Below are positions 1 to 64,000 of a stretch of DNA of 64,000 bases, piece after piece (positions within the stretch are counted from its first letter, which is position 1; every line of letters begins with the position of its first letter). Below the pieces are notes generated by a model that ran no database searches, had not been told where the DNA came from, and saw only the letters and a list, made by a program, of their open reading frames with translations. This stretch comes from Candidatus Peregrinibacteria bacterium (lineage in GTDB: Bacteria; Patescibacteriota; Gracilibacteria; UBA1369; LOWO2-01-FULL-3). A program made the translations under genes and the position numbers. The DNA lies in assembly GCA_026395515.1 (NCBI GenBank), contig JAPLYN010000003.1:1-64000 (forward strand), in the 5' to 3' direction.

Positions 1-727
1 ATAGAGGAATATAAAGATATTTGAATGAAATCCAAAGCATGTAAATCACCGAAATAATATAAATTTTTCTGCGTTCTGGATTTACAAAAAAATCTTTAAT
101 ATTTTTTACAAATTCGGCCTTTTCAGTTTTTTTATTATTAATGATTGCAGGATGTTTATCTAGCACGTGCTTCTTGTGAAAATAAACTAAAGCTCCAAGC
201 GCAATCAAACTTTCTCCTGCAAAAACTGTCTCATAGTTTAATTGGCTGGCAAGGAATCCTCCTGCAAGCAACCCAATCAAAGCTCCAAGATTTTGGAATC
301 TAAAACGCTGACTTTCTTCCTTACCGAGATTATTTTTAGTAGCAAAATCTCTAATAAAAAGTGCCAAAACAATCTGGAGAAGTAGTTCCAAGAAAATCTT
401 AATCGACATCAAAATTGCGATGGAAACAAAAGAGGTAACAAGAATAAGGAAAAGAGTAGCAAAAGCAAGAATTGCCAAGCTTCCCTTCATTACCGTAGTC
501 CTCTCAATTTTTCTAAAAATTAAACCGCTAGATAATCCACCCACCAAAGTAATGATGGCGAGAAAGGAAAAGAACAAACTCACGCTCGAATCAGAGTGCA
601 AAACCGTTTTAATAAAATTAGGTAAAACAGGCGAAGTTAGACAAGTAGCAATGGCTACCGTCATGGCCATATAGGCAAAAAATTTGCCTACAGGATGTTG
701 ATCGTGAGTACGAAGTGCGTGAAGCAT
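1..727 (-). CDS. MFS-type transporter, partial (runs off left edge; not in ORF track)
   Basis: Reverse-complement reading from ATG at 727: MLHALRTHDQHPVGKFFAYMAMTVAIATCLTSPVLPNFIKTVLHSDSSVSLFFSFLAIITLVGGLSSGLIFRKIERTTVMKGS...; multiple TM helices, MFS-like layout, open to the window edge. Confidence 0.75.
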   Translation of the reverse strand, partial: MLHALRTHDQHPVGKFFAYMAMTVAIATCLTSPVLPNFIKTVLHSDSSVSLFFSFLAIITLVGGLSSGLIFRKIERTTVMKGSLAILAFATLFLILVTSFVSIAILMSIKIFLELLLQIVLALFIRDFATKNNLGKEESQRFRFQNLGALIGLLAGGFLASQLNYETVFAGESLIALGALVYFHKKHVLDKHPAIINNKKTEKAEFVKNIKDFFVNPERRKIYIISVIYMLWISFKYLYIPL

Positions 728-751
728 AGGTATAAATTTATTGAGCCCATT

Positions 752-1681
752 CTAACAGTTTCGATAATATTTTCCACTCTTTGTGACTATTAGCTGCTGC
801 ATTTCTAACATAGTAATAGACTGTAATAGCTCGCGAATTGGTAGATTAGATTTATGCTCTAAGGTCTCCATATCTAGTCCTTTAGACTTTGGGAAAAGTT
901 TGAGAACTCTAGATTGAGAAGGAGAAAGATCAAAAGGAATTGGAGGTACTTTTTTTGGTGGAACTGGCCGCGGTTGGAATAGGGCCGATCTCCTCTCTTT
1001 TATGCGTGAATTTAATTTAAATAAATGAGGCTGTTCTCTCAGTATTTCAATAATTTCTTGGCCGGAAGAGATGGGATAAGCATGACCTTTTTGCAATAAG
1101 TGAAGTGGACCAATGCTGTTTTCTCTATCAATGTCTCCCGGCACGACGAAGACTTCCCTGCCCTGATTGAGAGCTAAATCTGCGGTGATGAGAGCACCGG
1201 ATTTCTCCGGAGCTTCAATAAGAATTGTGGCTAGAGAAAGCCCACTAACGATTCTATTTCTTTGAGGAAAATTTATTTTCAGAGGCTCGCGCATATCGGA
1301 ATATTCTGAAAGTAAGAGGCCGGAATTTTGAATTTCTTCGGCGAGTTCTAAATTTTGTGGCGGATAAATATTGTCGATACCACTGCCAAGAACGGCGATG
1401 GTAGGAGTTCCACATTCCAGTGCCGTCCTATGAGCGATACTATCTATTCCCAGAGCCAATCCGGAGACAATGCAAATATCGAGCACACTCAATTCCCTGA
1501 TAATTTTTGCCGTCATTTCTTCTCCATAGTCGGAATATTTACGAGTACCTACTACGCTGATGCAGGGCTTGTTTAAGAGGCTGATATCCCCTTTGTAATA
1601 GAGTCTTTCTGGAGGTTTATGAATTTCTTTGAGGAGAGTTGGATAGTTACTGAGGTTTAAAATTTCTGTTTTTTTAGACAT
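752..1681 (-). CDS. dprA: DNA processing protein DprA/Smf (start revised to ATG at 1681; ORF track start at 1714 is TTG)
   Basis: VVGTRKYSDYGEEMTAKIIRELSVLDICIVSGLALGIDSIAHRTALECGTPTIAVLGSGIDNIYPPQN...; Rossmann-like DprA signature. Confidence 0.95.
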   Translation of the reverse strand: MSKKTEILNLSNYPTLLKEIHKPPERLYYKGDISLLNKPCISVVGTRKYSDYGEEMTAKIIRELSVLDICIVSGLALGIDSIAHRTALECGTPTIAVLGSGIDNIYPPQNLELAEEIQNSGLLLSEYSDMREPLKINFPQRNRIVSGLSLATILIEAPEKSGALITADLALNQGREVFVVPGDIDRENSIGPLHLLQKGHAYPISSGQEIIEILREQPHLFKLNSRIKERRSALFQPRPVPPKKVPPIPFDLSPSQSRVLKLFPKSKGLDMETLEHKSNLPIRELLQSITMLEMQQLIVTKSGKYYRNC

Positions 1682-1752
1682 GGAAAAATTGGTTATTTTA
1701 TTAACCAATACCAAACAAAGTTAAAATTTTCTTAAATTATTTCTAAATTAAT

Positions 1753-2781
1753 TTAGAAACTAACTTCTCCACCTTCCACAACTTCGCCCATTACTTGGCA
1801 TTCAATGCCGTGTTTTTGGCAGATTTCTGTGATCTTTTCAACGTCGTTGCTGATGAGGACCATACCAATTCCCATATTCCAAGTCTGGTAAGCTTCATCG
1901 CGACTAACGTTGCCGATTTCCATAAGCTTAGTCATGAAATCCGGTGGCTGAATAAGATTTGTGAGTTTAGCGCCAAGGCCGCTTCTCTTTAATGCACGTG
2001 GAAGATTTCCAGGGAGACCTCCGCCAGTAATATGAGCTACGCCTTTGAGTTCTACCTTTGGTTTTTCCTTGAAACGACCATGCATTTCTAGCACAGCACT
2101 GCAGAAAATATCAGATGGAGTAAGAGTTACTTCACCCCAAGTGCGAGTATCATCAAATTTTTCAAAGCCCCATTTTTCGCCGAATTTTGTTTTCAAAATG
2201 TGACGAACAAGAGTGAGTCCGTTAGATCTAAATCCTTTTGATTTCAAACCAATAATCTTATCGCCTACTTTCACATTTGCTCCAGTAATCATGTGATCTT
2301 TTTCCACAATTCCCACACAAGTTGCATTCCAAATATAACCATTTACACGATCTCCCAATTCAGCAATTTCTCCTCCAGGAATTACTACTTTATGAGCTAA
2401 AGCAGCTTTCTGAAGACCACCCATAAGAGCAGCAATTTTCTTATCATCTACCTTATCAACATCAAAAGTATTGGAAACAGTAATAGGCTCAGCACCTACG
2501 CAAATCGCATCATCCACAACCATACAAACTAGATCAATTCCCATAGTGTCATATTTCCCCATCATTTCAGCGATAGCCATTTTCGTACCAACACCATCAT
2601 CGTTCTGCACTAAAAAATAATCTCCCATATCGAGAGTTCCAGTAAAGCCACCATCATCTAAAACAGGTTCACCAATCATGCCTTTGCGTCCAGGAAAAGT
2701 CCCCTTTGCAGCATTGTAAGCAATTTCAGAACACTTATCTCCGAGATCAATATTGACCCCTGCTTCTTCGTATGTAGCCAT
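1753..2781 (-). CDS. purM: Phosphoribosylformylglycinamidine cyclo-ligase
   Basis: GVNIDLGDKCSE..., NDDGVGTKMAIAEMMGKYDTMGIDLVCMVVDDAICVGAEPITVSNTF, GLKSKGFRSNGLTLVRHIL, HITGGGLPGNLPRAL. Confidence 0.93.
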   Translation of the reverse strand: MATYEEAGVNIDLGDKCSEIAYNAAKGTFPGRKGMIGEPVLDDGGFTGTLDMGDYFLVQNDDGVGTKMAIAEMMGKYDTMGIDLVCMVVDDAICVGAEPITVSNTFDVDKVDDKKIAALMGGLQKAALAHKVVIPGGEIAELGDRVNGYIWNATCVGIVEKDHMITGANVKVGDKIIGLKSKGFRSNGLTLVRHILKTKFGEKWGFEKFDDTRTWGEVTLTPSDIFCSAVLEMHGRFKEKPKVELKGVAHITGGGLPGNLPRALKRSGLGAKLTNLIQPPDFMTKLMEIGNVSRDEAYQTWNMGIGMVLISNDVEKITEICQKHGIECQVMGEVVEGGEVSF

Positions 2782-2786
2782 AGAAT

Positions 2787-3461
2787 TTATTTAGTTGTTG
2801 GTCTCTTTTTATCGCTGATTAGCTTTCCCTTGTCAAGCGTGATGATGCGACCGCCAAGGATATTAACCACTTCTTTATTATGAGTAGAAAGAATAATTGT
2901 AGTGCCACTCTTATTTATTTTGAGGAATAATTTTGCGAGTGCGGCAGTATTTTCAGGATCTAGATTTCCAGTAGGTTCATCTGCAAAAAGTAGTTCTGGG
3001 GCATGGACGAGGGCGCGAGCGATGGCGACGCGCTGCTTCTCACCACCAGATAACTGACGAGGAAAACTATTTCTTCTTTCTTCCAATCCAGTAATTTTCA
3101 AAACTTCAGTAGTTCTCTGATTAATAAAAGCTTTATCGTGACCGGACACTTCTAGTGCAAAAGCCACATTCTCAAAAACAGTCTTCTTTGGAAGCAATTT
3201 ATAATCTTGAAACACAATTCCTATGCGACGGCGATAAGCCTGCACCTGAGCTGGTGAAAGTTTATCAATTTCGTAATTATCAATTTTGATAGAACCAGAA
3301 TCTATCTTCTCAGCACCTACTAGAGTGTGAATAAGAGTAGTCTTTCCTGCTCCGGATCCACCAACAATTACTACTAATTCCCCACCATCTACTTTGAAAG
3401 ATATATCTTCAAGTATGATGTGAGCTCCGTGTTTTTTTGTGAGGTTTTGAACGAGGATCAT
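2787..3461 (-). CDS. ftsE: Cell division ATP-binding protein FtsE (ABC ATPase)
   Basis: Walker [26 protein letters not shown] signature, Walker [14 protein letters not shown]; FtsE-like [23 protein letters not shown]. Confidence 0.85.
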
Positions 3462-3485
3462 AAGAAGAGTTTAACATATGGGGTT

Positions 3486-4391
3486 TTACCTGTGAAACTT
3501 TTCGTGAATTTCACGAAGTTTTTTATCAGTAACGTGAGTATAAATCTGAGTAGTAGTAATAGAACTATGACCGAGCATTTCTTGTACAGAACGAATATCG
3601 GCGCCATTAATCAGTAATTCCGTAGCATAGCTGTGACGCAAGGTATGAGGTGTCACCTTCTTTATTATGCCGGCTTTAAGAGAATATTTGCGAACCATAT
3701 TTTCTATACTTACTGTGCTAAGACGACGTTTTTCCTCCTCTAAAATATCTCCCTTTAAACTATTAATAAAAAGTGGTTTCAAATGGTCATCTCTCTGCTT
3801 TAATGAATCGGCAATGAAATCTGCGGCTCTCTCAGAAAGAAAAACAATGCGTGGCTTGCGACCTTTTCCTCGGACCATAAATTCGCGTCTTTTCAGATCA
3901 ACTTGGTCGCGATTTAAATTAGATAATTCGCTGACGCGAAGACCAGTAGAATATAGAGTCTCAAGTATTGCCCTATCTCTAGCAGCATTTTTACGAGTCT
4001 GATCTACGGCTTGAAATAGACGAGTTAATTCTTCGCGAGATAATACTTCCACAGTACGCGCCGGAATTTTTCCAAGTTCAATTTTTTCAGGAGCGATAGT
4101 TTTTACATCATTCTTGGTGAGATATTTCAGAAAAGCACGCAGAGCAATAACGTGATAATTCTGAGTTTTTACACTTAGTCCTTCTCCCTTATCATCGAGA
4201 AATCTATTCAAATAAATACGATAATTCTGAATTTTCTGAAGAGTAAGATTCTTTGGTTCTATTGGTTCACTCAAAAAATCCTCAAACCTTTTTAAGTAAT
4301 GACGATAGTTTTCCAAAGTTTTTGGTGATCTGTTCTGGACTACCTCGCAGTATTCCAGAAATTGTTTAATGTAATCAGAAATTTTCAACAT
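3486..4391 (-). CDS. Tyrosine recombinase XerC/XerD family
   Basis: N-terminal SAM-like domain; LYSTGLRVSELSNLNRDQVD, TPHTLRHSYATELLINGADIRSVQEMLGHSSITTTQIYTHV catalytic R/HxxR/Y. Confidence 0.92.
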   Translation of the reverse strand: MLKISDYIKQFLEYCEVVQNRSPKTLENYRHYLKRFEDFLSEPIEPKNLTLQKIQNYRIYLNRFLDDKGEGLSVKTQNYHVIALRAFLKYLTKNDVKTIAPEKIELGKIPARTVEVLSREELTRLFQAVDQTRKNAARDRAILETLYSTGLRVSELSNLNRDQVDLKRREFMVRGKGRKPRIVFLSERAADFIADSLKQRDDHLKPLFINSLKGDILEEEKRRLSTVSIENMVRKYSLKAGIIKKVTPHTLRHSYATELLINGADIRSVQEMLGHSSITTTQIYTHVTDKKLREIHEKFHR

Positions 4392-4448
4392 GGGAATGAG
4401 TTATTCCATGTCTAAATTTAACACAAATCTAATAATTTCTATAATCCT

Positions 4449-4856
4449 TTATGCAGCCATTTCTTTTGGAGTCTCCTTATCAAAAGATTGACCAGCAGAT
4501 TTCACGCTAGTGATCAATTTTGAAAAATAGTTAGAAACAACGGCAAGCTTTTTTTCATCGCAACCTGCTTGTTCAGCACGAGAATTAATTTCTGACTGTT
4601 TTTCTCTACAAGCCAGAGAGAATTTAATTACTTCAGGATCGTTTGGTTGAAGTTTTGCTTTGATAATAGTATTAGCCATTTCCAATAAACTTTTAGCATT
4701 TTCATCTGTTGGCTTCTCGCGCAAAACAGGCATGATATATTCTTTCATCATTCCATTAACTAACTGGGCTGTTTCAGAAAGATTACTCTCATTTTTTTCA
4801 ACAATTCCTTTTTGTTTATTCTCAATATTGCCGCCTGGCTGTGTTTGTGCGCTCAT
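4449..4856 (-). CDS. Hypothetical protein
   Basis: 135-aa ORF with start and stop between genes on its own strand; no recognised motif. Confidence 0.5.
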   Translation of the reverse strand: MSAQTQPGGNIENKQKGIVEKNESNLSETAQLVNGMMKEYIMPVLREKPTDENAKSLLEMANTIIKAKLQPNDPEVIKFSLACREKQSEINSRAEQAGCDEKKLAVVSNYFSKLITSVKSAGQSFDKETPKEMAA

Positions 4857-4916
4857 ATTTTTTGTTTTAAATATCGTATTAGTATATCATAATAATCTAA
4901 GAATTTCAATGACTAC

Positions 4917-6035
4917 ATGAGCAAATTATCACAAAAAGAGGCAATTAATCTGGCTAGCTATGCGGCGAAAAGTGCCGAAAGCGCTGGTAGAAGGCATAAA
5001 GAGACTGTTGATGATGATAGATTATGTTTTCAGAGAGATAAAGATAGAATAATCCACTCTAAGGCTTTTAGGCGTCTAGATGAGAAAACTCAGGTTTTCA
5101 TGGCTGGAAGTGGCGATCATTACAGGACCAGACTGACCCATACTTTGGAAGTAGCTCAGGTCGCTAGAGATATAGCTAGAAGATTGGAATTGAATGAAGA
5201 TTTATGTGAAGCGATTGCACTTGCGCATGATTTGGGACACCCACCTTTTGGACATGCCGGAGAAGCAGCCATTAATGATGTGATGAATAGTTTAGGAGGT
5301 CATTTCGAGCATAATGAGCAAAGCCGTCGTGTAGTAGAAGTGCTAGAAAGATCTTATCCTGAATTTGATGGTTTAAATCTGACAATTGAAGTTTTGGAAG
5401 GATTAATGAAGCATCAGACGGCTTGGGATCAGGCTGGAAAGATTTTTGAATTCTCCGCCCATTTGGAAGCTCAAGTGGTGAATGTGGCCGATGAAATTGC
5501 CTATACTAATCATGATATGGATGATGGACTTCGCTCTGGATTGATTACCTTAAAGCAGTTGAGAAAATTCCAATTGTGGCAAATGGGAGAGAAAGAAGTT
5601 TTCAAAAAATATGGCAAAAAACTTGAGGAGGATATTTTAATTTCTCGCGTAATTAGCTCAATTATCTCGATGATGATTGAAGATTTCTGTGTTCAAGCTC
5701 TTAAAAATATCAAGAAATATAAGATCAAAACCCTGCAAGATGTAAAAAAACATCAAGGAACAATTGCAGAGTTCAGTGAAGATATGAAGATCATTATAAA
5801 GGAGTTGCGTCAATTTCTTTTCGAAAATTTTTATTTGAATCCAAAGATCGAAGCCTTTACATTGAAGGGCAAAGGAATGATTAAAAAATTGTTCGAATAC
5901 TATTACAAAAATCCTAAGCATTTCCCTAAGAGTAATAGCACAAGCAAAGAAGAACGCATTGTGATAATAAAGGACTATATAGCAGGAATGACCGATAGGT
6001 TTTTAATTCAGGAGTTTAAAAAAATTCAAAAATGA
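4917..6035 (+). CDS. Deoxyguanosinetriphosphate triphosphohydrolase-like HD protein
   Basis: SKAFRRLDEKTQVF, RTRLTHTLEVAQVARDIARRL, AIALAHDLGHPPFGHAGEAAIND HD motif. Confidence 0.93.
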   Translation: MSKLSQKEAINLASYAAKSAESAGRRHKETVDDDRLCFQRDKDRIIHSKAFRRLDEKTQVFMAGSGDHYRTRLTHTLEVAQVARDIARRLELNEDLCEAIALAHDLGHPPFGHAGEAAINDVMNSLGGHFEHNEQSRRVVEVLERSYPEFDGLNLTIEVLEGLMKHQTAWDQAGKIFEFSAHLEAQVVNVADEIAYTNHDMDDGLRSGLITLKQLRKFQLWQMGEKEVFKKYGKKLEEDILISRVISSIISMMIEDFCVQALKNIKKYKIKTLQDVKKHQGTIAEFSEDMKIIIKELRQFLFENFYLNPKIEAFTLKGKGMIKKLFEYYYKNPKHFPKSNSTSKEERIVIIKDYIAGMTDRFLIQEFKKIQK

Positions 6036-6484
6036 TTTGTCCAAAATGTAACTATCACGACACCAGAGTTCTAGATTCTAGAGAAACTGAAGGTCACAAA
6101 AGCGTAAGAAGAAGACGTGAATGCGAAAAATGCCAAAATCGTTTTACTACTTTTGAAAGAATAGAAACAAGCAATTTCATCGTGGTTAAAAAAGATGGAA
6201 CTCGTGAAAGTTATGATAGAGAAAAGGTAGAAAGAGGAATTTGGAAAGCTTGCGAAAAGCGCAAAGTTACTCAGGACCAAGTGACAAAAATGATAAACCA
6301 AATGGAAGAAAAATGGGCTTCAATGGGTAAAGAAATTTCCAGCAGAGATGTAGGTGAAGGTATTATGGATGCTCTGCGCGAACTCGATGATGTGGCTTAT
6401 ATCAGATTTGCTTCTGTATATAGACAGTTTAAGGATATCGAGAGTTTCAAGAAAGAATTGCAGAAACTTTCGAAGGAGGAATAA
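6032..6484 (+). CDS. nrdR: Transcriptional repressor NrdR
   Basis: MICPKCNYHDTRVLDSRETEGHKSVRRRRECEKCQNRFTTFERIE zinc ribbon plus ATP-cone; ATGA overlap with upstream gene. Confidence 0.96.
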   Translation: MICPKCNYHDTRVLDSRETEGHKSVRRRRECEKCQNRFTTFERIETSNFIVVKKDGTRESYDREKVERGIWKACEKRKVTQDQVTKMINQMEEKWASMGKEISSRDVGEGIMDALRELDDVAYIRFASVYRQFKDIESFKKELQKLSKEE

Positions 6485-6509
6485 GGGCTGGAAAAATGGC
6501 TTTAGTCGT

Positions 6510-6538
6510 TTGATTTCTTGGTCTTTTTGTTGTATAAT
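6510..6538 (+). promoter_or_regulatory. Sigma70-type promoter for the L,D-transpeptidase gene
   Basis: TTGATT - 17 bp - TATAAT, ~30 bp before ATG at 6570. Confidence 0.7.
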
Positions 6539-6569
6539 AGTGTTAGTTAAAAAAATAAAAACAAAAAAT

Positions 6570-7679
6570 ATGATTTCAAAAAGAATTTCTTCAATTCTGC
6601 TAGCGGTAGTCACTGCTAATATTCTTATTGGTGGCAGTGCTCTTGCTAAGGATGTTTCTGGCTCTGAGAGTTTTGATGAGCTAAATGTGACAATAGATGG
6701 AGTAAAATCAACTCCAAAACCTGTTACGGACGCTAAAAAAGTAACAAGAAATGTAAAAGCGGCTGATGCCAAAGTCGAAGTAAAAGAAAATTGTGATTTT
6801 ACTTATCCTGATGTTGAAACTAACGCATCACAATTAATTGCCGTAAGAAGACAATTGAAAGTAGAACCTGGTGAAAGTTTTAGAGTAAAAGTGTTTTTAC
6901 AGAACAAAGGAACTATTCCTTGGTTTTCTGGTCAAAGTATTTGCAAAGGTCCTAAAATGTATCTAGGAACAGATAGAGAACGCGATCACGATAGTGCATT
7001 CTTTCAAAAAGGGGCACCTGGTTGGGAATCTGCAAACAGAATTCTTATGGATCAGCTGAGAGTAGATCCAGGCCAGATTGCTTCCTTTACTTTCTGGGCT
7101 AAAGCTGGAAAATATCCTGATGTTTATAAAGAATATTTCACTCCTGTATTGAAAGATATTCAATGGCTCGATGGAACTATTATTAACGTTGATGTAATCA
7201 TCGGAGATAGCAGTGATAACGCTGGAGATGTTAGACAAAAAATTTCTTTCTCAAGAAAGAGTGGATCAGTTGCTGATCTAGACTTGAATGCTCCTAAGAC
7301 ATTGAAAGTTAATCTTACAGAACAGAAACTCTACGTTTATCTCGGAGATACAGATGTACGTGATTTCCGTGTAAGTACTGGTAAACCTTCTACTCCGACT
7401 ATTACAGGAAATTATAATATTTTAATTAAACAAGATGTGAGAGTTGGATTTGAAGCTCCTCACTATATCATGCCAAAATATATGATGTTCCAGGAAACTG
7501 GTTATGGTTTCCATGCTTTACCAAGTCTTGCACACGGTGGTGGAGATGCCTTCTGGACTGAAGCGAAAGATCATATTGGTATACCTGTAAGTCATGGTTG
7601 TGTCAGACTTTTGCCTGATGACGCAGCTTGGTTGTTCGACTTTACAGATGTAGGTACTAAAGTAGAAATTGGTTACTAA
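6570..7679 (+). CDS. Secreted L,D-transpeptidase (YkuD) with N-terminal Nbr1-like/Ig-like domain (start revised from 6354)
   Basis: Signal peptide MISKRISSILLAVVTANILIGGSALA; YkuD catalytic HxxxxGIPVSHGCVRLLPDDA; Trp-rich V-PG-F-V-LQNKGTIPW region. Confidence 0.85.
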   Translation: MISKRISSILLAVVTANILIGGSALAKDVSGSESFDELNVTIDGVKSTPKPVTDAKKVTRNVKAADAKVEVKENCDFTYPDVETNASQLIAVRRQLKVEPGESFRVKVFLQNKGTIPWFSGQSICKGPKMYLGTDRERDHDSAFFQKGAPGWESANRILMDQLRVDPGQIASFTFWAKAGKYPDVYKEYFTPVLKDIQWLDGTIINVDVIIGDSSDNAGDVRQKISFSRKSGSVADLDLNAPKTLKVNLTEQKLYVYLGDTDVRDFRVSTGKPSTPTITGNYNILIKQDVRVGFEAPHYIMPKYMMFQETGYGFHALPSLAHGGGDAFWTEAKDHIGIPVSHGCVRLLPDDAAWLFDFTDVGTKVEIGY

Positions 7680-7773
7680 ATAAAGGCTTTGTTAGTGGTC
7701 GGATTTTGGATATAATTCAATTCCAAAATTAAGATTTTGTGCCGCGTGGGGTACGCGGCCAAATAACCGACCT

Positions 7774-9972
7774 ATGAATAAAATTTTAGAGAATTTAAAC
7801 GACAAACAATTAGAAGCGGTAACTCATTTTACGGGTCCGCTTCTTGTTATTGCGGGCGCTGGAAGTGGAAAGACCAGAGCGCTAACGCATAGAATTGCTT
7901 ACCTAATTCAAGAAAAAGGAGTCAGTCCATGGAATATATTGGCTGTGACTTTTACTAATAAGGCGGCGAAAGAGATGAAGAAAAGAATCGCTAAGCTCGT
8001 TATGGGTGATGCGGCCAAGTACCATGAACAGAATTACGAGGATAGATCTTTACCTACAATTGGAACTTTCCACTCAGTTTGCATTAGAATTTTGAGAAAG
8101 CATATACACCTACTCGGATACGAAAATGTCTTTGTAGTTTATGATGATGCAGATCAACAAATTGTAGTAAAAAGAATTATTGAACAGATGGGATTGGATG
8201 TAAAAAAAATTACCCCTAAAGCTGTTTTAAATCATATATCTAATGCAAAAAATCAGCTACTTGGTCCTAGTAATTATATGCAGTATGCAAATGATTATTT
8301 TTCCGAAAAAGTGGCGCAAATCTTCCCAAAATATCAGCGTGCACTACAGCAAAATAACGCTGTAGATTTTGATGATATCATCATGAAAACAGTGGAATTA
8401 TTTCAACAATTTCCAGAAGTACTTAATCAATATCAAGAAAAATTTCAATTCATTTCAGTAGATGAGTATCAGGATACAAATAAGGCGCAGTACGTTTTGA
8501 TAAAAATGTTGGCGGATAAATATAAGAATGTCTCTGTGATCGGTGATGCTGATCAGAGTATTTACAGTTGGCGCGGAGCTACTATTCAAAATATCTTAGA
8601 CTTCGAAAAAGATTATCAAGATACCAAAGTGGTTTTGCTCGAACAAAATTACCGTTCTACTCAAATCATTTTGGATGCATCAAATACGATGATTCAAAAG
8701 AATGAAAAGAGAAAGGAGAAGAAGCTTTGGACTTCTCGTGAAGGTGGACAGAAAATTAAGCATTGGCTTGCGGATAATGAACGCCACGAAGGTGAATTAG
8801 TTGCCCATGAAATTGAAAAACTTTTAATTGGCAGTGAAGTGCCGAAATATAATGATTTCGTCGTTTTGTATCGTACAAATGCTCAATCACGTATCTTTGA
8901 AGAAGTCTTTTTGAGACATGGTATTCCATACAGAATTATTGGTGGTATTCGTTTTTATCAGCGTAAGGAGATAAAGGATATTTTGGCTTATTTGAGAGTT
9001 ATTCAGAACCCAAATGATTCAGTTAGTTTACTTAGAATCATTAATGTACCAGCTCGTAAAATTGGTGCAAAAACTCTAGAAGCAATTCATGAATTCGCGA
9101 TGAGAAATGACATTTCTCTTTTTAAAGCGATGATGTTGGCAAATGATATTCCTGAACTTTCCGGCAGCAAATCTGAAGAGTTTTTGAAATTCGTAGAAAT
9201 AATTAGGGAGTTACAAACACTTAATAATGAGTTCCAAGCTTCAGGAATGATTAAGCATGTTTTGGATAAAACTGGTTACAAAAAATTTGTTGATGATAAT
9301 ACTGTGGAAGGAGAAGCAAGATTGGAAAATATCGCGGAATTAGTTTCTGTGGCATCTAAATATGACAAGCTGGAACCTGCCGTGTCTTTGAGCATTTTCT
9401 TGGAGGAAGTGAGCTTAATTGCAGATACTGATTCAATGAAAGATGAAGATAATGCAGTGACTTTAATGACTGTTCATTCTGCAAAGGGACTAGAATTCCC
9501 ATATGTGTTTATTGCTGGATTGGAAGAAGGAATTTTTCCACACAATCGTAGCTTATTAGACAGACAAGAATTGGAAGAAGAGCGTCGATTAATGTATGTG
9601 GCAATGACGAGAGCGATGGATAGTTTGTACTTATTACATGCACGAGAACGCACTTTGTATGGTGAATCTCGCGTGAATGCACCATCTCAATTTTTGCAGG
9701 ATATTGATGAGAATTTGGTTGATGCAAATTTTGGTGGGCATGGAGCTAAAAATCGTCTTTCTGTTCAAGATCTTATCAATATTCCTATTCCTGTGGAGCT
9801 TGATCAGGGAGTTGATGTTCCATTTGGCGTTGGAGATAAAGTGAGTCATAATGTTTTCGGTCGCGGAATTGTAATTAACATCACTGGAGGAGTCGCAACT
9901 ATTGCCTTTGAAGATTCAAAAGTTGGTGTAAAAAAATTAGCACTTAGTGTTGCACCTTTAAGAAAGGTTTAA
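7774..9972 (+). CDS. UvrD/PcrA-type superfamily 1 DNA helicase
   Basis: LLVIAGAGSGKTRALTHRIAYL, VDEYQDTNKAQY, VIGDADQSIYSWRGA, MTVHSAKGLEFPYVFIAGLEEGIFPH. Confidence 0.96.
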   Translation: MNKILENLNDKQLEAVTHFTGPLLVIAGAGSGKTRALTHRIAYLIQEKGVSPWNILAVTFTNKAAKEMKKRIAKLVMGDAAKYHEQNYEDRSLPTIGTFHSVCIRILRKHIHLLGYENVFVVYDDADQQIVVKRIIEQMGLDVKKITPKAVLNHISNAKNQLLGPSNYMQYANDYFSEKVAQIFPKYQRALQQNNAVDFDDIIMKTVELFQQFPEVLNQYQEKFQFISVDEYQDTNKAQYVLIKMLADKYKNVSVIGDADQSIYSWRGATIQNILDFEKDYQDTKVVLLEQNYRSTQIILDASNTMIQKNEKRKEKKLWTSREGGQKIKHWLADNERHEGELVAHEIEKLLIGSEVPKYNDFVVLYRTNAQSRIFEEVFLRHGIPYRIIGGIRFYQRKEIKDILAYLRVIQNPNDSVSLLRIINVPARKIGAKTLEAIHEFAMRNDISLFKAMMLANDIPELSGSKSEEFLKFVEIIRELQTLNNEFQASGMIKHVLDKTGYKKFVDDNTVEGEARLENIAELVSVASKYDKLEPAVSLSIFLEEVSLIADTDSMKDEDNAVTLMTVHSAKGLEFPYVFIAGLEEGIFPHNRSLLDRQELEEERRLMYVAMTRAMDSLYLLHARERTLYGESRVNAPSQFLQDIDENLVDANFGGHGAKNRLSVQDLINIPIPVELDQGVDVPFGVGDKVSHNVFGRGIVINITGGVATIAFEDSKVGVKKLALSVAPLRKV

Positions 9973-9999
9973 ACATAAAAAAATCTTAAACAAATCAAA

Positions 10000-11229
10000 A
10001 TGTACAATGAGATAGGCCCACAAAGGTCATATAAGTTTTATCTATACATCGTAGTTGCAGTGTTGAGTTTTGCTATTGGTTGGGAAGCCAGCAGATTAGG
10101 CTTTTTGACTACAAAAGTGGTTAAAATTGATGGTGGCTCTGCCGAACAAGTGGCTCAGGGCAATGGTGTAGACATGGGGCTTTTCTGGAAGATCTGGGGA
10201 GAAATGGAAACTAAATATGTGGACGAGAGCGCGGTAAAAAATGAGAACATGGTTTATGGTGCAATTAAGGGAATGGTTAATGCCTTACAAGACCCTTATA
10301 CGGTGTTTATGACCCCTGAGGAGAGCGTTCAGTTCAACGATAGCCTCGAGGGCACCCTTGAAGGTATTGGCGCTGAATTGACGGTAAAAGACAAGAAGCT
10401 AACAATAGTTTCTCCTTTGAGAAAGAGTCCGGCAGAAAAGGCTGGATTACTTCCTGGAGATGTAATTTACAAGATTGAAGGTAAGGATGCAGCAGAGATG
10501 AGTTTAGTTGATGCTATTACTAAAATCCGTGGAAAAAAAGGTACGACAGTTACTCTTTCAATTATAAGAGCTAAATTGGAAAAACCTTTTGATGTGACAA
10601 TTATGAGAGACAGTATTGATATCGAAAGCGTGACTGAGGAAAAACTAAAAAATGGAATTGTTTACTTGAGCGTTAATCAGTTTAACGACAAAACCAACGA
10701 TGAATTCTCTAAATATATCTCTGATTTGATAATCAATGAGCCAAAAGGATTGATTATTGATTTGAGGTATAACGGTGGTGGATATTTGGATATTGCCGTA
10801 CAACTTTTGTCTTATTTATTACCTAAAGACACACCGGCTGTAATAATTAAGGAACGCGGAAAAGAGGATGCCACCTTGAAAACAAATGGTAATCCTAAAC
10901 TTTTGAATGTGCCTTTGGTAGTGATTGTAAATGATGGTAGCGCCTCAGCTTCTGAAATTATGGCTGGTGCAATTCAAGATCAGAAACGTGGAATAGTTCT
11001 TGGTACAAAATCTTTCGGAAAAGGTAGCGTACAAGAGGTAGAAAAATTCTCTGATGGATCTAGCTTGAGAGTGACTATCGCAAAGTGGTTTACACCGCTT
11101 GGCAGAACTATAAATCACACTGGTCTTACTCCAGATATTTTCGTGGATATTAAGGACGAGGATATTAAAAACACTTACGACAGACAAAAAGAAGAGGCAA
11201 TTAAGTATTTGGAGAACTTGAAAAAATAG
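10000..11229 (+). CDS. S41 family C-terminal processing peptidase (PDZ domain)
   Basis: N-terminal TM, PDZ (SPAEKAGLLPGDVIYKIEGKDA), catalytic VNDGSASASEIMAGAIQDQKRGIVLGTKSFGKGSVQ. Confidence 0.93.
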   Translation: MYNEIGPQRSYKFYLYIVVAVLSFAIGWEASRLGFLTTKVVKIDGGSAEQVAQGNGVDMGLFWKIWGEMETKYVDESAVKNENMVYGAIKGMVNALQDPYTVFMTPEESVQFNDSLEGTLEGIGAELTVKDKKLTIVSPLRKSPAEKAGLLPGDVIYKIEGKDAAEMSLVDAITKIRGKKGTTVTLSIIRAKLEKPFDVTIMRDSIDIESVTEEKLKNGIVYLSVNQFNDKTNDEFSKYISDLIINEPKGLIIDLRYNGGGYLDIAVQLLSYLLPKDTPAVIIKERGKEDATLKTNGNPKLLNVPLVVIVNDGSASASEIMAGAIQDQKRGIVLGTKSFGKGSVQEVEKFSDGSSLRVTIAKWFTPLGRTINHTGLTPDIFVDIKDEDIKNTYDRQKEEAIKYLENLKK

Positions 11230-11250
11230 AAAAATTTTCAGATTAGAAGC

Positions 11251-11281
11251 CGGGCTTGAAAATATCGAGCTCGGTTTTTTT
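11251..11281 (+). terminator. Rho-independent terminator after S41 peptidase
   Basis: GCCGGGCTTGA-loop-TCGAGCTCGG followed by TTTTTTT. Confidence 0.7.
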
Positions 11282-11282
11282 G

Positions 11283-11334
11283 TTGACAATTTTTCGTCAA
11301 ATGATACTATGCTAGCGTACTATTGCAATAGTAC
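11283..11334 (+). promoter_or_regulatory. trp operon promoter with TrpR-type operator
   Basis: TTGACA (11283-11288), TACTAT (11305-11310), then perfect 18-bp palindrome GTACTATTGCAATAGTAC (11317-11334) sharing GTACTA...TAGTAC arms with the E. coli trp operator consensus. Confidence 0.8.
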
Positions 11335-11351
11335 ATTAACCCAAAACTCAT

Positions 11352-11612
11352 ATGGAAAAGCAGTATGTGAAAGAACTTATTAAGGCAATGTCTTCGATCA
11401 AGGACGCAGGTACTTTTGAATCGTTTTTACACAGCATTCTGACTCCTGCTGAATTCGAGGAAATACCTAAAAGACTACAAATAGTGAAGCTTCTAATGAA
11501 GGGCGTTCCCCAGCGTGAAGTGGCCCAAAAGCTTGGTGTAGGCATAGCTACAGTGACTAGAGGATCTAGAGAACTTAAATACGGAAACAATGTTTTTCAA
11601 AAAGTTTTATAA
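11352..11612 (+). CDS. trpR: Trp operon repressor family protein
   Basis: LTPAEFEEIPKRLQIVKLLMKGVPQREVAQKLGVGIATVTRGSREL: TrpR helix-turn-helix with ATVTRGS. Confidence 0.9.
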   Translation: MEKQYVKELIKAMSSIKDAGTFESFLHSILTPAEFEEIPKRLQIVKLLMKGVPQREVAQKLGVGIATVTRGSRELKYGNNVFQKVL

Positions 11613-13062
11613 AGAAATAAAGTGCGAAGATGCCTCAAAAGTATTTTCAAAAATATGTAATTTTTCCGAAAAAAGTTTTTTATTGGAATCAAAGGATATT
11701 TCTCATATTTATGGAAGATTGAGCTTATTGGGAGTTGATCCGGCGGTGGAAATAAGAGGTAAGAATGATGAATTCGAGATAGTGGCGCTGAATGAAAGAG
11801 GTGAAAAATATCTGGCGGAATTTACTGTTAGTGATTTTGGATTCTGCGATGAGTGCGAGATAAGTCGTGAAAAAATTTCCGGGAAAGTTTTGAAAATGGC
11901 CAATAAATCAGAAGAGACCAATAGAACAAAGAAAAAAAATATCGCTCAGGTTATTAGGATGGTTATAGAAAAATTCAAACAAAATCAAAAAGAACTAATA
12001 GGTCTATATGGAGCGCTTTCCTATGATTTCATCAGATTATTTGAGGATATTCCGGAGAATTTGCCGGATATTCCAGTGGATGATTTCAGATTATGTTTAT
12101 ATGACACTTTTATTTTCTTCGATCATTTGAAAGAAAAAGCGGAAATTACTGTGTACAGAGAAACTGAAGAAGAGGCTCACGATGTGGCAGAAAAAATATT
12201 TGAGATGATTCAGAAGAGTGAGCCGAGTTTTAATTTTAAAATTGAAAATGCAAAATTTGAGTATGACGAAAACGACTATAAAGGCCTTGTGGCGAATGCC
12301 AAAGATTTGGCTAAGAGAGGCGAATTATTTGAGGTTGTCTACTCAAACACTTTAAAGGCGGATTTCAGTGGAGATGCTTTTGCTTTGTACAAAAAGTATC
12401 GCGAGGTAAATCCTTCTCCTTATCTTTTTTATTTTAATTTTGGTGATGAACAATTGGTGGGAGCATCTCCTGAAATGATGGTGAGAGTGGAAAATGGTTT
12501 GGTTCATTTGAGGCCGATTTCTGGCACCGCAAAGAGAGGTAGCGATCCAATTGAGGATCATGAAAATATGTTGGCTCTTTTGAGTAGCGAGAAAGAGAGA
12601 GCGGAACTCGATATGTTAATTGATTTGGGGCGCAATGACTTGGCAGTAATTTGTGAACCCGGAATTGAGATAAGTGATTATAGATTTGTGGAGAAATATT
12701 CGAAAGTTATGCATACAGTGGCTCATCTAAGTGGAAAACTAAGGGCTGAATTTACGGCTCTAGATGCCTTAATAGCTTGTCTGAATGCTGGTACGCTGAC
12801 TGGTGCTCCCAAGGTAGCAGCGATGATTGAAATTGAGAAAAATGAAACTTCCAGACGTGGATATTATGGTGGAACAATTGGATATTTTACTTTTTCTGGA
12901 GAGATGGATACGGGAATTATTATTCGTACAGCTCACATAAGAGGTGCTGAATTGAGTTTCAGAAGCGGTGCAACTTTACTCTACGATTCGCAGCCAGAAG
13001 CCGAATATCAGGAAACTATGAATAAGGCGCGAGCATTTTTAATGACATTCCAAAATGAATAA
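11590..13062 (+). CDS. trpE: Anthranilate synthase component I
   Basis: HLRPISGTAKRG, LLSSEKERAELDMLIDLGRNDL, GAPKVAAMIEIEK; LLES-X10-S Trp feedback motif (LLESKDISHIYGRLS). Confidence 0.93.
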   Translation: MFFKKFYKEIKCEDASKVFSKICNFSEKSFLLESKDISHIYGRLSLLGVDPAVEIRGKNDEFEIVALNERGEKYLAEFTVSDFGFCDECEISREKISGKVLKMANKSEETNRTKKKNIAQVIRMVIEKFKQNQKELIGLYGALSYDFIRLFEDIPENLPDIPVDDFRLCLYDTFIFFDHLKEKAEITVYRETEEEAHDVAEKIFEMIQKSEPSFNFKIENAKFEYDENDYKGLVANAKDLAKRGELFEVVYSNTLKADFSGDAFALYKKYREVNPSPYLFYFNFGDEQLVGASPEMMVRVENGLVHLRPISGTAKRGSDPIEDHENMLALLSSEKERAELDMLIDLGRNDLAVICEPGIEISDYRFVEKYSKVMHTVAHLSGKLRAEFTALDALIACLNAGTLTGAPKVAAMIEIEKNETSRRGYYGGTIGYFTFSGEMDTGIIIRTAHIRGAELSFRSGATLLYDSQPEAEYQETMNKARAFLMTFQNE

Positions 13063-13645
13063 TAAATTTAAAAAAATATTTCTTCTCGATAATTTTGATT
13101 CATTCACTTTTAATTTGGTGGATTATTTCCGCCAACTAGGATGCGAAGTTTTAGTTTACAGAAATGATGTGGAGGTTGATTTGATAGATGAAGTGAAGCC
13201 GGATCTGATAGTTTTTTCTCCTGGTCCATCTGTTCCTAAAAATGCTGGGAATATGATGGCAATTATCGACAAATACCATCAGAAATATCCAATGTTTGGA
13301 GTGTGCCTGGGACATGAAGCATTTGTGGAATATTTTGGTGGGAGTTTGAAATTTGTGGAGCCAGTACACGGAAGAAATAGTGCAATAAAGCATGATGGAA
13401 AAACTATTTTTGATGGCATAGAAAATGGATTTTTGGCAGGAAGATATCATTCTTTGTGTGCGGATAAAGTACCGGAGTGTTTTGAAATTAGTGCGGAATT
13501 TGAAGGGCTAGTAATGGCGATGAGCCACAAAACCTTGCCTATTGAAGGGGTGCAATTTCATCCAGAATCAGTACTGACAATGAAGCATGGCAATGGCTTC
13601 AAGATGATCAAAAATGTAGTTAATAAGAAATTCGCAAATGTATAA
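13055..13645 (+). CDS. trpG: Anthranilate synthase component II (glutamine amidotransferase)
   Basis: LLDNFDSFTFNLVDYFRQLG, VFSPGPSVP, FGVCLGHEAF (catalytic C), GVQFHPESVLT. Confidence 0.93.
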   Translation: MNNKFKKIFLLDNFDSFTFNLVDYFRQLGCEVLVYRNDVEVDLIDEVKPDLIVFSPGPSVPKNAGNMMAIIDKYHQKYPMFGVCLGHEAFVEYFGGSLKFVEPVHGRNSAIKHDGKTIFDGIENGFLAGRYHSLCADKVPECFEISAEFEGLVMAMSHKTLPIEGVQFHPESVLTMKHGNGFKMIKNVVNKKFANV

Positions 13646-15305
13646 AGAAAAAGAAATTTTGGAATTTCTGAATGACTCTGTGAAGGGTGAATTAAAAATG
13701 GAAGAACAAGTAAAATTCTTGGCGGAATTTACTCCGGAAAAAATCACAGCAGAGCATGTGAAAATATTTGTGGAATTTATGCTCGGCAAAATGTCCTCAA
13801 AATTTAAAATGCCTGGAGCAATTGATATTTGTGGGACTGGTGGTTCGGGTTTGGAGAGAATTAATACCTCTACAATCGCAGCGTTTATTTTGGCGGAATT
13901 GGGCGTGGGAGTGGCCAAGCATGGCAATAAAGCTGCAAGTGGTAGATGCGGTAGTTTTGATCTGATAGAAGCGCTAGGAGTGAGGATAGATATGAATGCC
14001 AAGGAATTAGAAAAAATGTACGAAAACAAAGGTTTGGCTTTTATTTTTGCCAGAAATTTCCATCCGGTTTTGAAACATTTCGCTGAAGCAAGAAAGTCTT
14101 TTGGTAAACCAACTATATTTAATTTACTTGGACCGCTGCTCAATCCTGCTGAGCCAAAAATGCAAATAATTGGAACAAGTTTCAAGGCGCAGATGAGATT
14201 AATTGCTGAGGCGGCGAGGCTTTTAGGCAAGAAAAATGTTCTAATTGTAAGAGGCAAAGATGGCTTAGATGAGGTCACTTTAACAGGTAATACTGACGTC
14301 GTGGAGATGATGAATGGAAAAATAAAAGAATATAAAATTCGACCGGAAGATTTTGGATTAAAAAGTGTGAATTTTGAAAAAATTAGTGGTGGAGATTTGG
14401 AATTTAATAAAAAGATTGCTTTAGAAATTCTCGAGGGGAAGTGCGACGACAGTCGTGCAGAGTTGGTCTATGTAAATTGTGCATTAGCGCTAAAAATGGT
14501 TGGAAAAGTGGAAACATTAAGAGAAGGATATCGATTGGCGAAAAGCGTGATTGGCAAGGGAAAACTCGCGGCATACAACGGAGATATTTTAGAGGAAATT
14601 GCGGCGAGTAAAGTGGTTGAAAAATCGACGAGAAGTTTCTTTGAGGCTCTAAATAAAAAAGACGGTCGTGCTCTAATTGCGGAAGTAAAATTTGCTTCGC
14701 CAAGCAAAGGGCAAATCTATAAAGGCAAAGCTGGAGCAGAAGCTGCTGTGAAAATTGCGAAAATTTACGAGAAAAATGGAGCAAGTTCTATTTCCGTTTT
14801 AACAGATGAAAAATACTTTAGCGGGAGCTTCGAATATTTAAAAAAAGTAAAAGAAGCCACTCAAAAAGTGCCTATTTTGTGCAAGGATTTCATAGTGAAC
14901 GAATATCAAATTTTCAAGGCGCGTGAATATGGTGCAGATGCTATTTTACTGATTGCGAAGTTGTTGAGTGAAGAAAAAATGCAGCAATTTTTGAATATAG
15001 CTAGAAGTCTAAATATGGAATGCTTAGTGGAAATTCATAACGAAAATGAATTAGAAAAAGTTCTAAAAACTGATGCGAAAATTATTGGAATAAATAATAG
15101 AAATTTGAGTAATTTCACAATTGATTTAGATACTACCAACAGATTAGTAAATAAAATTCCAAAAGATAAAATCATTGTGGCAGAAAGCGGTATTTCCAGC
15201 AAAGAAGATTTAAACAAATTAAATAAAAGAGTTGGGGCAATTCTTGTCGGTTCGGCTCTAATGAGTTCTAAAAATATAACTAAGAAAATCCATGAAATCA
15301 CTTAA
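13638..15305 (+). CDS. trpDC: Fused anthranilate phosphoribosyltransferase / indole-3-glycerol phosphate synthase (TrpD-TrpC)
   Basis: N-half DICGTGGSGLERINTSTIAAFILAELGVGVAKHGNKAAS (TrpD); C-half LIAEVKFASPSKG...SISVLTDEKYFSGS...CKDFI...IIGINNRNL...VAESGISS (TrpC); one uninterrupted 555-aa ORF. Confidence 0.93.
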   Translation: MYKEKEILEFLNDSVKGELKMEEQVKFLAEFTPEKITAEHVKIFVEFMLGKMSSKFKMPGAIDICGTGGSGLERINTSTIAAFILAELGVGVAKHGNKAASGRCGSFDLIEALGVRIDMNAKELEKMYENKGLAFIFARNFHPVLKHFAEARKSFGKPTIFNLLGPLLNPAEPKMQIIGTSFKAQMRLIAEAARLLGKKNVLIVRGKDGLDEVTLTGNTDVVEMMNGKIKEYKIRPEDFGLKSVNFEKISGGDLEFNKKIALEILEGKCDDSRAELVYVNCALALKMVGKVETLREGYRLAKSVIGKGKLAAYNGDILEEIAASKVVEKSTRSFFEALNKKDGRALIAEVKFASPSKGQIYKGKAGAEAAVKIAKIYEKNGASSISVLTDEKYFSGSFEYLKKVKEATQKVPILCKDFIVNEYQIFKAREYGADAILLIAKLLSEEKMQQFLNIARSLNMECLVEIHNENELEKVLKTDAKIIGINNRNLSNFTIDLDTTNRLVNKIPKDKIIVAESGISSKEDLNKLNKRVGAILVGSALMSSKNITKKIHEIT

Positions 15306-16524
15306 AAAATATCTACTAAACCCAGACGGACACTTCGGAAAATTTGGCGGAAGATATGTTCCGGAATTGCTAATTCCAATAATGGAAGAGCTGGAAGAAT
15401 CCTTTTTCCAAGCCAAAAAAGACCCATCATTCAAAAAAGAATTATTGAATCTTTATCACAATTATTCCGGTCGCCCTACACCATTATATTTCTGTGAAAA
15501 TCTTACAAAAGAAATTGGTGGAGCAAAAATTTATTTAAAAAATGAAGGACTAAATCACACTGGTGCACACAAAATAAATCACTGCCTAGGCCAGGCACTT
15601 CTAGCAAAACGTATGGGCAAAAAGCGGCTTATTGCTGAGACTGGAGCCGGCCAGCATGGACTTGCAACCGCTACTGTAGCAGCTAAATTTGGACTCAAAT
15701 GTCGTGTGTACATGGGCGCTCGTGATGTGGAAAGACAAAGACCAAATGTATTCTGGATGGAACAACTGGGAGCGGAAGTAATTCCGGTAAAAGAGGGTGG
15801 TCAGATTTTGCGAGATGCAATTAATGCTGCTCTGCGAGATTTAATTTCCAATCCTGAAGATACTCATTATCTACTTGGAACTGTCTGTGGACCAAATCCT
15901 TATCCGGTGATGAATACTTATTTCCAGAAAATTGTGGGGGAGGAAGTAAAGAAACAATTGGGTGGTTTACCAGATTACTTAGTGGCGTGCGTAGGTGGTG
16001 GAAGTAATGCGATGGGACTTTTTTATGATTTCCTAGATGATAAAAAAGTGCAGATGCTTGCTGTGGAAGCCGGTGGGAAAGGAATTAAAAAAGAGAATGG
16101 AAAGTTTACCCATGCAGCGCGTTTTCAGGCTGGAGAAGTGGGTGTAGTGGAGGGATTTAAATCAGTTTTCTTACAAAATAAAGAAGGGCAAATTGAAGAA
16201 ACTTACAGTATTTCAGCCGGCTTGGATTATTCCGGTGTTGGTCCACAATTGGCTTACCTCCAGGATATTGGCCGAGTAAAATTTACTTACGCAGTGGATG
16301 ATGAAGTAATTGCGGCTTATAAATTATTAGCTAGGACTGAGGGAATTTTTGCAGCTTTGGAATCTTCTCATGCAATTGCAGGAGCAATAAAGTTGGCAAA
16401 AACTTTGCCGAAAAATAAAACAATCGTGATGAATTGCTCTGGTCGTGGAGACAAAGATCTTTTCATTGTGACAAAAAAACTTGGCGATGAAAATTTTGCG
16501 AATTTCTTAAAATCTCAAGTATGA
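15292..16524 (+). CDS. trpB: Tryptophan synthase beta chain
   Basis: GRPTPLYFCENLTKEIGGAKIYLKNEGLNHTGAHKINHCLGQALLAKRMGKKRLIAETGAGQHG; ACVGGGSNAMG. Confidence 0.97.
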   Translation: MKSLKKYLLNPDGHFGKFGGRYVPELLIPIMEELEESFFQAKKDPSFKKELLNLYHNYSGRPTPLYFCENLTKEIGGAKIYLKNEGLNHTGAHKINHCLGQALLAKRMGKKRLIAETGAGQHGLATATVAAKFGLKCRVYMGARDVERQRPNVFWMEQLGAEVIPVKEGGQILRDAINAALRDLISNPEDTHYLLGTVCGPNPYPVMNTYFQKIVGEEVKKQLGGLPDYLVACVGGGSNAMGLFYDFLDDKKVQMLAVEAGGKGIKKENGKFTHAARFQAGEVGVVEGFKSVFLQNKEGQIEETYSISAGLDYSGVGPQLAYLQDIGRVKFTYAVDDEVIAAYKLLARTEGIFAALESSHAIAGAIKLAKTLPKNKTIVMNCSGRGDKDLFIVTKKLGDENFANFLKSQV

Positions 16525-17252
16525 AAAAGCTAATGACGCATATAGTGGCCGGTTATCCTAATCTTGAAACGAGTGAAAAATTGCTTAAATTGATGTCTGA
16601 GAATGGAGTAGACTTTGTGGAAATACAAATCCCCTTTTCTGATCCTGTGGCCGATGGACCGACTATTATGCAGGCGAATCAAAAGTCTCTGGAGGCGGGG
16701 ACGAAAGTGGAAGATTGTTTTGAATTGATGATAAAGGCGGTGAAAAGCCCTGGCGAAACAAAGTTTTTATTCATGACTTATTTTAATATTCTGCATCATT
16801 ATGGGGTAGAGAAATTCTGTAAGAAAGCTGCAGCTTGTGGCTGCTATGGACTCATCGTTCCTGACATGCCAATCGATGAAGAACCACAGGAAAAATATTT
16901 AGAAAACTGCAAAAAATATGGTTTGAAGGCGGTGCAAGTGATCTCCCCTCTCACGCCAGAACGGAGATTGAAAATGATTGAAAAAGTCGCTGATGGACTC
17001 GTTTATTGTGTTTCTAAATTTGGCACGACTGGGCAGACAAGCGAGCTAAATCCGAAACTGAGCAGTTATCTAAAAAAAGTGAAAAAATATATTAAAGTAC
17101 CTCTGGCTGTTGGCTTTGGTATTTCTACCAGAGAGCATGTTGATGCCGTACATAAAGAAGCAGATATTGCTGTGATAGGTTCAAAGATTATTAATATTTT
17201 GAATCAGGGCGGAATTAAAGAAGTAGAGAAATTTATTAGAAGCTTAAAGTAG
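16521..17252 (+). CDS. trpA: Tryptophan synthase alpha chain
   Basis: VEIQIPFSDPVADGPTIMQANQKSLEAG, GLIVPDMPIDE, VSKFGTTG, AVGFGIST. Confidence 0.96.
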   Translation: MKKLMTHIVAGYPNLETSEKLLKLMSENGVDFVEIQIPFSDPVADGPTIMQANQKSLEAGTKVEDCFELMIKAVKSPGETKFLFMTYFNILHHYGVEKFCKKAAACGCYGLIVPDMPIDEEPQEKYLENCKKYGLKAVQVISPLTPERRLKMIEKVADGLVYCVSKFGTTGQTSELNPKLSSYLKKVKKYIKVPLAVGFGISTREHVDAVHKEADIAVIGSKIINILNQGGIKEVEKFIRSLK

Positions 17253-17335
17253 TGTCCCCAAAATTTTGGACCATCAGCTTAAATGGCCAGCAAAAGGCAT
17301 AATTTAGAATCTAGGCAACAAATCTGGGGATACAT
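17251..17335. mobile_element. Short IS-end-like element (degenerate terminal inverted repeats), remnant
   Basis: AGTGTCCCCAAAATTTTGGACCA at the trpA stop, degenerate right end CTGGGGATACA; left end nearly identical to 43932. Confidence 0.5.
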
Positions 17336-17337
17336 TC

Positions 17338-19032
17338 CTATGACTGATAGCTCATATAACACTCCTCACAGTAAATTTTTTCACTCCTATCTGGTGAATA
17401 AGTAGTTTGGATATTTTTTTGACAATTTTGACAATTGCGCTGCCAAAATTTACGAGGATTACGTTGTTTAAAACGCTCTAAATGGCGCTGTTCATAATGA
17501 AAATGAGGTAGTGGTATTTTTTGTTGGCGATAGAATTTCAATTCTTGCGGAATTATTTTGAAAACTTTTTTAGTGATTGGACATTCAATGGCAACTTCTA
17601 ATACTTCGTCTTTTACATCTTTTATATTGTCCGGTAGATCGGTTGCCTTGATAATGTTTTTTACGCCAGGCTGAGGGGCTTCATAATCTTCCCATTTATA
17701 TCCTTTGTTGACTGCTTCTTCTTTTGTTAGAGGGTAGTAAAGTTGGGCAGTAGTTTTATTATAACCAAAAAGAGATTGGGCAGGAGAAAAATATTCTCCC
17801 CATTCTTGGGTTTTTATCATTTGCTCAAGAATCTTTGGCACCAATTTTTCATATTCTTCCTTCGTGTATTGTTTATTTAAAATACAATATTCTTTGTGAT
17901 GCATACTAGTGCAGCCAAAACAGTTTTTGGAGACCTCCATGTACCAACAATAGATTAGATTTGAGCAGTTGATAGTACCTTCATTTGTAAAAAGCAGATG
18001 GTAACTATTGCCACCAGAAATGATGCATTCGTAGGATTCACTTAGGTTTGTTCCGTATTGATAGATATCGTAGTTGTTCTTCGCGCCTAAGACAGTTTGA
18101 TAACAAAATTTCACATCTTCGTTATCCTCACAATCAAAACTGTGTTTGGCGTTTTTACAGTTTACAAGATAATCACCAAAACAATTTTCGGTGTTATGAC
18201 CGTGAAATTCTTTAAAAATATAACCACTTGCAGCCTGCTTAAGCTGATCTTTATATACTTGATATTGCTTATATGAACCTAGGTCAATTTTAGCTATTTC
18301 CCTATCATATTCTTCTTTGGAAAGGTTTTTATTTTTAAAACAATATTCTTGGTTTCGAAGCCCTATGCAAAGAAAACAATTTTTGCAGCCAATACAATCC
18401 TTCAAAAAACTACTGCTGGAGCAATTTACGCAATCCTGTGAACCCTTAAGTCCGTAGCATTTGTGAACATCCACGCAATCATAACAAAGTTCACAATGCA
18501 GATTATAGAAACCATCTACACAACAGATATTATGCTTGAAACCGTAGCCATAATAACAGTCTTCGCAGAAGTCGGCATGGCTTATTAAATAACTATTTTT
18601 TGATGATCCAGCATAGTGCATATAGTCAGAATTCACGTTTATTCCATCTATACTTAAGGCTTGAGTTGGGCAGTTGCGCTTTAATTCATAAACTTGTTCG
18701 AAAAATGAGCGAGAAAAATCAAAATCCTTTCCATAAGCACAGGGATCCCAATCATTGCTATGCCAACATTCGCGACAATAAATGCCCTGTTTGGGATTGG
18801 GTGGGAATTGAGTCAGAGTACTTTTATGACAAAGATCGCACTGCGTACGATAAAGATTTTGTTCGTTACAAGAGGCTAGACGACGTTGTTGGCGACAATC
18901 CGGACAAAGAGTGGGCTCTGGAATCTGAATTTTTTGATTATTAAAAGTTGGTGAAACTTGCTTATAAAAAGCTATATCTTCATTTGTAACTTCAAACTGA
19001 TGAGTACAGTTTTTACAGGTTTTTTGTGACAA
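17338..19032 (-). CDS. Large Cys-rich CxxC-repeat protein flanked by zinc ribbons (CPR-type, function unknown)
   Basis: Dozens of CxxC/YDCVDV motifs; N-terminal CKNC...CPDC ribbon and C-terminal CQNC...CEEC ribbon. Confidence 0.8.
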   Translation of the reverse strand: MSQKTCKNCTHQFEVTNEDIAFYKQVSPTFNNQKIQIPEPTLCPDCRQQRRLASCNEQNLYRTQCDLCHKSTLTQFPPNPKQGIYCRECWHSNDWDPCAYGKDFDFSRSFFEQVYELKRNCPTQALSIDGINVNSDYMHYAGSSKNSYLISHADFCEDCYYGYGFKHNICCVDGFYNLHCELCYDCVDVHKCYGLKGSQDCVNCSSSSFLKDCIGCKNCFLCIGLRNQEYCFKNKNLSKEEYDREIAKIDLGSYKQYQVYKDQLKQAASGYIFKEFHGHNTENCFGDYLVNCKNAKHSFDCEDNEDVKFCYQTVLGAKNNYDIYQYGTNLSESYECIISGGNSYHLLFTNEGTINCSNLIYCWYMEVSKNCFGCTSMHHKEYCILNKQYTKEEYEKLVPKILEQMIKTQEWGEYFSPAQSLFGYNKTTAQLYYPLTKEEAVNKGYKWEDYEAPQPGVKNIIKATDLPDNIKDVKDEVLEVAIECPITKKVFKIIPQELKFYRQQKIPLPHFHYEQRHLERFKQRNPRKFWQRNCQNCQKNIQTTYSPDRSEKIYCEECYMSYQS

Positions 19033-19151
19033 GTGATTGGTATTATATGAATTGGTGGAGAGTATAGCTAAAATTATTAAAAAATAGAAGATCCGGAGTT
19101 TTTTACTAATTTCCGATTGTCTTTTTTTGGCTTCCCCTATACATTATTCGC

Positions 19152-20015
19152 ATGTTATTAGCTAAGGATTGGAAAGATTTTGAATTACTAGATATCAGCG
19201 CAGGAGATAAACTCGAGCGTTGGGGGAATTTTGTGCTACAAAGACCTGATCCTCAAGTGATCTGGCCGGAGAAAGGCAATGCCAAACTTTGGGAGAAAGC
19301 TGATGCTATTTATCACCGTAGTGAATCTGGTGGTGGCAAATGGGAATTCAAAAAACAATTACCGGAAAGATGGACAGTTTCTTATAAAAATTTGAAGTTC
19401 TACGTGAAGACGATGGGATTCAAGCATACTGGACTTTTCCCTGAACAAGCGGTGAATTGGGACTTCATGATGGATAAAATTAAGGCAGCAAAACGCCCTA
19501 TAAATGTTTTGAATCTTTTTGCTTACACTGGAGCAGCATCTGTAGCCTGCGCTTCTGCAGGAGCATCTGTATGCCACGTGGATGCGGCAAAAGAAATAGT
19601 AAAACGTGCCAAAGAAAACTTGGAATTATCAGGACTTGCGGATAAGCCTGTGCGTTTTATTACTGATGATGTAATTAAATTTGTGAAACGTGAAATTCGT
19701 CGCGGAAGAAAATATGATGGAATAGTAATGGATCCCCCATCGTTTGGTCGTGGTCCGAATGGAGAGTTATGGAAATTGGAAAATCAGCTTTATGGTCTAA
19801 TTGAATTATGTGCGCAAGTTCTTTCCGACAAACCAATCTTCTTTTTAATCAATTCTTACACTACCGGCTTTGCACCTGGAATTTTGGAAAATCTAATCAA
19901 ATTAAAGGTAAGCAGCAAGTACGGTGGAAAAGTAACTTCCGATGCGCTTGGTATACCGGTTACTTCTTCAAATTTAGTACTACCTTGCGGAATAGTGGCA
20001 AGATGGGAGTCTTAA
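19152..20015 (+). CDS. Class I SAM-dependent rRNA methyltransferase (RlmI-like)
   Basis: VLNLFAYTGAASVACASAGASVCHVDAAKEIVKRAKENLELSG ... DGIVMDPPSFGRGPNGELW. Confidence 0.88.
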   Translation: MLLAKDWKDFELLDISAGDKLERWGNFVLQRPDPQVIWPEKGNAKLWEKADAIYHRSESGGGKWEFKKQLPERWTVSYKNLKFYVKTMGFKHTGLFPEQAVNWDFMMDKIKAAKRPINVLNLFAYTGAASVACASAGASVCHVDAAKEIVKRAKENLELSGLADKPVRFITDDVIKFVKREIRRGRKYDGIVMDPPSFGRGPNGELWKLENQLYGLIELCAQVLSDKPIFFLINSYTTGFAPGILENLIKLKVSSKYGGKVTSDALGIPVTSSNLVLPCGIVARWES

Positions 20016-20554
20016 AGTTTGTGATGTTTTCGTAAATTCTTCACGAGATAATATCCGGAGAAAATTGCGAAAAATAAATTGAGCCAGAAAAACATCCAGC
20101 TCATTTCGAGGTAGCTAAATAATGCGATGAGGGCACTTCCTACTGTAAGCGCTACATCTCTTCTTATTGTGCCATTATCAAAAGCATAACCCATTCCAAT
20201 TGCGGCGAGTCCAAGAATAAAACAAACGGTGTTATATCCTTCAAAAAGAGTGAGAGACCAAATAATTAATCCAAGTCCACTCACTGAAATTACTGCGGTA
20301 TCAATGCGATCGTCTACATGAAGCATCATAAGAATGCTAGAAATTACCACTAGCACTTCCAAAAAAACAAAAAATATTGCTCCCCCATTTTGATAACCAA
20401 GAATTGAATAAAGTAGCATCACTAAACCTCCAATCGCAAATAGCCAATTCTTCACGGACTTAGCAGGATGTTTAGGATCGCCAATATTTGTCCAAGCCGC
20501 ACCTGTGACTAAAATTAAAGAACCAATTAGGCCAGTATAAAAAATAATATCCAT
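20012..20554 (-). CDS. Multi-pass membrane protein, hypothetical
   Basis: 180-aa ORF with about six hydrophobic segments. Confidence 0.6.
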   Translation of the reverse strand: MDIIFYTGLIGSLILVTGAAWTNIGDPKHPAKSVKNWLFAIGGLVMLLYSILGYQNGGAIFFVFLEVLVVISSILMMLHVDDRIDTAVISVSGLGLIIWSLTLFEGYNTVCFILGLAAIGMGYAFDNGTIRRDVALTVGSALIALFSYLEMSWMFFWLNLFFAIFSGYYLVKNLRKHHKL

Positions 20555-20622
20555 GGGAAATATTTAGGGATGAAGTGCTTTGAGTATAAGTCTTATTCTT
20601 ACTTTTTGGAATTGTCGTCGAT

Positions 20623-20964
20623 TTAGTTTGGATTTTGCTTTCTTGATTTAGTAGTCAAAAGACTAACTTTTAAAGTGATCAGTTCTGGTTCAGTGAATTT
20701 TACACCTCTAGCTGATAGACGAACTACTAAGTGATCAAATCTTTCTTGAGAATCAAGAACTCCCCATACTTCTGGATTTTCTTCGTAGAATCTAAAATAT
20801 TCTTTTCTTGCCTCATCAATTCTGTTAAATAAATCATTGGGAACGTCTTCAACGGTTCTTTCTCCTGTATAAGTAGATGATATACCAACACGCATTCCTG
20901 TTTCTTCAGGATGGAGAATACTAACTTTCGTTTCATTGTCTTGTTTTGAATCTTTCTCTGCCAT
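20623..20964 (-). CDS. Hypothetical protein
   Basis: 113-aa ORF; upstream TTGAGA-17-TATAAT (minus strand, ~21000-21030). Confidence 0.55.
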   Translation of the reverse strand: MAEKDSKQDNETKVSILHPEETGMRVGISSTYTGERTVEDVPNDLFNRIDEARKEYFRFYEENPEVWGVLDSQERFDHLVVRLSARGVKFTEPELITLKVSLLTTKSRKQNPN

Positions 20965-21113
20965 TTTTGTTTTTATTTTCTTTTTTCTATCTGGACATTA
21001 TAACATAATTTTATTTTTCTCTCAATACCTTTTCCCACACTAAGCTTATACGAATATTTACATTTGGACCCTATAGAGTACATTTAAAAATGTTACTTTT
21101 TTAATCTAAAAAT

Positions 21114-22316
21114 ATGAGCACGGTTTTAATCATCGGTGCGGGTGGTGTAGGTGGAGTTGTAGCACATAAGTGTGCGCAAAATATGGATGTATTCACCAAG
21201 ATTGTGATGGCAAGTCGTACTCTTTCTAAAGTACAAAAAATTGCCGAGGAAATTGGCGGAAATAAAGTAGAGCCAATGCAAGTTGATGCTGATAATGTTC
21301 CGGAATTAGTAGCTTTGATTAAAAAAGTTCAACCAGCGTTAGTTATAAATGTGGCTTTGCCATACCAAGATTTGCACATTATGGATGCGTGTCTTGAGGC
21401 TGGAGTTCATTATATGGATACTGCAAATTATGAACCGCCTGATGTGGCAAAATTTGAATATAAATGGCAGTGGGCTTACCAAGATAAATTTAAAGAGAAA
21501 GGTTTAATGGCTTTGCTTGGCTCAGGATTTGACCCAGGTGTGACAAATGTTTTCTGCGCTTATGCTCAGAAATATCTTTTCGATGAAATTGAAACTGTAG
21601 ATATTCTCGATGCGAATGGTGGTGATCATGGTCATCCTTTTGCAACAAACTTCAATCCTGAAATTAATATTCGTGAAGTAACTGCTAAAGGTCGTTACTA
21701 TGAAAATGGCGAATGGAAAGAGACAGAGCCACTTTCAGTTCACCAGACTTTTAATTTTGAAGGTATTGGCGATAAAGAAATGTATGTGATGTATCACGAA
21801 GAAATGGAATCACTTTCAAAGAATATCAAGGGAGTGAAGAAAATGAGATTTTTCATGACTTTTGGTCAACAATATCTTACTCATTTGAAAGTTCTTGAAA
21901 ATGTAGGAATGACAAGAATTGATCCTGTAATGTACGAAGGTCATCCAGTAATTCCACTTCAATTTCTGAAGGCGGTGTTGCCAGATCCAGCATCTCTAGG
22001 CCCTACAACTAAAGGAAAAACAAACATTGGTTGTATTTTTAAAGGTAAAAAAGATGGCGTAGAAAAACGCATTTATATTTACAATATTTGTGATCACGAA
22101 GAATGCTACAAAGAGGTAAAGAGCCAGGCAATTTCTTATACAACTGGTGTGCCAGCAATGATTGGTGCCAAAATGATTCTTACAGGTGCATGGAAAGGCA
22201 CTGGAGTATTCAATATGGAACAATTCGACGCAAAACCATTCATGGATGAATTAAATTTGCGTGGATTACCTTGGGTGGTAAAAGAGCTAAAACCAGATGA
22301 GTGCGTAGTTGCTTAA
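21114..22316 (+). CDS. Saccharopine dehydrogenase family protein, likely carboxynorspermidine synthase
   Basis: VLIIGAGGVGGVVAHKCAQN Rossmann; GLMALLGSGFDPGVTNVFCAYAQKYLFDEIETVDILDANGGDHG; adjacent to NspC. Confidence 0.88.
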   Translation: MSTVLIIGAGGVGGVVAHKCAQNMDVFTKIVMASRTLSKVQKIAEEIGGNKVEPMQVDADNVPELVALIKKVQPALVINVALPYQDLHIMDACLEAGVHYMDTANYEPPDVAKFEYKWQWAYQDKFKEKGLMALLGSGFDPGVTNVFCAYAQKYLFDEIETVDILDANGGDHGHPFATNFNPEINIREVTAKGRYYENGEWKETEPLSVHQTFNFEGIGDKEMYVMYHEEMESLSKNIKGVKKMRFFMTFGQQYLTHLKVLENVGMTRIDPVMYEGHPVIPLQFLKAVLPDPASLGPTTKGKTNIGCIFKGKKDGVEKRIYIYNICDHEECYKEVKSQAISYTTGVPAMIGAKMILTGAWKGTGVFNMEQFDAKPFMDELNLRGLPWVVKELKPDECVVA

Positions 22317-22327
22317 TATTTTCTCAA

Positions 22328-23566
22328 ATGAAAAGAAGACCTGCCTCAACTTTGGATCCAAAGAAGATTAAATCTGCTGCTTTTGTTATTGAAGAGGACC
22401 TCTTAAGGCATAATTTAGAAAGGCTTAAATACATAAAAGATCAGGCTGGTTGCAAGATGTTTCAGGCGTTGAAAACTTGGGCTACTTGGCCACTTTTCAG
22501 CATTACGAAAAAATATTTGGATGGCACTGAAGTGAGCTCCTTGAATGAAGCAAAACTTGGGTATGAAAAGTTTAATCATTCAGTGCATATGTTCGCTCCG
22601 GCTTACAAAGAAGAGGAGTTTAACGAAATCTTGAAATATTGTTCTACAATTATTTTTAATTCTTTTTCTCAATGGAAAAAGTATAAACCAGCGGTTACTA
22701 AATTCGTCAAAAAAACTGGGCTTAAACGTGAATGTGGACTACGAATAAATCCTGAATATACAGGCAAAGATGAACATGGTGGTTTGTGGAGTCCTTGTGC
22801 ACCTGGTTCAAGATTAGGAATTAGAATTAGTGAATTCAAAGAGGCTCTAAAGGCTGATCCTAAAGCCCTTGATGGCATTAGTGGTTTTCATTTTCATATT
22901 TTCTTCGACAAAACATTTGAAGACTTGAAAGAGGGTCTCAAGGCAGTTGAAGATAAGTTTGGTGAATATTTTGCTGGAAGAAAATGGATTAATTTTGGTG
23001 GTGGCCAAAAAATGACCGATGATGATTATGACGTGGAAGGTTTGATAAAATTGGTGAAAAATTTTCAGCAAAAATATAATGTCACCGTACATATGGAGCC
23101 AGGTGCCGTGATAGTGAAATGTGCGGGTGTCTTAGTATCCAGCGTTTTGGATGTAGTAGAAAGAGATGATGTCCCATATAAAATCGCTATCTTGGATATG
23201 TCCTTTAATGCACATACTCCAGATTTCCTTCTCAGCACAGATTTAGATATGCCGGTAACAGGGGCTACAATTACTAGAGATGAATCTAGTATCAAAAAGA
23301 ATTCTAATACCTACCAATTAGCCGGTGGGACATGTGTAACGGGCGATAAACTTCTTGGGCAGTATCATACATTTAAAACACCTCTCAAAGCTGGCGACAA
23401 AGTGCTGATGGAGGATGGCATACAGTACAATCTCGTACAGTGTACGATGTTCAATGGCGTGCAGCATCCAGACATCGTCCTCTGGAAAAAGAACTCAAAA
23501 GGAAAATACGGACCAAAAATGATCCGTACTTTCAATTATCAAGATTTTAAAAATAGAATGGGCTAA
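22328..23566 (+). CDS. nspC: Carboxynorspermidine/carboxyspermidine decarboxylase
   Basis: AFVIEEDLLRHNLERLKYIKDQAGCKMFQALKTWATW..., HFHIFFDK, NFGGGQKMTDDDYD, MEPGAVIV; PLP fold III decarboxylase; start revised to ATG 22328. Confidence 0.88.
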   Translation: MKRRPASTLDPKKIKSAAFVIEEDLLRHNLERLKYIKDQAGCKMFQALKTWATWPLFSITKKYLDGTEVSSLNEAKLGYEKFNHSVHMFAPAYKEEEFNEILKYCSTIIFNSFSQWKKYKPAVTKFVKKTGLKRECGLRINPEYTGKDEHGGLWSPCAPGSRLGIRISEFKEALKADPKALDGISGFHFHIFFDKTFEDLKEGLKAVEDKFGEYFAGRKWINFGGGQKMTDDDYDVEGLIKLVKNFQQKYNVTVHMEPGAVIVKCAGVLVSSVLDVVERDDVPYKIAILDMSFNAHTPDFLLSTDLDMPVTGATITRDESSIKKNSNTYQLAGGTCVTGDKLLGQYHTFKTPLKAGDKVLMEDGIQYNLVQCTMFNGVQHPDIVLWKKNSKGKYGPKMIRTFNYQDFKNRMG

Positions 23567-24306
23567 TTGCCTACGAATTTCAAAGTGACAAGGTCGATGT
23601 ATCCTATTTTATTTGCTGTAGGATACTTATTGTCATAACAATCTATTCTATTTGGAATATTGCTGACATAAGAAGTTAAAAGCTCTATATCGTGTTCCTT
23701 GTCTCCAAGAATTTTATCTTGTTGGAAAGAGCATGCAAATAACTTTTTCTCTTCTGGGCTGGCTTTGCTATTAATTAAGTTTAAAGTTTTTGAACTTTTA
23801 GAACTGGATAATTCCATTCTTTCATCACAATCGAAGTTGCCATTACAAACTTGCATAACATAGGCGAAATCTTTTGTTTTTGGTTGGAAAACAAATAATG
23901 AGAAAAATGATCCTGGAGCATCGGCATATCTATACCAAATAGCAGAGTCATTTCCCTGCAAATAGATGGGATCTTGGTCTAAATAAAGGCTTGAACCAGC
24001 GATTAATGTTTTTTCTTCGAAAGGAGCAATAGTAGAAATTGTCTTAATAGTGCTTTCTTCATTGAACAAAATAAAATTCTGGTCTTTAAACTCATAAGCG
24101 TGATAATTGGTTTCTTTGCCGCAAAGATCCAATAATTGTCCAAATTTTGCGTCTTTAACTAAAGGAGGATTTTCCTTACTGCAAGTTCCTTCAACTTTTG
24201 CTGAAACTGTTTTTTCTGCGGTTTTAACTTCTGCAATTGGCTTATTACAGGCAACAATTGCAAGACTTGTTAATAATAACAAACTAACGAGAGCAGATTT
24301 TTTCAT
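23563..24306 (-). CDS. Lipoprotein, hypothetical
   Basis: MKKSALVSLLLLTSLAIVAC lipobox. Confidence 0.7.
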   Translation of the reverse strand: MKKSALVSLLLLTSLAIVACNKPIAEVKTAEKTVSAKVEGTCSKENPPLVKDAKFGQLLDLCGKETNYHAYEFKDQNFILFNEESTIKTISTIAPFEEKTLIAGSSLYLDQDPIYLQGNDSAIWYRYADAPGSFFSLFVFQPKTKDFAYVMQVCNGNFDCDERMELSSSKSSKTLNLINSKASPEEKKLFACSFQQDKILGDKEHDIELLTSYVSNIPNRIDCYDNKYPTANKIGYIDLVTLKFVGN

Positions 24307-24367
24307 AATTATAAATTATATATTACACCTACAATAACACCGGAAGCCTAAAAGGTTGCGGTTTAAA

Positions 24368-24460
24368 TGGCGGAGAGGGAGAGATTCGAACTCTCGCTAG
24401 AGGTTGCCCCCTACTACAGGATTAGCAATCCCGCCCCTTCAGCCTCTTGGGTACCTCTCC
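24368..24460 (-). tRNA. tRNA-Ser (anticodon GCT), encoded CCA
   Basis: GGAGAGGTACCCAAGAGGCTGAAGGGGCGGGATTGCTAATCCTGTAG...GTTCGAATCTCTCCCTCTCCGCCA; CGGGA-TTGCTAA-TCCTG anticodon arm, long variable arm. Confidence 0.93.
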
Positions 24461-24684
24461 TTGATTTGTAAGCTCCGGCTTCACTCGGACTGGCAGAGCC
24501 AGCCTCGTTTCGCCTTCGCGCTCGCGCCGTGCGCTCGCAGTGAGTAAATCGTCCTCGCAATTTGCTTGAACGTATCCTTGCACCTTCTCCTCATATGGCT
24601 TGGCTGTTACCATACTTGTCAAAAGCGTAGACACTATAGGAAAAACCCTATTTAAAGTCTAGGCAATTTTAGTTTATCCAATAT

Positions 24685-25251
24685 TTAGGAAATAGCCCTA
24701 CTTAATTCTGCTAGTCCAATCTTATTTTCAGCAGAACACGGAATCATTTCGTGATCTCCAATGGCTTGTTTTATCTTAGCTAGCTGCTTAGTCCTTTCAG
24801 CATTTTTGAGCTTATCCACCTTATTGGCAACAATAATCACATCCTTATCATATTCTTCCAAAGTTTTAAGCATTTCCAAATCGTTTACTGTAGCACCAAC
24901 ATTAGCATCAATAATAAGTACAACTTTCTTCTGTTTATAATTTGATTCCCATAAATACCATCTGATAAGAGCACGAATATTATCCTGACCTTCTCTAGAA
25001 AGCTTAGCAAAACCATATCCCGGCAAATCCACTAAATAAAAAGATCTGTTAATCAAAAAAAGATTCAACTGTTGAGTACGACCAGGAGTGGAACTAGTAC
25101 GAGCCAAACCCTTCTTATTCGTCAAAGCATTGATAACACTAGATTTACCTACATTTGAACGCCCAATAAAACAAATCTGAGGTTTCCCATCAGATAAAAG
25201 CTCATCTTCTTGAACTATTCCCTTTATAAACTCGGCGGATCTAATATTCAT
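24685..25251 (-). CDS. engB: Ribosome biogenesis GTPase YihA/YsxC/EngB
   Basis: CFIGRSNVGKSSVINALTNKKGLARTSSTPGRTQQLNLF, LVDLPGYGFAK, ANKVDKL. Confidence 0.95.
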   Translation of the reverse strand: MNIRSAEFIKGIVQEDELLSDGKPQICFIGRSNVGKSSVINALTNKKGLARTSSTPGRTQQLNLFLINRSFYLVDLPGYGFAKLSREGQDNIRALIRWYLWESNYKQKKVVLIIDANVGATVNDLEMLKTLEEYDKDVIIVANKVDKLKNAERTKQLAKIKQAIGDHEMIPCSAENKIGLAELSRAIS

Positions 25252-25309
25252 ATATGTGCATTGTACACGAAAAATACAGGTTATACGAGTGATATATCCT
25301 GTAAAACAC

Positions 25310-25400
25310 TGGCGGAGAGAGAGGGATTCGAACCCCCGAGAGCCTTTCGACCCTAATAGTTTTCAAGACTATCGCCTTCAACCACTCGGCCATCTCTCCC
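25310..25400 (-). tRNA. tRNA-Ser (anticodon TGA), encoded CCA
   Basis: GGGAGAGATGGCCGAGTGGTTGAAGGCGATAGTCTTGAAAACTATTAGGG...GTTCGAATCCCTCTCTCTCCGCCA. Confidence 0.94.
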
Positions 25401-25423
25401 GATTTGTAAGCCCGCCCAATATA

Positions 25424-28018
25424 TTACATCTCCTCTACGACTTCAACCCCAAGTAGCATTAGACCACTTTTTAAGATTGCCGAGGCAGCTCTAACTATAT
25501 CTAATCTATATTTCCTTTCTGATAAATCAGCCACCTTTATGACCGGTACACTATTGTAGAAAGTGTTGAATTTATGAGCCAATTCAAACAAATAATTGCT
25601 CAAAATGTTAGGTCTGTATTCTTTTGCAGCCATATTCAAATATTCTCCATACTTAGGGAAAAGAGCAATTAGCGCTCTAACCTTCTCTTCACTTTTTACT
25701 TTGTCTTCACGTAAATCTCCAATATCTACTTCATGAATTGCTGAAGCTTTTCTCAAAATGCTGCTTGCTCTAGCATAAGAATATTGCAAGTAAGGAGCAC
25801 TATTTCCATCGAGAGAAAGCATTTTATCCCAATCAAAAACAATGTTTGTAGCACGGTTTTGAGATAGAACATTATATTTCACAGCACCAATACCAATTAC
25901 TTTAGCTACATGCTTTCTATCCTTTAACTCTGGACTCTTTTCTTCAATAATTTTCTCGGCACGTTCTACTGCTTCTTTCAATACTTCATCCAATAAAATA
26001 ATATTTCCTTTTCTAGTACTCATTTTAGCGTCCTTAAACTGCATTCTACCGAAAGGAACGTGTTCAGCCTCGCCGTTATACCATCCGAGCTTCGTAGCAC
26101 CCGCTATAAGCTGTTTGAAGTGTAAACTCTGAGCAGTATCCACCACATAAAGAATCTTTTCAGGCTTCCAAGTATCAATACGATATTTCAAAGCTGCAAA
26201 ATCACGAGTGATATAAAGAGTAGCACCATCTTTCTTTTGAATAGGAACGGTAGGAATGTCGCTGTCTTCATAATGAATAACTAGCGCTCCCTCCTCCCCT
26301 TTCACAAAAACTTTCTTCTTTTTACCATCTTTGAGAATAGCGTCCATTTTATCTTCATAGAAGCTTTCTCCTTGAATGTAATCGAAGTGAATTCCTCCCA
26401 ATAAATCATAAGTTTTTTGAATTTCCTGCAAACTTTCTTTCACAAACCATTCCCACAATTGCCTATTTTCTTTATCTCCATCTTCGAAATCTTTAAATTC
26501 TTTACGCCCTTCATCTTCGAGTTTTGGATTTTGTTCAGCTTCATTGTGAAATCTGACATAAAGTTTCAACAATTCATCGATAGGATTTTTTTCAATTTCT
26601 TCTTTATTTCCCCATTTTTTGTAAGCGCAGATTAGTTTTCCAAATTGAGTTCCCCAATCTCCAATATAATTAATACCAATAGCATTGAATCCGAGGTTTT
26701 TGAAAATATTATAAGTACTCTGGCCAATAATAGTTGAAAGCAAATGGTGAATTCCCAATGGCTTAGCAATATTTGGCTGGCTGTACTCTACTATTACAGT
26801 TCTATCCTTACCTATTTGACTCTGTCCATAAGTCTCAGGATTTTCTAAAACGTTCTTAATATTTTCAATGAAGTAAGAATTTTTGATGAAAAAATTAATA
26901 AATCCAGGACCAGCAATTTCTACTCTCTCTATAAGATCATTTAACGGAATATTGCGAACAAGATTTTCGGCAACTTCCCTTGGTGAAGAATTTAAAACTT
27001 TGCCTAATTGGAGAGCAATGCTAGAAGCATAATCTCCATGAGCTTCGTCTTTGGGATATTCAATTTTTACTTCTGAAATATCGGCATTTGGAAAAGTATT
27101 TTTTACCGCTTCCAATAAAATTTCTGAAACTCTATTTTTTAGAAGTCCTTTGTCTTTTAGATCTAGAACTAATTCAGGAATTAAAGTCTTAATAATTTTT
27201 TTTGGGGCTTCTTCTTCTGTCTCAGGTGTCGTTAAAGGCACATGTTCTTTCTCCATAAAATGAACTTTTTCTTGCAATGGAATCTTGGAATCATCAGCGT
27301 GTTTTCTTCCTACAATTCCTAGATCAAGATCACGATTTTCTTCATTTAAAATATGTGTTTCTGTCTGTCCTCCAATATATTTCTGGATAGTGCTTTCAAT
27401 CTCTTTCAAGATCATTCCAAACTGATCCATGTGCATTTTGCTCAAATCCTCGATGATGATGACAGCATTTACAGTTTTTGCAGTAAATTTTGTTCTTTCG
27501 CATTCTCTGTAATTCCAATATTTGCAGGTAATTCCTCCATTATCCATATATGCAGCTTCGCCTTCTTGGGCTTGGTCTACTTCTATTGAACCAATAGGTC
27601 TGAAAGGCTCCCCTCCTTTAGTAAAGGTAAGATTCAAATCTCCACAAAGCCAATCGAGATCTTCTCCACCGATAGGCAAAACGTATTTAAGTGAGAAATA
27701 ATTATAAATATCTACTAATAGGTTGATATGGGGAATTTCCTTTCCACTCTTAATTCTCTTTAATAGGGCTGCTATAGATGGTGGATACTTCTTTGGGTTA
27801 ATGCCAAATTTACCAAAAGCCTGACTCCAAGGTTGTATCATTGGATGATCATATACGTCCTTATCTGCAAACTCTTTAGCTCTTTGGGCACATACACCTC
27901 TAAGTAAGCTCTCCACAGCGGAGACTCTCTTTGAATTATTCATTCCCTTGATCAAAATAGCACCTACTTTAAGGTCGTTATTCTGTTCGAAAATTTTCTG
28001 ATCTATTATTAGCTTCAT
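25424..28018 (-). CDS. argS: Arginyl-tRNA synthetase with N-terminal B3/B4 (PheT editing-like) domain
   Basis: C-terminal ~570 aa: KPLGIHHLLSTIIGQSTYNIFKNLGFNAIGINYIGDWGTQFGKLI, KMSTRKGNIILLDE, DALR tail. N-terminal ~230 aa: FGKFGINPKKYPPSIAALLKRIKSGKEIPHINLLVDIYNYFSLKYVLPIGGED...EAAYMDNGGITCKYWNYRECERTKFT (COG3382-like). Confidence 0.9.
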   Translation of the reverse strand: MKLIIDQKIFEQNNDLKVGAILIKGMNNSKRVSAVESLLRGVCAQRAKEFADKDVYDHPMIQPWSQAFGKFGINPKKYPPSIAALLKRIKSGKEIPHINLLVDIYNYFSLKYVLPIGGEDLDWLCGDLNLTFTKGGEPFRPIGSIEVDQAQEGEAAYMDNGGITCKYWNYRECERTKFTAKTVNAVIIIEDLSKMHMDQFGMILKEIESTIQKYIGGQTETHILNEENRDLDLGIVGRKHADDSKIPLQEKVHFMEKEHVPLTTPETEEEAPKKIIKTLIPELVLDLKDKGLLKNRVSEILLEAVKNTFPNADISEVKIEYPKDEAHGDYASSIALQLGKVLNSSPREVAENLVRNIPLNDLIERVEIAGPGFINFFIKNSYFIENIKNVLENPETYGQSQIGKDRTVIVEYSQPNIAKPLGIHHLLSTIIGQSTYNIFKNLGFNAIGINYIGDWGTQFGKLICAYKKWGNKEEIEKNPIDELLKLYVRFHNEAEQNPKLEDEGRKEFKDFEDGDKENRQLWEWFVKESLQEIQKTYDLLGGIHFDYIQGESFYEDKMDAILKDGKKKKVFVKGEEGALVIHYEDSDIPTVPIQKKDGATLYITRDFAALKYRIDTWKPEKILYVVDTAQSLHFKQLIAGATKLGWYNGEAEHVPFGRMQFKDAKMSTRKGNIILLDEVLKEAVERAEKIIEEKSPELKDRKHVAKVIGIGAVKYNVLSQNRATNIVFDWDKMLSLDGNSAPYLQYSYARASSILRKASAIHEVDIGDLREDKVKSEEKVRALIALFPKYGEYLNMAAKEYRPNILSNYLFELAHKFNTFYNSVPVIKVADLSERKYRLDIVRAASAILKSGLMLLGVEVVEEM

Positions 28019-28112
28019 GTTTCAGAGCTTTAGTCGCGCCTATTCTACTCAAAAACAGGAATAATGCAAAATGGCCATTGGTGGGGCCTATCACTCTGCT
28101 CGGCTTGGGGTA

Positions 28113-28141
28113 TTGATTTATTTGGGAAAATTTGCTATAAT
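28113..28141 (+). promoter_or_regulatory. Sigma70-type promoter
   Basis: TTGATT - 17 bp - TATAAT, 45 bp upstream of ATG 28187. Confidence 0.75.
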
Positions 28142-28186
28142 GACTAGATAAAAATTCATATAAACAAAAAAATAACAAAAACAAAT

Positions 28187-29671
28187 ATGAAAAAGATAGC
28201 TTCATTATTCCTGGTAACAACACTGTTATCAATGTCTACATTCACAGCCTTTGCGGCTGACAAAGCTAACCCTAGCATTGTAACAAATGTAAAAGTTACA
28301 GCCTTGGATGGAGGCGCAAAAGTAACTTGGGACAAGGCCACTGACGACGTCGGTGTGACTGGTTACCAAGTACATTATGGACTTAAACCTGCATTAAAAC
28401 AGGGTGAGGACTATGACAAGCTAATAGATGTAAAAAATGTCCTAGAATATACAGTGACAGGATTAACTAATGGAACTAAGTATTACTTCTCTGTGACAGC
28501 TTATGATGCTGCCGGTAATGAAAGTATGGCTTGGTCTACTCCTAGTGACGCATCTGCTACTCCGGCTAAAGCTGGTGGGAGTGCTGCAGCTAGTGATACA
28601 GTTGCTCCAAAGGTGGCTTCTGCTGAAGCAATGAATAATCAAGAGGTACAAGTGGTATTCTCTGAAGCTATCGTATTGCCAAAGACAAGTCCTCAAGACG
28701 CTTTCGATATTGAAGATCAAGATAAATTTGAACCTTTATTGGTTACTGGTGCTAAAATAGTTGGCCAAGATGAAGCTGGTACAACTGTAATGTTGAGCAC
28801 TTCTAAACAAAAAGCTAATACTCAGTATAAATTGACTGTAGGTATTGATGTAAAAGATAAAGCTGGAAACCCTATCGTAAGTGGTACTTCAGATACTGGT
28901 CTTTTCAAAGGTAGCGCTACAGATAAACCAGCTGAAACAGCTGTAGATACTACTTCTCCTTCAGTGGTAAAAGTAGAAAGCGTAGATAATACACATTTCA
29001 TTGTAAATTTTGATAAAGGTATCGTTTTAAGCATTGATCCTTCAGAAAATTTCACAATTACTGTTGATGGCAATGACACTAAAAAGCTTGATGTATTAGG
29101 AGTAAAACTTGGTACAAACAGCACTGGTGTAGAAGATGCTTCCGCTGTAATCACTACAAGCCCTCAGGATCTAGTTAAGTACAATGTAAAGGTAGTGGAT
29201 GTTAAAGATGCTGCTGGTAATAAGATTGCTGCAGACAAGAGCACTGGTTCATTCCAGGGTATGACTGCAACTGTTAATAACGGTCCAGATCTTATTCCTC
29301 CTAAGGATGTTGCAAACTTCATTTCTGATAAAGTTTTGATTGGTAAGCAATATACAGTAACTCTTAACTGGACAATTCCAGCTGAAAATACTGATACAAA
29401 AGAACAATTGATCTACAAGAGCACAGATAAAGGTGCAAAATATGATAAAGAAGCAAGTCTTACACCAGATAAAACATCTTATAAGTTAGAAAAAATGGAT
29501 CCAGGTGAATATTGGTTCAAAATTACTGAAAAAGATGCCGCTGGTAATGAAAGCCAAGGTGTAATTACAAAAATTGTATTACCAAAGACTGGTCCAGAAA
29601 TGATTGGATTGGTAGCTTTCTCACTCTTTGCAGGTAGAATGGTTACTCGCAAAAAGAAAAATAAAGTTTAG
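28187..29671 (+). CDS. Surface protein: fibronectin III + SbsA Ig-like domains with C-terminal LPKTG sorting signal
   Basis: Signal peptide; FnIII VTALDGGAKVTWDKATDDVGVTGYQVHY; Big_5-like DTTSPSVVKVESVDNTHFIVNFDKGI; C-term LPKTGPEMIGLVAFSLFAGRMVTRKKKNKV. Confidence 0.85.
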   Translation: MKKIASLFLVTTLLSMSTFTAFAADKANPSIVTNVKVTALDGGAKVTWDKATDDVGVTGYQVHYGLKPALKQGEDYDKLIDVKNVLEYTVTGLTNGTKYYFSVTAYDAAGNESMAWSTPSDASATPAKAGGSAAASDTVAPKVASAEAMNNQEVQVVFSEAIVLPKTSPQDAFDIEDQDKFEPLLVTGAKIVGQDEAGTTVMLSTSKQKANTQYKLTVGIDVKDKAGNPIVSGTSDTGLFKGSATDKPAETAVDTTSPSVVKVESVDNTHFIVNFDKGIVLSIDPSENFTITVDGNDTKKLDVLGVKLGTNSTGVEDASAVITTSPQDLVKYNVKVVDVKDAAGNKIAADKSTGSFQGMTATVNNGPDLIPPKDVANFISDKVLIGKQYTVTLNWTIPAENTDTKEQLIYKSTDKGAKYDKEASLTPDKTSYKLEKMDPGEYWFKITEKDAAGNESQGVITKIVLPKTGPEMIGLVAFSLFAGRMVTRKKKNKV

Positions 29672-29720
29672 AAAAAATTTAGATTTAATTTAAGAAAATT
29701 TTAACTTCAAAAGGTAGCAT
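29667..29720 (+). promoter_or_regulatory. 11-bp iterated direct repeats (4 units) + -10-like hexamer upstream of comEC-type gene
   Basis: TTTAGAAAAAA|TTTAGATTTAA|TTTAAGAAAAT|TTTAACTTCAA-AAGG-TAGCAT. Confidence 0.7.
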
Positions 29721-29738
29721 AGCAATATGCTACTTTTT
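29714..29738 (+). terminator. Hairpin + T-run (terminator-like) between repeats and comEC-type ORF
   Basis: GTAGCATA-GCAA-TATGCTAC followed by TTTTTTT. Confidence 0.6.
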
Positions 29739-30563
29739 TTGAATAAAACTTGGAGGATATGGGGACTTTATTTACTTGCGGGATATGCGGCTTTGGCAGT
29801 GCTTATTTGGCAGCTGCCAGATGATAAATTCCATATGTATTTTTTAAATATAGGGCAAGGCGATAGCACTCTAATAATAACTCCGGAAAATCATCAGATC
29901 TTGATAGATGGAGGACCAAAAAATTATGTTTTACAGCAATTGGATCAGGTAATGCCATTCTTTGATAAAACTATAGACTTGGTTGTTATTACACACCCTC
30001 ATGCTGACCATATAGATGGCCTGGTAGAGGTTCTGAAGCGTTACGAGGTCAATGCTATTCTCATGACTGGCGTGGACTACAAAAGCCCTTCTTATGACGA
30101 ATTTTTGAAGGTGGCGGCGGAGAAAAATATTCAGACATATATTGCTAAAAACGATGAGGATTTCATATTTGGCGCGATAACTTTAGATGTCATTTATCCG
30201 GATAAATCCATGCTAGGAAAGAAATTTATTAACCTGAATAATTCCTCTATTGTGATGAAAGTTTTATATGCAGGAAAAACAATATTGATGACTGGCGATA
30301 TGGCATTTGAGGAAGAAGATGCCTTAATGAAAACCGGTTTAAATTTAAAGGCCGATATTTTGAAAGTGGGACACCATGGAAGTAAGACTTCTTCTTCGCA
30401 GGAATTCTTGAACTTAGTTAAACCTGAAATCGCGATAATCCAATCTGGAAAAGGCAATTCTTTTGGTCACCCAAGCAAAGAATCTTTGGAACGACTGAAA
30501 GCTGCCGGAGTACAACAAATTTACAGAAATGATACAGATGGAAGAATAGAAATTACTTTCTAA
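29727..30563 (+). CDS. ComEC/Rec2-type metallo-beta-lactamase-fold competence protein (stand-alone MBL; start could be TTG 29739)
   Basis: FLNIGQGDSTLIITPENHQILIDGGP, VVITHPHADHIDGLVEVLKRY, LKVGHHGSKTSSSQEFLNLVKPEIAIIQSG. Confidence 0.88.
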   Translation: MLLFLNKTWRIWGLYLLAGYAALAVLIWQLPDDKFHMYFLNIGQGDSTLIITPENHQILIDGGPKNYVLQQLDQVMPFFDKTIDLVVITHPHADHIDGLVEVLKRYEVNAILMTGVDYKSPSYDEFLKVAAEKNIQTYIAKNDEDFIFGAITLDVIYPDKSMLGKKFINLNNSSIVMKVLYAGKTILMTGDMAFEEEDALMKTGLNLKADILKVGHHGSKTSSSQEFLNLVKPEIAIIQSGKGNSFGHPSKESLERLKAAGVQQIYRNDTDGRIEITF

Positions 30564-31813
30564 ACTCTTTCAATTTTCGCACCAATTGAGCGAAGTTTCT
30601 CATCGAGTTTCTCGTAACCACGATCGATGTAATTGATGTTGGAAATTTCTGTTGTTCCGTCGGCAATAAGTGCAGCCACGACCATGGCAGCACCAGCGCG
30701 AATATCACAACTAGAAATTGGTAGTGCTTTAAGTTTGCTTGGACCAATAATTAAAGCCTGATGTGGATTCAAAAATTCAATATGAGCACCCATTTTTTCC
30801 AATTCAAAAAGATAATTTAAACGACCTTCGAAAAGTGTTTCAAAAACCTTACTTACACCATGAGCCTGAGTAAGAAGTACCGTAAATGGTGCCTGTAAAT
30901 CCGTAGCAAAACTAGGATAAACGGCTGTACGAAGCATTTTCGTAGCATTGAGTTCTGTAGTTGGAAGAATTTCTACGGAAGTGTCTGTGAGTTTAAATTT
31001 ACCACCAATTTCTTCTAATTTTTGCCAGAAACTATCTAAATGATCGGGATTAATTCCTTTAATTGTGAGCGCACTCTTTGTAGCAACTGCGGCGATAGCA
31101 AAAGTACCAGCTTCAAGATAATCTCCTGTAATTGAATATTTGCCTCCTTTTAGAGATTCTACTCCAGTGATTTTTATATTATTACTGCCAATGCCAGAGA
31201 TTTTAGCTCCCATCTTTTTCAAAAAGTGACACAAATCCTGAACGTGTGGTTCGCAAGCAGCAAGACGAATTTCTGTCTCACCTTCCGCAAGAACTGCAGC
31301 CATAATGGCATTTTCAGTAGCAGTTACACTCAATTCCGGCAAAACAAGTTTCTTACCTTTGAGTTTTTTTACTTTTATATGAAGTCCTCTTTGTTCATCT
31401 ATAATTTCACATCCTAATTCCTGCAAGGCATGGGTATGAGCATAAACGGATCTTTTTCCTAGTACGCAACCTCCAGGGAAAGCCATTTTTATCTCGCCAA
31501 AGCGCTGAATCAATGGTCCAAGAATAAGAATCGAAGCACGCATTTTCTTTACCAATTCGTCTGGAGCAGCATTTTTCTTTAATTTTTTAGCATCAATTTC
31601 TAGAACGTTGTCTTTGAAGGTTATTTCCGCTCCGAAGCTTGTCAAAATCTTAGCCATGGAATGAATATCCTCAATATTTGGAACATTCTCAAGAATCACT
31701 TTTTCTTTAATCAATAAGGCAGCGCACATAATTGGAAGCGCAGCATTTTTTGATCCACTCACAGTAATCTCTCCTCTCAGTTTTTGACCACCCTGAACGA
31801 TAAAATTTGGCAT
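30560..31813 (-). CDS. murA: UDP-N-acetylglucosamine 1-carboxyvinyltransferase
   Basis: GGQKLRGEITVSGSKNAALPIMCAALL, FPGGCVLGKRSVYAHTHALQELGCEI, TDLQAPFTVLLTQAHGVS. Confidence 0.96.
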   Translation of the reverse strand: MPNFIVQGGQKLRGEITVSGSKNAALPIMCAALLIKEKVILENVPNIEDIHSMAKILTSFGAEITFKDNVLEIDAKKLKKNAAPDELVKKMRASILILGPLIQRFGEIKMAFPGGCVLGKRSVYAHTHALQELGCEIIDEQRGLHIKVKKLKGKKLVLPELSVTATENAIMAAVLAEGETEIRLAACEPHVQDLCHFLKKMGAKISGIGSNNIKITGVESLKGGKYSITGDYLEAGTFAIAAVATKSALTIKGINPDHLDSFWQKLEEIGGKFKLTDTSVEILPTTELNATKMLRTAVYPSFATDLQAPFTVLLTQAHGVSKVFETLFEGRLNYLFELEKMGAHIEFLNPHQALIIGPSKLKALPISSCDIRAGAAMVVAALIADGTTEISNINYIDRGYEKLDEKLRSIGAKIERV

Positions 31814-31893
31814 GTTTTGATGTTAGCAGTGTATTTATACAACATTCACCCTCGAAAGTCTATCAATCCTTCTGTTGACTACCTGTTAACAGA

Positions 31894-31922
31894 TTGAGAA
31901 ATGTGCCTGCTTATGTTATAAT
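31894..31922 (+). promoter_or_regulatory. Sigma70-type promoter for SLH protein
   Basis: TTGAGA - 17 bp - TATAAT with TATG extension. Confidence 0.7.
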
Positions 31923-31956
31923 TTCTAGATCAAAAAAACAAAAAGAAAAAACAAAA

Positions 31957-33276
31957 ATGAAAGGTTACTTCAAGAAAAATTTTATTTTCTATGCCATTGT
32001 TGGAATTGCTTCGATGTATGCGATGACTAATATCAATGTTTCTAATGGGGACTTCAAATTCCTAGAAACTTCTTTAGTTACCATGCTTGAAAATGTGGCA
32101 GAAAGTAACAAATTTGAACCAGTAGATTTGGGAATTCAAAATGTAACTCTTCGTAAAATTTCTAACCCAACCCAATATTTTAATCATTATAAATATGTAG
32201 CAAATATTGTGGTAAAAAATTATGGTGGGGACTTGAAAAATGGCAATTTGATTTTGGAAGCTGGAGATGGTCAAAAACATAGTTTTGTAAAAAATGATGC
32301 CGAAGGTTTTTCCCTAGGCAAAGGCCAATCTTACATTATCGAAAACTACGAAATTTTATTTGATGGAGATTATAATGGTGGAAAATTGACAGTAGAAATC
32401 AAGCTACCTGCGAAGGTAGATTATTTCGAAGAAAACAATAAGTTTGAAGTAAATATTTCTGATTTCAGTCCTAAAATTAAATCATTGAGTGTAACTGAAA
32501 TCAATGAAGATGGAACTATCAATCTGGAATTTGATCCGTTGCCCTACACAGTTTCTGCAAATGGATTTGAAGTCTACAAAAGTGAAAATTTAAACTTTGA
32601 GGAAAGTGATTCTAAGTACGCAGAAGCTTCATTTGGAGATAAAACTTATGGTTACTATAGAATTAAAAACTCTGAAAACTTGATGAAGAATGGAAACTGG
32701 TCTTTGCTCCAAGGAACAGATAGAGATCCTCATTCAATCAAGTTTGCTGAAAATCCTTTTACAGATAGCATCCCACATTATATTTATCTCAAATCTACTA
32801 ATCCCGAGAACGGTAATTTTATCGTTAGTAATATTATTGAATTAGTTCCTCAGACGGAGTTAAATCGAGCCGCTTTTGCTAAATTTTTCGTAGAATATAC
32901 TGGAGTAAATTTGGTGGATGAAGGTACTAATTATTTTGAAGATGTATCTGAAAATTCTTGGTATGCACCTTATGTAAAGACCCTATGCAAACTTGGTTTA
33001 ATTAAAAGTGCCGAATTTAGATTCAATCCTGAAAATTCAATGACTCGAGGAGATGCCTTAAGAGTTGTTATGGATTATTTTGATGCAAATTTAGCTGATA
33101 TCGGAGATCAACAACCTTTTCAAGATATAGATTCCACAAACACCCTATTCCCTTATGCAGAAGCTCTTTTTGATTCTGGTAAAGCAGGAGTATTTGGCGA
33201 CAATTTTCAACCTAATCAACCAGCAACAAAAAATTATTTGAAATACCTAATTTATGAATACAAAAAAAATTCTTAA
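31957..33276 (+). CDS. Secreted/surface protein with C-terminal SLH-like domains (start revised from 31894)
   Basis: Signal-like N-terminus MKGYFKKNFIFYAIVGIASMYAMT; NYFEDVSENSWYAPYVKTLCKLGLIKSAEFRFNPENSMTRGDALRVVMDYF. Confidence 0.75.
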   Translation: MKGYFKKNFIFYAIVGIASMYAMTNINVSNGDFKFLETSLVTMLENVAESNKFEPVDLGIQNVTLRKISNPTQYFNHYKYVANIVVKNYGGDLKNGNLILEAGDGQKHSFVKNDAEGFSLGKGQSYIIENYEILFDGDYNGGKLTVEIKLPAKVDYFEENNKFEVNISDFSPKIKSLSVTEINEDGTINLEFDPLPYTVSANGFEVYKSENLNFEESDSKYAEASFGDKTYGYYRIKNSENLMKNGNWSLLQGTDRDPHSIKFAENPFTDSIPHYIYLKSTNPENGNFIVSNIIELVPQTELNRAAFAKFFVEYTGVNLVDEGTNYFEDVSENSWYAPYVKTLCKLGLIKSAEFRFNPENSMTRGDALRVVMDYFDANLADIGDQQPFQDIDSTNTLFPYAEALFDSGKAGVFGDNFQPNQPATKNYLKYLIYEYKKNS

Positions 33277-33913
33277 ACTCTATTTAGTAGCTACTTTATC
33301 CTTGAGCTCAATGGCGGCTCTTAGCTTGAATGATACATTTAGAAGTTATCTTCCTGACTATTACACTAGCGTTTTGGACTCTGGAACGAGCGAAACTAAG
33401 GCATATGTGGAAGCAAATATTGAAAATCCAATTACTAAAAGTGATGACCTAATTTATCGCGATAATCCGGCTGATATTATGTTTGCAATTAGTGGAAGTG
33501 CTGGAAAATCTCTAGTTACAGCTGGCACAAAAAATGCGGAAGTTATGACCATTTCATTCAAAATTGGTCAGACTGATGTACAGTTAAATGGGATTGCTTT
33601 CAAAATTACTGGTGCTACTGGAAAGGATATAAAAAATGCATATTTAACTGATGGAAAAGCCATTATTGCTACCGCTTCAATATCGGGAAACAAAATTAAA
33701 TTCCCAAATATGGGATACATGATGGATGCCGGCAGTGCAAAAAATTTACAATTAAAAGTAGACCTTGGCGATACGCTAAATGCTAGTCAGGTAATATCAT
33801 TCGAAATTGAAAATTCAAACGATATTAATATGACAGTTGGCGGTGGAAGTTATAGTTTAAATGGCCACTACCCTATTCAAGGAAAGTATTTGAGCATTGC
33901 TGGAACTAGATAG
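33254..33913 (+). CDS. Secreted hypothetical protein, translationally overlapping the SLH gene
   Basis: Signal peptide MNTKKILKLYLVATLSLSSMAALS; beta-rich; overlaps upstream ORF by 23 bp. Confidence 0.65.
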   Translation: MNTKKILKLYLVATLSLSSMAALSLNDTFRSYLPDYYTSVLDSGTSETKAYVEANIENPITKSDDLIYRDNPADIMFAISGSAGKSLVTAGTKNAEVMTISFKIGQTDVQLNGIAFKITGATGKDIKNAYLTDGKAIIATASISGNKIKFPNMGYMMDAGSAKNLQLKVDLGDTLNASQVISFEIENSNDINMTVGGGSYSLNGHYPIQGKYLSIAGTR

Positions 33914-33914
33914 G

Positions 33915-35444
33915 TTATCTAATCCTATACTGCAACGCTTCTGCCAGATGTAAGTGTTCGATATTTTTGCTTTGGTCTAGATCAGCAATGGTACGAGCTA
34001 TTTTTAGAATTTTAAGATAAGCGCGATTAGAAAAACTATAATTGTCGCTGCCATCATTCAAGAATTTCTCATCGTCTTTTTTGAGCTCACAGAATTGCCG
34101 AATTTCATCTATTGTCATCTCAGAATTACTATTAACTAATTGATTCCCTGCAAATCTCTGATTCTGAATATTTTTTGCTTTAGATATTAAACTTGAAAGC
34201 ACAGCAGTTTCACTATTTTCATTTTCATTAAAAATATTTCTTATAGGTACAAGAGGAACTTCAATTATTATATCGAAACGATCCAGAATAGGTCCTGAAA
34301 GTTTTTTCTGATAATTTTTGATCTGGGCCGGAGAACAAATACATTTAACCTTTGGGTCACCTTTATAGCCGCAGGAACAAGGATTCATAGTCGCCACAAA
34401 CATAAAATTTGCGGGGAATTTTACGGAAAATTTAGAGCGACTGATGTTAATACTTTTATCCTCCAATGGTTGGCGCATAGCCTCCAAAACATGCGATGGA
34501 AACTCAGTAATCTCATCGAAAAATAAAACTCCATTATGTGCTAGAGAAATCTCTCCAGGACGCGGATTTGAGCCACCACCTCCAATTATCGAGACAAGTG
34601 AGGCAGTATGATGAACTTCACGAAAAGGCCTATTGGTAATTAGCGGAGAATCATCCTCCAGCATACCGGCTATGGAAAAAATTTTAGTTGTCTCAAATAT
34701 TTCATTGATGGACATTGCTGGCAAAATATCAGCAAAAGCTCTGGCAAGAATTGTTTTACCAGTACCAGGAGGTCCAACAAGTAGAATGTTGTGACCAGAA
34801 GTTGCGGCTATGGTCAGAGCTCTCTTTGCCATTCCTAATCCTATAATGCGATTGAAGGATGAATTTTTTTTAGTCTTTTTAAGTCCTTGATAAATTCTTT
34901 CCAATGATTGAGACGGAAAGGATTTCAAGGTAGAGGGATTCTCAGAATAATCTATTAATTCCCGGAGATTAGTTATCCCTAAAACCTCTATCCCCTCAAT
35001 AAAACTCGCTTCTTTAGCATTCTGTGCTGGAAGAAAAATCTTTTTGAAACCAAGAGTTTTTAGGTGTTGAACTATCGCCAATGTGCCATGTATTTTTTTC
35101 ACTCCACCATCGAGAGAAAGTTCTCCAATGATAATAGAATTTTCGAAGTTTTCAGCTTCAACTTGCCCACTTGCCAGAAGAATACTCACAGCAATTGGCA
35201 GATCAAAAAGCGACCCTTGCTTCTTTATTTCCGCAGGAGCTAAATTTACAATTTTTCGAGTCTGAGGGAAATCAGCTCCGCTATTTTTGATGCCACTTCT
35301 CACTCTTTCTTTAGATTCCTGGACCGAGGTATCTCCAAGCCCTACAATATTAAACACTGGAAGACCATTAGAGATGTCTGCTTCCACTTCTACAATCTGA
35401 CAAGCCAAACCTGTTAAACAACATGAAAAAACTTTTTTAGCCAT
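33915..35444 (-). CDS. comM: Mg-chelatase-like AAA+ ATPase ComM/YifB
   Basis: GLACQIVEVEADISNGLPVFNIVGLGDTSVQESKERVRSGIKNSG..., HNILLVGPPGTGKTILARAFADILPAM, ATMNPCSCGYKGD. Confidence 0.96.
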   Translation of the reverse strand: MAKKVFSCCLTGLACQIVEVEADISNGLPVFNIVGLGDTSVQESKERVRSGIKNSGADFPQTRKIVNLAPAEIKKQGSLFDLPIAVSILLASGQVEAENFENSIIIGELSLDGGVKKIHGTLAIVQHLKTLGFKKIFLPAQNAKEASFIEGIEVLGITNLRELIDYSENPSTLKSFPSQSLERIYQGLKKTKKNSSFNRIIGLGMAKRALTIAATSGHNILLVGPPGTGKTILARAFADILPAMSINEIFETTKIFSIAGMLEDDSPLITNRPFREVHHTASLVSIIGGGGSNPRPGEISLAHNGVLFFDEITEFPSHVLEAMRQPLEDKSINISRSKFSVKFPANFMFVATMNPCSCGYKGDPKVKCICSPAQIKNYQKKLSGPILDRFDIIIEVPLVPIRNIFNENENSETAVLSSLISKAKNIQNQRFAGNQLVNSNSEMTIDEIRQFCELKKDDEKFLNDGSDNYSFSNRAYLKILKIARTIADLDQSKNIEHLHLAEALQYRIR

Positions 35445-35468
35445 ATTCTTTTAGTTAAGGATAAAAGA

Positions 35469-35522
35469 ATTATGACAGCCAAAGTTAAAATTTTTCTAAA
35501 TTTTTCTTAAAATAATTTTAAA
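35469..35522 (-). promoter_or_regulatory. 11-bp iterated direct repeats (4 units) + -10-like hexamer upstream of comM
   Basis: Minus strand: TTTAAAATTAT|TTTAAGAAAAA|TTTAGAAAAAT|TTTAACTTTGG-CTGT-CATAAT. Confidence 0.75.
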
Positions 35523-36488
35523 ATTCTTTTTGTCACTTTTGAAGTAGATTGTATTTCCATTGCTGGTAGCAATAAATTCATCTGGAAGAGAAAGAATTTG
35601 AGAAAACGCCCCTAATAGTTCAGACTTGCCACTATTGGCTTTATATATACCGAAAGTCACTCCTGTTTGAGATTTTGTATCTAATAAATTTATTTCGTTT
35701 TCTCCAACCGTGGAATAAGACTGATCAGTTACAAACACTAAATTATCGTCATAAGACCAAGAAATTTGTTTTATTCCTGTGGCTAATTGGAGCTGTGAAA
35801 TATTTTTATTAGAAACATTTAGCTCCCATAATTTTTCGGAATTTTTCTTTCTAAAAATGAGGAATTTACCATCATTTGACCATCTGCCATCTTCTACATA
35901 AAAGAGGTCTTTTTGGCTTACTTCCTCACGTTTCTTCGTTTCAAAATTAACTATATATCCGGAATTATTCTGAGAATTTAAATCCAATATTAAAGCAGCA
36001 TTTTTATCACCTATTATCTTGAATTTAGAAATTGGTTTTGGAAAATAAGCCAAAGATTCGCTAGAAACATTAGATTTATTTATTAGCTTTTGCATGTTAT
36101 TTCCTCTATCGAGTACCATATCAAATTCTATTTTTTTCTGTATTTCCGGAATAGCATCAGCGGCTTCTACATGTGGAACAATATCAAAGACTAGAGGCAG
36201 CTCTACAGTTCTCCAAAGCTTTACCGTGGTGGAAGTTATAATTGATCTGAATCCATCTTTACTAATTAATAGATCTTTATAGCCACTTTTTGTCTTAACT
36301 AAACAAGGTGAGGTAGGACATTCTTGCCTAGACAAGCCATAAATTTCAACTTTAAATGGAGCGTCCCCAATGAGCTTTATAGTCCCTTTATTTATTAGGT
36401 TTCCCCAAAAGAAAAACACAACTGATCCAACTACAGCTAAGGCTAGCAATGAGCCAAAAAATATCGTTCTTTTCTTTTCAATTTCCAT
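35496..36488 (-). CDS. Membrane-anchored PEGA-like domain protein
   Basis: N-terminal TM then GTIKLIGDAPFKVEIYGLSRQECPTSPCLVKTKSGYKDLLISKDGFRS (PEGA-like). Confidence 0.6.
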   Translation of the reverse strand: MEIEKKRTIFFGSLLALAVVGSVVFFFWGNLINKGTIKLIGDAPFKVEIYGLSRQECPTSPCLVKTKSGYKDLLISKDGFRSIITSTTVKLWRTVELPLVFDIVPHVEAADAIPEIQKKIEFDMVLDRGNNMQKLINKSNVSSESLAYFPKPISKFKIIGDKNAALILDLNSQNNSGYIVNFETKKREEVSQKDLFYVEDGRWSNDGKFLIFRKKNSEKLWELNVSNKNISQLQLATGIKQISWSYDDNLVFVTDQSYSTVGENEINLLDTKSQTGVTFGIYKANSGKSELLGAFSQILSLPDEFIATSNGNTIYFKSDKKNFKIILRKI

Positions 36489-36858
36489 CTAAAATATTTT
36501 TAAAGTGTTTTAGGTCTATAATCTTCATGCTCTTGGTTAATTTTACGGCAATAGCGTCCATTCGCCAAATGTGAGGCAGATTTTCGGTTGAGGAATTCAT
36601 GAAATGTATGGCGGTTTTAAGCATTTTGGCGCGTTTCCTATAATCAATACTCTCCTGTGGTAAGCCAAAAACATCAGATGTACGAGTTTTCACTTCTACA
36701 AAAACTAGCTGATTGTGAGAATTACTATCATCAATCGCAATAATATCAATTTCGCCAAAACGAGTATGAAAATTTTTTGCTATGATTTTATAATCGTGAG
36801 AAATCAGAAAATTTTCCGCATGTAATTCTCCAATTTTTCCTGTGGATATGTTGTTCAT
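36478..36858 (-). CDS. yraN: YraN family (UPF0102) endonuclease-like protein
   Basis: GKIGELHAENFLISHDYKIIAKNFHTRFGEIDIIAIDDSNSHNQLVFVEVKTRTSDVFG. Confidence 0.93.
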   Translation of the reverse strand: MNNISTGKIGELHAENFLISHDYKIIAKNFHTRFGEIDIIAIDDSNSHNQLVFVEVKTRTSDVFGLPQESIDYRKRAKMLKTAIHFMNSSTENLPHIWRMDAIAVKLTKSMKIIDLKHFKNILDGN

Positions 36859-36864
36859 GAATCC

Positions 36865-36896
36865 ATAATGAAGACTTAACTTAAAATTTTCTTAAA
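36865..36896 (-). promoter_or_regulatory. 11-bp direct repeats (2 units) + -10-like hexamer upstream of yraN
   Basis: Minus strand: TTTAAGAAAAT|TTTAAGTTAAG-TCTT-CATTAT. Confidence 0.65.
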
Positions 36897-36927
36897 ATCC
36901 ATATGCGTATTAATTGACACAAGCAAA

Positions 36928-36956
36928 GAAAAAGGCCCTCTTGCGAAGGCCTTTTC
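36928..36956 (-). terminator. Terminator downstream of pilin gene
   Basis: AAAAGGCC-TTCGCAAGAGG-GGCCTTTTTC on the minus strand. Confidence 0.65.
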
Positions 36957-36979
36957 GTTGTTTGATCTTTAATCTAGAA

Positions 36980-37432
36980 CTATCTAGTAATGCTAATTAC
37001 CTTTGAAAGTTCTGCTGATGGAGCGTTAACCGTTACTCTTCCCTCAGCTGTCTTCATAACAGTGTATCCAGTGTTGTAGTTTGTACAATCTGTGTATCCT
37101 GCGCCTGTAGCCGTAGGATCAAAAGGCATAGCTGCCATGTATGTTGGAACTAATGCTGAACAGATATTAATTTGTCCATTTGCGCTTCCAATTACAGTAG
37201 CCGTAGTAGTGATAGCTGCTGGTAATGTACCACGGTTATCAATTGCCTCTTGGTGAACAGCATTTAATACAGCCTGAACGTCTGAACTTCTTTGAGTGTT
37301 ATTCGCTTGTGCGATTTGTCTTGATGGATTAATAGCGATAATCACGATAGCTGCCAAAATGGCAATGATAACGATTACCAAAAGAACTTCCACTAAAGTG
37401 AAGCCTTTTTTGTTGCTGAACATTTTTTTCAT
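36980..37432 (-). CDS. Type IV pilin-like protein
   Basis: MKKMFSNKKGFTLVEVLLVIVIIAILAAIVIIAINP class III prepilin signal. Confidence 0.92.
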   Translation of the reverse strand: MKKMFSNKKGFTLVEVLLVIVIIAILAAIVIIAINPSRQIAQANNTQRSSDVQAVLNAVHQEAIDNRGTLPAAITTTATVIGSANGQINICSALVPTYMAAMPFDPTATGAGYTDCTNYNTGYTVMKTAEGRVTVNAPSAELSKVISITR

Positions 37433-37469
37433 AGATAAATGTTTCCATTTTTGTTTTTATTATCTGGTT

Positions 37470-37498
37470 ATTATAACATAAAAATGCTAAAAATTCAA
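37470..37498 (-). promoter_or_regulatory. Sigma70-type promoter for pilin gene
   Basis: Minus strand TTGAAT - 17 bp - TATAAT. Confidence 0.65.
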
Positions 37499-37602
37499 TG
37501 CTCTTAAGCCCTAATTCGGTATATTTGAGTATAAAAGTTGAAGATTTTCTCCTTTTTGATTATTATGGCCTCCCAAGTAAAAGTCTCTCAACGCCTTATC
37601 AC

Positions 37603-39012
37603 ATGGCTAATCAGAATCAGAACCATAATCACAATAGTGCCCCAAAGGGTAATTTCGTGCCTCCACAAAGTCTAGAAGCCGAAAAATCGACTATTGGCTC
37701 TCTGCTTGTTGATAAAGATGCGATCATTAAAGTCTCTGATTTTTTGAAAGCAGAGGATTTTTATCATGAAGCTCATCAGCTAGTTTATACTGCAATTTGC
37801 GATCTTTATGACAAACGTTCCCCTATCGATATCGTGACTTTGACGAATATTTTGGAAGATAGAAATCAATTAAAGACCATTGGTGGAGCATCTTATCTCG
37901 CGCTTTTGGCTAATGAAGTTCCTACTGCTACACATATTTTTCAATATGGAACTATTGTTAAGCAAAAGGCCATTCTCCGAAAACTTATTCTTGCTGGAGA
38001 TACAATTAAGGGCTTCGGTTACATGGAAAATGAGGATATAGAAAACCTTATCGATCAGGCTGAAAAGACACTTTTTAGTGTTTCTCAGACTTTCATGGCG
38101 GATAGGTTCGTTCATATCAAAGATGTTTTGAATAAAACTTACGAAAAAATTTCTGATCTTCATGATCCAGAATCAAAAGAAAAATATCGTGGTGTGCCGA
38201 CTGGTTTCAAATCTTTAGATAATATTTTGTCAGGTTTGCAACCTTCAGATTTGGTAATTTTGGCGGCCAGACCTTCAATGGGTAAGACTGCGCTCGCTCT
38301 TAATATTGCGCAAAATATAGCGAAACAAGGAAAAGCGGTGGGTGTGATTTCTCTTGAAATGTCCAAGGAACAATTAGTGGAACGTATGTTCTGTAGTTTG
38401 CTTTCTGTGGATTCTTGGAAAATGCGTACAGGCAAATTAACAGATGAAGATTTCAGCAAAATCGGTGGAATTATGGATGAAATGAATTCAATGAAAATTT
38501 TCATAGATGATTCAATTGGAAATTCAATCGCGGAATTAAAGGCTAAGGCTCGTAGATTAAAGATGGAAATGGGACTCGATGTGCTTGTGATCGATTACTT
38601 GCAGTTGATGAGTTCTGGAAGTCTTAGCGGATCATTCCAACAAAATCGTGTACAGGAAATTTCCGAAATTTCGAGGTCTTTGAAAGCTTTAGCGCGTGAT
38701 CTTTCTATTCCAATTCTCGCATTATCACAGCTCTCACGTGCGGTGGAATTACGTCCAAATAAACAGCCTCAGTTGTCTGATTTGCGTGAATCTGGTGCGA
38801 TCGAGCAAGATGCCGATGTGGTGCTTATGATGTATAGAGAAGATTATTATGAGGAAGATTCAGAAAGAAAGGGTATCACTGATATTTTCATCCGCAAACA
38901 TCGTAATGGTCCTATCGGTCACATCGAAATGGCATTCAAGAAGGAACAGATGAAATTCTTGGATATTGAACAAAAGAGGAAGTTTGATGATTATGCGGTG
39001 GGAGATGAATAG
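37603..39012 (+). CDS. dnaB: Replicative DNA helicase DnaB (start revised from 37498)
   Basis: PQSLEAEKSTIGSLLVDKDAI, VILAARPSMGKTALALNIAQNIA, GVISLEMSKEQLVERM, IDYLQLMSS. Confidence 0.96.
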   Translation: MANQNQNHNHNSAPKGNFVPPQSLEAEKSTIGSLLVDKDAIIKVSDFLKAEDFYHEAHQLVYTAICDLYDKRSPIDIVTLTNILEDRNQLKTIGGASYLALLANEVPTATHIFQYGTIVKQKAILRKLILAGDTIKGFGYMENEDIENLIDQAEKTLFSVSQTFMADRFVHIKDVLNKTYEKISDLHDPESKEKYRGVPTGFKSLDNILSGLQPSDLVILAARPSMGKTALALNIAQNIAKQGKAVGVISLEMSKEQLVERMFCSLLSVDSWKMRTGKLTDEDFSKIGGIMDEMNSMKIFIDDSIGNSIAELKAKARRLKMEMGLDVLVIDYLQLMSSGSLSGSFQQNRVQEISEISRSLKALARDLSIPILALSQLSRAVELRPNKQPQLSDLRESGAIEQDADVVLMMYREDYYEEDSERKGITDIFIRKHRNGPIGHIEMAFKKEQMKFLDIEQKRKFDDYAVGDE

Positions 39013-39028
39013 GCGATGACTGGTAGAA

Positions 39029-39071
39029 TTTAGAATTAATTTAAGAAAATTTTAGATTTGGTGTGTATGCT
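39029..39071 (+). promoter_or_regulatory. 11-bp direct repeats (3 units) + -10-like hexamer upstream of an uncharacterised gene
   Basis: TTTAGAATTAA|TTTAAGAAAAT|TTTAGATTTGG-TGTG-TATGCT. Confidence 0.7.
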
Positions 39072-39078
39072 TTCGAGT

Positions 39079-39492
39079 ATGAAAGTATATCAAACCAAAA
39101 TTAGGCCTATACCAGGAACCGATTTTAGAGAAGTTCATAAAAAGGCTTTTAATCTTTTTAAACAACTAAAAAGTAAGAGCAAAAGACGTGCATATGTAAG
39201 GTCGGCTTACTTTAACAAAAACAAAGTTTTTCTAGATATTTTCTGGGGCCATCTTTTTGAAAAACCTAACTGGAGAGATCGTGTGCGAAGAGTAAAATAT
39301 TTTCCACCAGGCATTGATCTCATTCAAAATTCCAGATTTGAACCAAAAACAAAAGAGAATCCAAATAAGAGTGGTGAAACTTTATATAGGTTTGCAGGTA
39401 TGACATCAGAATCCGAATTGTTTTATGTGCAAATAAAAGAGGACAAGAAGCGTCAGCAGAAGCTACTTATATCAATCTTCCCGGATAAATAA
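39079..39492 (+). CDS. Uncharacterised small basic protein (possible barnase/EndoU/RelE-like nuclease fold)
   Basis: MKVYQTKIRPIPGTDFREVHKKAFNLFKQLKSKSKRRAYVRSAYFNKNKVFLDIFWGHLFEKPNWRDRVRRVKYFPPGIDLIQNSRFEP...RFAGMTSESELFYVQIKEDKKRQQKLLISIFPDK; start revised from 39058 (TTG). Confidence 0.65.
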   Translation: MKVYQTKIRPIPGTDFREVHKKAFNLFKQLKSKSKRRAYVRSAYFNKNKVFLDIFWGHLFEKPNWRDRVRRVKYFPPGIDLIQNSRFEPKTKENPNKSGETLYRFAGMTSESELFYVQIKEDKKRQQKLLISIFPDK

Positions 39493-39589
39493 AAAAAGAC
39501 CTTCCGCTAAGTGTGGTATATAAACCACGGCCGAAAGTCTCTTCGTGTGTATTATAAAAAATACTTTTGTGAAAATCAAGAAAAATCTT

Positions 39590-40393
39590 CTAAGCAGCTT
39601 TCTCGACCCTTAGCAGGCGACGCACACCGAGATTATCAGACTCACTGTTCGGATCGTCAAAGTCGACGAAGGAATCCGCATTGCGCGGACTAGAGTCTAC
39701 ATAACGAGGCCAGGACGGCTTTTCTCCAGATTCTAACCAAGATAAACGCCAGTCTTTGCTGTTTTGTACAAACTTTTTTCCAGTATGGGTTTCGTACTGA
39801 TTTATCTCCTCGCTTTTCCCGTATGGCTCATTATATCCAAACATTTCGTAGCCTGTAGCTATTGGTTGCTGTTTTTCATCTAAGATTTTTGTGCCCCTTT
39901 TGTCGTTAGAGGTATGCTTATATTTCACCCTATCACGTGTATTTTTGTAATTCATACCTTTCATTACTGGCTCATCTCCACGATCGGAAATTAAAGGATT
40001 GCCTTGTTTATCAAAACCGAATAATTGACCTCCTTGTTCCATGGCTTGAGCAAGAGCGAGATAATGACCTTCGTTTGCGAGTAAGCGAGTTTGTATTTCT
40101 GCCCAAGAAATTTTAGATTGAAGGGCCGGATCTGAATCAAAATCGGTTTTGAAAGTGGTGAGGCGTGGGTCTAAATCTACTGACTCTGCTGCACTTGTAG
40201 TCGCTAGCGGTGCTTTTACTGTTTCTAATGCTTTAAGAATTGCAGGTGCTCTTTGACCAGCTTGCTGTAAAATTTGGGTTATTTCTCTTAACTCATCTGG
40301 TGTAAGCGCAGATTGCTCTAATCTTTCTGCAATTGCTGCTTCTGTACCTTCTCTATGGTCAAATTCTAATCCAACTTTTATACTTGATTCCAT
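39590..40393 (-). CDS. DUF4256-like protein (diverged)
   Basis: ISWAEIQTRLLANEGHYLALAQAMEQGGQLFGFDKQGNPLI; shares W-(D/E)-(V/I) and terminal RxxLRVxKxA pattern with 44195-44962. Confidence 0.5.
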   Translation of the reverse strand: MESSIKVGLEFDHREGTEAAIAERLEQSALTPDELREITQILQQAGQRAPAILKALETVKAPLATTSAAESVDLDPRLTTFKTDFDSDPALQSKISWAEIQTRLLANEGHYLALAQAMEQGGQLFGFDKQGNPLISDRGDEPVMKGMNYKNTRDRVKYKHTSNDKRGTKILDEKQQPIATGYEMFGYNEPYGKSEEINQYETHTGKKFVQNSKDWRLSWLESGEKPSWPRYVDSSPRNADSFVDFDDPNSESDNLGVRRLLRVEKAA

Positions 40394-40509
40394 AAATTAA
40401 TAATTTTAAATAATGGTTGTCTACGCTAAGAGTTTTTGGCGTTTTTGTCAATCTCTTGTGCGAGTGTTGCGAATTGCCCATTCTGTCTTGATCTCTTATA
40501 CTGCTGCAC

Positions 40510-42123
40510 ATGGAAGAACAAAATTTGAATGAGTACCATGTTAGGTTGCAGAAATTGAAGCTTTTGAGAGAGGCTGGTGTGATTCCGTATGCTGATAGAT
40601 ATGAGAGAACTCATACTGCAGCAGCGGCGCTTGAATTGGCGGAAAAGTCTACCTTGAGATCAGTGGAAGAAATGGTAGCTGATGTGAAGGTGGAAGGTGC
40701 CCAGCTAAAGAATGCTAAATTAATTAAACTTTGCGGTCGTATCATGACTTTCCGTGATCATGGGAAATTGGCTTTTGCTAATTTGCAGGATCAAAGCGGC
40801 AAGGTTCAGATCTGTTTCATGAAGGAATTTGTGGGAGATGAACATTATAAATTTTTGAGAAAAATTGATGTAGCGGATTTTATTGGCGTGGAAGGAGAAC
40901 TATTCAAAACTCGTCATGGTGAGGTGACTTTGTTAGTTCATAATACGACTTTGCTTTCAAAAGCCTTGCGTCCTTTGCCGGAAAAATGGCATGGCGTAAC
41001 GGATCAAGAAACTATTTATCGTCAAAGATATTTGGATACGACAATGAATCGTGGATCTTTTGATAGATTTCTTTTCCGTAGCAATTTGACGAGAGCTTTG
41101 CGCGAATTTTACTGGTCAGAAGGATTTGTAGAATTGGAAACTCCAGTTCTAGAAAATGTATCCTCTGGTGCAGCTTCTAAACCATTTAAGACTCACCATA
41201 ATGCTTTAGATATTGATGTATATCTGAGAATTGCCGGAGGAGAATTGTGGCAAAAAATGGCCTTAGTTGGTGGTTTTGAAAAGACTTTCGAAGTTGCAAG
41301 ATGTTTCAGAAATGAAGGAATGGATCCAAGCCATTTGCAGGAATTTTCAATGATTGAGCATTACTGCGCTTTCTGGGATTACGAGGATAATATGAAATTT
41401 ACCGAGAGAATGTTTGAGTCAGTTTTGAATAAACTTTTGGGAACAACAAAAGTAACAATTAAAGATCGTGAAGGAAATGATGTGGAAGTGGATTTCAAAG
41501 CACCATGGCCAAGAGTTGGTTTCACAAAAATTATTGAGCAAGATTGCGGCATTGATGTTTTGAAATATGATGATGCTGCTCCCCTATTGGCAGAGATTAA
41601 AGCTAAGGGAATTGTGATCGATGATATGGAAACTTTGGGCTACGGAAATCTCGTAGATTCACTTTATAAAAAAGTTTCTCGACCAAAATTAATTCAACCA
41701 ACTTTTGTGACAAATCATCCTTTAGCAACCAAGCCTTTGGCACGTAAGAGCGATAAAGATCCGAGAATGTGCGATACCTTCCAGCTCCTTGTGAATACTT
41801 GGGAAGTAATTAATGCTTATAGTGAGATTGTGGATCCTACAGATCAGAGAGCACGTTTTGAGAATCAAGCTTTGGCGAAAGCCGGCGGTGATGAAGAAGC
41901 GATGATGATGAACGAAGAATATTTATTGGCGATGGAACACGGCATGCCTTGTGCCTCAGGTTGGGGTATGGGCGTGGATCGTTTAGTTACTCTCCTTACT
42001 GGTCAGGAAAATTTGAAAGACGCTGTCTTATTCCCACTTCTCCGCCCTCTTGAAGAACATTCAAAGAAGGAAAAAAAGTTGATGGAGAAAGCGAAGGAGA
42101 AAATCAAGAAAGCTAAAAAATAA
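40510..42123 (+). CDS. lysS: Lysyl-tRNA synthetase (class II)
   Basis: RYLDTTMNRGSFDRFLFRSNLTRALREFYWSEGFVELETPVL, GFEKTFEVARCFRNEGMDPSHLQEFSMIEHY, SGWGMGVDRLVTLLTGQENLKD. Confidence 0.93.
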   Translation: MEEQNLNEYHVRLQKLKLLREAGVIPYADRYERTHTAAAALELAEKSTLRSVEEMVADVKVEGAQLKNAKLIKLCGRIMTFRDHGKLAFANLQDQSGKVQICFMKEFVGDEHYKFLRKIDVADFIGVEGELFKTRHGEVTLLVHNTTLLSKALRPLPEKWHGVTDQETIYRQRYLDTTMNRGSFDRFLFRSNLTRALREFYWSEGFVELETPVLENVSSGAASKPFKTHHNALDIDVYLRIAGGELWQKMALVGGFEKTFEVARCFRNEGMDPSHLQEFSMIEHYCAFWDYEDNMKFTERMFESVLNKLLGTTKVTIKDREGNDVEVDFKAPWPRVGFTKIIEQDCGIDVLKYDDAAPLLAEIKAKGIVIDDMETLGYGNLVDSLYKKVSRPKLIQPTFVTNHPLATKPLARKSDKDPRMCDTFQLLVNTWEVINAYSEIVDPTDQRARFENQALAKAGGDEEAMMMNEEYLLAMEHGMPCASGWGMGVDRLVTLLTGQENLKDAVLFPLLRPLEEHSKKEKKLMEKAKEKIKKAKK

Positions 42124-42125
42124 TT

Positions 42126-43925
42126 ATGGATAAAATTGCTGTTTTAGATTTTGGCGGGCAGTATGCTCATTTGATCGCTAATCGCATTAGAAGATTAGGG
42201 GTTTATAGTGAGATCCTAGATGGTACAGTTGAAGCTAAAAAATTAGCAGGTTTTTCAGGTATAATTCTATCTGGTGGACCTGCGAGTGTAATGGCTCCGG
42301 ATAGCGTAAAATGCGATCCAGGTATTTTGGAAATGGGAATTCCTCTTTTGGCAATTTGTTACGGTCACCAATTGGTGGCTTATACTCTTGGTGGAGAAGT
42401 AGAGAAAGGAAAAGTAAGAGAATATGGTTCAGCAGTTGTTCATTTTGAAAAAAGAGAAGGAATTTTTGCAGATGTGGAAGAAGATGAAAAAGTATGGATG
42501 AGTCACTTTGACCAGGTTACGAAGATGCCGGAAGGTTTCACTTTGATTGCGGCGACTGATGATTGTCCGATTGCGGCGATGGCCGATTTCAAGAAAAATA
42601 TTTTCTGTCTACAATTTCATCCGGAAGTTACACATACACCTTGTGGAATGAAAATTCTCGAGAGTTTTGTGGAAACGACTGGCGCGAAACGTGAATGGAG
42701 TATTGATAATTATATTGAAGATATTTTGAAAGAAATTAAGGAAAAAGTTGGAACGAGAAAAGTGTTTTTGATGATTAGTGGAGGTGTGGATAGCACAGTG
42801 GCATTTTTGCTCTTGGATAAGGCCTTAGGAGAAGGTCGGGTATACGGACTTTTTGTGGATACCGGCTTCATGAGAATGAATGAACGGAATGAAGTGGAAG
42901 CGGCTTTGAAAGCCGTGGGTGTGACAAATTTACACGTATACGATGCGAGCAAAGAATATTTCGAAGCTTTGAAAGGAGTCTATGAACCGGAAAAAAAACG
43001 CCAAATTATTGGAGATCTTTTCTTGGATATTCAGGGTAAAGTTTCAAATGATTTGAATTTGAATCCTGATGAATGGATGCTTGGTCAGGGAACAATTTAT
43101 CCTGATACTATTGAAAGTGGCGGCACAAAACATGCCGACAAGATTAAGACTCACCATAATCAAGTTGAAAGAATTAAGAAATTGACTGAAGAAGGAAAAG
43201 TAATTGAACCATTGATGCAACTTTATAAAGATGAAGTGCGTCAGGTGGGTACAAAATTAGGCTTGGTAGAAAAAATGGTCGCAAGACATCCTTTCCCAGG
43301 ACCAGGTTTAGCAGTGAGAACTTTGTGTGCGAAGGGACCGGACTATCCGACTGGCGCGGAAGAGGCTGAAAAAAAGATTAATGAATTCTTGGCGGAAAAG
43401 GGTCTTAAGGGACGAATTTTGCCGATAAAAAGCGTGGGAGTGCAGGGTGATGAGCGTACTTATAAGCACCCACTTGTTGTTTACGGTAAGCCAATGGAAT
43501 GGGCTGACCTATCCAAGTTGTCTACCCAGCTGACTAATCAGTTTCCGGAAATAAACAGAGTGGTTTATGGACTTTTTCCAGATCATTTTGATAACTTTAC
43601 CGTGGCAGATTCCTACCTCACAAAAGAGCGAAATCTGACTATTCAAAAAGCGGATAAGGTAGTTATGGACTATATAATCGAGGCTAAAATCGATAAAGAA
43701 ATTTGGCAGTTCCCTACCGTGCTAATTCCAGTGGGTGTAAATGGTCCTGGAGAGTCAATTGTGCTTCGCCCGGTATGCAGCGAGGAGGCTATGACCGCAA
43801 ATTTCTATGAAATGGAGATGACGAAATTGGAAGAATTAGTGAAGAGACTTCGCGACGTGGAAAGCGTGACTGGAATCTTCTACGATATCACAAATAAACC
43901 TCCAGGAACGATTGAGTGGGAGTGA
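42126..43925 (+). CDS. guaA: GMP synthase (glutamine-hydrolysing)
   Basis: AVLDFGGQYAHLIANRIRRLGVYSE, IILSGGPASV, LMISGGVDSTVAFLLLDKALG, GTIYPDTIESGG, RHPFPGPGLAVRTLC. Confidence 0.96.
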   Translation: MDKIAVLDFGGQYAHLIANRIRRLGVYSEILDGTVEAKKLAGFSGIILSGGPASVMAPDSVKCDPGILEMGIPLLAICYGHQLVAYTLGGEVEKGKVREYGSAVVHFEKREGIFADVEEDEKVWMSHFDQVTKMPEGFTLIAATDDCPIAAMADFKKNIFCLQFHPEVTHTPCGMKILESFVETTGAKREWSIDNYIEDILKEIKEKVGTRKVFLMISGGVDSTVAFLLLDKALGEGRVYGLFVDTGFMRMNERNEVEAALKAVGVTNLHVYDASKEYFEALKGVYEPEKKRQIIGDLFLDIQGKVSNDLNLNPDEWMLGQGTIYPDTIESGGTKHADKIKTHHNQVERIKKLTEEGKVIEPLMQLYKDEVRQVGTKLGLVEKMVARHPFPGPGLAVRTLCAKGPDYPTGAEEAEKKINEFLAEKGLKGRILPIKSVGVQGDERTYKHPLVVYGKPMEWADLSKLSTQLTNQFPEINRVVYGLFPDHFDNFTVADSYLTKERNLTIQKADKVVMDYIIEAKIDKEIWQFPTVLIPVGVNGPGESIVLRPVCSEEAMTANFYEMEMTKLEELVKRLRDVESVTGIFYDITNKPPGTIEWE

Positions 43926-43931
43926 AGATTT

Positions 43932-44015
43932 AGTGTCCCCAAATTTTGGGACCAGCGTATCTTTAGGCTTGTAAAAGAGCTTAATCAGATTTTGCTTAAA
44001 CTTTTTGGGGACACT
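43932..44015. mobile_element. 84-bp element with 12-bp perfect terminal inverted repeats (MITE-like/IS remnant)
   Basis: AGTGTCCCCAAA ... TTTGGGGACACT; left end shared with 17251. Confidence 0.65.
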
Positions 44016-44040
44016 TTGCTATGTCTCGAAAGACTGGCTG

Positions 44041-44109
44041 ATGTTGCGTGGAGTACGGCAGCTCCATCTGAGTAGAGTGACTATTCACCGTTGGTTCGAG
44101 TTTAGCTAA
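44041..44109 (+). pseudogene. Possible transposase HTH fragment
   Basis: MLRGVRQLHLSRVTIHRWFEFS*: short HTH-like peptide immediately after the TIR element. Confidence 0.4.
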
Positions 44110-44126
44110 AATTAAGAAAAAGAAAA

Positions 44127-44153
44127 GGGCCTCACTTTTGCTCGGCCCAAAAA
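44127..44153 (-). terminator. Terminator-like hairpin downstream of DUF4256-like gene
   Basis: GGGCC...GGCCC followed by TTTTC on the minus strand. Confidence 0.5.
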
Positions 44154-44194
44154 AAATAAAAAATAAGTTTTAAAAAAGAGTTAAAAACTAAATA

Positions 44195-44962
44195 CTAAGC
44201 AATTTTCTTGACCCTTAGCGCGGCGCGGAAGGAACCATTATCAACGTGATAGTTCGCAAGATTCCTGTAAACACCATCGTGGTCACCGTGGAACGCCGCG
44301 CCGATTTTTCTAGTAGCTTCATCTGTTTTTAACCATGCCCAGCCATTAACTTTTATGGCTCTAATTAATTGTTCGTGCAATTTTGGATCGGCTAAATCCA
44401 CACCAAGGGCTTTGGCAATATCTGTAGCGTTTCCATTGCACATGTTATCTTCAGCTTTTTTATCAAAAACTATATTTCTGTGATCTTTTGAAACTTGTTC
44501 GTAATTATCCCACGCAGAAGCAAAAATAAATTCTCCATTTTCTTCACCAAAAACATTCATACTATGCCCTTTTTCGTCTAAGGCTTGAAGCTTTAGCATG
44601 GATTCAGGGTCTGCTTTAAGGGATTTTTCCACGTCTATCCACTGTATATTTTTGTGCAATTGTGGAAGCAAATTGAAGCGGGCTTCTAATTGACCAAGCC
44701 AGAGTTGTTCCGGAGAGAGTTCCGGAGCCGGTGTTCCTGAATCTTGGACTGCTGGATTCACCTTCCCCTGTTCCTTGGCAATTGCTGTTCTCAAGGCACT
44801 AATATCATCGTCCTCTCTGCGTGAAAAATCGATTGGATCAATTACTTTACCCAATTTAGCAGATTGAGCTTCGGCAATTGCGATAAGATTTTTAGCATCA
44901 AAAGCGAGTTGTTCTTGTTTACCAGCTTCATCATCCGTAAATTCTTGACGTGAGTGTTCCAT
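44195..44962 (-). CDS. DUF4256-like protein
   Basis: LEARFNLLPQLHKNIQWIDVEKSLKADPESMLKLQALDEKGHSMNVFG...SWAWLKTDEATRKIGAAFHGDHDGVYRNLANYHVDNGSFRAALRVKKIA-type layout. Confidence 0.6.
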   Translation of the reverse strand: MEHSRQEFTDDEAGKQEQLAFDAKNLIAIAEAQSAKLGKVIDPIDFSRREDDDISALRTAIAKEQGKVNPAVQDSGTPAPELSPEQLWLGQLEARFNLLPQLHKNIQWIDVEKSLKADPESMLKLQALDEKGHSMNVFGEENGEFIFASAWDNYEQVSKDHRNIVFDKKAEDNMCNGNATDIAKALGVDLADPKLHEQLIRAIKVNGWAWLKTDEATRKIGAAFHGDHDGVYRNLANYHVDNGSFRAALRVKKIA

Positions 44963-45041
44963 AAAAAAATTAATTTATGTGTAGTGGTGCACAATAAAGA
45001 CTTTTCTCCGTTTTATCAAGAAAAGATTTGTAACTCTATCC

Positions 45042-45434
45042 TTATCTCGAAATCCCTCCATGTACTTTTCCCATCAAGCCATAATACTCTTTGATTCTCG
45101 GATACAATGCCTGTACGAATTTTTCGCCGTAGGCGTGAGTGGTTTCATTTCTATCATCGACCATAGCAAGTAATTTTTCTATTTCTTCTGAGGATAAAAA
45201 TCCGTGTTTTCCTAAAGTTTTAAAACATTCTTTCGGGCCGATTACCATCTCGCCCTTTGATTCTTTCAGAAAAACTTTGGAAGTTTTCCAGCATAGCTCA
45301 TAAGAGTATTCGAATCTTTTAATTGTGGCATCGCGGACGAGAATGTTTTTTAAATCAAACATATCCAATGCTTCCTTGAGCGTCGCCAAGGCTTTGCTGA
45401 ATTCTGCCAATTTTAGACTTAGCGTTTGATCCAT
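45042..45434 (-). CDS. HEPN-domain nucleotidyltransferase-substrate-binding protein (HI0074 family)
   Basis: FEYSYELCWKTSKVFLKESKG...VDDRNETTHAYGEKF with Rx4H motif. Confidence 0.88.
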   Translation of the reverse strand: MDQTLSLKLAEFSKALATLKEALDMFDLKNILVRDATIKRFEYSYELCWKTSKVFLKESKGEMVIGPKECFKTLGKHGFLSSEEIEKLLAMVDDRNETTHAYGEKFVQALYPRIKEYYGLMGKVHGGISR

Positions 45435-45715
45435 AAAATTTGATTAGTCAAAACATTTTTACTGAAGGATTCTTCCACTTTATTGAAATTTATAATATCT
45501 ACGAAAAATGGGAAATTTGAGTCTTCAAAATAGGCTTTTAATTCTCTAATTTGAGCATCTGTGACGTCCCCCATTATACCAACATCTATATCTCCAAATT
45601 TTTTGGATTTTACACTGGAGCCAAAAATAAAAATTTTCAAATTATCTTTCTTGCCGAAAAACTCTAGGAGATGACTGGATAAGCGATCGAAGTATTTTGT
45701 TTGATCCTGAATCAT
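45419..45715 (-). CDS. Minimal nucleotidyltransferase (MNT, HI0073-like)
   Basis: IFIFGSSVKSKKFGDIDVGIMGD: GSx(9)DxD; overlaps the HEPN gene by 16 bp. Confidence 0.85.
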   Translation of the reverse strand: MIQDQTKYFDRLSSHLLEFFGKKDNLKIFIFGSSVKSKKFGDIDVGIMGDVTDAQIRELKAYFEDSNFPFFVDIINFNKVEESFSKNVLTNQILWIKR

Positions 45716-45750
45716 ATTGGCTTATTAACGGCTAAATAATAGGCCTTAGA

Positions 45751-46563
45751 TCAAGCTAGGTCAACTTTCTCTGGCATCTTAATCTTCATGCCGAAGTGTT
45801 TTTCAGTGAAGGTTTTGAATTTGGATGGATCGTCGGTAGTGAGAATAGTGAGAGACTTACCTTTTGTAAGTTTATTTTCAATTTCCGGATGACGAACGAG
45901 ATAGCTTTTTAGGCTTTTTGCTGTGAGGTCGCCGGATTGAAGTACTTTTACTTTTTTGCCCATAGTGCGAGTGATGGCTTTTAACATCAGTGGATAATGA
46001 GTACAGCCAAGAATTAAAGTATCAATATTGTAGCTCTTAAGTGGTTTCAAATATTTCTTAAGAATAGTAATCGCTTCAGGTTCCTTGTGATAATCTTCTT
46101 CGATAAGAGGAACGAGAAGTGGAGTAGCCTGCGAATATAATTTAATTTTGTCGGAAAGTTTGGCAATTTCTTTATCGTAAACCTTAGAATTTACAGTAGC
46201 ACGAGTACCGATAAGCCCTACCCTGCCGTTCTTTGTGGTCTTTACCACCTCCTCAGCCATAGGAATAACCACACCCAGAATCTTTCTATCATGCTCCTCA
46301 GCGCCTTTAAGGTACTTTTGCTGAACATGTCTCAGTGCCACACTGGAAACCGCGTTACAGGCGATAATAATGACCTTCGCTCCCCTCTTAAATAAATATT
46401 CCACCGCTTCTTCAGTGAACTTCTTGATCATTTCAGGACTGCGATTGCCATAAGGCACGCGTGCGCTATCACCGAGATAAATATAATCATATTCCGGCAA
46501 AGCTTTGAGAATTGGTTTTAGTACTGTTAAACCGCCGTATCCTGAGTCGAAAAGTGCAATCAT
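45751..46563 (-). CDS. murI: Glutamate racemase
   Basis: MIALFDSGYGGLTVLKPILKALPEYDYIYLGDSARVPYGNRS, ACNAVSSVAL, LGCTHYPLM. Confidence 0.95.
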   Translation of the reverse strand: MIALFDSGYGGLTVLKPILKALPEYDYIYLGDSARVPYGNRSPEMIKKFTEEAVEYLFKRGAKVIIIACNAVSSVALRHVQQKYLKGAEEHDRKILGVVIPMAEEVVKTTKNGRVGLIGTRATVNSKVYDKEIAKLSDKIKLYSQATPLLVPLIEEDYHKEPEAITILKKYLKPLKSYNIDTLILGCTHYPLMLKAITRTMGKKVKVLQSGDLTAKSLKSYLVRHPEIENKLTKGKSLTILTTDDPSKFKTFTEKHFGMKIKMPEKVDLA

Positions 46564-46643
46564 GGCAGCATTTTAGCATTTTGTGGAATAGTTGGACAGA
46601 TACAATCAAGATAGCTAGTATTGAACTGTTTAAACAAAATTAA

Positions 46644-47366
46644 ATGAAGCGATCGTTTGTATTCACATTCATGATAACTGGTTTATTGGCAGGAATGCTG
46701 TTGACCTGGCAATTTCTAAGTAAGGCTCCATTACAGCTTAATTTTCCTAGTGATGAGATCAAAGCCAAGGAAGATCTTTTGAAAAGCTACCTGGACGAAC
46801 AATCTTATCTGATGAGTAAAATCGTTTCTCTTCGTAAAGAAGTGGAAAGTGCTCAAGGAAAAGTGGAATCCACAACTCAAACTGCTAATTTTTCTCTTCT
46901 GGAAGGATTCAAAAATAATTTAGGACTAACAGAGGTGAATGGCCCAGGATTAGAAATAACCATAGATGATGGCCATCTATTAACACGTGCCGAAAAGACC
47001 GAACCAACAGATACAAATCTAGTACAAGCCTCCGATTTACGCGATATAGTTAACCTCCTAAGTGCAGCAAAAGCTGATGCTATTTCCATAAACGAGCAAC
47101 GCGTTATAGCAAATAGCCCAATTTCATCTGTTGGAACAACAATTTTGGTAAACAATTCTCACATCGCTCCCCCATTTGTAATCAATGCAGTGGGAGATTC
47201 AGAACTAATGCTACAAAGATTGCTCAATAAAACTCTTTTACCAGATATTTACTCAAGAAGAGCTAAATCCAATATTGGCTTTGAGATAGCAAAAAAAAGT
47301 GGAATTAGTATTGGAATTTACAACGGAGATCTCAAATCAAACTATCTTAACCTAGTGAAAAAATGA
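46644..47366 (+). CDS. DUF881 family protein
   Basis: N-terminal TM, coiled coil, NGPGLEITIDDG...LRDIVNLLSAAKADAISINEQRVI. Confidence 0.8.
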   Translation: MKRSFVFTFMITGLLAGMLLTWQFLSKAPLQLNFPSDEIKAKEDLLKSYLDEQSYLMSKIVSLRKEVESAQGKVESTTQTANFSLLEGFKNNLGLTEVNGPGLEITIDDGHLLTRAEKTEPTDTNLVQASDLRDIVNLLSAAKADAISINEQRVIANSPISSVGTTILVNNSHIAPPFVINAVGDSELMLQRLLNKTLLPDIYSRRAKSNIGFEIAKKSGISIGIYNGDLKSNYLNLVKK

Positions 47367-47986
47367 TTTTAGAAAGAAAAATCTTCATTCTGGGGACAGC
47401 TGCAATACTAAGTTTTTTTGTAGTAATACAGATCAATTCTTTCGATAACGTAAACGACTCCCTTCAACGTGATAGCAAAAGTAATATCTTTCAGGAAATA
47501 AAGATTCTGAAGGATAAAAACGGAGATTTAAAATCAGAAGTAACAGATTTGGAAAGCACCGTTGATCAGCTTAATGATCAAGGTAAAGCTCTAAATGCTA
47601 TCCAGGATGAAATAACAGAATATACAAAATTAAGCGGAAAAGCTTCTGTTTTTGGACCTGGAGTAACAATGAACATAGATGGAAAGTTCTCAACACCTTG
47701 GATGATAGATATCGTAAATGAATTCTTCAATTCTGGAGCTCAAGCTGTATCTGTAAATGGAATCAGAATTGTAAACCAAACTGCAGGATTTGATACTCTA
47801 CCAAAGGGGCAAATCCTTTTGAATGGTAGCGTCTTAACTAGTCCTTACACTGTAAACGCAATTGGAGAATCCAACACCTTGGCCAGCTTAATACAATCCC
47901 CTGGCGGTATCTTTGGTAGATTGAAAAAGGCCTTTCCGGAAACAAAGGTCACGATCATGACAAAAGATATTATCCAGATGGATTGA
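47363..47986 (+). CDS. DUF881 family protein (second, tandem copy)
   Basis: N-terminal TM, coiled coil, FGPGVTMNIDGK...WMIDIVNEFFNSGAQAVSVNGIRIV; ATGA overlap. Confidence 0.78.
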   Translation: MILERKIFILGTAAILSFFVVIQINSFDNVNDSLQRDSKSNIFQEIKILKDKNGDLKSEVTDLESTVDQLNDQGKALNAIQDEITEYTKLSGKASVFGPGVTMNIDGKFSTPWMIDIVNEFFNSGAQAVSVNGIRIVNQTAGFDTLPKGQILLNGSVLTSPYTVNAIGESNTLASLIQSPGGIFGRLKKAFPETKVTIMTKDIIQMD

Positions 47987-48635
47987 AATACATAATCAAC
48001 CAAAGAGGTTGGAGGGCCAAAATAATAAGCAAAATGATAAGAAAAATACGTTTGCTGAATTTTTCGTATTTTATGCTAAGAGAGAGTCGTTTTATTAAAT
48101 TTTCAGATTCATTGATCTTACCTTTCAATTCATCCTCGGCTTTCTTTATTTCGTAGCGTTCACGGTGGTATTCGAGCATTGGAATACTACTTTTGAGCTG
48201 CGCCTCGAGCTGACCGACGCGATAGTTCGCTATCTCCAGTCTCCCCTGCTTCTCTTCCAATTCTTTGCGCAACTCGTCGTAAAGATTTTTGTATGCTTCC
48301 CCAGAACCTTGTGGACGCGTCCGACCTGTCTTTCCGGACATTGTCTGGACATTGTCTTGACTAAAAACCTCCACATTGTCCATATTGTCGACATTGTCGT
48401 CCATAGACATTCGATCAGTAGACACGTGACTACTGTCCACTCTAATTACACCACCGCGACCCATCTTAAAAGCCTCTAATTCCTCTTTGTTTAACCAAAT
48501 TCGCCCGTCAATAATTTGAGTAGACACTTTTTTAGATCTAATGTATCTGTCTAGTGTCCTAATTGACACTTTCAAAAGCCTACTCGCTGATTCGCGGCTT
48601 AAATTATAGCTTTTTTGAGTATCAATAGCTTCCAT
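47970..48635 (-). CDS. Excisionase/MerR-like HTH protein with coiled coil and C-terminal TM helix
   Basis: LSRESASRLLKVSIRTLDRYIRSKKVSTQIIDGRIWLNKEELEAF HTH; coiled coil; RIFLIILLIILALQPLWLIMYF TM. Confidence 0.75.
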   Translation of the reverse strand: MEAIDTQKSYNLSRESASRLLKVSIRTLDRYIRSKKVSTQIIDGRIWLNKEELEAFKMGRGGVIRVDSSHVSTDRMSMDDNVDNMDNVEVFSQDNVQTMSGKTGRTRPQGSGEAYKNLYDELRKELEEKQGRLEIANYRVGQLEAQLKSSIPMLEYHRERYEIKKAEDELKGKINESENLIKRLSLSIKYEKFSKRIFLIILLIILALQPLWLIMYFNPSG

Positions 48636-48716
48636 AACCCTTGTCTATTAATGTCTATAGTCTATGTATGGACAAATAGTAGACATAGACTGGCCAGATA
48701 TTACTACCACTGTCTA
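48404..48716. promoter_or_regulatory. Cluster of TGTCTA/TAGACA motifs
   Basis: Exact TGTCTA or TAGACA starting at 48404, 48419, 48521, 48548, 48642, 48652, 48680 and 48711; plus TGTC/GACA excess. Confidence 0.55.
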
Positions 48717-48755
48717 GTGTTGTCCACTTTGACATTAAAAATATTCGAAAGCATA

Positions 48756-50921
48756 ATGGGGGCACCTCATTTACCAACATTCCTAAAAATGCCTACCCCA
48801 AAGGTGTTAAAAGACGGTTTTATACTTAAGCTTTTTGCGTTCTTTTTCGCGTTTTTGAGCATAGGCGGATCAGTCTTTGCACTTAAGCTCACTTTTGAAT
48901 CATATATTACTATAGAAAACGACAAGGAAGTCTTCGTAGGAGAAACTGCTGGCGAACAGCTAGGTTCTACTATAGCAGTGGGTGATTTTGACCATGATGG
49001 CATTCAGGATATAGTAATGGGCTCACCATTTGCCTCTCAAAATGACAATCAATGGAATGGATCAATTAAGATAGTATTTGGCAGCAAATACAAAAGCGTA
49101 CCCGAAAGATCTATGGAATTCTATGGGGAGAACTCTGGAGATCAGCTCGGTACCTCTATAACAGTGGGGGACTTCAATAATGACCATTACGATGATATTG
49201 CTGTGGGAGCCTATAATGCAAAAACATTAGATAACACTAGAGCTGGTAAAGTTTACCTAATATATGGTGGACAAAACATGCATAGTCAAACGTCTACTCG
49301 CGTGGGTATACAACAGCCAGATTTTGGCTATGGAGAGAGCCTAACCCAGCTGTCTGGACATAGTCATGGCGACCAATTTGGACTGTCTACTTTCTCCTTA
49401 GATGTTAATAACGATGGAATCAAAGATTTACTAGTGGGGGCTCCTTTTGCCACCGAAAGAAACATGACCAAGTCTGGTGCTGTATATTTGTACTTCGGTT
49501 CCAAGCAAGGATTCTCGGCAAACCCTAATTATATATTTGAGGCACAGAGCTTAAATGAAAGATTTGGTTCTTCTATAAGCGGGGGACACTTACACTCACA
49601 AACTAGGAGCGATATAGCCGTCGGAGCCTATACAGCAAATGAAGGAACTAAACAGCAAGTAGGTAAGGTCTATATATTTTCTTATAGTCCATATGCTACT
49701 TACGCAAAAGTCTCAACTACCTCAATTAGTGGAATGGTAGACAAAGGATGGTTTGGCTTTGCCTTGGAAGTGGGGGATATCAACAATGACAAATTTGACG
49801 ATCTTGCTGTTTCCACTTTCCCTTACAAGGGGGATAAACAGGATGCCAGAGTATCTATTTTTTATGGCTCAAAGCAATTCCCTAAAAAATTTGCCGATTC
49901 AATCATAGATGGACCTGCAGGAGAAGCATTCCTGGGAGAAAGTGTACTTTTGAAAGATCTGAATAATGACGGCAAGGCAGATATTGCTATTGGAGCTCCT
50001 GGAATAGGAGATGGAAAGAGTAATGAAGAAGGAAGCGTATATATCATATATAGCGGCCAGGATCCTCTAAAAAACCATTACACAATTAGGGACCATGAAT
50101 ATGACACAGTAATTCATGGAGAGAAGGCCGATGACTGGTTTGGCTCAGCCTTGAGCGCCTTAGACATAAATGGTGATGGCTATAACGACCTAGCAGTTGG
50201 CTCCAGATATTCAGATACAGAAACGTCAGTAGATAATGGAAAAGTTTTCGTAATGCTTGGAAATGGAAAATCATACGGCAAACTAAGATCAGTAATGGAA
50301 CCTGATGATCAGAGGGTAACCAGAGGAGAATTAATCACCAATGTAATTGACCGCCTAGGTATAAAGAAAAATAAGGGCGAATTGATTAAAAACTGTTACG
50401 AACATAAAGAGTTTTGTTTCTTCAATTTCTTGGCAATGTCCAACTATGACAAAATCCAACTGAACCCAAGTCTTATTTTATATCCGGACGTACTCCCAAG
50501 TGACACCTACTATGAGGATGTAAATATTGCCACTTTGCTTGGCTTAACTAATGGATTCTTAAATGAAAAAGATAGCCCTTTCCACCCAGCATTACCTATC
50601 ACTCGTATAGAAGCATTAAAGATAGTATTCGGAGCTTCCGAACTAGTAGAACCTAAGTATCAATTTGAATTAATTTCTTCTCTGGGATCGTATAAAAATC
50701 TGATTAGTCAAAAGACCTACTTTACAGATATAAATGCTAGGGTTCCAAGCATGTGGTGGTACCCTCGTTATGTAAACTTTGCAGTGGAGCATAATATCGT
50801 AGATAAGAGCGATTACTTTAGACCAAATGATAACATTACAGCTAAAGAATTGAATGATATAATGACCAGGACCATTGATTATTTAAAACTGAAAAATAAA
50901 GATGAAAAAATTAAGCCATAA
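48756..50921 (+). CDS. FG-GAP (integrin-alpha-like) repeat surface protein with C-terminal SLH-like domains (start revised from 48615)
   Basis: Repeats VGDFDHDGIQDIVMGSPFAS, VGDFNNDHYDDIAVGAYNA, LDVNNDGIKDLLVGAPFA, LDINGDGYNDLAVGSRYS; C-term TRGELITNVIDRLGI...YFTDINARVPSMWWYPRYVNFAVEHNIV. Confidence 0.87.
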   Translation: MGAPHLPTFLKMPTPKVLKDGFILKLFAFFFAFLSIGGSVFALKLTFESYITIENDKEVFVGETAGEQLGSTIAVGDFDHDGIQDIVMGSPFASQNDNQWNGSIKIVFGSKYKSVPERSMEFYGENSGDQLGTSITVGDFNNDHYDDIAVGAYNAKTLDNTRAGKVYLIYGGQNMHSQTSTRVGIQQPDFGYGESLTQLSGHSHGDQFGLSTFSLDVNNDGIKDLLVGAPFATERNMTKSGAVYLYFGSKQGFSANPNYIFEAQSLNERFGSSISGGHLHSQTRSDIAVGAYTANEGTKQQVGKVYIFSYSPYATYAKVSTTSISGMVDKGWFGFALEVGDINNDKFDDLAVSTFPYKGDKQDARVSIFYGSKQFPKKFADSIIDGPAGEAFLGESVLLKDLNNDGKADIAIGAPGIGDGKSNEEGSVYIIYSGQDPLKNHYTIRDHEYDTVIHGEKADDWFGSALSALDINGDGYNDLAVGSRYSDTETSVDNGKVFVMLGNGKSYGKLRSVMEPDDQRVTRGELITNVIDRLGIKKNKGELIKNCYEHKEFCFFNFLAMSNYDKIQLNPSLILYPDVLPSDTYYEDVNIATLLGLTNGFLNEKDSPFHPALPITRIEALKIVFGASELVEPKYQFELISSLGSYKNLISQKTYFTDINARVPSMWWYPRYVNFAVEHNIVDKSDYFRPNDNITAKELNDIMTRTIDYLKLKNKDEKIKP

Positions 50922-51432
50922 AGAGATTCTTAAAACTAAGCCGACGGTAGCAAAGGTAAAAAAGAAAAAAAGAAGTCCCTTTTATGTGATTTTGGATAAC
51001 GTAAGAAGTCTATACAATGTAGGGGCTATTTTTAGGACCTCTGACGCTGTCTTAGTGGAGAAGATATATCTTTGTGGCATTACAGGGTGTCCGCCACGTA
51101 AGGAGATAAGTAAAACGGCCTTGGGCGCGGAAGAGGTAGTGCCTTGGGAGCACAGAGACTCAGTAGTCGAAGTAATTAAAGAATTAAAAAAGAAAGGAGT
51201 AGAGATTGTGGCAGTAGAAATTGCGCATAAGGCAGAGGTCTATTATGAAGCTGATTATAATTTCCCAGTGTGTTTTGTGTTGGGCCATGAAGTAAATGGA
51301 ATAGGGGATGAGGTGATGAAAATCGTAGACCGGGCAATTAAAATTCCTATGCTAGGAAGAGCAAATTCCTTGAACGTAGCGACAGCTTATGGGGTGATAG
51401 TGTATGATGCTTTAGAAAAATTTTCTTCATGA
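50902..51432 (+). CDS. TrmH/SpoU family RNA methyltransferase
   Basis: FYVILDNVRSLYNVGAIFRTSDAVLVEKIYLCGITG, CFVLGHEVNGIGDEVM, IPMLGRANSLNVATAYGVIVYD. Confidence 0.92.
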   Translation: MKKLSHKEILKTKPTVAKVKKKKRSPFYVILDNVRSLYNVGAIFRTSDAVLVEKIYLCGITGCPPRKEISKTALGAEEVVPWEHRDSVVEVIKELKKKGVEIVAVEIAHKAEVYYEADYNFPVCFVLGHEVNGIGDEVMKIVDRAIKIPMLGRANSLNVATAYGVIVYDALEKFSS

Positions 51433-52415
51433 AACTAAAAGGCAAAATCAATTGGATGTGGACGACTTTTTTTGCTGTTTTGGCTGTGGCTCTGATGTTT
51501 TTCTGGTATTTCATAATGGGAGTTTATCTAAACCAAAGAGGTTCGTATTTCAATAAAGGTCATAATGCAATTTGGATTAACCATGAATGGGTAGGGGAAT
51601 TTAAGAGCGATGCCGACGTTCTCAATCTGGTAAACACCTTACATCAATATCAAATAGATACTGTTTTTGTTCATACTGGTCCAATTCAAGAAGATGGAAC
51701 AATAGATCCAAAAACTTATAACTATGCTTTGAATTTTATCGAGAAGGCTCACTCACTAGATAAAAACATCAAATACCAAGCTTGGCTCGGACAAATAAGA
51801 AGCAAAATAAAGCTGAATGATGCGACAATTCGTCATTCCATAACTAATCAATCAATGATTCTGACGAGATTGGTTGGTTTTGATGGAATTCATTTTGATA
51901 TCGAGCCGGTGTGGGACAACGACACAGATTTCATTCAATTACTAAAAGAGACTAGAGAAATCCTGCCTGCTGAAAAGAAAATTTCTGTGGCCTTGGCAGA
52001 GTTCATTCCAAACTCCGCAATATGGATGCTAGAAAATGTTCATAAATTTAAAAACTACAATACTCAGGTAAATTACTTAAACGTGGCAAAGTATGCTGAC
52101 CAAGTAGTCGCCATGTCATATGACACGAGCATAAAAGATGCCTGGCTTTATAAATGGCTTGTGAAGGAGCAAACTATTTGGCTGACAAGATTACTCAAAG
52201 GAAAAGAGGTGTTCATAGGAATTCCTGCATATAGCGATCCGACACAAAATTTTGACCCAGAGGTCGAAAATGTGGAAAATGGATTGAGAGGTGTGACTGC
52301 TGGTTTAAACAATATCAGAAGTAGGGAAGAAAATTTCGCTGGAATTGCAATTTATCCTTACTGGGAAATGGATGATAAAAAGTGGGACACATACGATAAA
52401 TTATGGCTTAAATAA
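51429..52415 (+). CDS. Membrane-anchored GH18-like TIM-barrel glycosidase-family protein
   Basis: N-terminal TM; LVGFDGIHFDIEPVWDN resembles GH18 DGxDxDxE. Confidence 0.65.
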   Translation: MKLKGKINWMWTTFFAVLAVALMFFWYFIMGVYLNQRGSYFNKGHNAIWINHEWVGEFKSDADVLNLVNTLHQYQIDTVFVHTGPIQEDGTIDPKTYNYALNFIEKAHSLDKNIKYQAWLGQIRSKIKLNDATIRHSITNQSMILTRLVGFDGIHFDIEPVWDNDTDFIQLLKETREILPAEKKISVALAEFIPNSAIWMLENVHKFKNYNTQVNYLNVAKYADQVVAMSYDTSIKDAWLYKWLVKEQTIWLTRLLKGKEVFIGIPAYSDPTQNFDPEVENVENGLRGVTAGLNNIRSREENFAGIAIYPYWEMDDKKWDTYDKLWLK

Positions 52416-52429
52416 ATAAAAAATCATAT

Positions 52430-52885
52430 ATGCTAAAATTTGGTTTTGATAATGAAACTAAGGTGAAAGTAGGTAAAGCTTTTTTTAAAAAATATTTGGA
52501 CAATCTATACAAGGTGATGAAAAAAGATATAGATAAAAAGCTTTTCAAACGTGATGGACAGATAGACTTAGTGATTGTGGGCGACAAGAAAATTCATGCG
52601 ATGAATAAGGAATATCGCAAAAAAGATAGACCTACAGATGTCATTTCTTTTGCTTACTTGGAGGTGACACATTATGAATTAGAGCCAGGGGACATAATAG
52701 TAGGAGACATATTCATTTCAGTTGATACAGCGGCGCGTCAGGCGAAAGAACATGGCCACGATTTAAAGAAGGAAATGGCAATTTTATTTGTGCATGGATT
52801 ATTACATTGTATGGGATTCGATCACAACAATGACGAAGAGGAAGCGGAAATGGAGGGATGGGCGAAAAAGGTGTTGAAAGTGTAG
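52430..52885 (+). CDS. ybeY: Endoribonuclease/rRNA maturation factor YbeY
   Basis: MNKEYRKKDRPTDVISFAYLE, GDIFISVDTAARQAKEHGHDLKKEMAILFVHGLLHCMGFDH zinc site. Confidence 0.96.
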   Translation: MLKFGFDNETKVKVGKAFFKKYLDNLYKVMKKDIDKKLFKRDGQIDLVIVGDKKIHAMNKEYRKKDRPTDVISFAYLEVTHYELEPGDIIVGDIFISVDTAARQAKEHGHDLKKEMAILFVHGLLHCMGFDHNNDEEEAEMEGWAKKVLKV

Positions 52886-52892
52886 TTTTTAG

Positions 52893-52937
52893 GGCAGCTC
52901 CGCCCAGGGTTTATATCGGGTGAGCGGAGCCTTTTTG
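52893..52937 (+). terminator. Terminator after ybeY
   Basis: GGCAGCTCCGCCC...GGGTGAGCGGAGCC + TTTTTG. Confidence 0.65.
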
Positions 52938-52968
52938 TTTTTCGCGTATTTCCTATGACGCGATTTTC

Positions 52969-53011
52969 ATTTAACACAGCAAACATTAAATTTTCTTAAA
53001 ATTTTTCTAAA
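52969..53011 (-). promoter_or_regulatory. Orphan 11-bp repeat site (same motif as dprA/comM sites)
   Basis: Minus strand: TTTAGAAAAAT|TTTAAGAAAAT|TTAATGTTTGC-TGTG-TTAAAT. Confidence 0.5.
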
Positions 53012-53044
53012 ATCGTAAGAGAATGAGTTGCCGAATTGGAGTTT

Positions 53045-53818
53045 TTATTTCGTTTTAATCTTTTTTGCTTGGGCCCAGCAAAGTTTGTACATTTTTTTGT
53101 GAAAGTCGGCGATTTCTTTTGATTTAATGATAATAGCCATTTTTTCGCGCCATGATGCGATTAAGACCTTATCGTCGTAAATGTTTATTTCAGGTGAAAA
53201 ATCATATTCACTCTGTGGAATAAGAATGGATTCGCGATTTTCTTTTTTATCCTTTTTGTGGCGTTCAATAGAAATTTTATTGTCAGGACAAATAGCTTTA
53301 ATGTGAATTTTTTTCTCAACTCCACGACGCTGATAGTATTCTGGGAAGAAGTTTGGGAGGCCTTCGTGCATGGTTTCTACATTGGCATAGGCGAGGATTG
53401 TTTCGGAGGAGGTGAGAGTATCTTCATAGGCTTGGCGTAGACCTTTTTCACCTTCATAGAAAGATACTTTTGGCTTGGTGGACTCTGGATTCTCTAGGGA
53501 AATGAGAGCAGGAAGAAGGGCGGAAATTTCTTTTTGTTGCTTCTCTATTCTCTTGGTTTGTTCCACTTTTTCGCGCTCAAGATAGTTGAGAAGATTTTTA
53601 GGATCTAGAGCTTTAAAATAAGTGGCGGATCCTTTTTTGATAGAGGAAATGAGGCCTCTTTTAGTGAGAGTAGTGATGATATCGTAAGTGGTAGTGCGAT
53701 TGATTCCGGCTTTTTCGGCGATAGTGGAAACTGGCTGGGCACCGAGACGAATGAGCTGCATATAAACCTTTGCTTCTTTTTCACTAAAGCCTATTTTGCG
53801 GAGGGTTTCGAGGATCAT
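53045..53818 (-). CDS. TrmB family transcriptional regulator
   Basis: MILETLRKIGFSEKEAKVYMQLIRLGAQPVSTIAEKAGINRTTTYDIITTLTKRGLISSIKKGSATYFKALDPKNLL. Confidence 0.9.
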   Translation of the reverse strand: MILETLRKIGFSEKEAKVYMQLIRLGAQPVSTIAEKAGINRTTTYDIITTLTKRGLISSIKKGSATYFKALDPKNLLNYLEREKVEQTKRIEKQQKEISALLPALISLENPESTKPKVSFYEGEKGLRQAYEDTLTSSETILAYANVETMHEGLPNFFPEYYQRRGVEKKIHIKAICPDNKISIERHKKDKKENRESILIPQSEYDFSPEINIYDDKVLIASWREKMAIIIKSKEIADFHKKMYKLCWAQAKKIKTK

Positions 53819-53862
53819 GGGAAAATGAGATTAGTGGCGGGGCTCTATCTAGTGGCTGTAAT

Positions 53863-53903
53863 CATGTAAAAATTGGTAGCATGGCGCTATATATTTCCAC
53901 ATG
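53863..53903. repeat. 41-bp dispersed imperfect palindrome, copy A
   Basis: CATGTAAAAATTGGTAGCATGGCGCTATATATTTCCACATG; 38/41 identical to 61754-61794. Confidence 0.75.
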
Positions 53904-53934
53904 CGGGGAATAGTGATAGGTTGTTGGCTTGCCG

Positions 53935-53971
53935 TGTAAAAATTGCTGGCAATTTGACGTCAATTTTTACA
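53935..53971. repeat. Inverted repeat related to the 41-bp element
   Basis: TGTAAAAATTG-CTGGCAATTTGACGT-CAATTTTTACA. Confidence 0.6.
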
Positions 53972-54171
53972 AGGACGCTTCCGGGCATGCAAGGTAGGCC
54001 GAGTAGCCCAACAGACACGAACGAAAACAATAGTGTTGTCGGAAATCTGTCGACAGTGGCATTCTACAGATCAAAGGATATTTAATCAAGAGTCAGTGGT
54101 CACGTATTGCTAATTTGTCGAAAAAGATTCAAAATGTACACTTGTAAATTAATCAAGTATAATTCTAAACA

Positions 54172-55131
54172 ATGTCATACATCAAAAAAATGGAGGAGGT
54201 GAGATTGAAACAACCAAGGGTTGGGCTTCTTTCTGTGAATTGCGAAAATTGTCCTTACGTGAGCTACACTGGAAATTGCAAAAATTCATACTTGCTATTC
54301 GGTAGCGAGCACGACGAGGGCTGCAATTATGGCTTCTGGCTCTATGATTCTACTGACTCAACAGACTGCGATTATTGTCAGAAATGTGAGCTTTGCTATG
54401 ACTGTGTGGATGTAATTGAATCTTATAATGTGAATTTCTCCCAAGATTGCAGCAACTGCACAGATTGTGAATATTGCTACGATTGCATGGGTTGCAATAA
54501 CTGCTTTGGCTGTACGGGACTTCGCAGACAAAAATACATGATAGGCAACAAACAACATTCCAAAGAAGATTATGAAAAGAAAGTGGCGGGATTGAAGGCG
54601 AGCATGAATAGAGAAAAATTATTGGCGATGCTGGAACAGGTCAAATTGGCTGTGCCACACTTTTATACACATCAATTAAATAATGAAAATTCCACAGGAG
54701 ATTACGTTTATAATTCACGTAATGCTCATGAATGTTTCGACGTGAAACAAATGGAAGATTCTCTATATTGTAATAATTCCGTAGAGCTAAAAGATTGCAT
54801 GGATATGAGCAATTCCTACTACGGCTCGGAGTTAAATTACGAAGTGATGTCTGAGATGAATTTATATAATTGTAATTTCTGCGTGACCTGTTTTGATAGT
54901 CAAAATTTGGATCATTGCGAGAGCTTATATAATTCACATGATTGCTTTGGTTGCTTCGGAATGAAACATGCGGAATATTGCATTTTTAACGAGAAATATT
55001 CAAAAGAAGAATACGAGAAAAAAGTAGCGGAGATAAAAGCTGAGATGATGAAAAGTGGCGATTACATGCAGTTTCCATCGTCGACTTATCCATACGAGGA
55101 TAGCAATGCAATGATGGAATTTCCTTTATAA
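54172..55131 (+). CDS. Cys-rich CxxC-repeat protein (paralogue of the central part of 17338-19032)
   Basis: CDYCQKCELCYDCVDVIESYNVNFSQDCSNCTDCEYCYDCMGCNNCFGCTGLRRQKYMIGNKQHSKEDYEKKV. Confidence 0.8.
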   Translation: MSYIKKMEEVRLKQPRVGLLSVNCENCPYVSYTGNCKNSYLLFGSEHDEGCNYGFWLYDSTDSTDCDYCQKCELCYDCVDVIESYNVNFSQDCSNCTDCEYCYDCMGCNNCFGCTGLRRQKYMIGNKQHSKEDYEKKVAGLKASMNREKLLAMLEQVKLAVPHFYTHQLNNENSTGDYVYNSRNAHECFDVKQMEDSLYCNNSVELKDCMDMSNSYYGSELNYEVMSEMNLYNCNFCVTCFDSQNLDHCESLYNSHDCFGCFGMKHAEYCIFNEKYSKEEYEKKVAEIKAEMMKSGDYMQFPSSTYPYEDSNAMMEFPL

Positions 55132-55148
55132 ATAACTAAACAAACTAT

Positions 55149-55430
55149 ATGGCAGATACAACAATAAATAGTGAAAAAGCTAAGTGCAAAGCTTGCAGCA
55201 AAGAATTTTTAATCATTCCACAAGAGCAATCATTCTACACAAAAAAAGGCTTACCGAAGCCGGAAAACTGTCCAGAATGTCGTCGAAAAAGAAGACTCAG
55301 CCTCAGAAATGAGAGAAAACTCTACAAAAGAAAATGCGACAAATGCAGCAAGGACATGGTTAGTACTTATTCAGCAGAAAGTCTTTACAAAGTTTATTGC
55401 CAGGAGTGCTATTGGGAATACTTGGGATAA
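55149..55430 (+). CDS. Zinc-ribbon protein (paralogue of the C-terminal part of 17338-19032)
   Basis: CKACSKEFLIIPQEQSFYTKKGLPKPENCPECRRKRRLSLRNERKLYKRKCDKCSKDMVSTYSAESLYKVYCQECYWEYLG. Confidence 0.8.
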   Translation: MADTTINSEKAKCKACSKEFLIIPQEQSFYTKKGLPKPENCPECRRKRRLSLRNERKLYKRKCDKCSKDMVSTYSAESLYKVYCQECYWEYLG

Positions 55431-55432
55431 GA

Positions 55433-55807
55433 CTAGAACATGTCTTCTAGATCTACCAATTGCCAATCTTGAGTATTGTCTGGTTTGCGTTTCAAAATAA
55501 ATTTAATGCGTGGTGAAGGCAAAGCTGAGAGGTGTTTAGTGTGGCCATCTCCTTGTATTGCCTGAGTTTCTACACGACGGCTTAATTTAAAATCAAAACG
55601 ATTAAGACTGAATTGAACAACGCGTTCATAACCAACTTCTAATTCTTGATCACCAACTTCAGAGTAAAGCGGGCTTGAATTATCTTCTGTAACTTCACCT
55701 CCTACTGATTTAATTCTATCAATGATCGCTTCAAAAGCTTCGTCGCGACCAGCGCCACGTGTTTCCTCGATTTCTTTCATTGGTGGTTTTTTTCCTCCAG
55801 CGCCCAT
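55433..55807 (-). CDS. Hypothetical protein
   Basis: 124-aa ORF; convergent with zinc-ribbon gene, divergent from methyltransferase gene. Confidence 0.5.
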   Translation of the reverse strand: MGAGGKKPPMKEIEETRGAGRDEAFEAIIDRIKSVGGEVTEDNSSPLYSEVGDQELEVGYERVVQFSLNRFDFKLSRRVETQAIQGDGHTKHLSALPSPRIKFILKRKPDNTQDWQLVDLEDMF

Positions 55808-55859
55808 GGTAATTTGGTGATAATATGATAAGGTGTTTGCTGACGTAATTCTAACTGAT

Positions 55860-56483
55860 ATGAGCTATAAAGGAAAATTGAAATCACAACTGCATGAAGT
55901 GGCCGACGGCTACAATCTTTACGCTGACTTATATGAGAAGAGTCACGAATATCTCGATACCTTCGAAAGAGATGTAGTTTTTACATTACTTGGAAGACTA
56001 AAGGACAAGAAGGTATTAGACGTAGGCTGTGGAGCAGGAAGATTAACAAAATTCTTGAAAAATGAAGGAGCTGATGTCTACGCCACAGATATTTCCGAAG
56101 AGATGTTGAAAATCGTTCAGAAAAAAGTTCCCGATGTAAAAGCGTACAATGCGCCGATGGATAAGCTCCCATTTGCAGATGATACTTTTGATATCGTGAC
56201 TGCAGCCTTCGTAATCGTACATTTAGAAACTTTAGAAAAATCATTTGAAGAAGTTTACAGAGTAATTAAACCTGGTGGATTTTTTATCGTTACTAATGTG
56301 AACCAAAGAAAACCTCCAAGACTAAAAACAAAAGCTGGAGAAAAAATCGTAATAAAATCTGAATATCACAGGCCAGAAGCTGTAATCGAAGCTTTGGAAG
56401 GATGTTTCTTTGCAATAGAAAAAAATGAATTTGTGTTTGCGGATGGAGCGTGGATAAACCAGATAATTAAAGCGCGAAAATAG
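55860..56483 (+). CDS. Class I SAM-dependent methyltransferase
   Basis: KKVLDVGCGAGRLTKFLKNEGADVYATDISEEMLKIVQKK...LPFADDTFDIVTAAFVIVHL; start revised to ATG 55860. Confidence 0.85.
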   Translation: MSYKGKLKSQLHEVADGYNLYADLYEKSHEYLDTFERDVVFTLLGRLKDKKVLDVGCGAGRLTKFLKNEGADVYATDISEEMLKIVQKKVPDVKAYNAPMDKLPFADDTFDIVTAAFVIVHLETLEKSFEEVYRVIKPGGFFIVTNVNQRKPPRLKTKAGEKIVIKSEYHRPEAVIEALEGCFFAIEKNEFVFADGAWINQIIKARK

Positions 56484-56556
56484 GGGAGTTTCATTGACTT
56501 TAAGCCTTCTTTAAAATAGAATTTTTCCAATAAAAAATAATTTCTAACACCACCAC

Positions 56557-57510
56557 ATGAAAACTACAAAGATGTTGAAGGTAGGCGCGTTGGTCTTGGC
56601 CACTTTGACAATTCTTGTCGGCTGCGGTCCTAAGAACGACAAAGCTGCTCAAGACGCTGTACACACAGCAATGGTAAACACTTCTAAGGTAAAATCTGAA
56701 AGCTACGATTTACTTTTGAATGGAAAAATTACTGCAGGAAAAGATTCAACTGCTCAATTTAAAGAATTGAAAGGTTCTTTGGATTTCAGTGGTGTATTTG
56801 ATATGAGAGCGAAAGAAGATCCTAGATTCACATTGAAAATTGATGCTAAAGGAACAGTAGATGGCGGAAAAGAACAAGCTGTAGCAGGAGAAATGCTCTT
56901 AGCTAGCAAAAATTTCTTTTTCTCTATAAGCAAAGTAAGCGTAGACGGAATTCCTGATTTATACAAAGCAGCTGTAGACCAATTCATGAACAAATGGTGG
57001 TCAGTAGCATTGCCTCCAGAATCATTTGCTAAATTAACAGCAAGCGCTGGTGACGATAAAGACATGACACCAGAACAAAAACAACTTAAAGATTTGATGG
57101 AAAAGACTCAATTCTTCAAGAATGTTTCAGACCTAGGTTCTGATAAAGTTGGAAGCGTAGTTGCAGAAAAATACTCTGTAGAATTAGACAAAGAAGCTTT
57201 CAAAACTTACTTAACAGAAGCAACAAAAATTACAGGCCAAGCAACTAAGAGTGCAGATATGGCACAGTTTGATAAGTTGATGGCTTTAGTTGAATTCAAA
57301 GGAAACGTTTGGATTTCAGCTGATGACAAAATGTTGAGAAAAGTTGATGGTACAGTAACTATTGCTCCAGGAGCTGAGACAGACAATGCAGCAATGGATT
57401 TCCAAGCTACTTACACAGTGGACAACTTGAATAAGGAAGTAAAAGTAGAAGCACCTGCTAAGTCTGAGAAATTTGATCTTTCAAAGGCTTTGGGTATGCC
57501 AACTAAATAA
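56557..57510 (+). CDS. Lipoprotein, LppX/DUF6612-like
   Basis: MLKVGALVLATLTILVGCGPKN lipobox; beta-rich body. Confidence 0.65.
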   Translation: MKTTKMLKVGALVLATLTILVGCGPKNDKAAQDAVHTAMVNTSKVKSESYDLLLNGKITAGKDSTAQFKELKGSLDFSGVFDMRAKEDPRFTLKIDAKGTVDGGKEQAVAGEMLLASKNFFFSISKVSVDGIPDLYKAAVDQFMNKWWSVALPPESFAKLTASAGDDKDMTPEQKQLKDLMEKTQFFKNVSDLGSDKVGSVVAEKYSVELDKEAFKTYLTEATKITGQATKSADMAQFDKLMALVEFKGNVWISADDKMLRKVDGTVTIAPGAETDNAAMDFQATYTVDNLNKEVKVEAPAKSEKFDLSKALGMPTK

Positions 57511-57518
57511 ATTTATTT

Positions 57519-57556
57519 TAAAAGGCCTCTCGTTGAAAAACGAGGGGCTTTTTTTA
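57519..57556 (+). terminator. Terminator
   Basis: AAAAGGCCTCTCGTT-GAAA-AACGAGGGGC + TTTTTTT. Confidence 0.8.
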
Positions 57557-58639
57557 TGTGCGGTGCTTTTTGCCTTTAAAGTCGCGATACTGTGAAAGAT
57601 CTACTTTCCAAGAATTTCCTTCTGGTACAGCTACTTTTCCATAACCATTTGCAACATCAATAATAAACTTTGCTGTATCGGCGATACCGGAAAGACGTGG
57701 ACGAAGATTGCCCCAAATTTTTGCGGCGCGTTTCATCGGCACAGTGAAGTGACGTGACCAATAAACGGGATCATTGTTGAGTAAATAATATGGGCGAATC
57801 CCTTCTTTAGTAAGGTTAACGAAAAGTTCGTGAAGAGTGTCTTCATCATCATTCACGCCTTTGAGAAAAACTGTCTGAGCAAGAATAGTTGCGAGAGAAA
57901 TTTTGCGAAAATTATAAAGAACTTTTTTAGTTTGTTCACTAAGCTCCGCAGGATGATTGATGTGGAGCATGATGTAAGGATTTTTTATTTCAGCGAGGAG
58001 TTTATAGTGCCAATCCTGAACTACTGACGGATTATGAACAGGCAGACGAGTACCGACTCTTATGAGGTCAATGCGACCCTGTTTTTGAAGCTTTACGAGG
58101 CCTTGAATGATTTTTGTGAGGTAAGGCTCGGGAGCAGTAAGCGGATCGCCGCCAGAGAGAATAACTTCGTTTATTTCGGGGTGAGATTTTAGAAGATCGA
58201 ATACTTGATTAATTTCTGCATCAGAAAGGAAAAATTTGTTTGCAATTGTGGCGGTGGAATTAGTCTTATGCATTGGAGGTAAGCCAACTTCTCGGCCGCG
58301 AGTACAGAATCGGCAATAGCTCGCACAGAGGCGAGTAACTGTCCAAAGAATACGACCATATTGAGTGACTTCTCCCTTTTTATTTATTTTTCCGCGATAT
58401 TTATAAATTACTCCGGGGGCAATTTCGTGGAGATCTTCGTTGAGAGGATCGAGGCCTCCTTTTACCTTGCTGTAGCGCTTTTCTTTTTCTGGTTGAGCGA
58501 TAAATTGAAGACCTATTGGGCCTTTTGGTCCGCCGGTTTTGTTAATGAGATCGAGTAAATATGGGGAAATAGATTCCGGTAATCCTCCGTGTGGAAGCAT
58601 CATTTTCAGGCCGCGAGGTTGTAGGGGATTTGTACTCAT
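57554..58639 (-). CDS. KamA-family radical SAM protein (lysine 2,3-aminomutase-like)
   Basis: WTVTRLCASYCRFCTRGREVG CxxxCxxC cluster motif; EVILSGGDPLTAPEPYL; RIDLIRVGTRLPVHNP. Confidence 0.88.
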   Translation of the reverse strand: MSTNPLQPRGLKMMLPHGGLPESISPYLLDLINKTGGPKGPIGLQFIAQPEKEKRYSKVKGGLDPLNEDLHEIAPGVIYKYRGKINKKGEVTQYGRILWTVTRLCASYCRFCTRGREVGLPPMHKTNSTATIANKFFLSDAEINQVFDLLKSHPEINEVILSGGDPLTAPEPYLTKIIQGLVKLQKQGRIDLIRVGTRLPVHNPSVVQDWHYKLLAEIKNPYIMLHINHPAELSEQTKKVLYNFRKISLATILAQTVFLKGVNDDEDTLHELFVNLTKEGIRPYYLLNNDPVYWSRHFTVPMKRAAKIWGNLRPRLSGIADTAKFIIDVANGYGKVAVPEGNSWKVDLSQYRDFKGKKHRT

Positions 58640-59559
58640 TTATTTAGGAAAAAACTTACAGTAAGTGGAATGTAGAAGAGTGCGATGAGTGTGCTAATTG
58701 ATACTACCAAGGCCACTTTCTGAGGTTGAACTTTTAATTCTGTGGCGTAGATAACGGAGCTTACGGAAAGTGGAACAAGAGATTCAATAAGTAAGGCAGC
58801 GTGCATAGTTTTATCAAAAATGTGGAAATAATTTGTGTCGAGAAAAATTATTCCGAGAAAAATTGCCGGCCAAATAATGAACTTATTAAAAAGAGCTATT
58901 GTAGTGAATTTCCAATCGAGATGAGTGGCGCGAATTTCGGCTAAACCAAGCCCTATAATCATCATTCCCAAAGTGAAATATACAGTCTTAAACATTGCTA
59001 GAAAGTCGAAAACTTCTTTAGTAGGAGTGATGTTTAAAAAATTAATTAAAAGAGCGGTAGCAAAAACATAAAGGTGTGGAAGACGGAAAACTTTTGAAAG
59101 AGCTTCTTTTTGAGAATGAGTAGCACGAGCAACAATATAAAAAGCGAGAGTATTTTCATAAATCATGAGCCCAAGACTGACCATCGCAACTACAGGAAGC
59201 GCCAAATCACCAATGATTGCTAAGCAGACCGGTAAGCCAAAATAACCGACATTGCCAGTTCCTGACATGAAGGTAAGAACTTTTTCCGTGCCGTCGTGCC
59301 AAGTCTTTTTTGTGACAAAATAATTCACTGCACAAATAGCTGCGCCGACGAAGAAAAATATCACTGGAATAAGAAATAATTCCTTATGATCTCGGGCTTG
59401 GAGAGTACCAAGAAGCACAATTGCTGGACCAAAAATATAAATAACTAATCTGGAAATGCTATCTTTATTGACGTTGAAAAATTTATTGGCGATGAAGCCA
59501 ATAAGGATAAGAAGATAGAGTGGGATTATTTTGATTAAAAGAATTATAAAAAGTGACAT
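58636..59559 (-). CDS. AEC family (auxin efflux carrier-like) transporter
   Basis: ~10 TM helices; GTGNVGYFGLPVCLAIIGD and C-terminal ATELKVQPQKVALVVSISTL AEC signatures. Confidence 0.82.
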   Translation of the reverse strand: MSLFIILLIKIIPLYLLILIGFIANKFFNVNKDSISRLVIYIFGPAIVLLGTLQARDHKELFLIPVIFFFVGAAICAVNYFVTKKTWHDGTEKVLTFMSGTGNVGYFGLPVCLAIIGDLALPVVAMVSLGLMIYENTLAFYIVARATHSQKEALSKVFRLPHLYVFATALLINFLNITPTKEVFDFLAMFKTVYFTLGMMIIGLGLAEIRATHLDWKFTTIALFNKFIIWPAIFLGIIFLDTNYFHIFDKTMHAALLIESLVPLSVSSVIYATELKVQPQKVALVVSISTLIALFYIPLTVSFFLNK

Positions 59560-59844
59560 GTGCTTTTGTTATTCAAGTATACATATTAGACAGGAGTCGA
59601 AAATGTTTGTCTAGTCAAATGAGTCTAAAAATAATTAGCCCTCTCAAACATTTTTTTGAAGAAAATTTATGTACGCCAAGCAGAAAATTTCGGACTATCA
59701 AGATAATTTGACTAATTTTTTAATAATTTTCTAAATTTTTAAAATTGATGATTTCTTAATCTGGACAATTTTGCCCCACTTATTTGACGCTACATCTGTT
59801 TTTCTCCAAAATACGGGGAGATTTATTAATTAATTTTTTCAAAC

Positions 59845-61074
59845 ATGGGCAATTTGAATACAGGAGACATTGCGTGGGTATCGGCGGCGTCGGCATTGGT
59901 AATGCTCATGACTCCAGCCTTAGGATTTTTCTACGCTGGACTAGTTAGGAAGAAAAATCTGGTTTCAACTCTCGTGCAATGCGTAGCAATTTTCGCTTTG
60001 GTAAGCCTTATTTGGGCTTTATGGGGGTACACTCTAGCTTTTGGACCTAGCGTGAATGGATTCATTGGAAATCTCTCTCATTTAGGATTGGATGGTGTAG
60101 GAGTTGGTATAGATGAAAATTATGCGGCTACAATTCCTATTCTTTTATTTTTCTTTTTTCAGCTTAAATTTGCAGCAATTACACCGGCTTTGATTATTGG
60201 AGCTTTTGCGGAAAGAGTGAGGTTTAAAGCTTTATTGGTATTCATAACTTTATGGGTGACTTTTGTATATGCTCCTGTAGCTCACTGGGTGTGGGGAATT
60301 GGTGGATGGTTAAGACAGTTTGGAGCCTTGGATTTTGCGGGAGGAACTGTAGTGCATATTACGGCGGGATTCTCAGCTTTGGCAGCGGCACTAGTGATAG
60401 GTCGCAGAAAAGATCATGGCACAGGAGAGTTTGTGCCAAATAATATTCCTTTTGTAATTTTGGGAGCGGCTTTGCTTTGGTTCGGATGGTTTGGATTTAA
60501 TGCGGGAAGTTCTTTGGCGGCAAATGGATTGGCAGTGAATGCTTTAGTGGTAACAAATTTGGCGGCATCTGCTGCGGCAATGAGCTGGATGTTTACAGAT
60601 TGGATATTAAAAGGAAAACCTTCAGCGGTAGGAATATCTGTAGGAGCGGTGTGTGGACTAGTAGCAATCACTCCAGCCTCAGGATACGTGGGAGTACCTG
60701 CTTCGATATTTATAGGAATGGTAGCTGGAATTCTTTCAAACCTAATAGCAAATTGGAGGGCAACAAGAACAAAACTGGATGATTCTCTAGATGTATTTGC
60801 CTGTCATGGAATGAGTGGAGTATGGGGAGCGTTGGCAACAGGATTATTCGCTTCTAAGGCAATTAATGCTGCTGGTGGAGATGGATTATTTTATGGAAAT
60901 GCACATCAATTTTGGGTGCAGTGTTTGGCCGTACTAGTATCAGCGGCCTATTCTTTTGTTGTAACTTATGGCTTATTAAAATTACTCGGAAAGATAATGC
61001 AAATCCGTGTAAATTCTGCAGATGAAGATAGAGGATTAGACGAAAGCGAACATGGAGAAATCGCCTATGGCTAA
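59845..61074 (+). CDS. amtB: Ammonium transporter
   Basis: MTPALGFFYAGLVRKKNLVSTLVQC, FAGGTVVHITAGFSALAAALVIG, LLWFGWFGFNAGSSLAANGLA, DVFACHGMSGVWGALATGLFA. Confidence 0.96.
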   Translation: MGNLNTGDIAWVSAASALVMLMTPALGFFYAGLVRKKNLVSTLVQCVAIFALVSLIWALWGYTLAFGPSVNGFIGNLSHLGLDGVGVGIDENYAATIPILLFFFFQLKFAAITPALIIGAFAERVRFKALLVFITLWVTFVYAPVAHWVWGIGGWLRQFGALDFAGGTVVHITAGFSALAAALVIGRRKDHGTGEFVPNNIPFVILGAALLWFGWFGFNAGSSLAANGLAVNALVVTNLAASAAAMSWMFTDWILKGKPSAVGISVGAVCGLVAITPASGYVGVPASIFIGMVAGILSNLIANWRATRTKLDDSLDVFACHGMSGVWGALATGLFASKAINAAGGDGLFYGNAHQFWVQCLAVLVSAAYSFVVTYGLLKLLGKIMQIRVNSADEDRGLDESEHGEIAYG

Positions 61075-61658
61075 AGCTTACCGATTAGCTCAGTAGATGG
61101 CTTTAGAGTTTTTTCTCCTGGTTTCCAGTTTACCGGGCAAACTTCGCCACCGTGTTCACGGACGAATTTTGCTGCCTGAAGTTTCCTGAGAAGTTCTTTC
61201 ACATTGCGACCGATGTTGTTTGCATGAACCTCGTAGGCTTGAATTTTGCCATCTGGATCAACTATAAAGCTTCCACGTAAAGCTAAACCTTCTTCGGGAA
61301 TATATACTCCTAAAGCGCGGCAAAGATTGCCAGTAGGATCAGCAATCATTGGAAATTTGATCTTAGAAATTGAATCTGAGTGATCGTGCCAAGCTTTGTG
61401 AACGAAAGCTGTATCCGTGCTAACACTAAATACTTCAGCACCTTCTTTTTTAAATTCTTCGTAATGATCAGCTAATTCTGAAAGCTCAGTAGGGCAAACA
61501 AAAGTAAAATCTGCAGGATAAAAAAATAAAACTAACCATTTATCTTTAAATTGATCGAAGCTAATTTTTTCTATGGCTTCGTTTTGGAAAGCTTCGAATT
61601 TATCTTGTGGGAGAGTAGAGCCAATGAGGGAGAGAGGTAAGTTTTGTATTGAGTCCAT
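61071..61658 (-). CDS. ahpC: Peroxiredoxin (AhpC type)
   Basis: WLVLFFYPADFTFVCPTELSELADHYEEFKKEGAEVFSVSTD; second Cys GGEVCPVNWKPGEKTL. Confidence 0.93.
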   Translation of the reverse strand: MDSIQNLPLSLIGSTLPQDKFEAFQNEAIEKISFDQFKDKWLVLFFYPADFTFVCPTELSELADHYEEFKKEGAEVFSVSTDTAFVHKAWHDHSDSISKIKFPMIADPTGNLCRALGVYIPEEGLALRGSFIVDPDGKIQAYEVHANNIGRNVKELLRKLQAAKFVREHGGEVCPVNWKPGEKTLKPSTELIGKL

Positions 61659-61753
61659 ATGTAAATTTGATTATGTGTTGGTTTTCAAAGTAGACTATTC
61701 GGCTCTAGTTTTCAATAGGGGAGGATTAGTAATCTGATATGGATAATCACGTT

Positions 61754-61794
61754 CATGTAAAAATTGGTAGCATGGTGCTATACATTTTCACATG
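61754..61794. repeat. 41-bp dispersed imperfect palindrome, copy B
   Basis: CATGTAAAAATTGGTAGCATGGTGCTATACATTTTCACATG. Confidence 0.75.
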
Positions 61795-61903
61795 AAAAAT
61801 ATTTGGCACACCAAATTTGAGTCCAATACTTAAAGATCTTTAGAAAGGATTTAAATGGTCGGGCGATTCGAGAGAATCGTACACGGGCACCATTTGTAAA
61901 AAA

Positions 61904-61980
61904 TGGTCGGGGTGCTGGGACTTGAACCCAGGGCCTCATGGTCCCAAACCATGCGCGATAGCCAACTTCGCCACACCCCG
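61904..61980 (-). tRNA. tRNA-Pro (anticodon TGG), encoded CCA
   Basis: CGGGGTGTGGCGAAGTTGGCTATCGCGCATGGTTTGGGACCATGAGGCCCTGGGTTCAAGTCCCAGCACCCCGACCA. Confidence 0.96.
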
Positions 61981-62035
61981 ATATAAGTAACGGGGAGATT
62001 GTAGCCAATAAGTGGATGATTGTTAAGGGAATTTT

Positions 62036-62578
62036 TTGTATAATGGGTTCATGGACAGATTTTACACAAAAATTATAGGAATTCCCGTAGTAGAAGATGA
62101 CGGTTTAAGGGCTTTAACTACAGTAAAAGACCTAGTCGTAGATCCAGAGAAGGGAAAGGTCTTGGCTTTTGTGGTAGATGCAGGGAAAAATTTGATTATC
62201 ATGCCGATGGACATAATTTCATGGCACGATGTCCTACATATCAACCATCGTGACTCAATTATTCATGGTGATGATATTTTTCGAGTACAGACAGTTCAGA
62301 AAGAAGGAACGAAGATTTTTGGCAATAGAGTGGAGACAAAAGACGGAAAATATTTAGGCAACGTAGTGGACTATGCCATTGATAATCATTTAATGGTTTT
62401 GAAAAAATTATTTGTTTCTAAAGGCTTTTTGGGATTAGTGAGATTCGACAGCAGAGTGATTGCTTCAAAAAATATTATAGAAATTTTGCCTGAAAAAATT
62501 ATCGTAAAAGATGATATTGGAACAGTGAAAGAATCTACAAAAGAAAAAATTCCAGTAGGAGAAGCGGCAGCGGCATAA
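62036..62578 (+). CDS. PRC-barrel domain protein
   Basis: GIPVVEDDGLRALTTVKDLVVDPEKGKVLAFVVDAGKN; second barrel VETKDGKYLGNVVDYAID. Confidence 0.75.
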   Translation: MYNGFMDRFYTKIIGIPVVEDDGLRALTTVKDLVVDPEKGKVLAFVVDAGKNLIIMPMDIISWHDVLHINHRDSIIHGDDIFRVQTVQKEGTKIFGNRVETKDGKYLGNVVDYAIDNHLMVLKKLFVSKGFLGLVRFDSRVIASKNIIEILPEKIIVKDDIGTVKESTKEKIPVGEAAAA

Positions 62579-62623
62579 AGAGAATGACTGCGCCGGAAAG
62601 CTCCGGCATTATTTTGCATAAAT

Positions 62624-62647
62624 AAAAGCCCCCTTGCGGAGGCTTTT
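62624..62647. terminator. Bidirectional-looking terminator hairpin
   Basis: AAAAGCCCCCTTGCGGAGGCTTTT. Confidence 0.6.
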
Positions 62648-62693
62648 AAGCGGTCATTTATTAATTGCCAGGCGCGAAGGCCGTGGCTGTGGA

Positions 62694-63077
62694 TCATCCA
62701 CCAGTTCCTGTACCTGCTCCGAGGATTGCGTTTACAGCTACGAAAGATAACATAATGATTACGATACCAATCAAAGCGTACATAATAATTTTCTTTGCTT
62801 TACCAACAGCTTCGTCGTTACCAGCAGAACTTACGTAAGTAACACCTCCGTAAATTACCATGATAACAGCTAGAAGTCCGAGGAATCCTAAGAAGTAATC
62901 AACGATAGTAAGAATAAGAGCTTTCAAGCTAGTCTGTCCACCTGTTAAGTCGCTTACAGATGAAGGACCTTCAGCTGTAATAGCTGCATGAGCTACGAAT
63001 GAGTACATGCTTAGCATACCTACTGTAATAGCCAACACTACGAGAGCCTGCTTGAGGATTTGAGTTTTTGATTTCAT
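62694..63077 (-). CDS. Small membrane protein, TrbC/VirB2-type pilin-like
   Basis: Signal peptide plus two TM helices: LTIVDYFLGFLGLLAVIMVIYGGVTYVSSAGNDEAVGKAKKIIMYALIGIVIIMLSFVAVNAIL. Confidence 0.75.
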   Translation of the reverse strand: MKSKTQILKQALVVLAITVGMLSMYSFVAHAAITAEGPSSVSDLTGGQTSLKALILTIVDYFLGFLGLLAVIMVIYGGVTYVSSAGNDEAVGKAKKIIMYALIGIVIIMLSFVAVNAILGAGTGTGG

Positions 63078-63151
63078 AGGGGAAATAAGTTATTTTCGAA
63101 ATTTATTATAACAAAAATACTTCTTTTTATGCAAGGAAGTAAATTGATTAT

Positions 63152-64000
63152 TTAAAGTTTCTGCAGGCCATTTGCAGATAAGATTTGCACTTCCTCCTGT
63201 AAGGTAAGCCCAAATTTGAGTTTTACGGCTTGGCGAGCGAAGCGAGCTAATTTGAGAATATCTTGCGATGTTGCTCCGCCTAAATTTACTAAAAAGTTTC
63301 CATGCTTGGTGGAAATTTGTGCTTGGCCAATTGTTTTTCCTTTTAGTCCGGCTTGTTCAATGAGGCGTCCGGCAGGAACTGCTTTGCTTGGATTTTTGAA
63401 AAATGAACCAGTGCTAGCACCAAAAGGTTGTTTGGCGATGCGGGACTGGCGAATTTCAGTCATCATTTTTTTCTGATCTTCTGCAGACATTGTGCGTTTT
63501 TCTAATTTAAAAGTAGCGGAAAGAACAATTTCTTTAGAAGTTTTTACTTTGCTTTGGCGATATTTGAAATTGAAATAATTATTTGGGACTTTGCGAATTC
63601 TGCAATTTTTATCATCTAAAACAGAAGCTTCAGTGAGAATTTCACTAGTCTCTAAGCCATTGCAGCCGGCATTGCCATAAACGGCTCCACCTACTGTTCC
63701 AGGAAGACCAACCCAACTTTCCAAACCGGAAAGATCATTTTTAATAGAAAAATCTAAGATAGAAGCGATAGAAACTCCAGCGTCTGCAGTCAGGAGAATG
63801 GAACCTTTTGGACCTGGTGAAAGTGAAATATTTTTATTATCAATCTTTATAACAAGGCCGCGGAAACCATTATCATCAAAAAGAATATTGCTGCCACCGC
63901 CCATGATGAAATAGGGGATTTTCTTCTTTTTAGCGAATTTAAATAGGGGAATAAGATCAGCCGGATCTTCGAGTTTATAGAAGAAATCGGCAGGACCACC
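63152..64000 (-). CDS. murB: UDP-N-acetylenolpyruvoylglucosamine reductase, partial (runs off right edge)
   Basis: GGPADFFYKLEDPADLIPLFKFAKKKKIPYFIMGGGSNILFDDNGFRG...GLPGTVGGAVYGNAGCNG...ASTGSFFKNP; open to the window end beyond the ORF-track ATG at 63904. Confidence 0.94.
   Translation of the reverse strand, partial: GGPADFFYKLEDPADLIPLFKFAKKKKIPYFIMGGGSNILFDDNGFRGLVIKIDNKNISLSPGPKGSILLTADAGVSIASILDFSIKNDLSGLESWVGLPGTVGGAVYGNAGCNGLETSEILTEASVLDDKNCRIRKVPNNYFNFKYRQSKVKTSKEIVLSATFKLEKRTMSAEDQKKMMTEIRQSRIAKQPFGASTGSFFKNPSKAVPAGRLIEQAGLKGKTIGQAQISTKHGNFLVNLGGATSQDILKLARFARQAVKLKFGLTLQEEVQILSANGLQKL

What the first reader, a model, noticed from the sequence alone, without database searches (positions are those of the whole stretch)
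1705..1758. Iterated 11-bp operator upstream of dprA: prototype of a putative competence regulon
Minus strand reads TTCTAAATTAA|TTTAGAAATAA|TTTAAGAAAAT|TTTAACTTTGT-TTGG-TATTGG: four units in exact 11-bp phase, 4 bp from a -10-like hexamer, about 25-30 bp upstream of the dprA ATG (1681). The same arrangement (core unit TTTAAGAAAAT, last unit TTTA(A/G)..., 4-bp gap, YATNRT-like hexamer, no TTGACA-like -35) occurs in sense orientation before the comEC-like gene, comM, yraN and one unknown gene in this window. Ordinary promoters in the same window (6510, 28113, 31894, 37470) instead use TTGANW-17-TATAAT. Established: PhoB/OmpR-family regulators bind 11-bp direct repeats that replace the -35 element (E. 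coli Pho box). DprA, ComEC and ComM are core natural-transformation proteins, and YraN/ComM/DprA genes are neighbours in several actinobacteria. Inference: one OmpR/PhoB-like activator, or a similar factor, controls DNA uptake in this lineage through this box.
Basis: partly seen in the sequence, partly recalled or inferred. Interest (0 to 1): 0.9.

Follow-up and report, generated by a model that had tools for sequence, protein, structure and literature searches.

The report
Competence-and-defence regulon box in Patescibacteria
A repeated 11-base DNA sign sits in front of the DNA-uptake and recombination genes of an uncultured ultra-small bacterium and its relatives, probably read by a stripped-down PhoB-type regulator, and the same sign also stands before toxin/defence genes and a strange family of tRNA-like RNAs.

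Summary
The site is four 11-bp units plus an extended -10 (TGnTAnnnT). Six such sites lie in the window: dprA, comEC C-terminal part, comM, yraN, an unknown gene, and a probable non-coding RNA. A weight matrix built only from two sister genomes finds five of them at 34.9-42.7 bits; 100 shuffles never exceed 23.9. In the whole genome and three congeners the 15-bp core occurs 16-32 times, against 0-1 for the reversed pattern. Downstream genes are recA, ssb, dprA, comEC, comF, comM and yraN, plus toxin-antitoxin and defence-like genes, secreted lamin-tail proteins and tRNA-like RNAs. The box recurs before recA, dprA or comEC in 35 of 48 cases elsewhere in the family (about 1% expected). Two other families show diverged boxes before the same genes. 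No box was found at pilus ATPases or lexA. The likely regulator is a receiver-less, ~103-aa OmpR/PhoB-type winged helix, the only such protein in the three congeners, encoded next to a sigma-region-4-like protein. Geometry matches the CiaR box. Unexpected: the tRNA-like RNAs carry alanine-type acceptors, non-alanine anticodons and cognate antisense partners. All evidence is sequence; no binding or expression was tested.

The parts
1715..1758 (-). dprA box: four 11-bp units (TTCTAAATTAA, TTTAGAAATAA, TTTAAGAAAAT, TTTAACTTTGT)
   Evidence: matrix score 42.7 from independent genomes; same box before dprA in G002 and weaker in G003, and in 15 of 20 other family genomes
1705..1713 (-). extended -10 TGgTATTGG of dprA
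   Evidence: column conservation TG (79/89%), TA (91/89%) and final T (61%) over 82 sites, outside the search seed
752..1681 (-). dprA (PF02481)
   Evidence: E 8e-76
29667..29720 (+). box (four units) and -10 TAGCAT before the comEC C-terminal/MBL gene; ATG 12 nt after the -10 start, leaderless
29727..30563 (+). ComEC C-terminal metallo-beta-lactamase-type protein (PF00753)
35469..35522 (-). box and -10 CATAAT before comM
   Evidence: score 35.2
33915..35444 (-). comM (PF01078, PF13541, PF13335)
36865..36896 (-). box (two units, TTTAAG-N5-TTTAAG) and -10 CATTAT before yraN; leaderless
   Evidence: score 16.0, offset 12 nt
36478..36858 (-). yraN (UPF0102, PF02021)
39029..39071 (+). box and -10 TATGCT before a 137-aa unknown protein starting at ATG 39079; leaderless
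   Evidence: score 38.8; no Pfam or NCBIfam match
39079..39492 (+). unknown protein, 137 aa
52969..53011 (-). sixth box and -10 TTAAAT; no ORF downstream, hairpin GGCTCCGC...GCGGAGC at about 52930-52899: probable non-coding RNA

Best explanation
The site is an activator-dependent promoter of a lineage-wide regulon. Tandem 11-bp units (TTTAGAATTAA-TTTAGAAaaAA-TTTAAGAAAAT-TTTAAcTTTG) occupy the place of the -35 element, directly upstream of an extended -10 (nnTGnTAnnnT). Head-to-tail copies of a PhoB/OmpR-type winged-helix protein most likely bind the units, one per DNA turn, and recruit RNA polymerase. The best candidate is the receiver-less ~103-aa winged-helix protein at G000:C6:134355-134663(-), with its conserved neighbour, a ~355-aa sigma-region-4/HARE protein, as possible partner. 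The regulon joins DNA internalisation and recombination (comEC, comF, dprA, recA, ssb, comM, yraN) with toxin-antitoxin and defence-like genes, secreted lamin-tail proteins and small tRNA-like RNAs. Shown by sequence: the box, its architecture, gene set and conservation. Inferred: the identity of the binder, activation rather than repression, the partner's role, and the signal (unknown).
For: Box counts against reversed control 27:1, 16:0, 23:1 and 32:0 in the genus. 82-site matrix with TGnTAnnnT and TTTG conserved outside the seed. ATG offsets peak at 12-13 nt from the -10 (14 of 62), i.e. leaderless mRNAs that fix the -10. Gene set by Pfam. Conservation before recA 12/17, dprA 15/20 and comEC 8/11 in other genera of the family at a score reached by 1% of background regions. 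Diverged but shared boxes in other families: G036 (dprA, comEC, tRNA-like RNAs) and G037 (dprA, recA, tRNA-like RNAs). Single receiver-less PF00486 protein in G001-G003, closest to ArlR/PhoB DNA-binding domains, next to a sigma-region-4 protein in named Ca. Peregrinibacteria/Peribacteria MAGs. CiaR box TTTAAG-N5-TTTAAG 10 bp from -10 (PMC3091779) matches in sequence and spacing.
Against: No binding, expression or knock-out data. Elimination rests on the OmpR family only; another DNA-binding family could read the box. Two incomplete family genomes (G007, G014) show boxes but no winged-helix hit, explained by missing sequence but not proven. The regulator gene itself shows no box. About a quarter of family orthologues lack a recognisable box. 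Pilus ATPase genes lack it.
Confidence: 0.75

Rival explanations
1. A two-component response regulator (the full receiver + winged-helix protein with its histidine kinase near G000:C6:429.5k) binds the box.
For: It is a complete OmpR-family regulator with an adjacent kinase in this genome.
Against: The three congeners, with 16-32 exact boxes each, have no such protein; two of them are 99% complete.
Confidence: 0.05
2. The A/T repeats are an UP element or bent DNA that strengthens ordinary sigma-70 extended -10 promoters, with no dedicated regulator.
For: A-tracts in helical phase upstream of an extended -10 are typical of UP elements (general knowledge).
Against: The units are strict in sequence (TTTAAG rather than any A-tract), the reversed pattern is nearly absent, the gene set is specific, and other families use a different repeat (TTCAT) before the same genes.
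Confidence: 0.08
3. The sigma-region-4/HARE protein itself, or an alternative sigma factor, recognises the repeats as a special -35.
For: It lies next to the winged-helix gene in 21 of the 22 closest named loci and has a true region-4 fold.
Against: It has no Pfam region-2 match, so it is unlikely to open the -10 alone; three to four tandem 11-bp repeats are not a -35 pattern.
Confidence: 0.07
4. The box is real but the regulon is a DNA-damage or general stress response in which recA and the com genes are only some of the members. This is about the signal, so it can be true together with the best explanation.
For: recA, ssb and toxin-antitoxin genes are members.
Against: LexA is present and its locus has no box; the box is a direct repeat, while LexA boxes are inverted repeats (general knowledge); comEC, comF, dprA and comM are not SOS genes in the systems I know.
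Confidence: 0.2

Closest known systems
CiaR box and CiaRH regulon of Streptococcus (NTTAAG-N5-TTTAAG, 10 bp to -10)
   Same: Same half-site, same 11-bp period, same distance to -10; also controls small RNAs and affects competence (PMC3091779).
   Different: CiaR is a full response regulator with a kinase and I know of no direct control of recA/dprA/comEC by it; here three to four units, extended -10, and a receiver-less candidate regulator.
E. coli Pho box / PhoB
   Same: Tandem 11-bp direct repeats replacing -35 (general knowledge); the winged-helix domain is closest to ArlR and PhoB.
   Different: Different repeat sequence, no receiver domain, different gene set.
Late competence regulons (ComX/SigX cin-box; Sxy-CRP-S)
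   Same: recA, ssb, dprA, comEC, comF, comM are typical members (general knowledge of those regulons).
   Different: Box unlike a cin-box or CRP site; pilus ATPases not included; toxin-antitoxin and tRNA-like RNA genes included.
tmRNA and mistranslating dual-identity tRNAs (e.g. tRNA-ProX of Streptomyces)
   Same: The regulon's tRNA-like RNAs match both ends of the Rfam tmRNA model and join an acceptor of one identity with anticodons of others, as tRNA-ProX does (PMC11415595).
   Different: No tag reading frame; alanine-type acceptor; a cognate convergent antisense RNA predicted at most loci.

Membership tests
PhoB/OmpR-type activator promoter | tandem 11-bp direct repeats in place of the -35 | tested here: met
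   82-site matrix
PhoB/OmpR-type activator promoter | fixed distance from last repeat to -10 | tested here: met
   TGnTAnnnT in fixed register over 82 sites; 9-10 nt from the last TTTAA hexamer to the -10
PhoB/OmpR-type activator promoter | bound by an OmpR-family protein | not testable with these tools
   only by elimination: single PF00486 protein in G001-G003
CiaRH regulon | TTTAAG-N5-TTTAAG, 10 bp from -10 | tested here: met
   yraN site exact; most other sites TTTAAG-N5-TTTAAC or shifted by one base
CiaRH regulon | full CiaR response regulator with CiaH kinase | tested here: not met
   no receiver-type OmpR protein in G001-G003
Competence regulon | DNA internalisation and recombination genes share the sign | tested here: met
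   comEC, comF, dprA, recA, ssb, comM
Competence regulon | type IV pilus genes share the sign | tested here: not met
   no box at the three T2SSE-family ATPase loci; other pilus genes not tested
Competence regulon | induced together with transformability | not testable with these tools
   needs cells
LexA/SOS regulon | lexA carries the sign | tested here: not met
   LexA locus L327 has no box
tmRNA (for the tRNA-like RNAs) | tag-encoding mRNA-like domain | tested here: not met
   cores are about 70 nt; tmRNA model matched at both ends only, 21-44 bits, below the gathering score 47
tRNA-Ala (for the tRNA-like RNAs) | alanine anticodon NGC | tested here: not met
   no alanine anticodon among 32 parsed hairpins

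The most novel reading that the evidence does not exclude
A receiver-less PhoB-like protein, with a sigma-region-4-like partner, controls a combined competence-and-defence programme in Ca. Peregrinibacteria. The programme includes alanine-charged, tmRNA-like tRNAs with Ile/Leu/Arg/Thr/Ser/Pro anticodons, each held in check by its own antisense RNA: programmed mistranslation or an RNA-only toxin-antidote pair.
Probability: 0.3. Interest if true: 0.95.

Novelty: new variant of a known kind. Interest (0 to 1): 0.8.

Why it matters
How Patescibacteria control DNA uptake is, as far as I could find, unknown; the 2023 Saccharibacteria genetics paper shows natural competence, but a search of its main text finds no word beginning with 'regulat' (PMC10633639). 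The box gives a readable sign, a gene list and one candidate regulator, all testable in vitro or in E. coli. It also links DNA uptake with toxin-antitoxin and defence-like genes and reveals a family of tRNA-like RNAs with cognate antisense RNAs that I could not find described.

Tried and rejected
(1) The exact 11-mer alone as evidence: chance level. (2) Loose TTTAAG-N5-TTTAAG with one mismatch: fewer hits than the reversed control (43 against 87), so the longer core was used. (3) The response regulator with kinase (L061) as binder: absent from congeners. (4) Autoregulation of the winged-helix gene: no convincing box upstream. (5) Boxes at pilus ATPases and lexA: none. (6) ARAGORN and Rfam at gathering threshold on the first non-coding loci: nothing except an ordinary tRNA; only the permissive Rfam search showed the tmRNA resemblance. 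(7) Window hits of the tRNA-like RNA model: ordinary tRNA-Ser and tRNA-Pro. (8) The AlphaFold model of the sigma-4 neighbour (mean pLDDT 79, pTM 0.57) supports only the region-4 part; the tandem winged-helix remainder gave weak matches. (9) Literature searches for a described regulator of competence, or a described tRNA-like/antisense RNA family, in this lineage found none; subscription journals and preprints are not covered.

Full report
Observation. The sequence at 1705-1758 is as described: four units in 11-bp phase and a -10-like hexamer 24-29 bp before the dprA ATG. The 11-mer alone is at chance level in the window, so the test has to be made on the whole arrangement.

Genome scan. The window lies in a 1.30-Mb genome, 99.9% complete. 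The core TTTAAGAAAATTTTA has 16 exact and 16 one-mismatch matches there. With TTTAAGAAAATTTWA, forward plus reverse matches against the reversed control are 27:1 here and 16:0, 23:1 and 32:0 in three congeners; most of the 21 other genomes of the family have some, and other families have almost none.

Architecture. 82 sites from three genomes were aligned on the seed alone. Outside the seed, TTTA 11 bp upstream, TTTG at +17 to +20, TG at +23/+24 and TA at +26/+27 are conserved at 79-96%. The consensus is TTTAGAATTAA TTTAGAAAnAA TTTAAGAAAAT TTTAnnTTTG nnTGnTAnnnT. The first ATG of an ORF lies 12-13 nt from the -10 start in 14 of 62 cases, i.e. at the expected transcription start: leaderless mRNAs. 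This supports the -10 assignment independently. A matrix from the two sister genomes only finds the window's sites at 34.9-42.7 bits (yraN 16.0); 100 shuffles reach at most 23.9.

Gene set. By Pfam the downstream genes are recA, ssb, dprA, comEC (Competence domain), a ComEC-type metallo-beta-lactamase protein, comF (zinc ribbon plus phosphoribosyltransferase), comM and yraN. Others are Phd-, HicA-, RelB- and MazE-like toxin-antitoxin proteins, DUF4258 and DUF3800, secreted lamin-tail proteins, and KilA-N proteins that match a PADLOC defence candidate, PDC-S22, at 1e-122. Some of the toxin-antitoxin matches are below Pfam's curated cut-offs. Several groups recur before boxes in all three genomes: recA, the ComEC-type metallo-beta-lactamase protein, comF, ssb, two lamin-tail proteins, KilA-N proteins, an unknown family and a coiled-coil family. 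No box was seen at three pilus-type ATPase loci or at lexA.

Conservation. In other genera of the family, a score of 12 or more (about 1% of random 420-nt regions) is reached upstream of recA in 12 of 17 genomes, dprA in 15 of 20 and comEC in 8 of 11. In G036, another family, dprA, comEC and tRNA-like RNAs share a different repeat (TTCAT units). In G037, yet another family, dprA, recA and tRNA-like RNAs share TTTCAG...TTTAGAGATCGGTAATGT. These two diverged boxes were read by eye, not tested statistically. A sign that changes in step before the same genes is what one expects of a regulator's target.

Regulator. PF00486 (OmpR-type winged helix) has two members here: a classical response regulator with kinase (L061) and a receiver-less protein of ~103 aa. 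The three congeners with the box have only the receiver-less one; it is 72-82% identical there and 32-59% in the other genera of the family. In other families the corresponding gene carries an N-terminal extension without a Pfam receiver match (L144). It lies next to a ~355-aa protein with sigma region 4 and HARE-type domains (the HARE match is below Pfam's cut-off), whose N-terminal part has the region-4 fold. Named homologues are mostly Ca. Peregrinibacteria/Peribacteria/Gracilibacteria MAGs. The CiaR consensus NTTAAG-N5-TTTAAG, 10 bp from -10 (PMC3091779), has the same geometry. I infer class-II-type activation by this protein. Binding is not shown.

tRNA-like RNAs. Thirteen sites in three genomes are followed, about 20 nt after the -10, by a tRNA-like RNA: outer stem, 7-bp acceptor with G3.U70, A73, CC(A/G), T arm, reduced D arm and an anticodon-like hairpin, then a terminator. 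A covariance model found more in many family genomes and in three other families. In 9 of 11 loci of other genomes of the family that were found by the model, not by the box, the box scores 12 or more. In 28 of 32 loci an exact copy of 9 nt or more of the RNA's own hairpin region lies just downstream, against 3.5% for 922 non-cognate pairs; it is usually followed by a -10 on the opposite strand. An antisense RNA beginning with the complement of the anticodon hairpin is therefore predicted. The 32 loci include orthologues, so they are not 32 independent cases. A simple parser finds U33 in 27 of 32 and no alanine anticodon. G3.U70 was required by the pattern used, so its frequency there is not independent; among the 13 seed RNAs it was not required and all 13 have it (one further locus, L203, did not parse as this structure). 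Rfam's tmRNA model matches the two ends at 21-44 bits, below its cut-off of 47. G3.U70 is the AlaRS identity element (PMC11415595), so charging with alanine is plausible but untested.

Limits. All evidence is sequence. Genomes are MAG-type assemblies. Family orthologues were scored with a matrix from one genus, so diverged boxes are undercounted; one region per genome was scored, and a few start positions were approximate.

Noticed in passing
L033, L045, L049, L057, L358 (own genome); L181-L186, L199, L202, L209, L223, L229, L302-L312, L359-L373: Family of tRNA-like RNAs with AlaRS-type G3.U70 acceptor, varied non-Ala anticodons and a predicted convergent antisense RNA that copies the RNA's own anticodon hairpin (28 of 32 loci).
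   Followed up: partly
L358 (G000:C1:74900-75600): One tRNA-like RNA in the own genome keeps 11-bp units but lacks the -10 and the 5' outer stem that its G002 counterpart (L184) has: a naturally disrupted copy.
   Followed up: no
L121 304-1383 and homologues (L241-L262): Conserved ~355-aa protein with sigma region 4 and predicted tandem winged-helix domains, no region 2 found, next to the winged-helix regulator gene.
   Followed up: partly
L041, L192, L217, L228: Conserved box-driven protein family; the three members tested (L041, L192, L217) have no Pfam or PADLOC match, and L041 and L192 no NCBIfam match.
   Followed up: no
window 52899-52990; L036; L198: Box-driven transcripts beginning with ATCGCGTCATAGGAAATACGC and no close ORF: a second type of non-coding RNA.
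   Followed up: no
window 29727, 36858, 39079; L043, L044, L053: Probable leaderless mRNAs: ATG 12-13 nt from the -10 start.
   Followed up: partly
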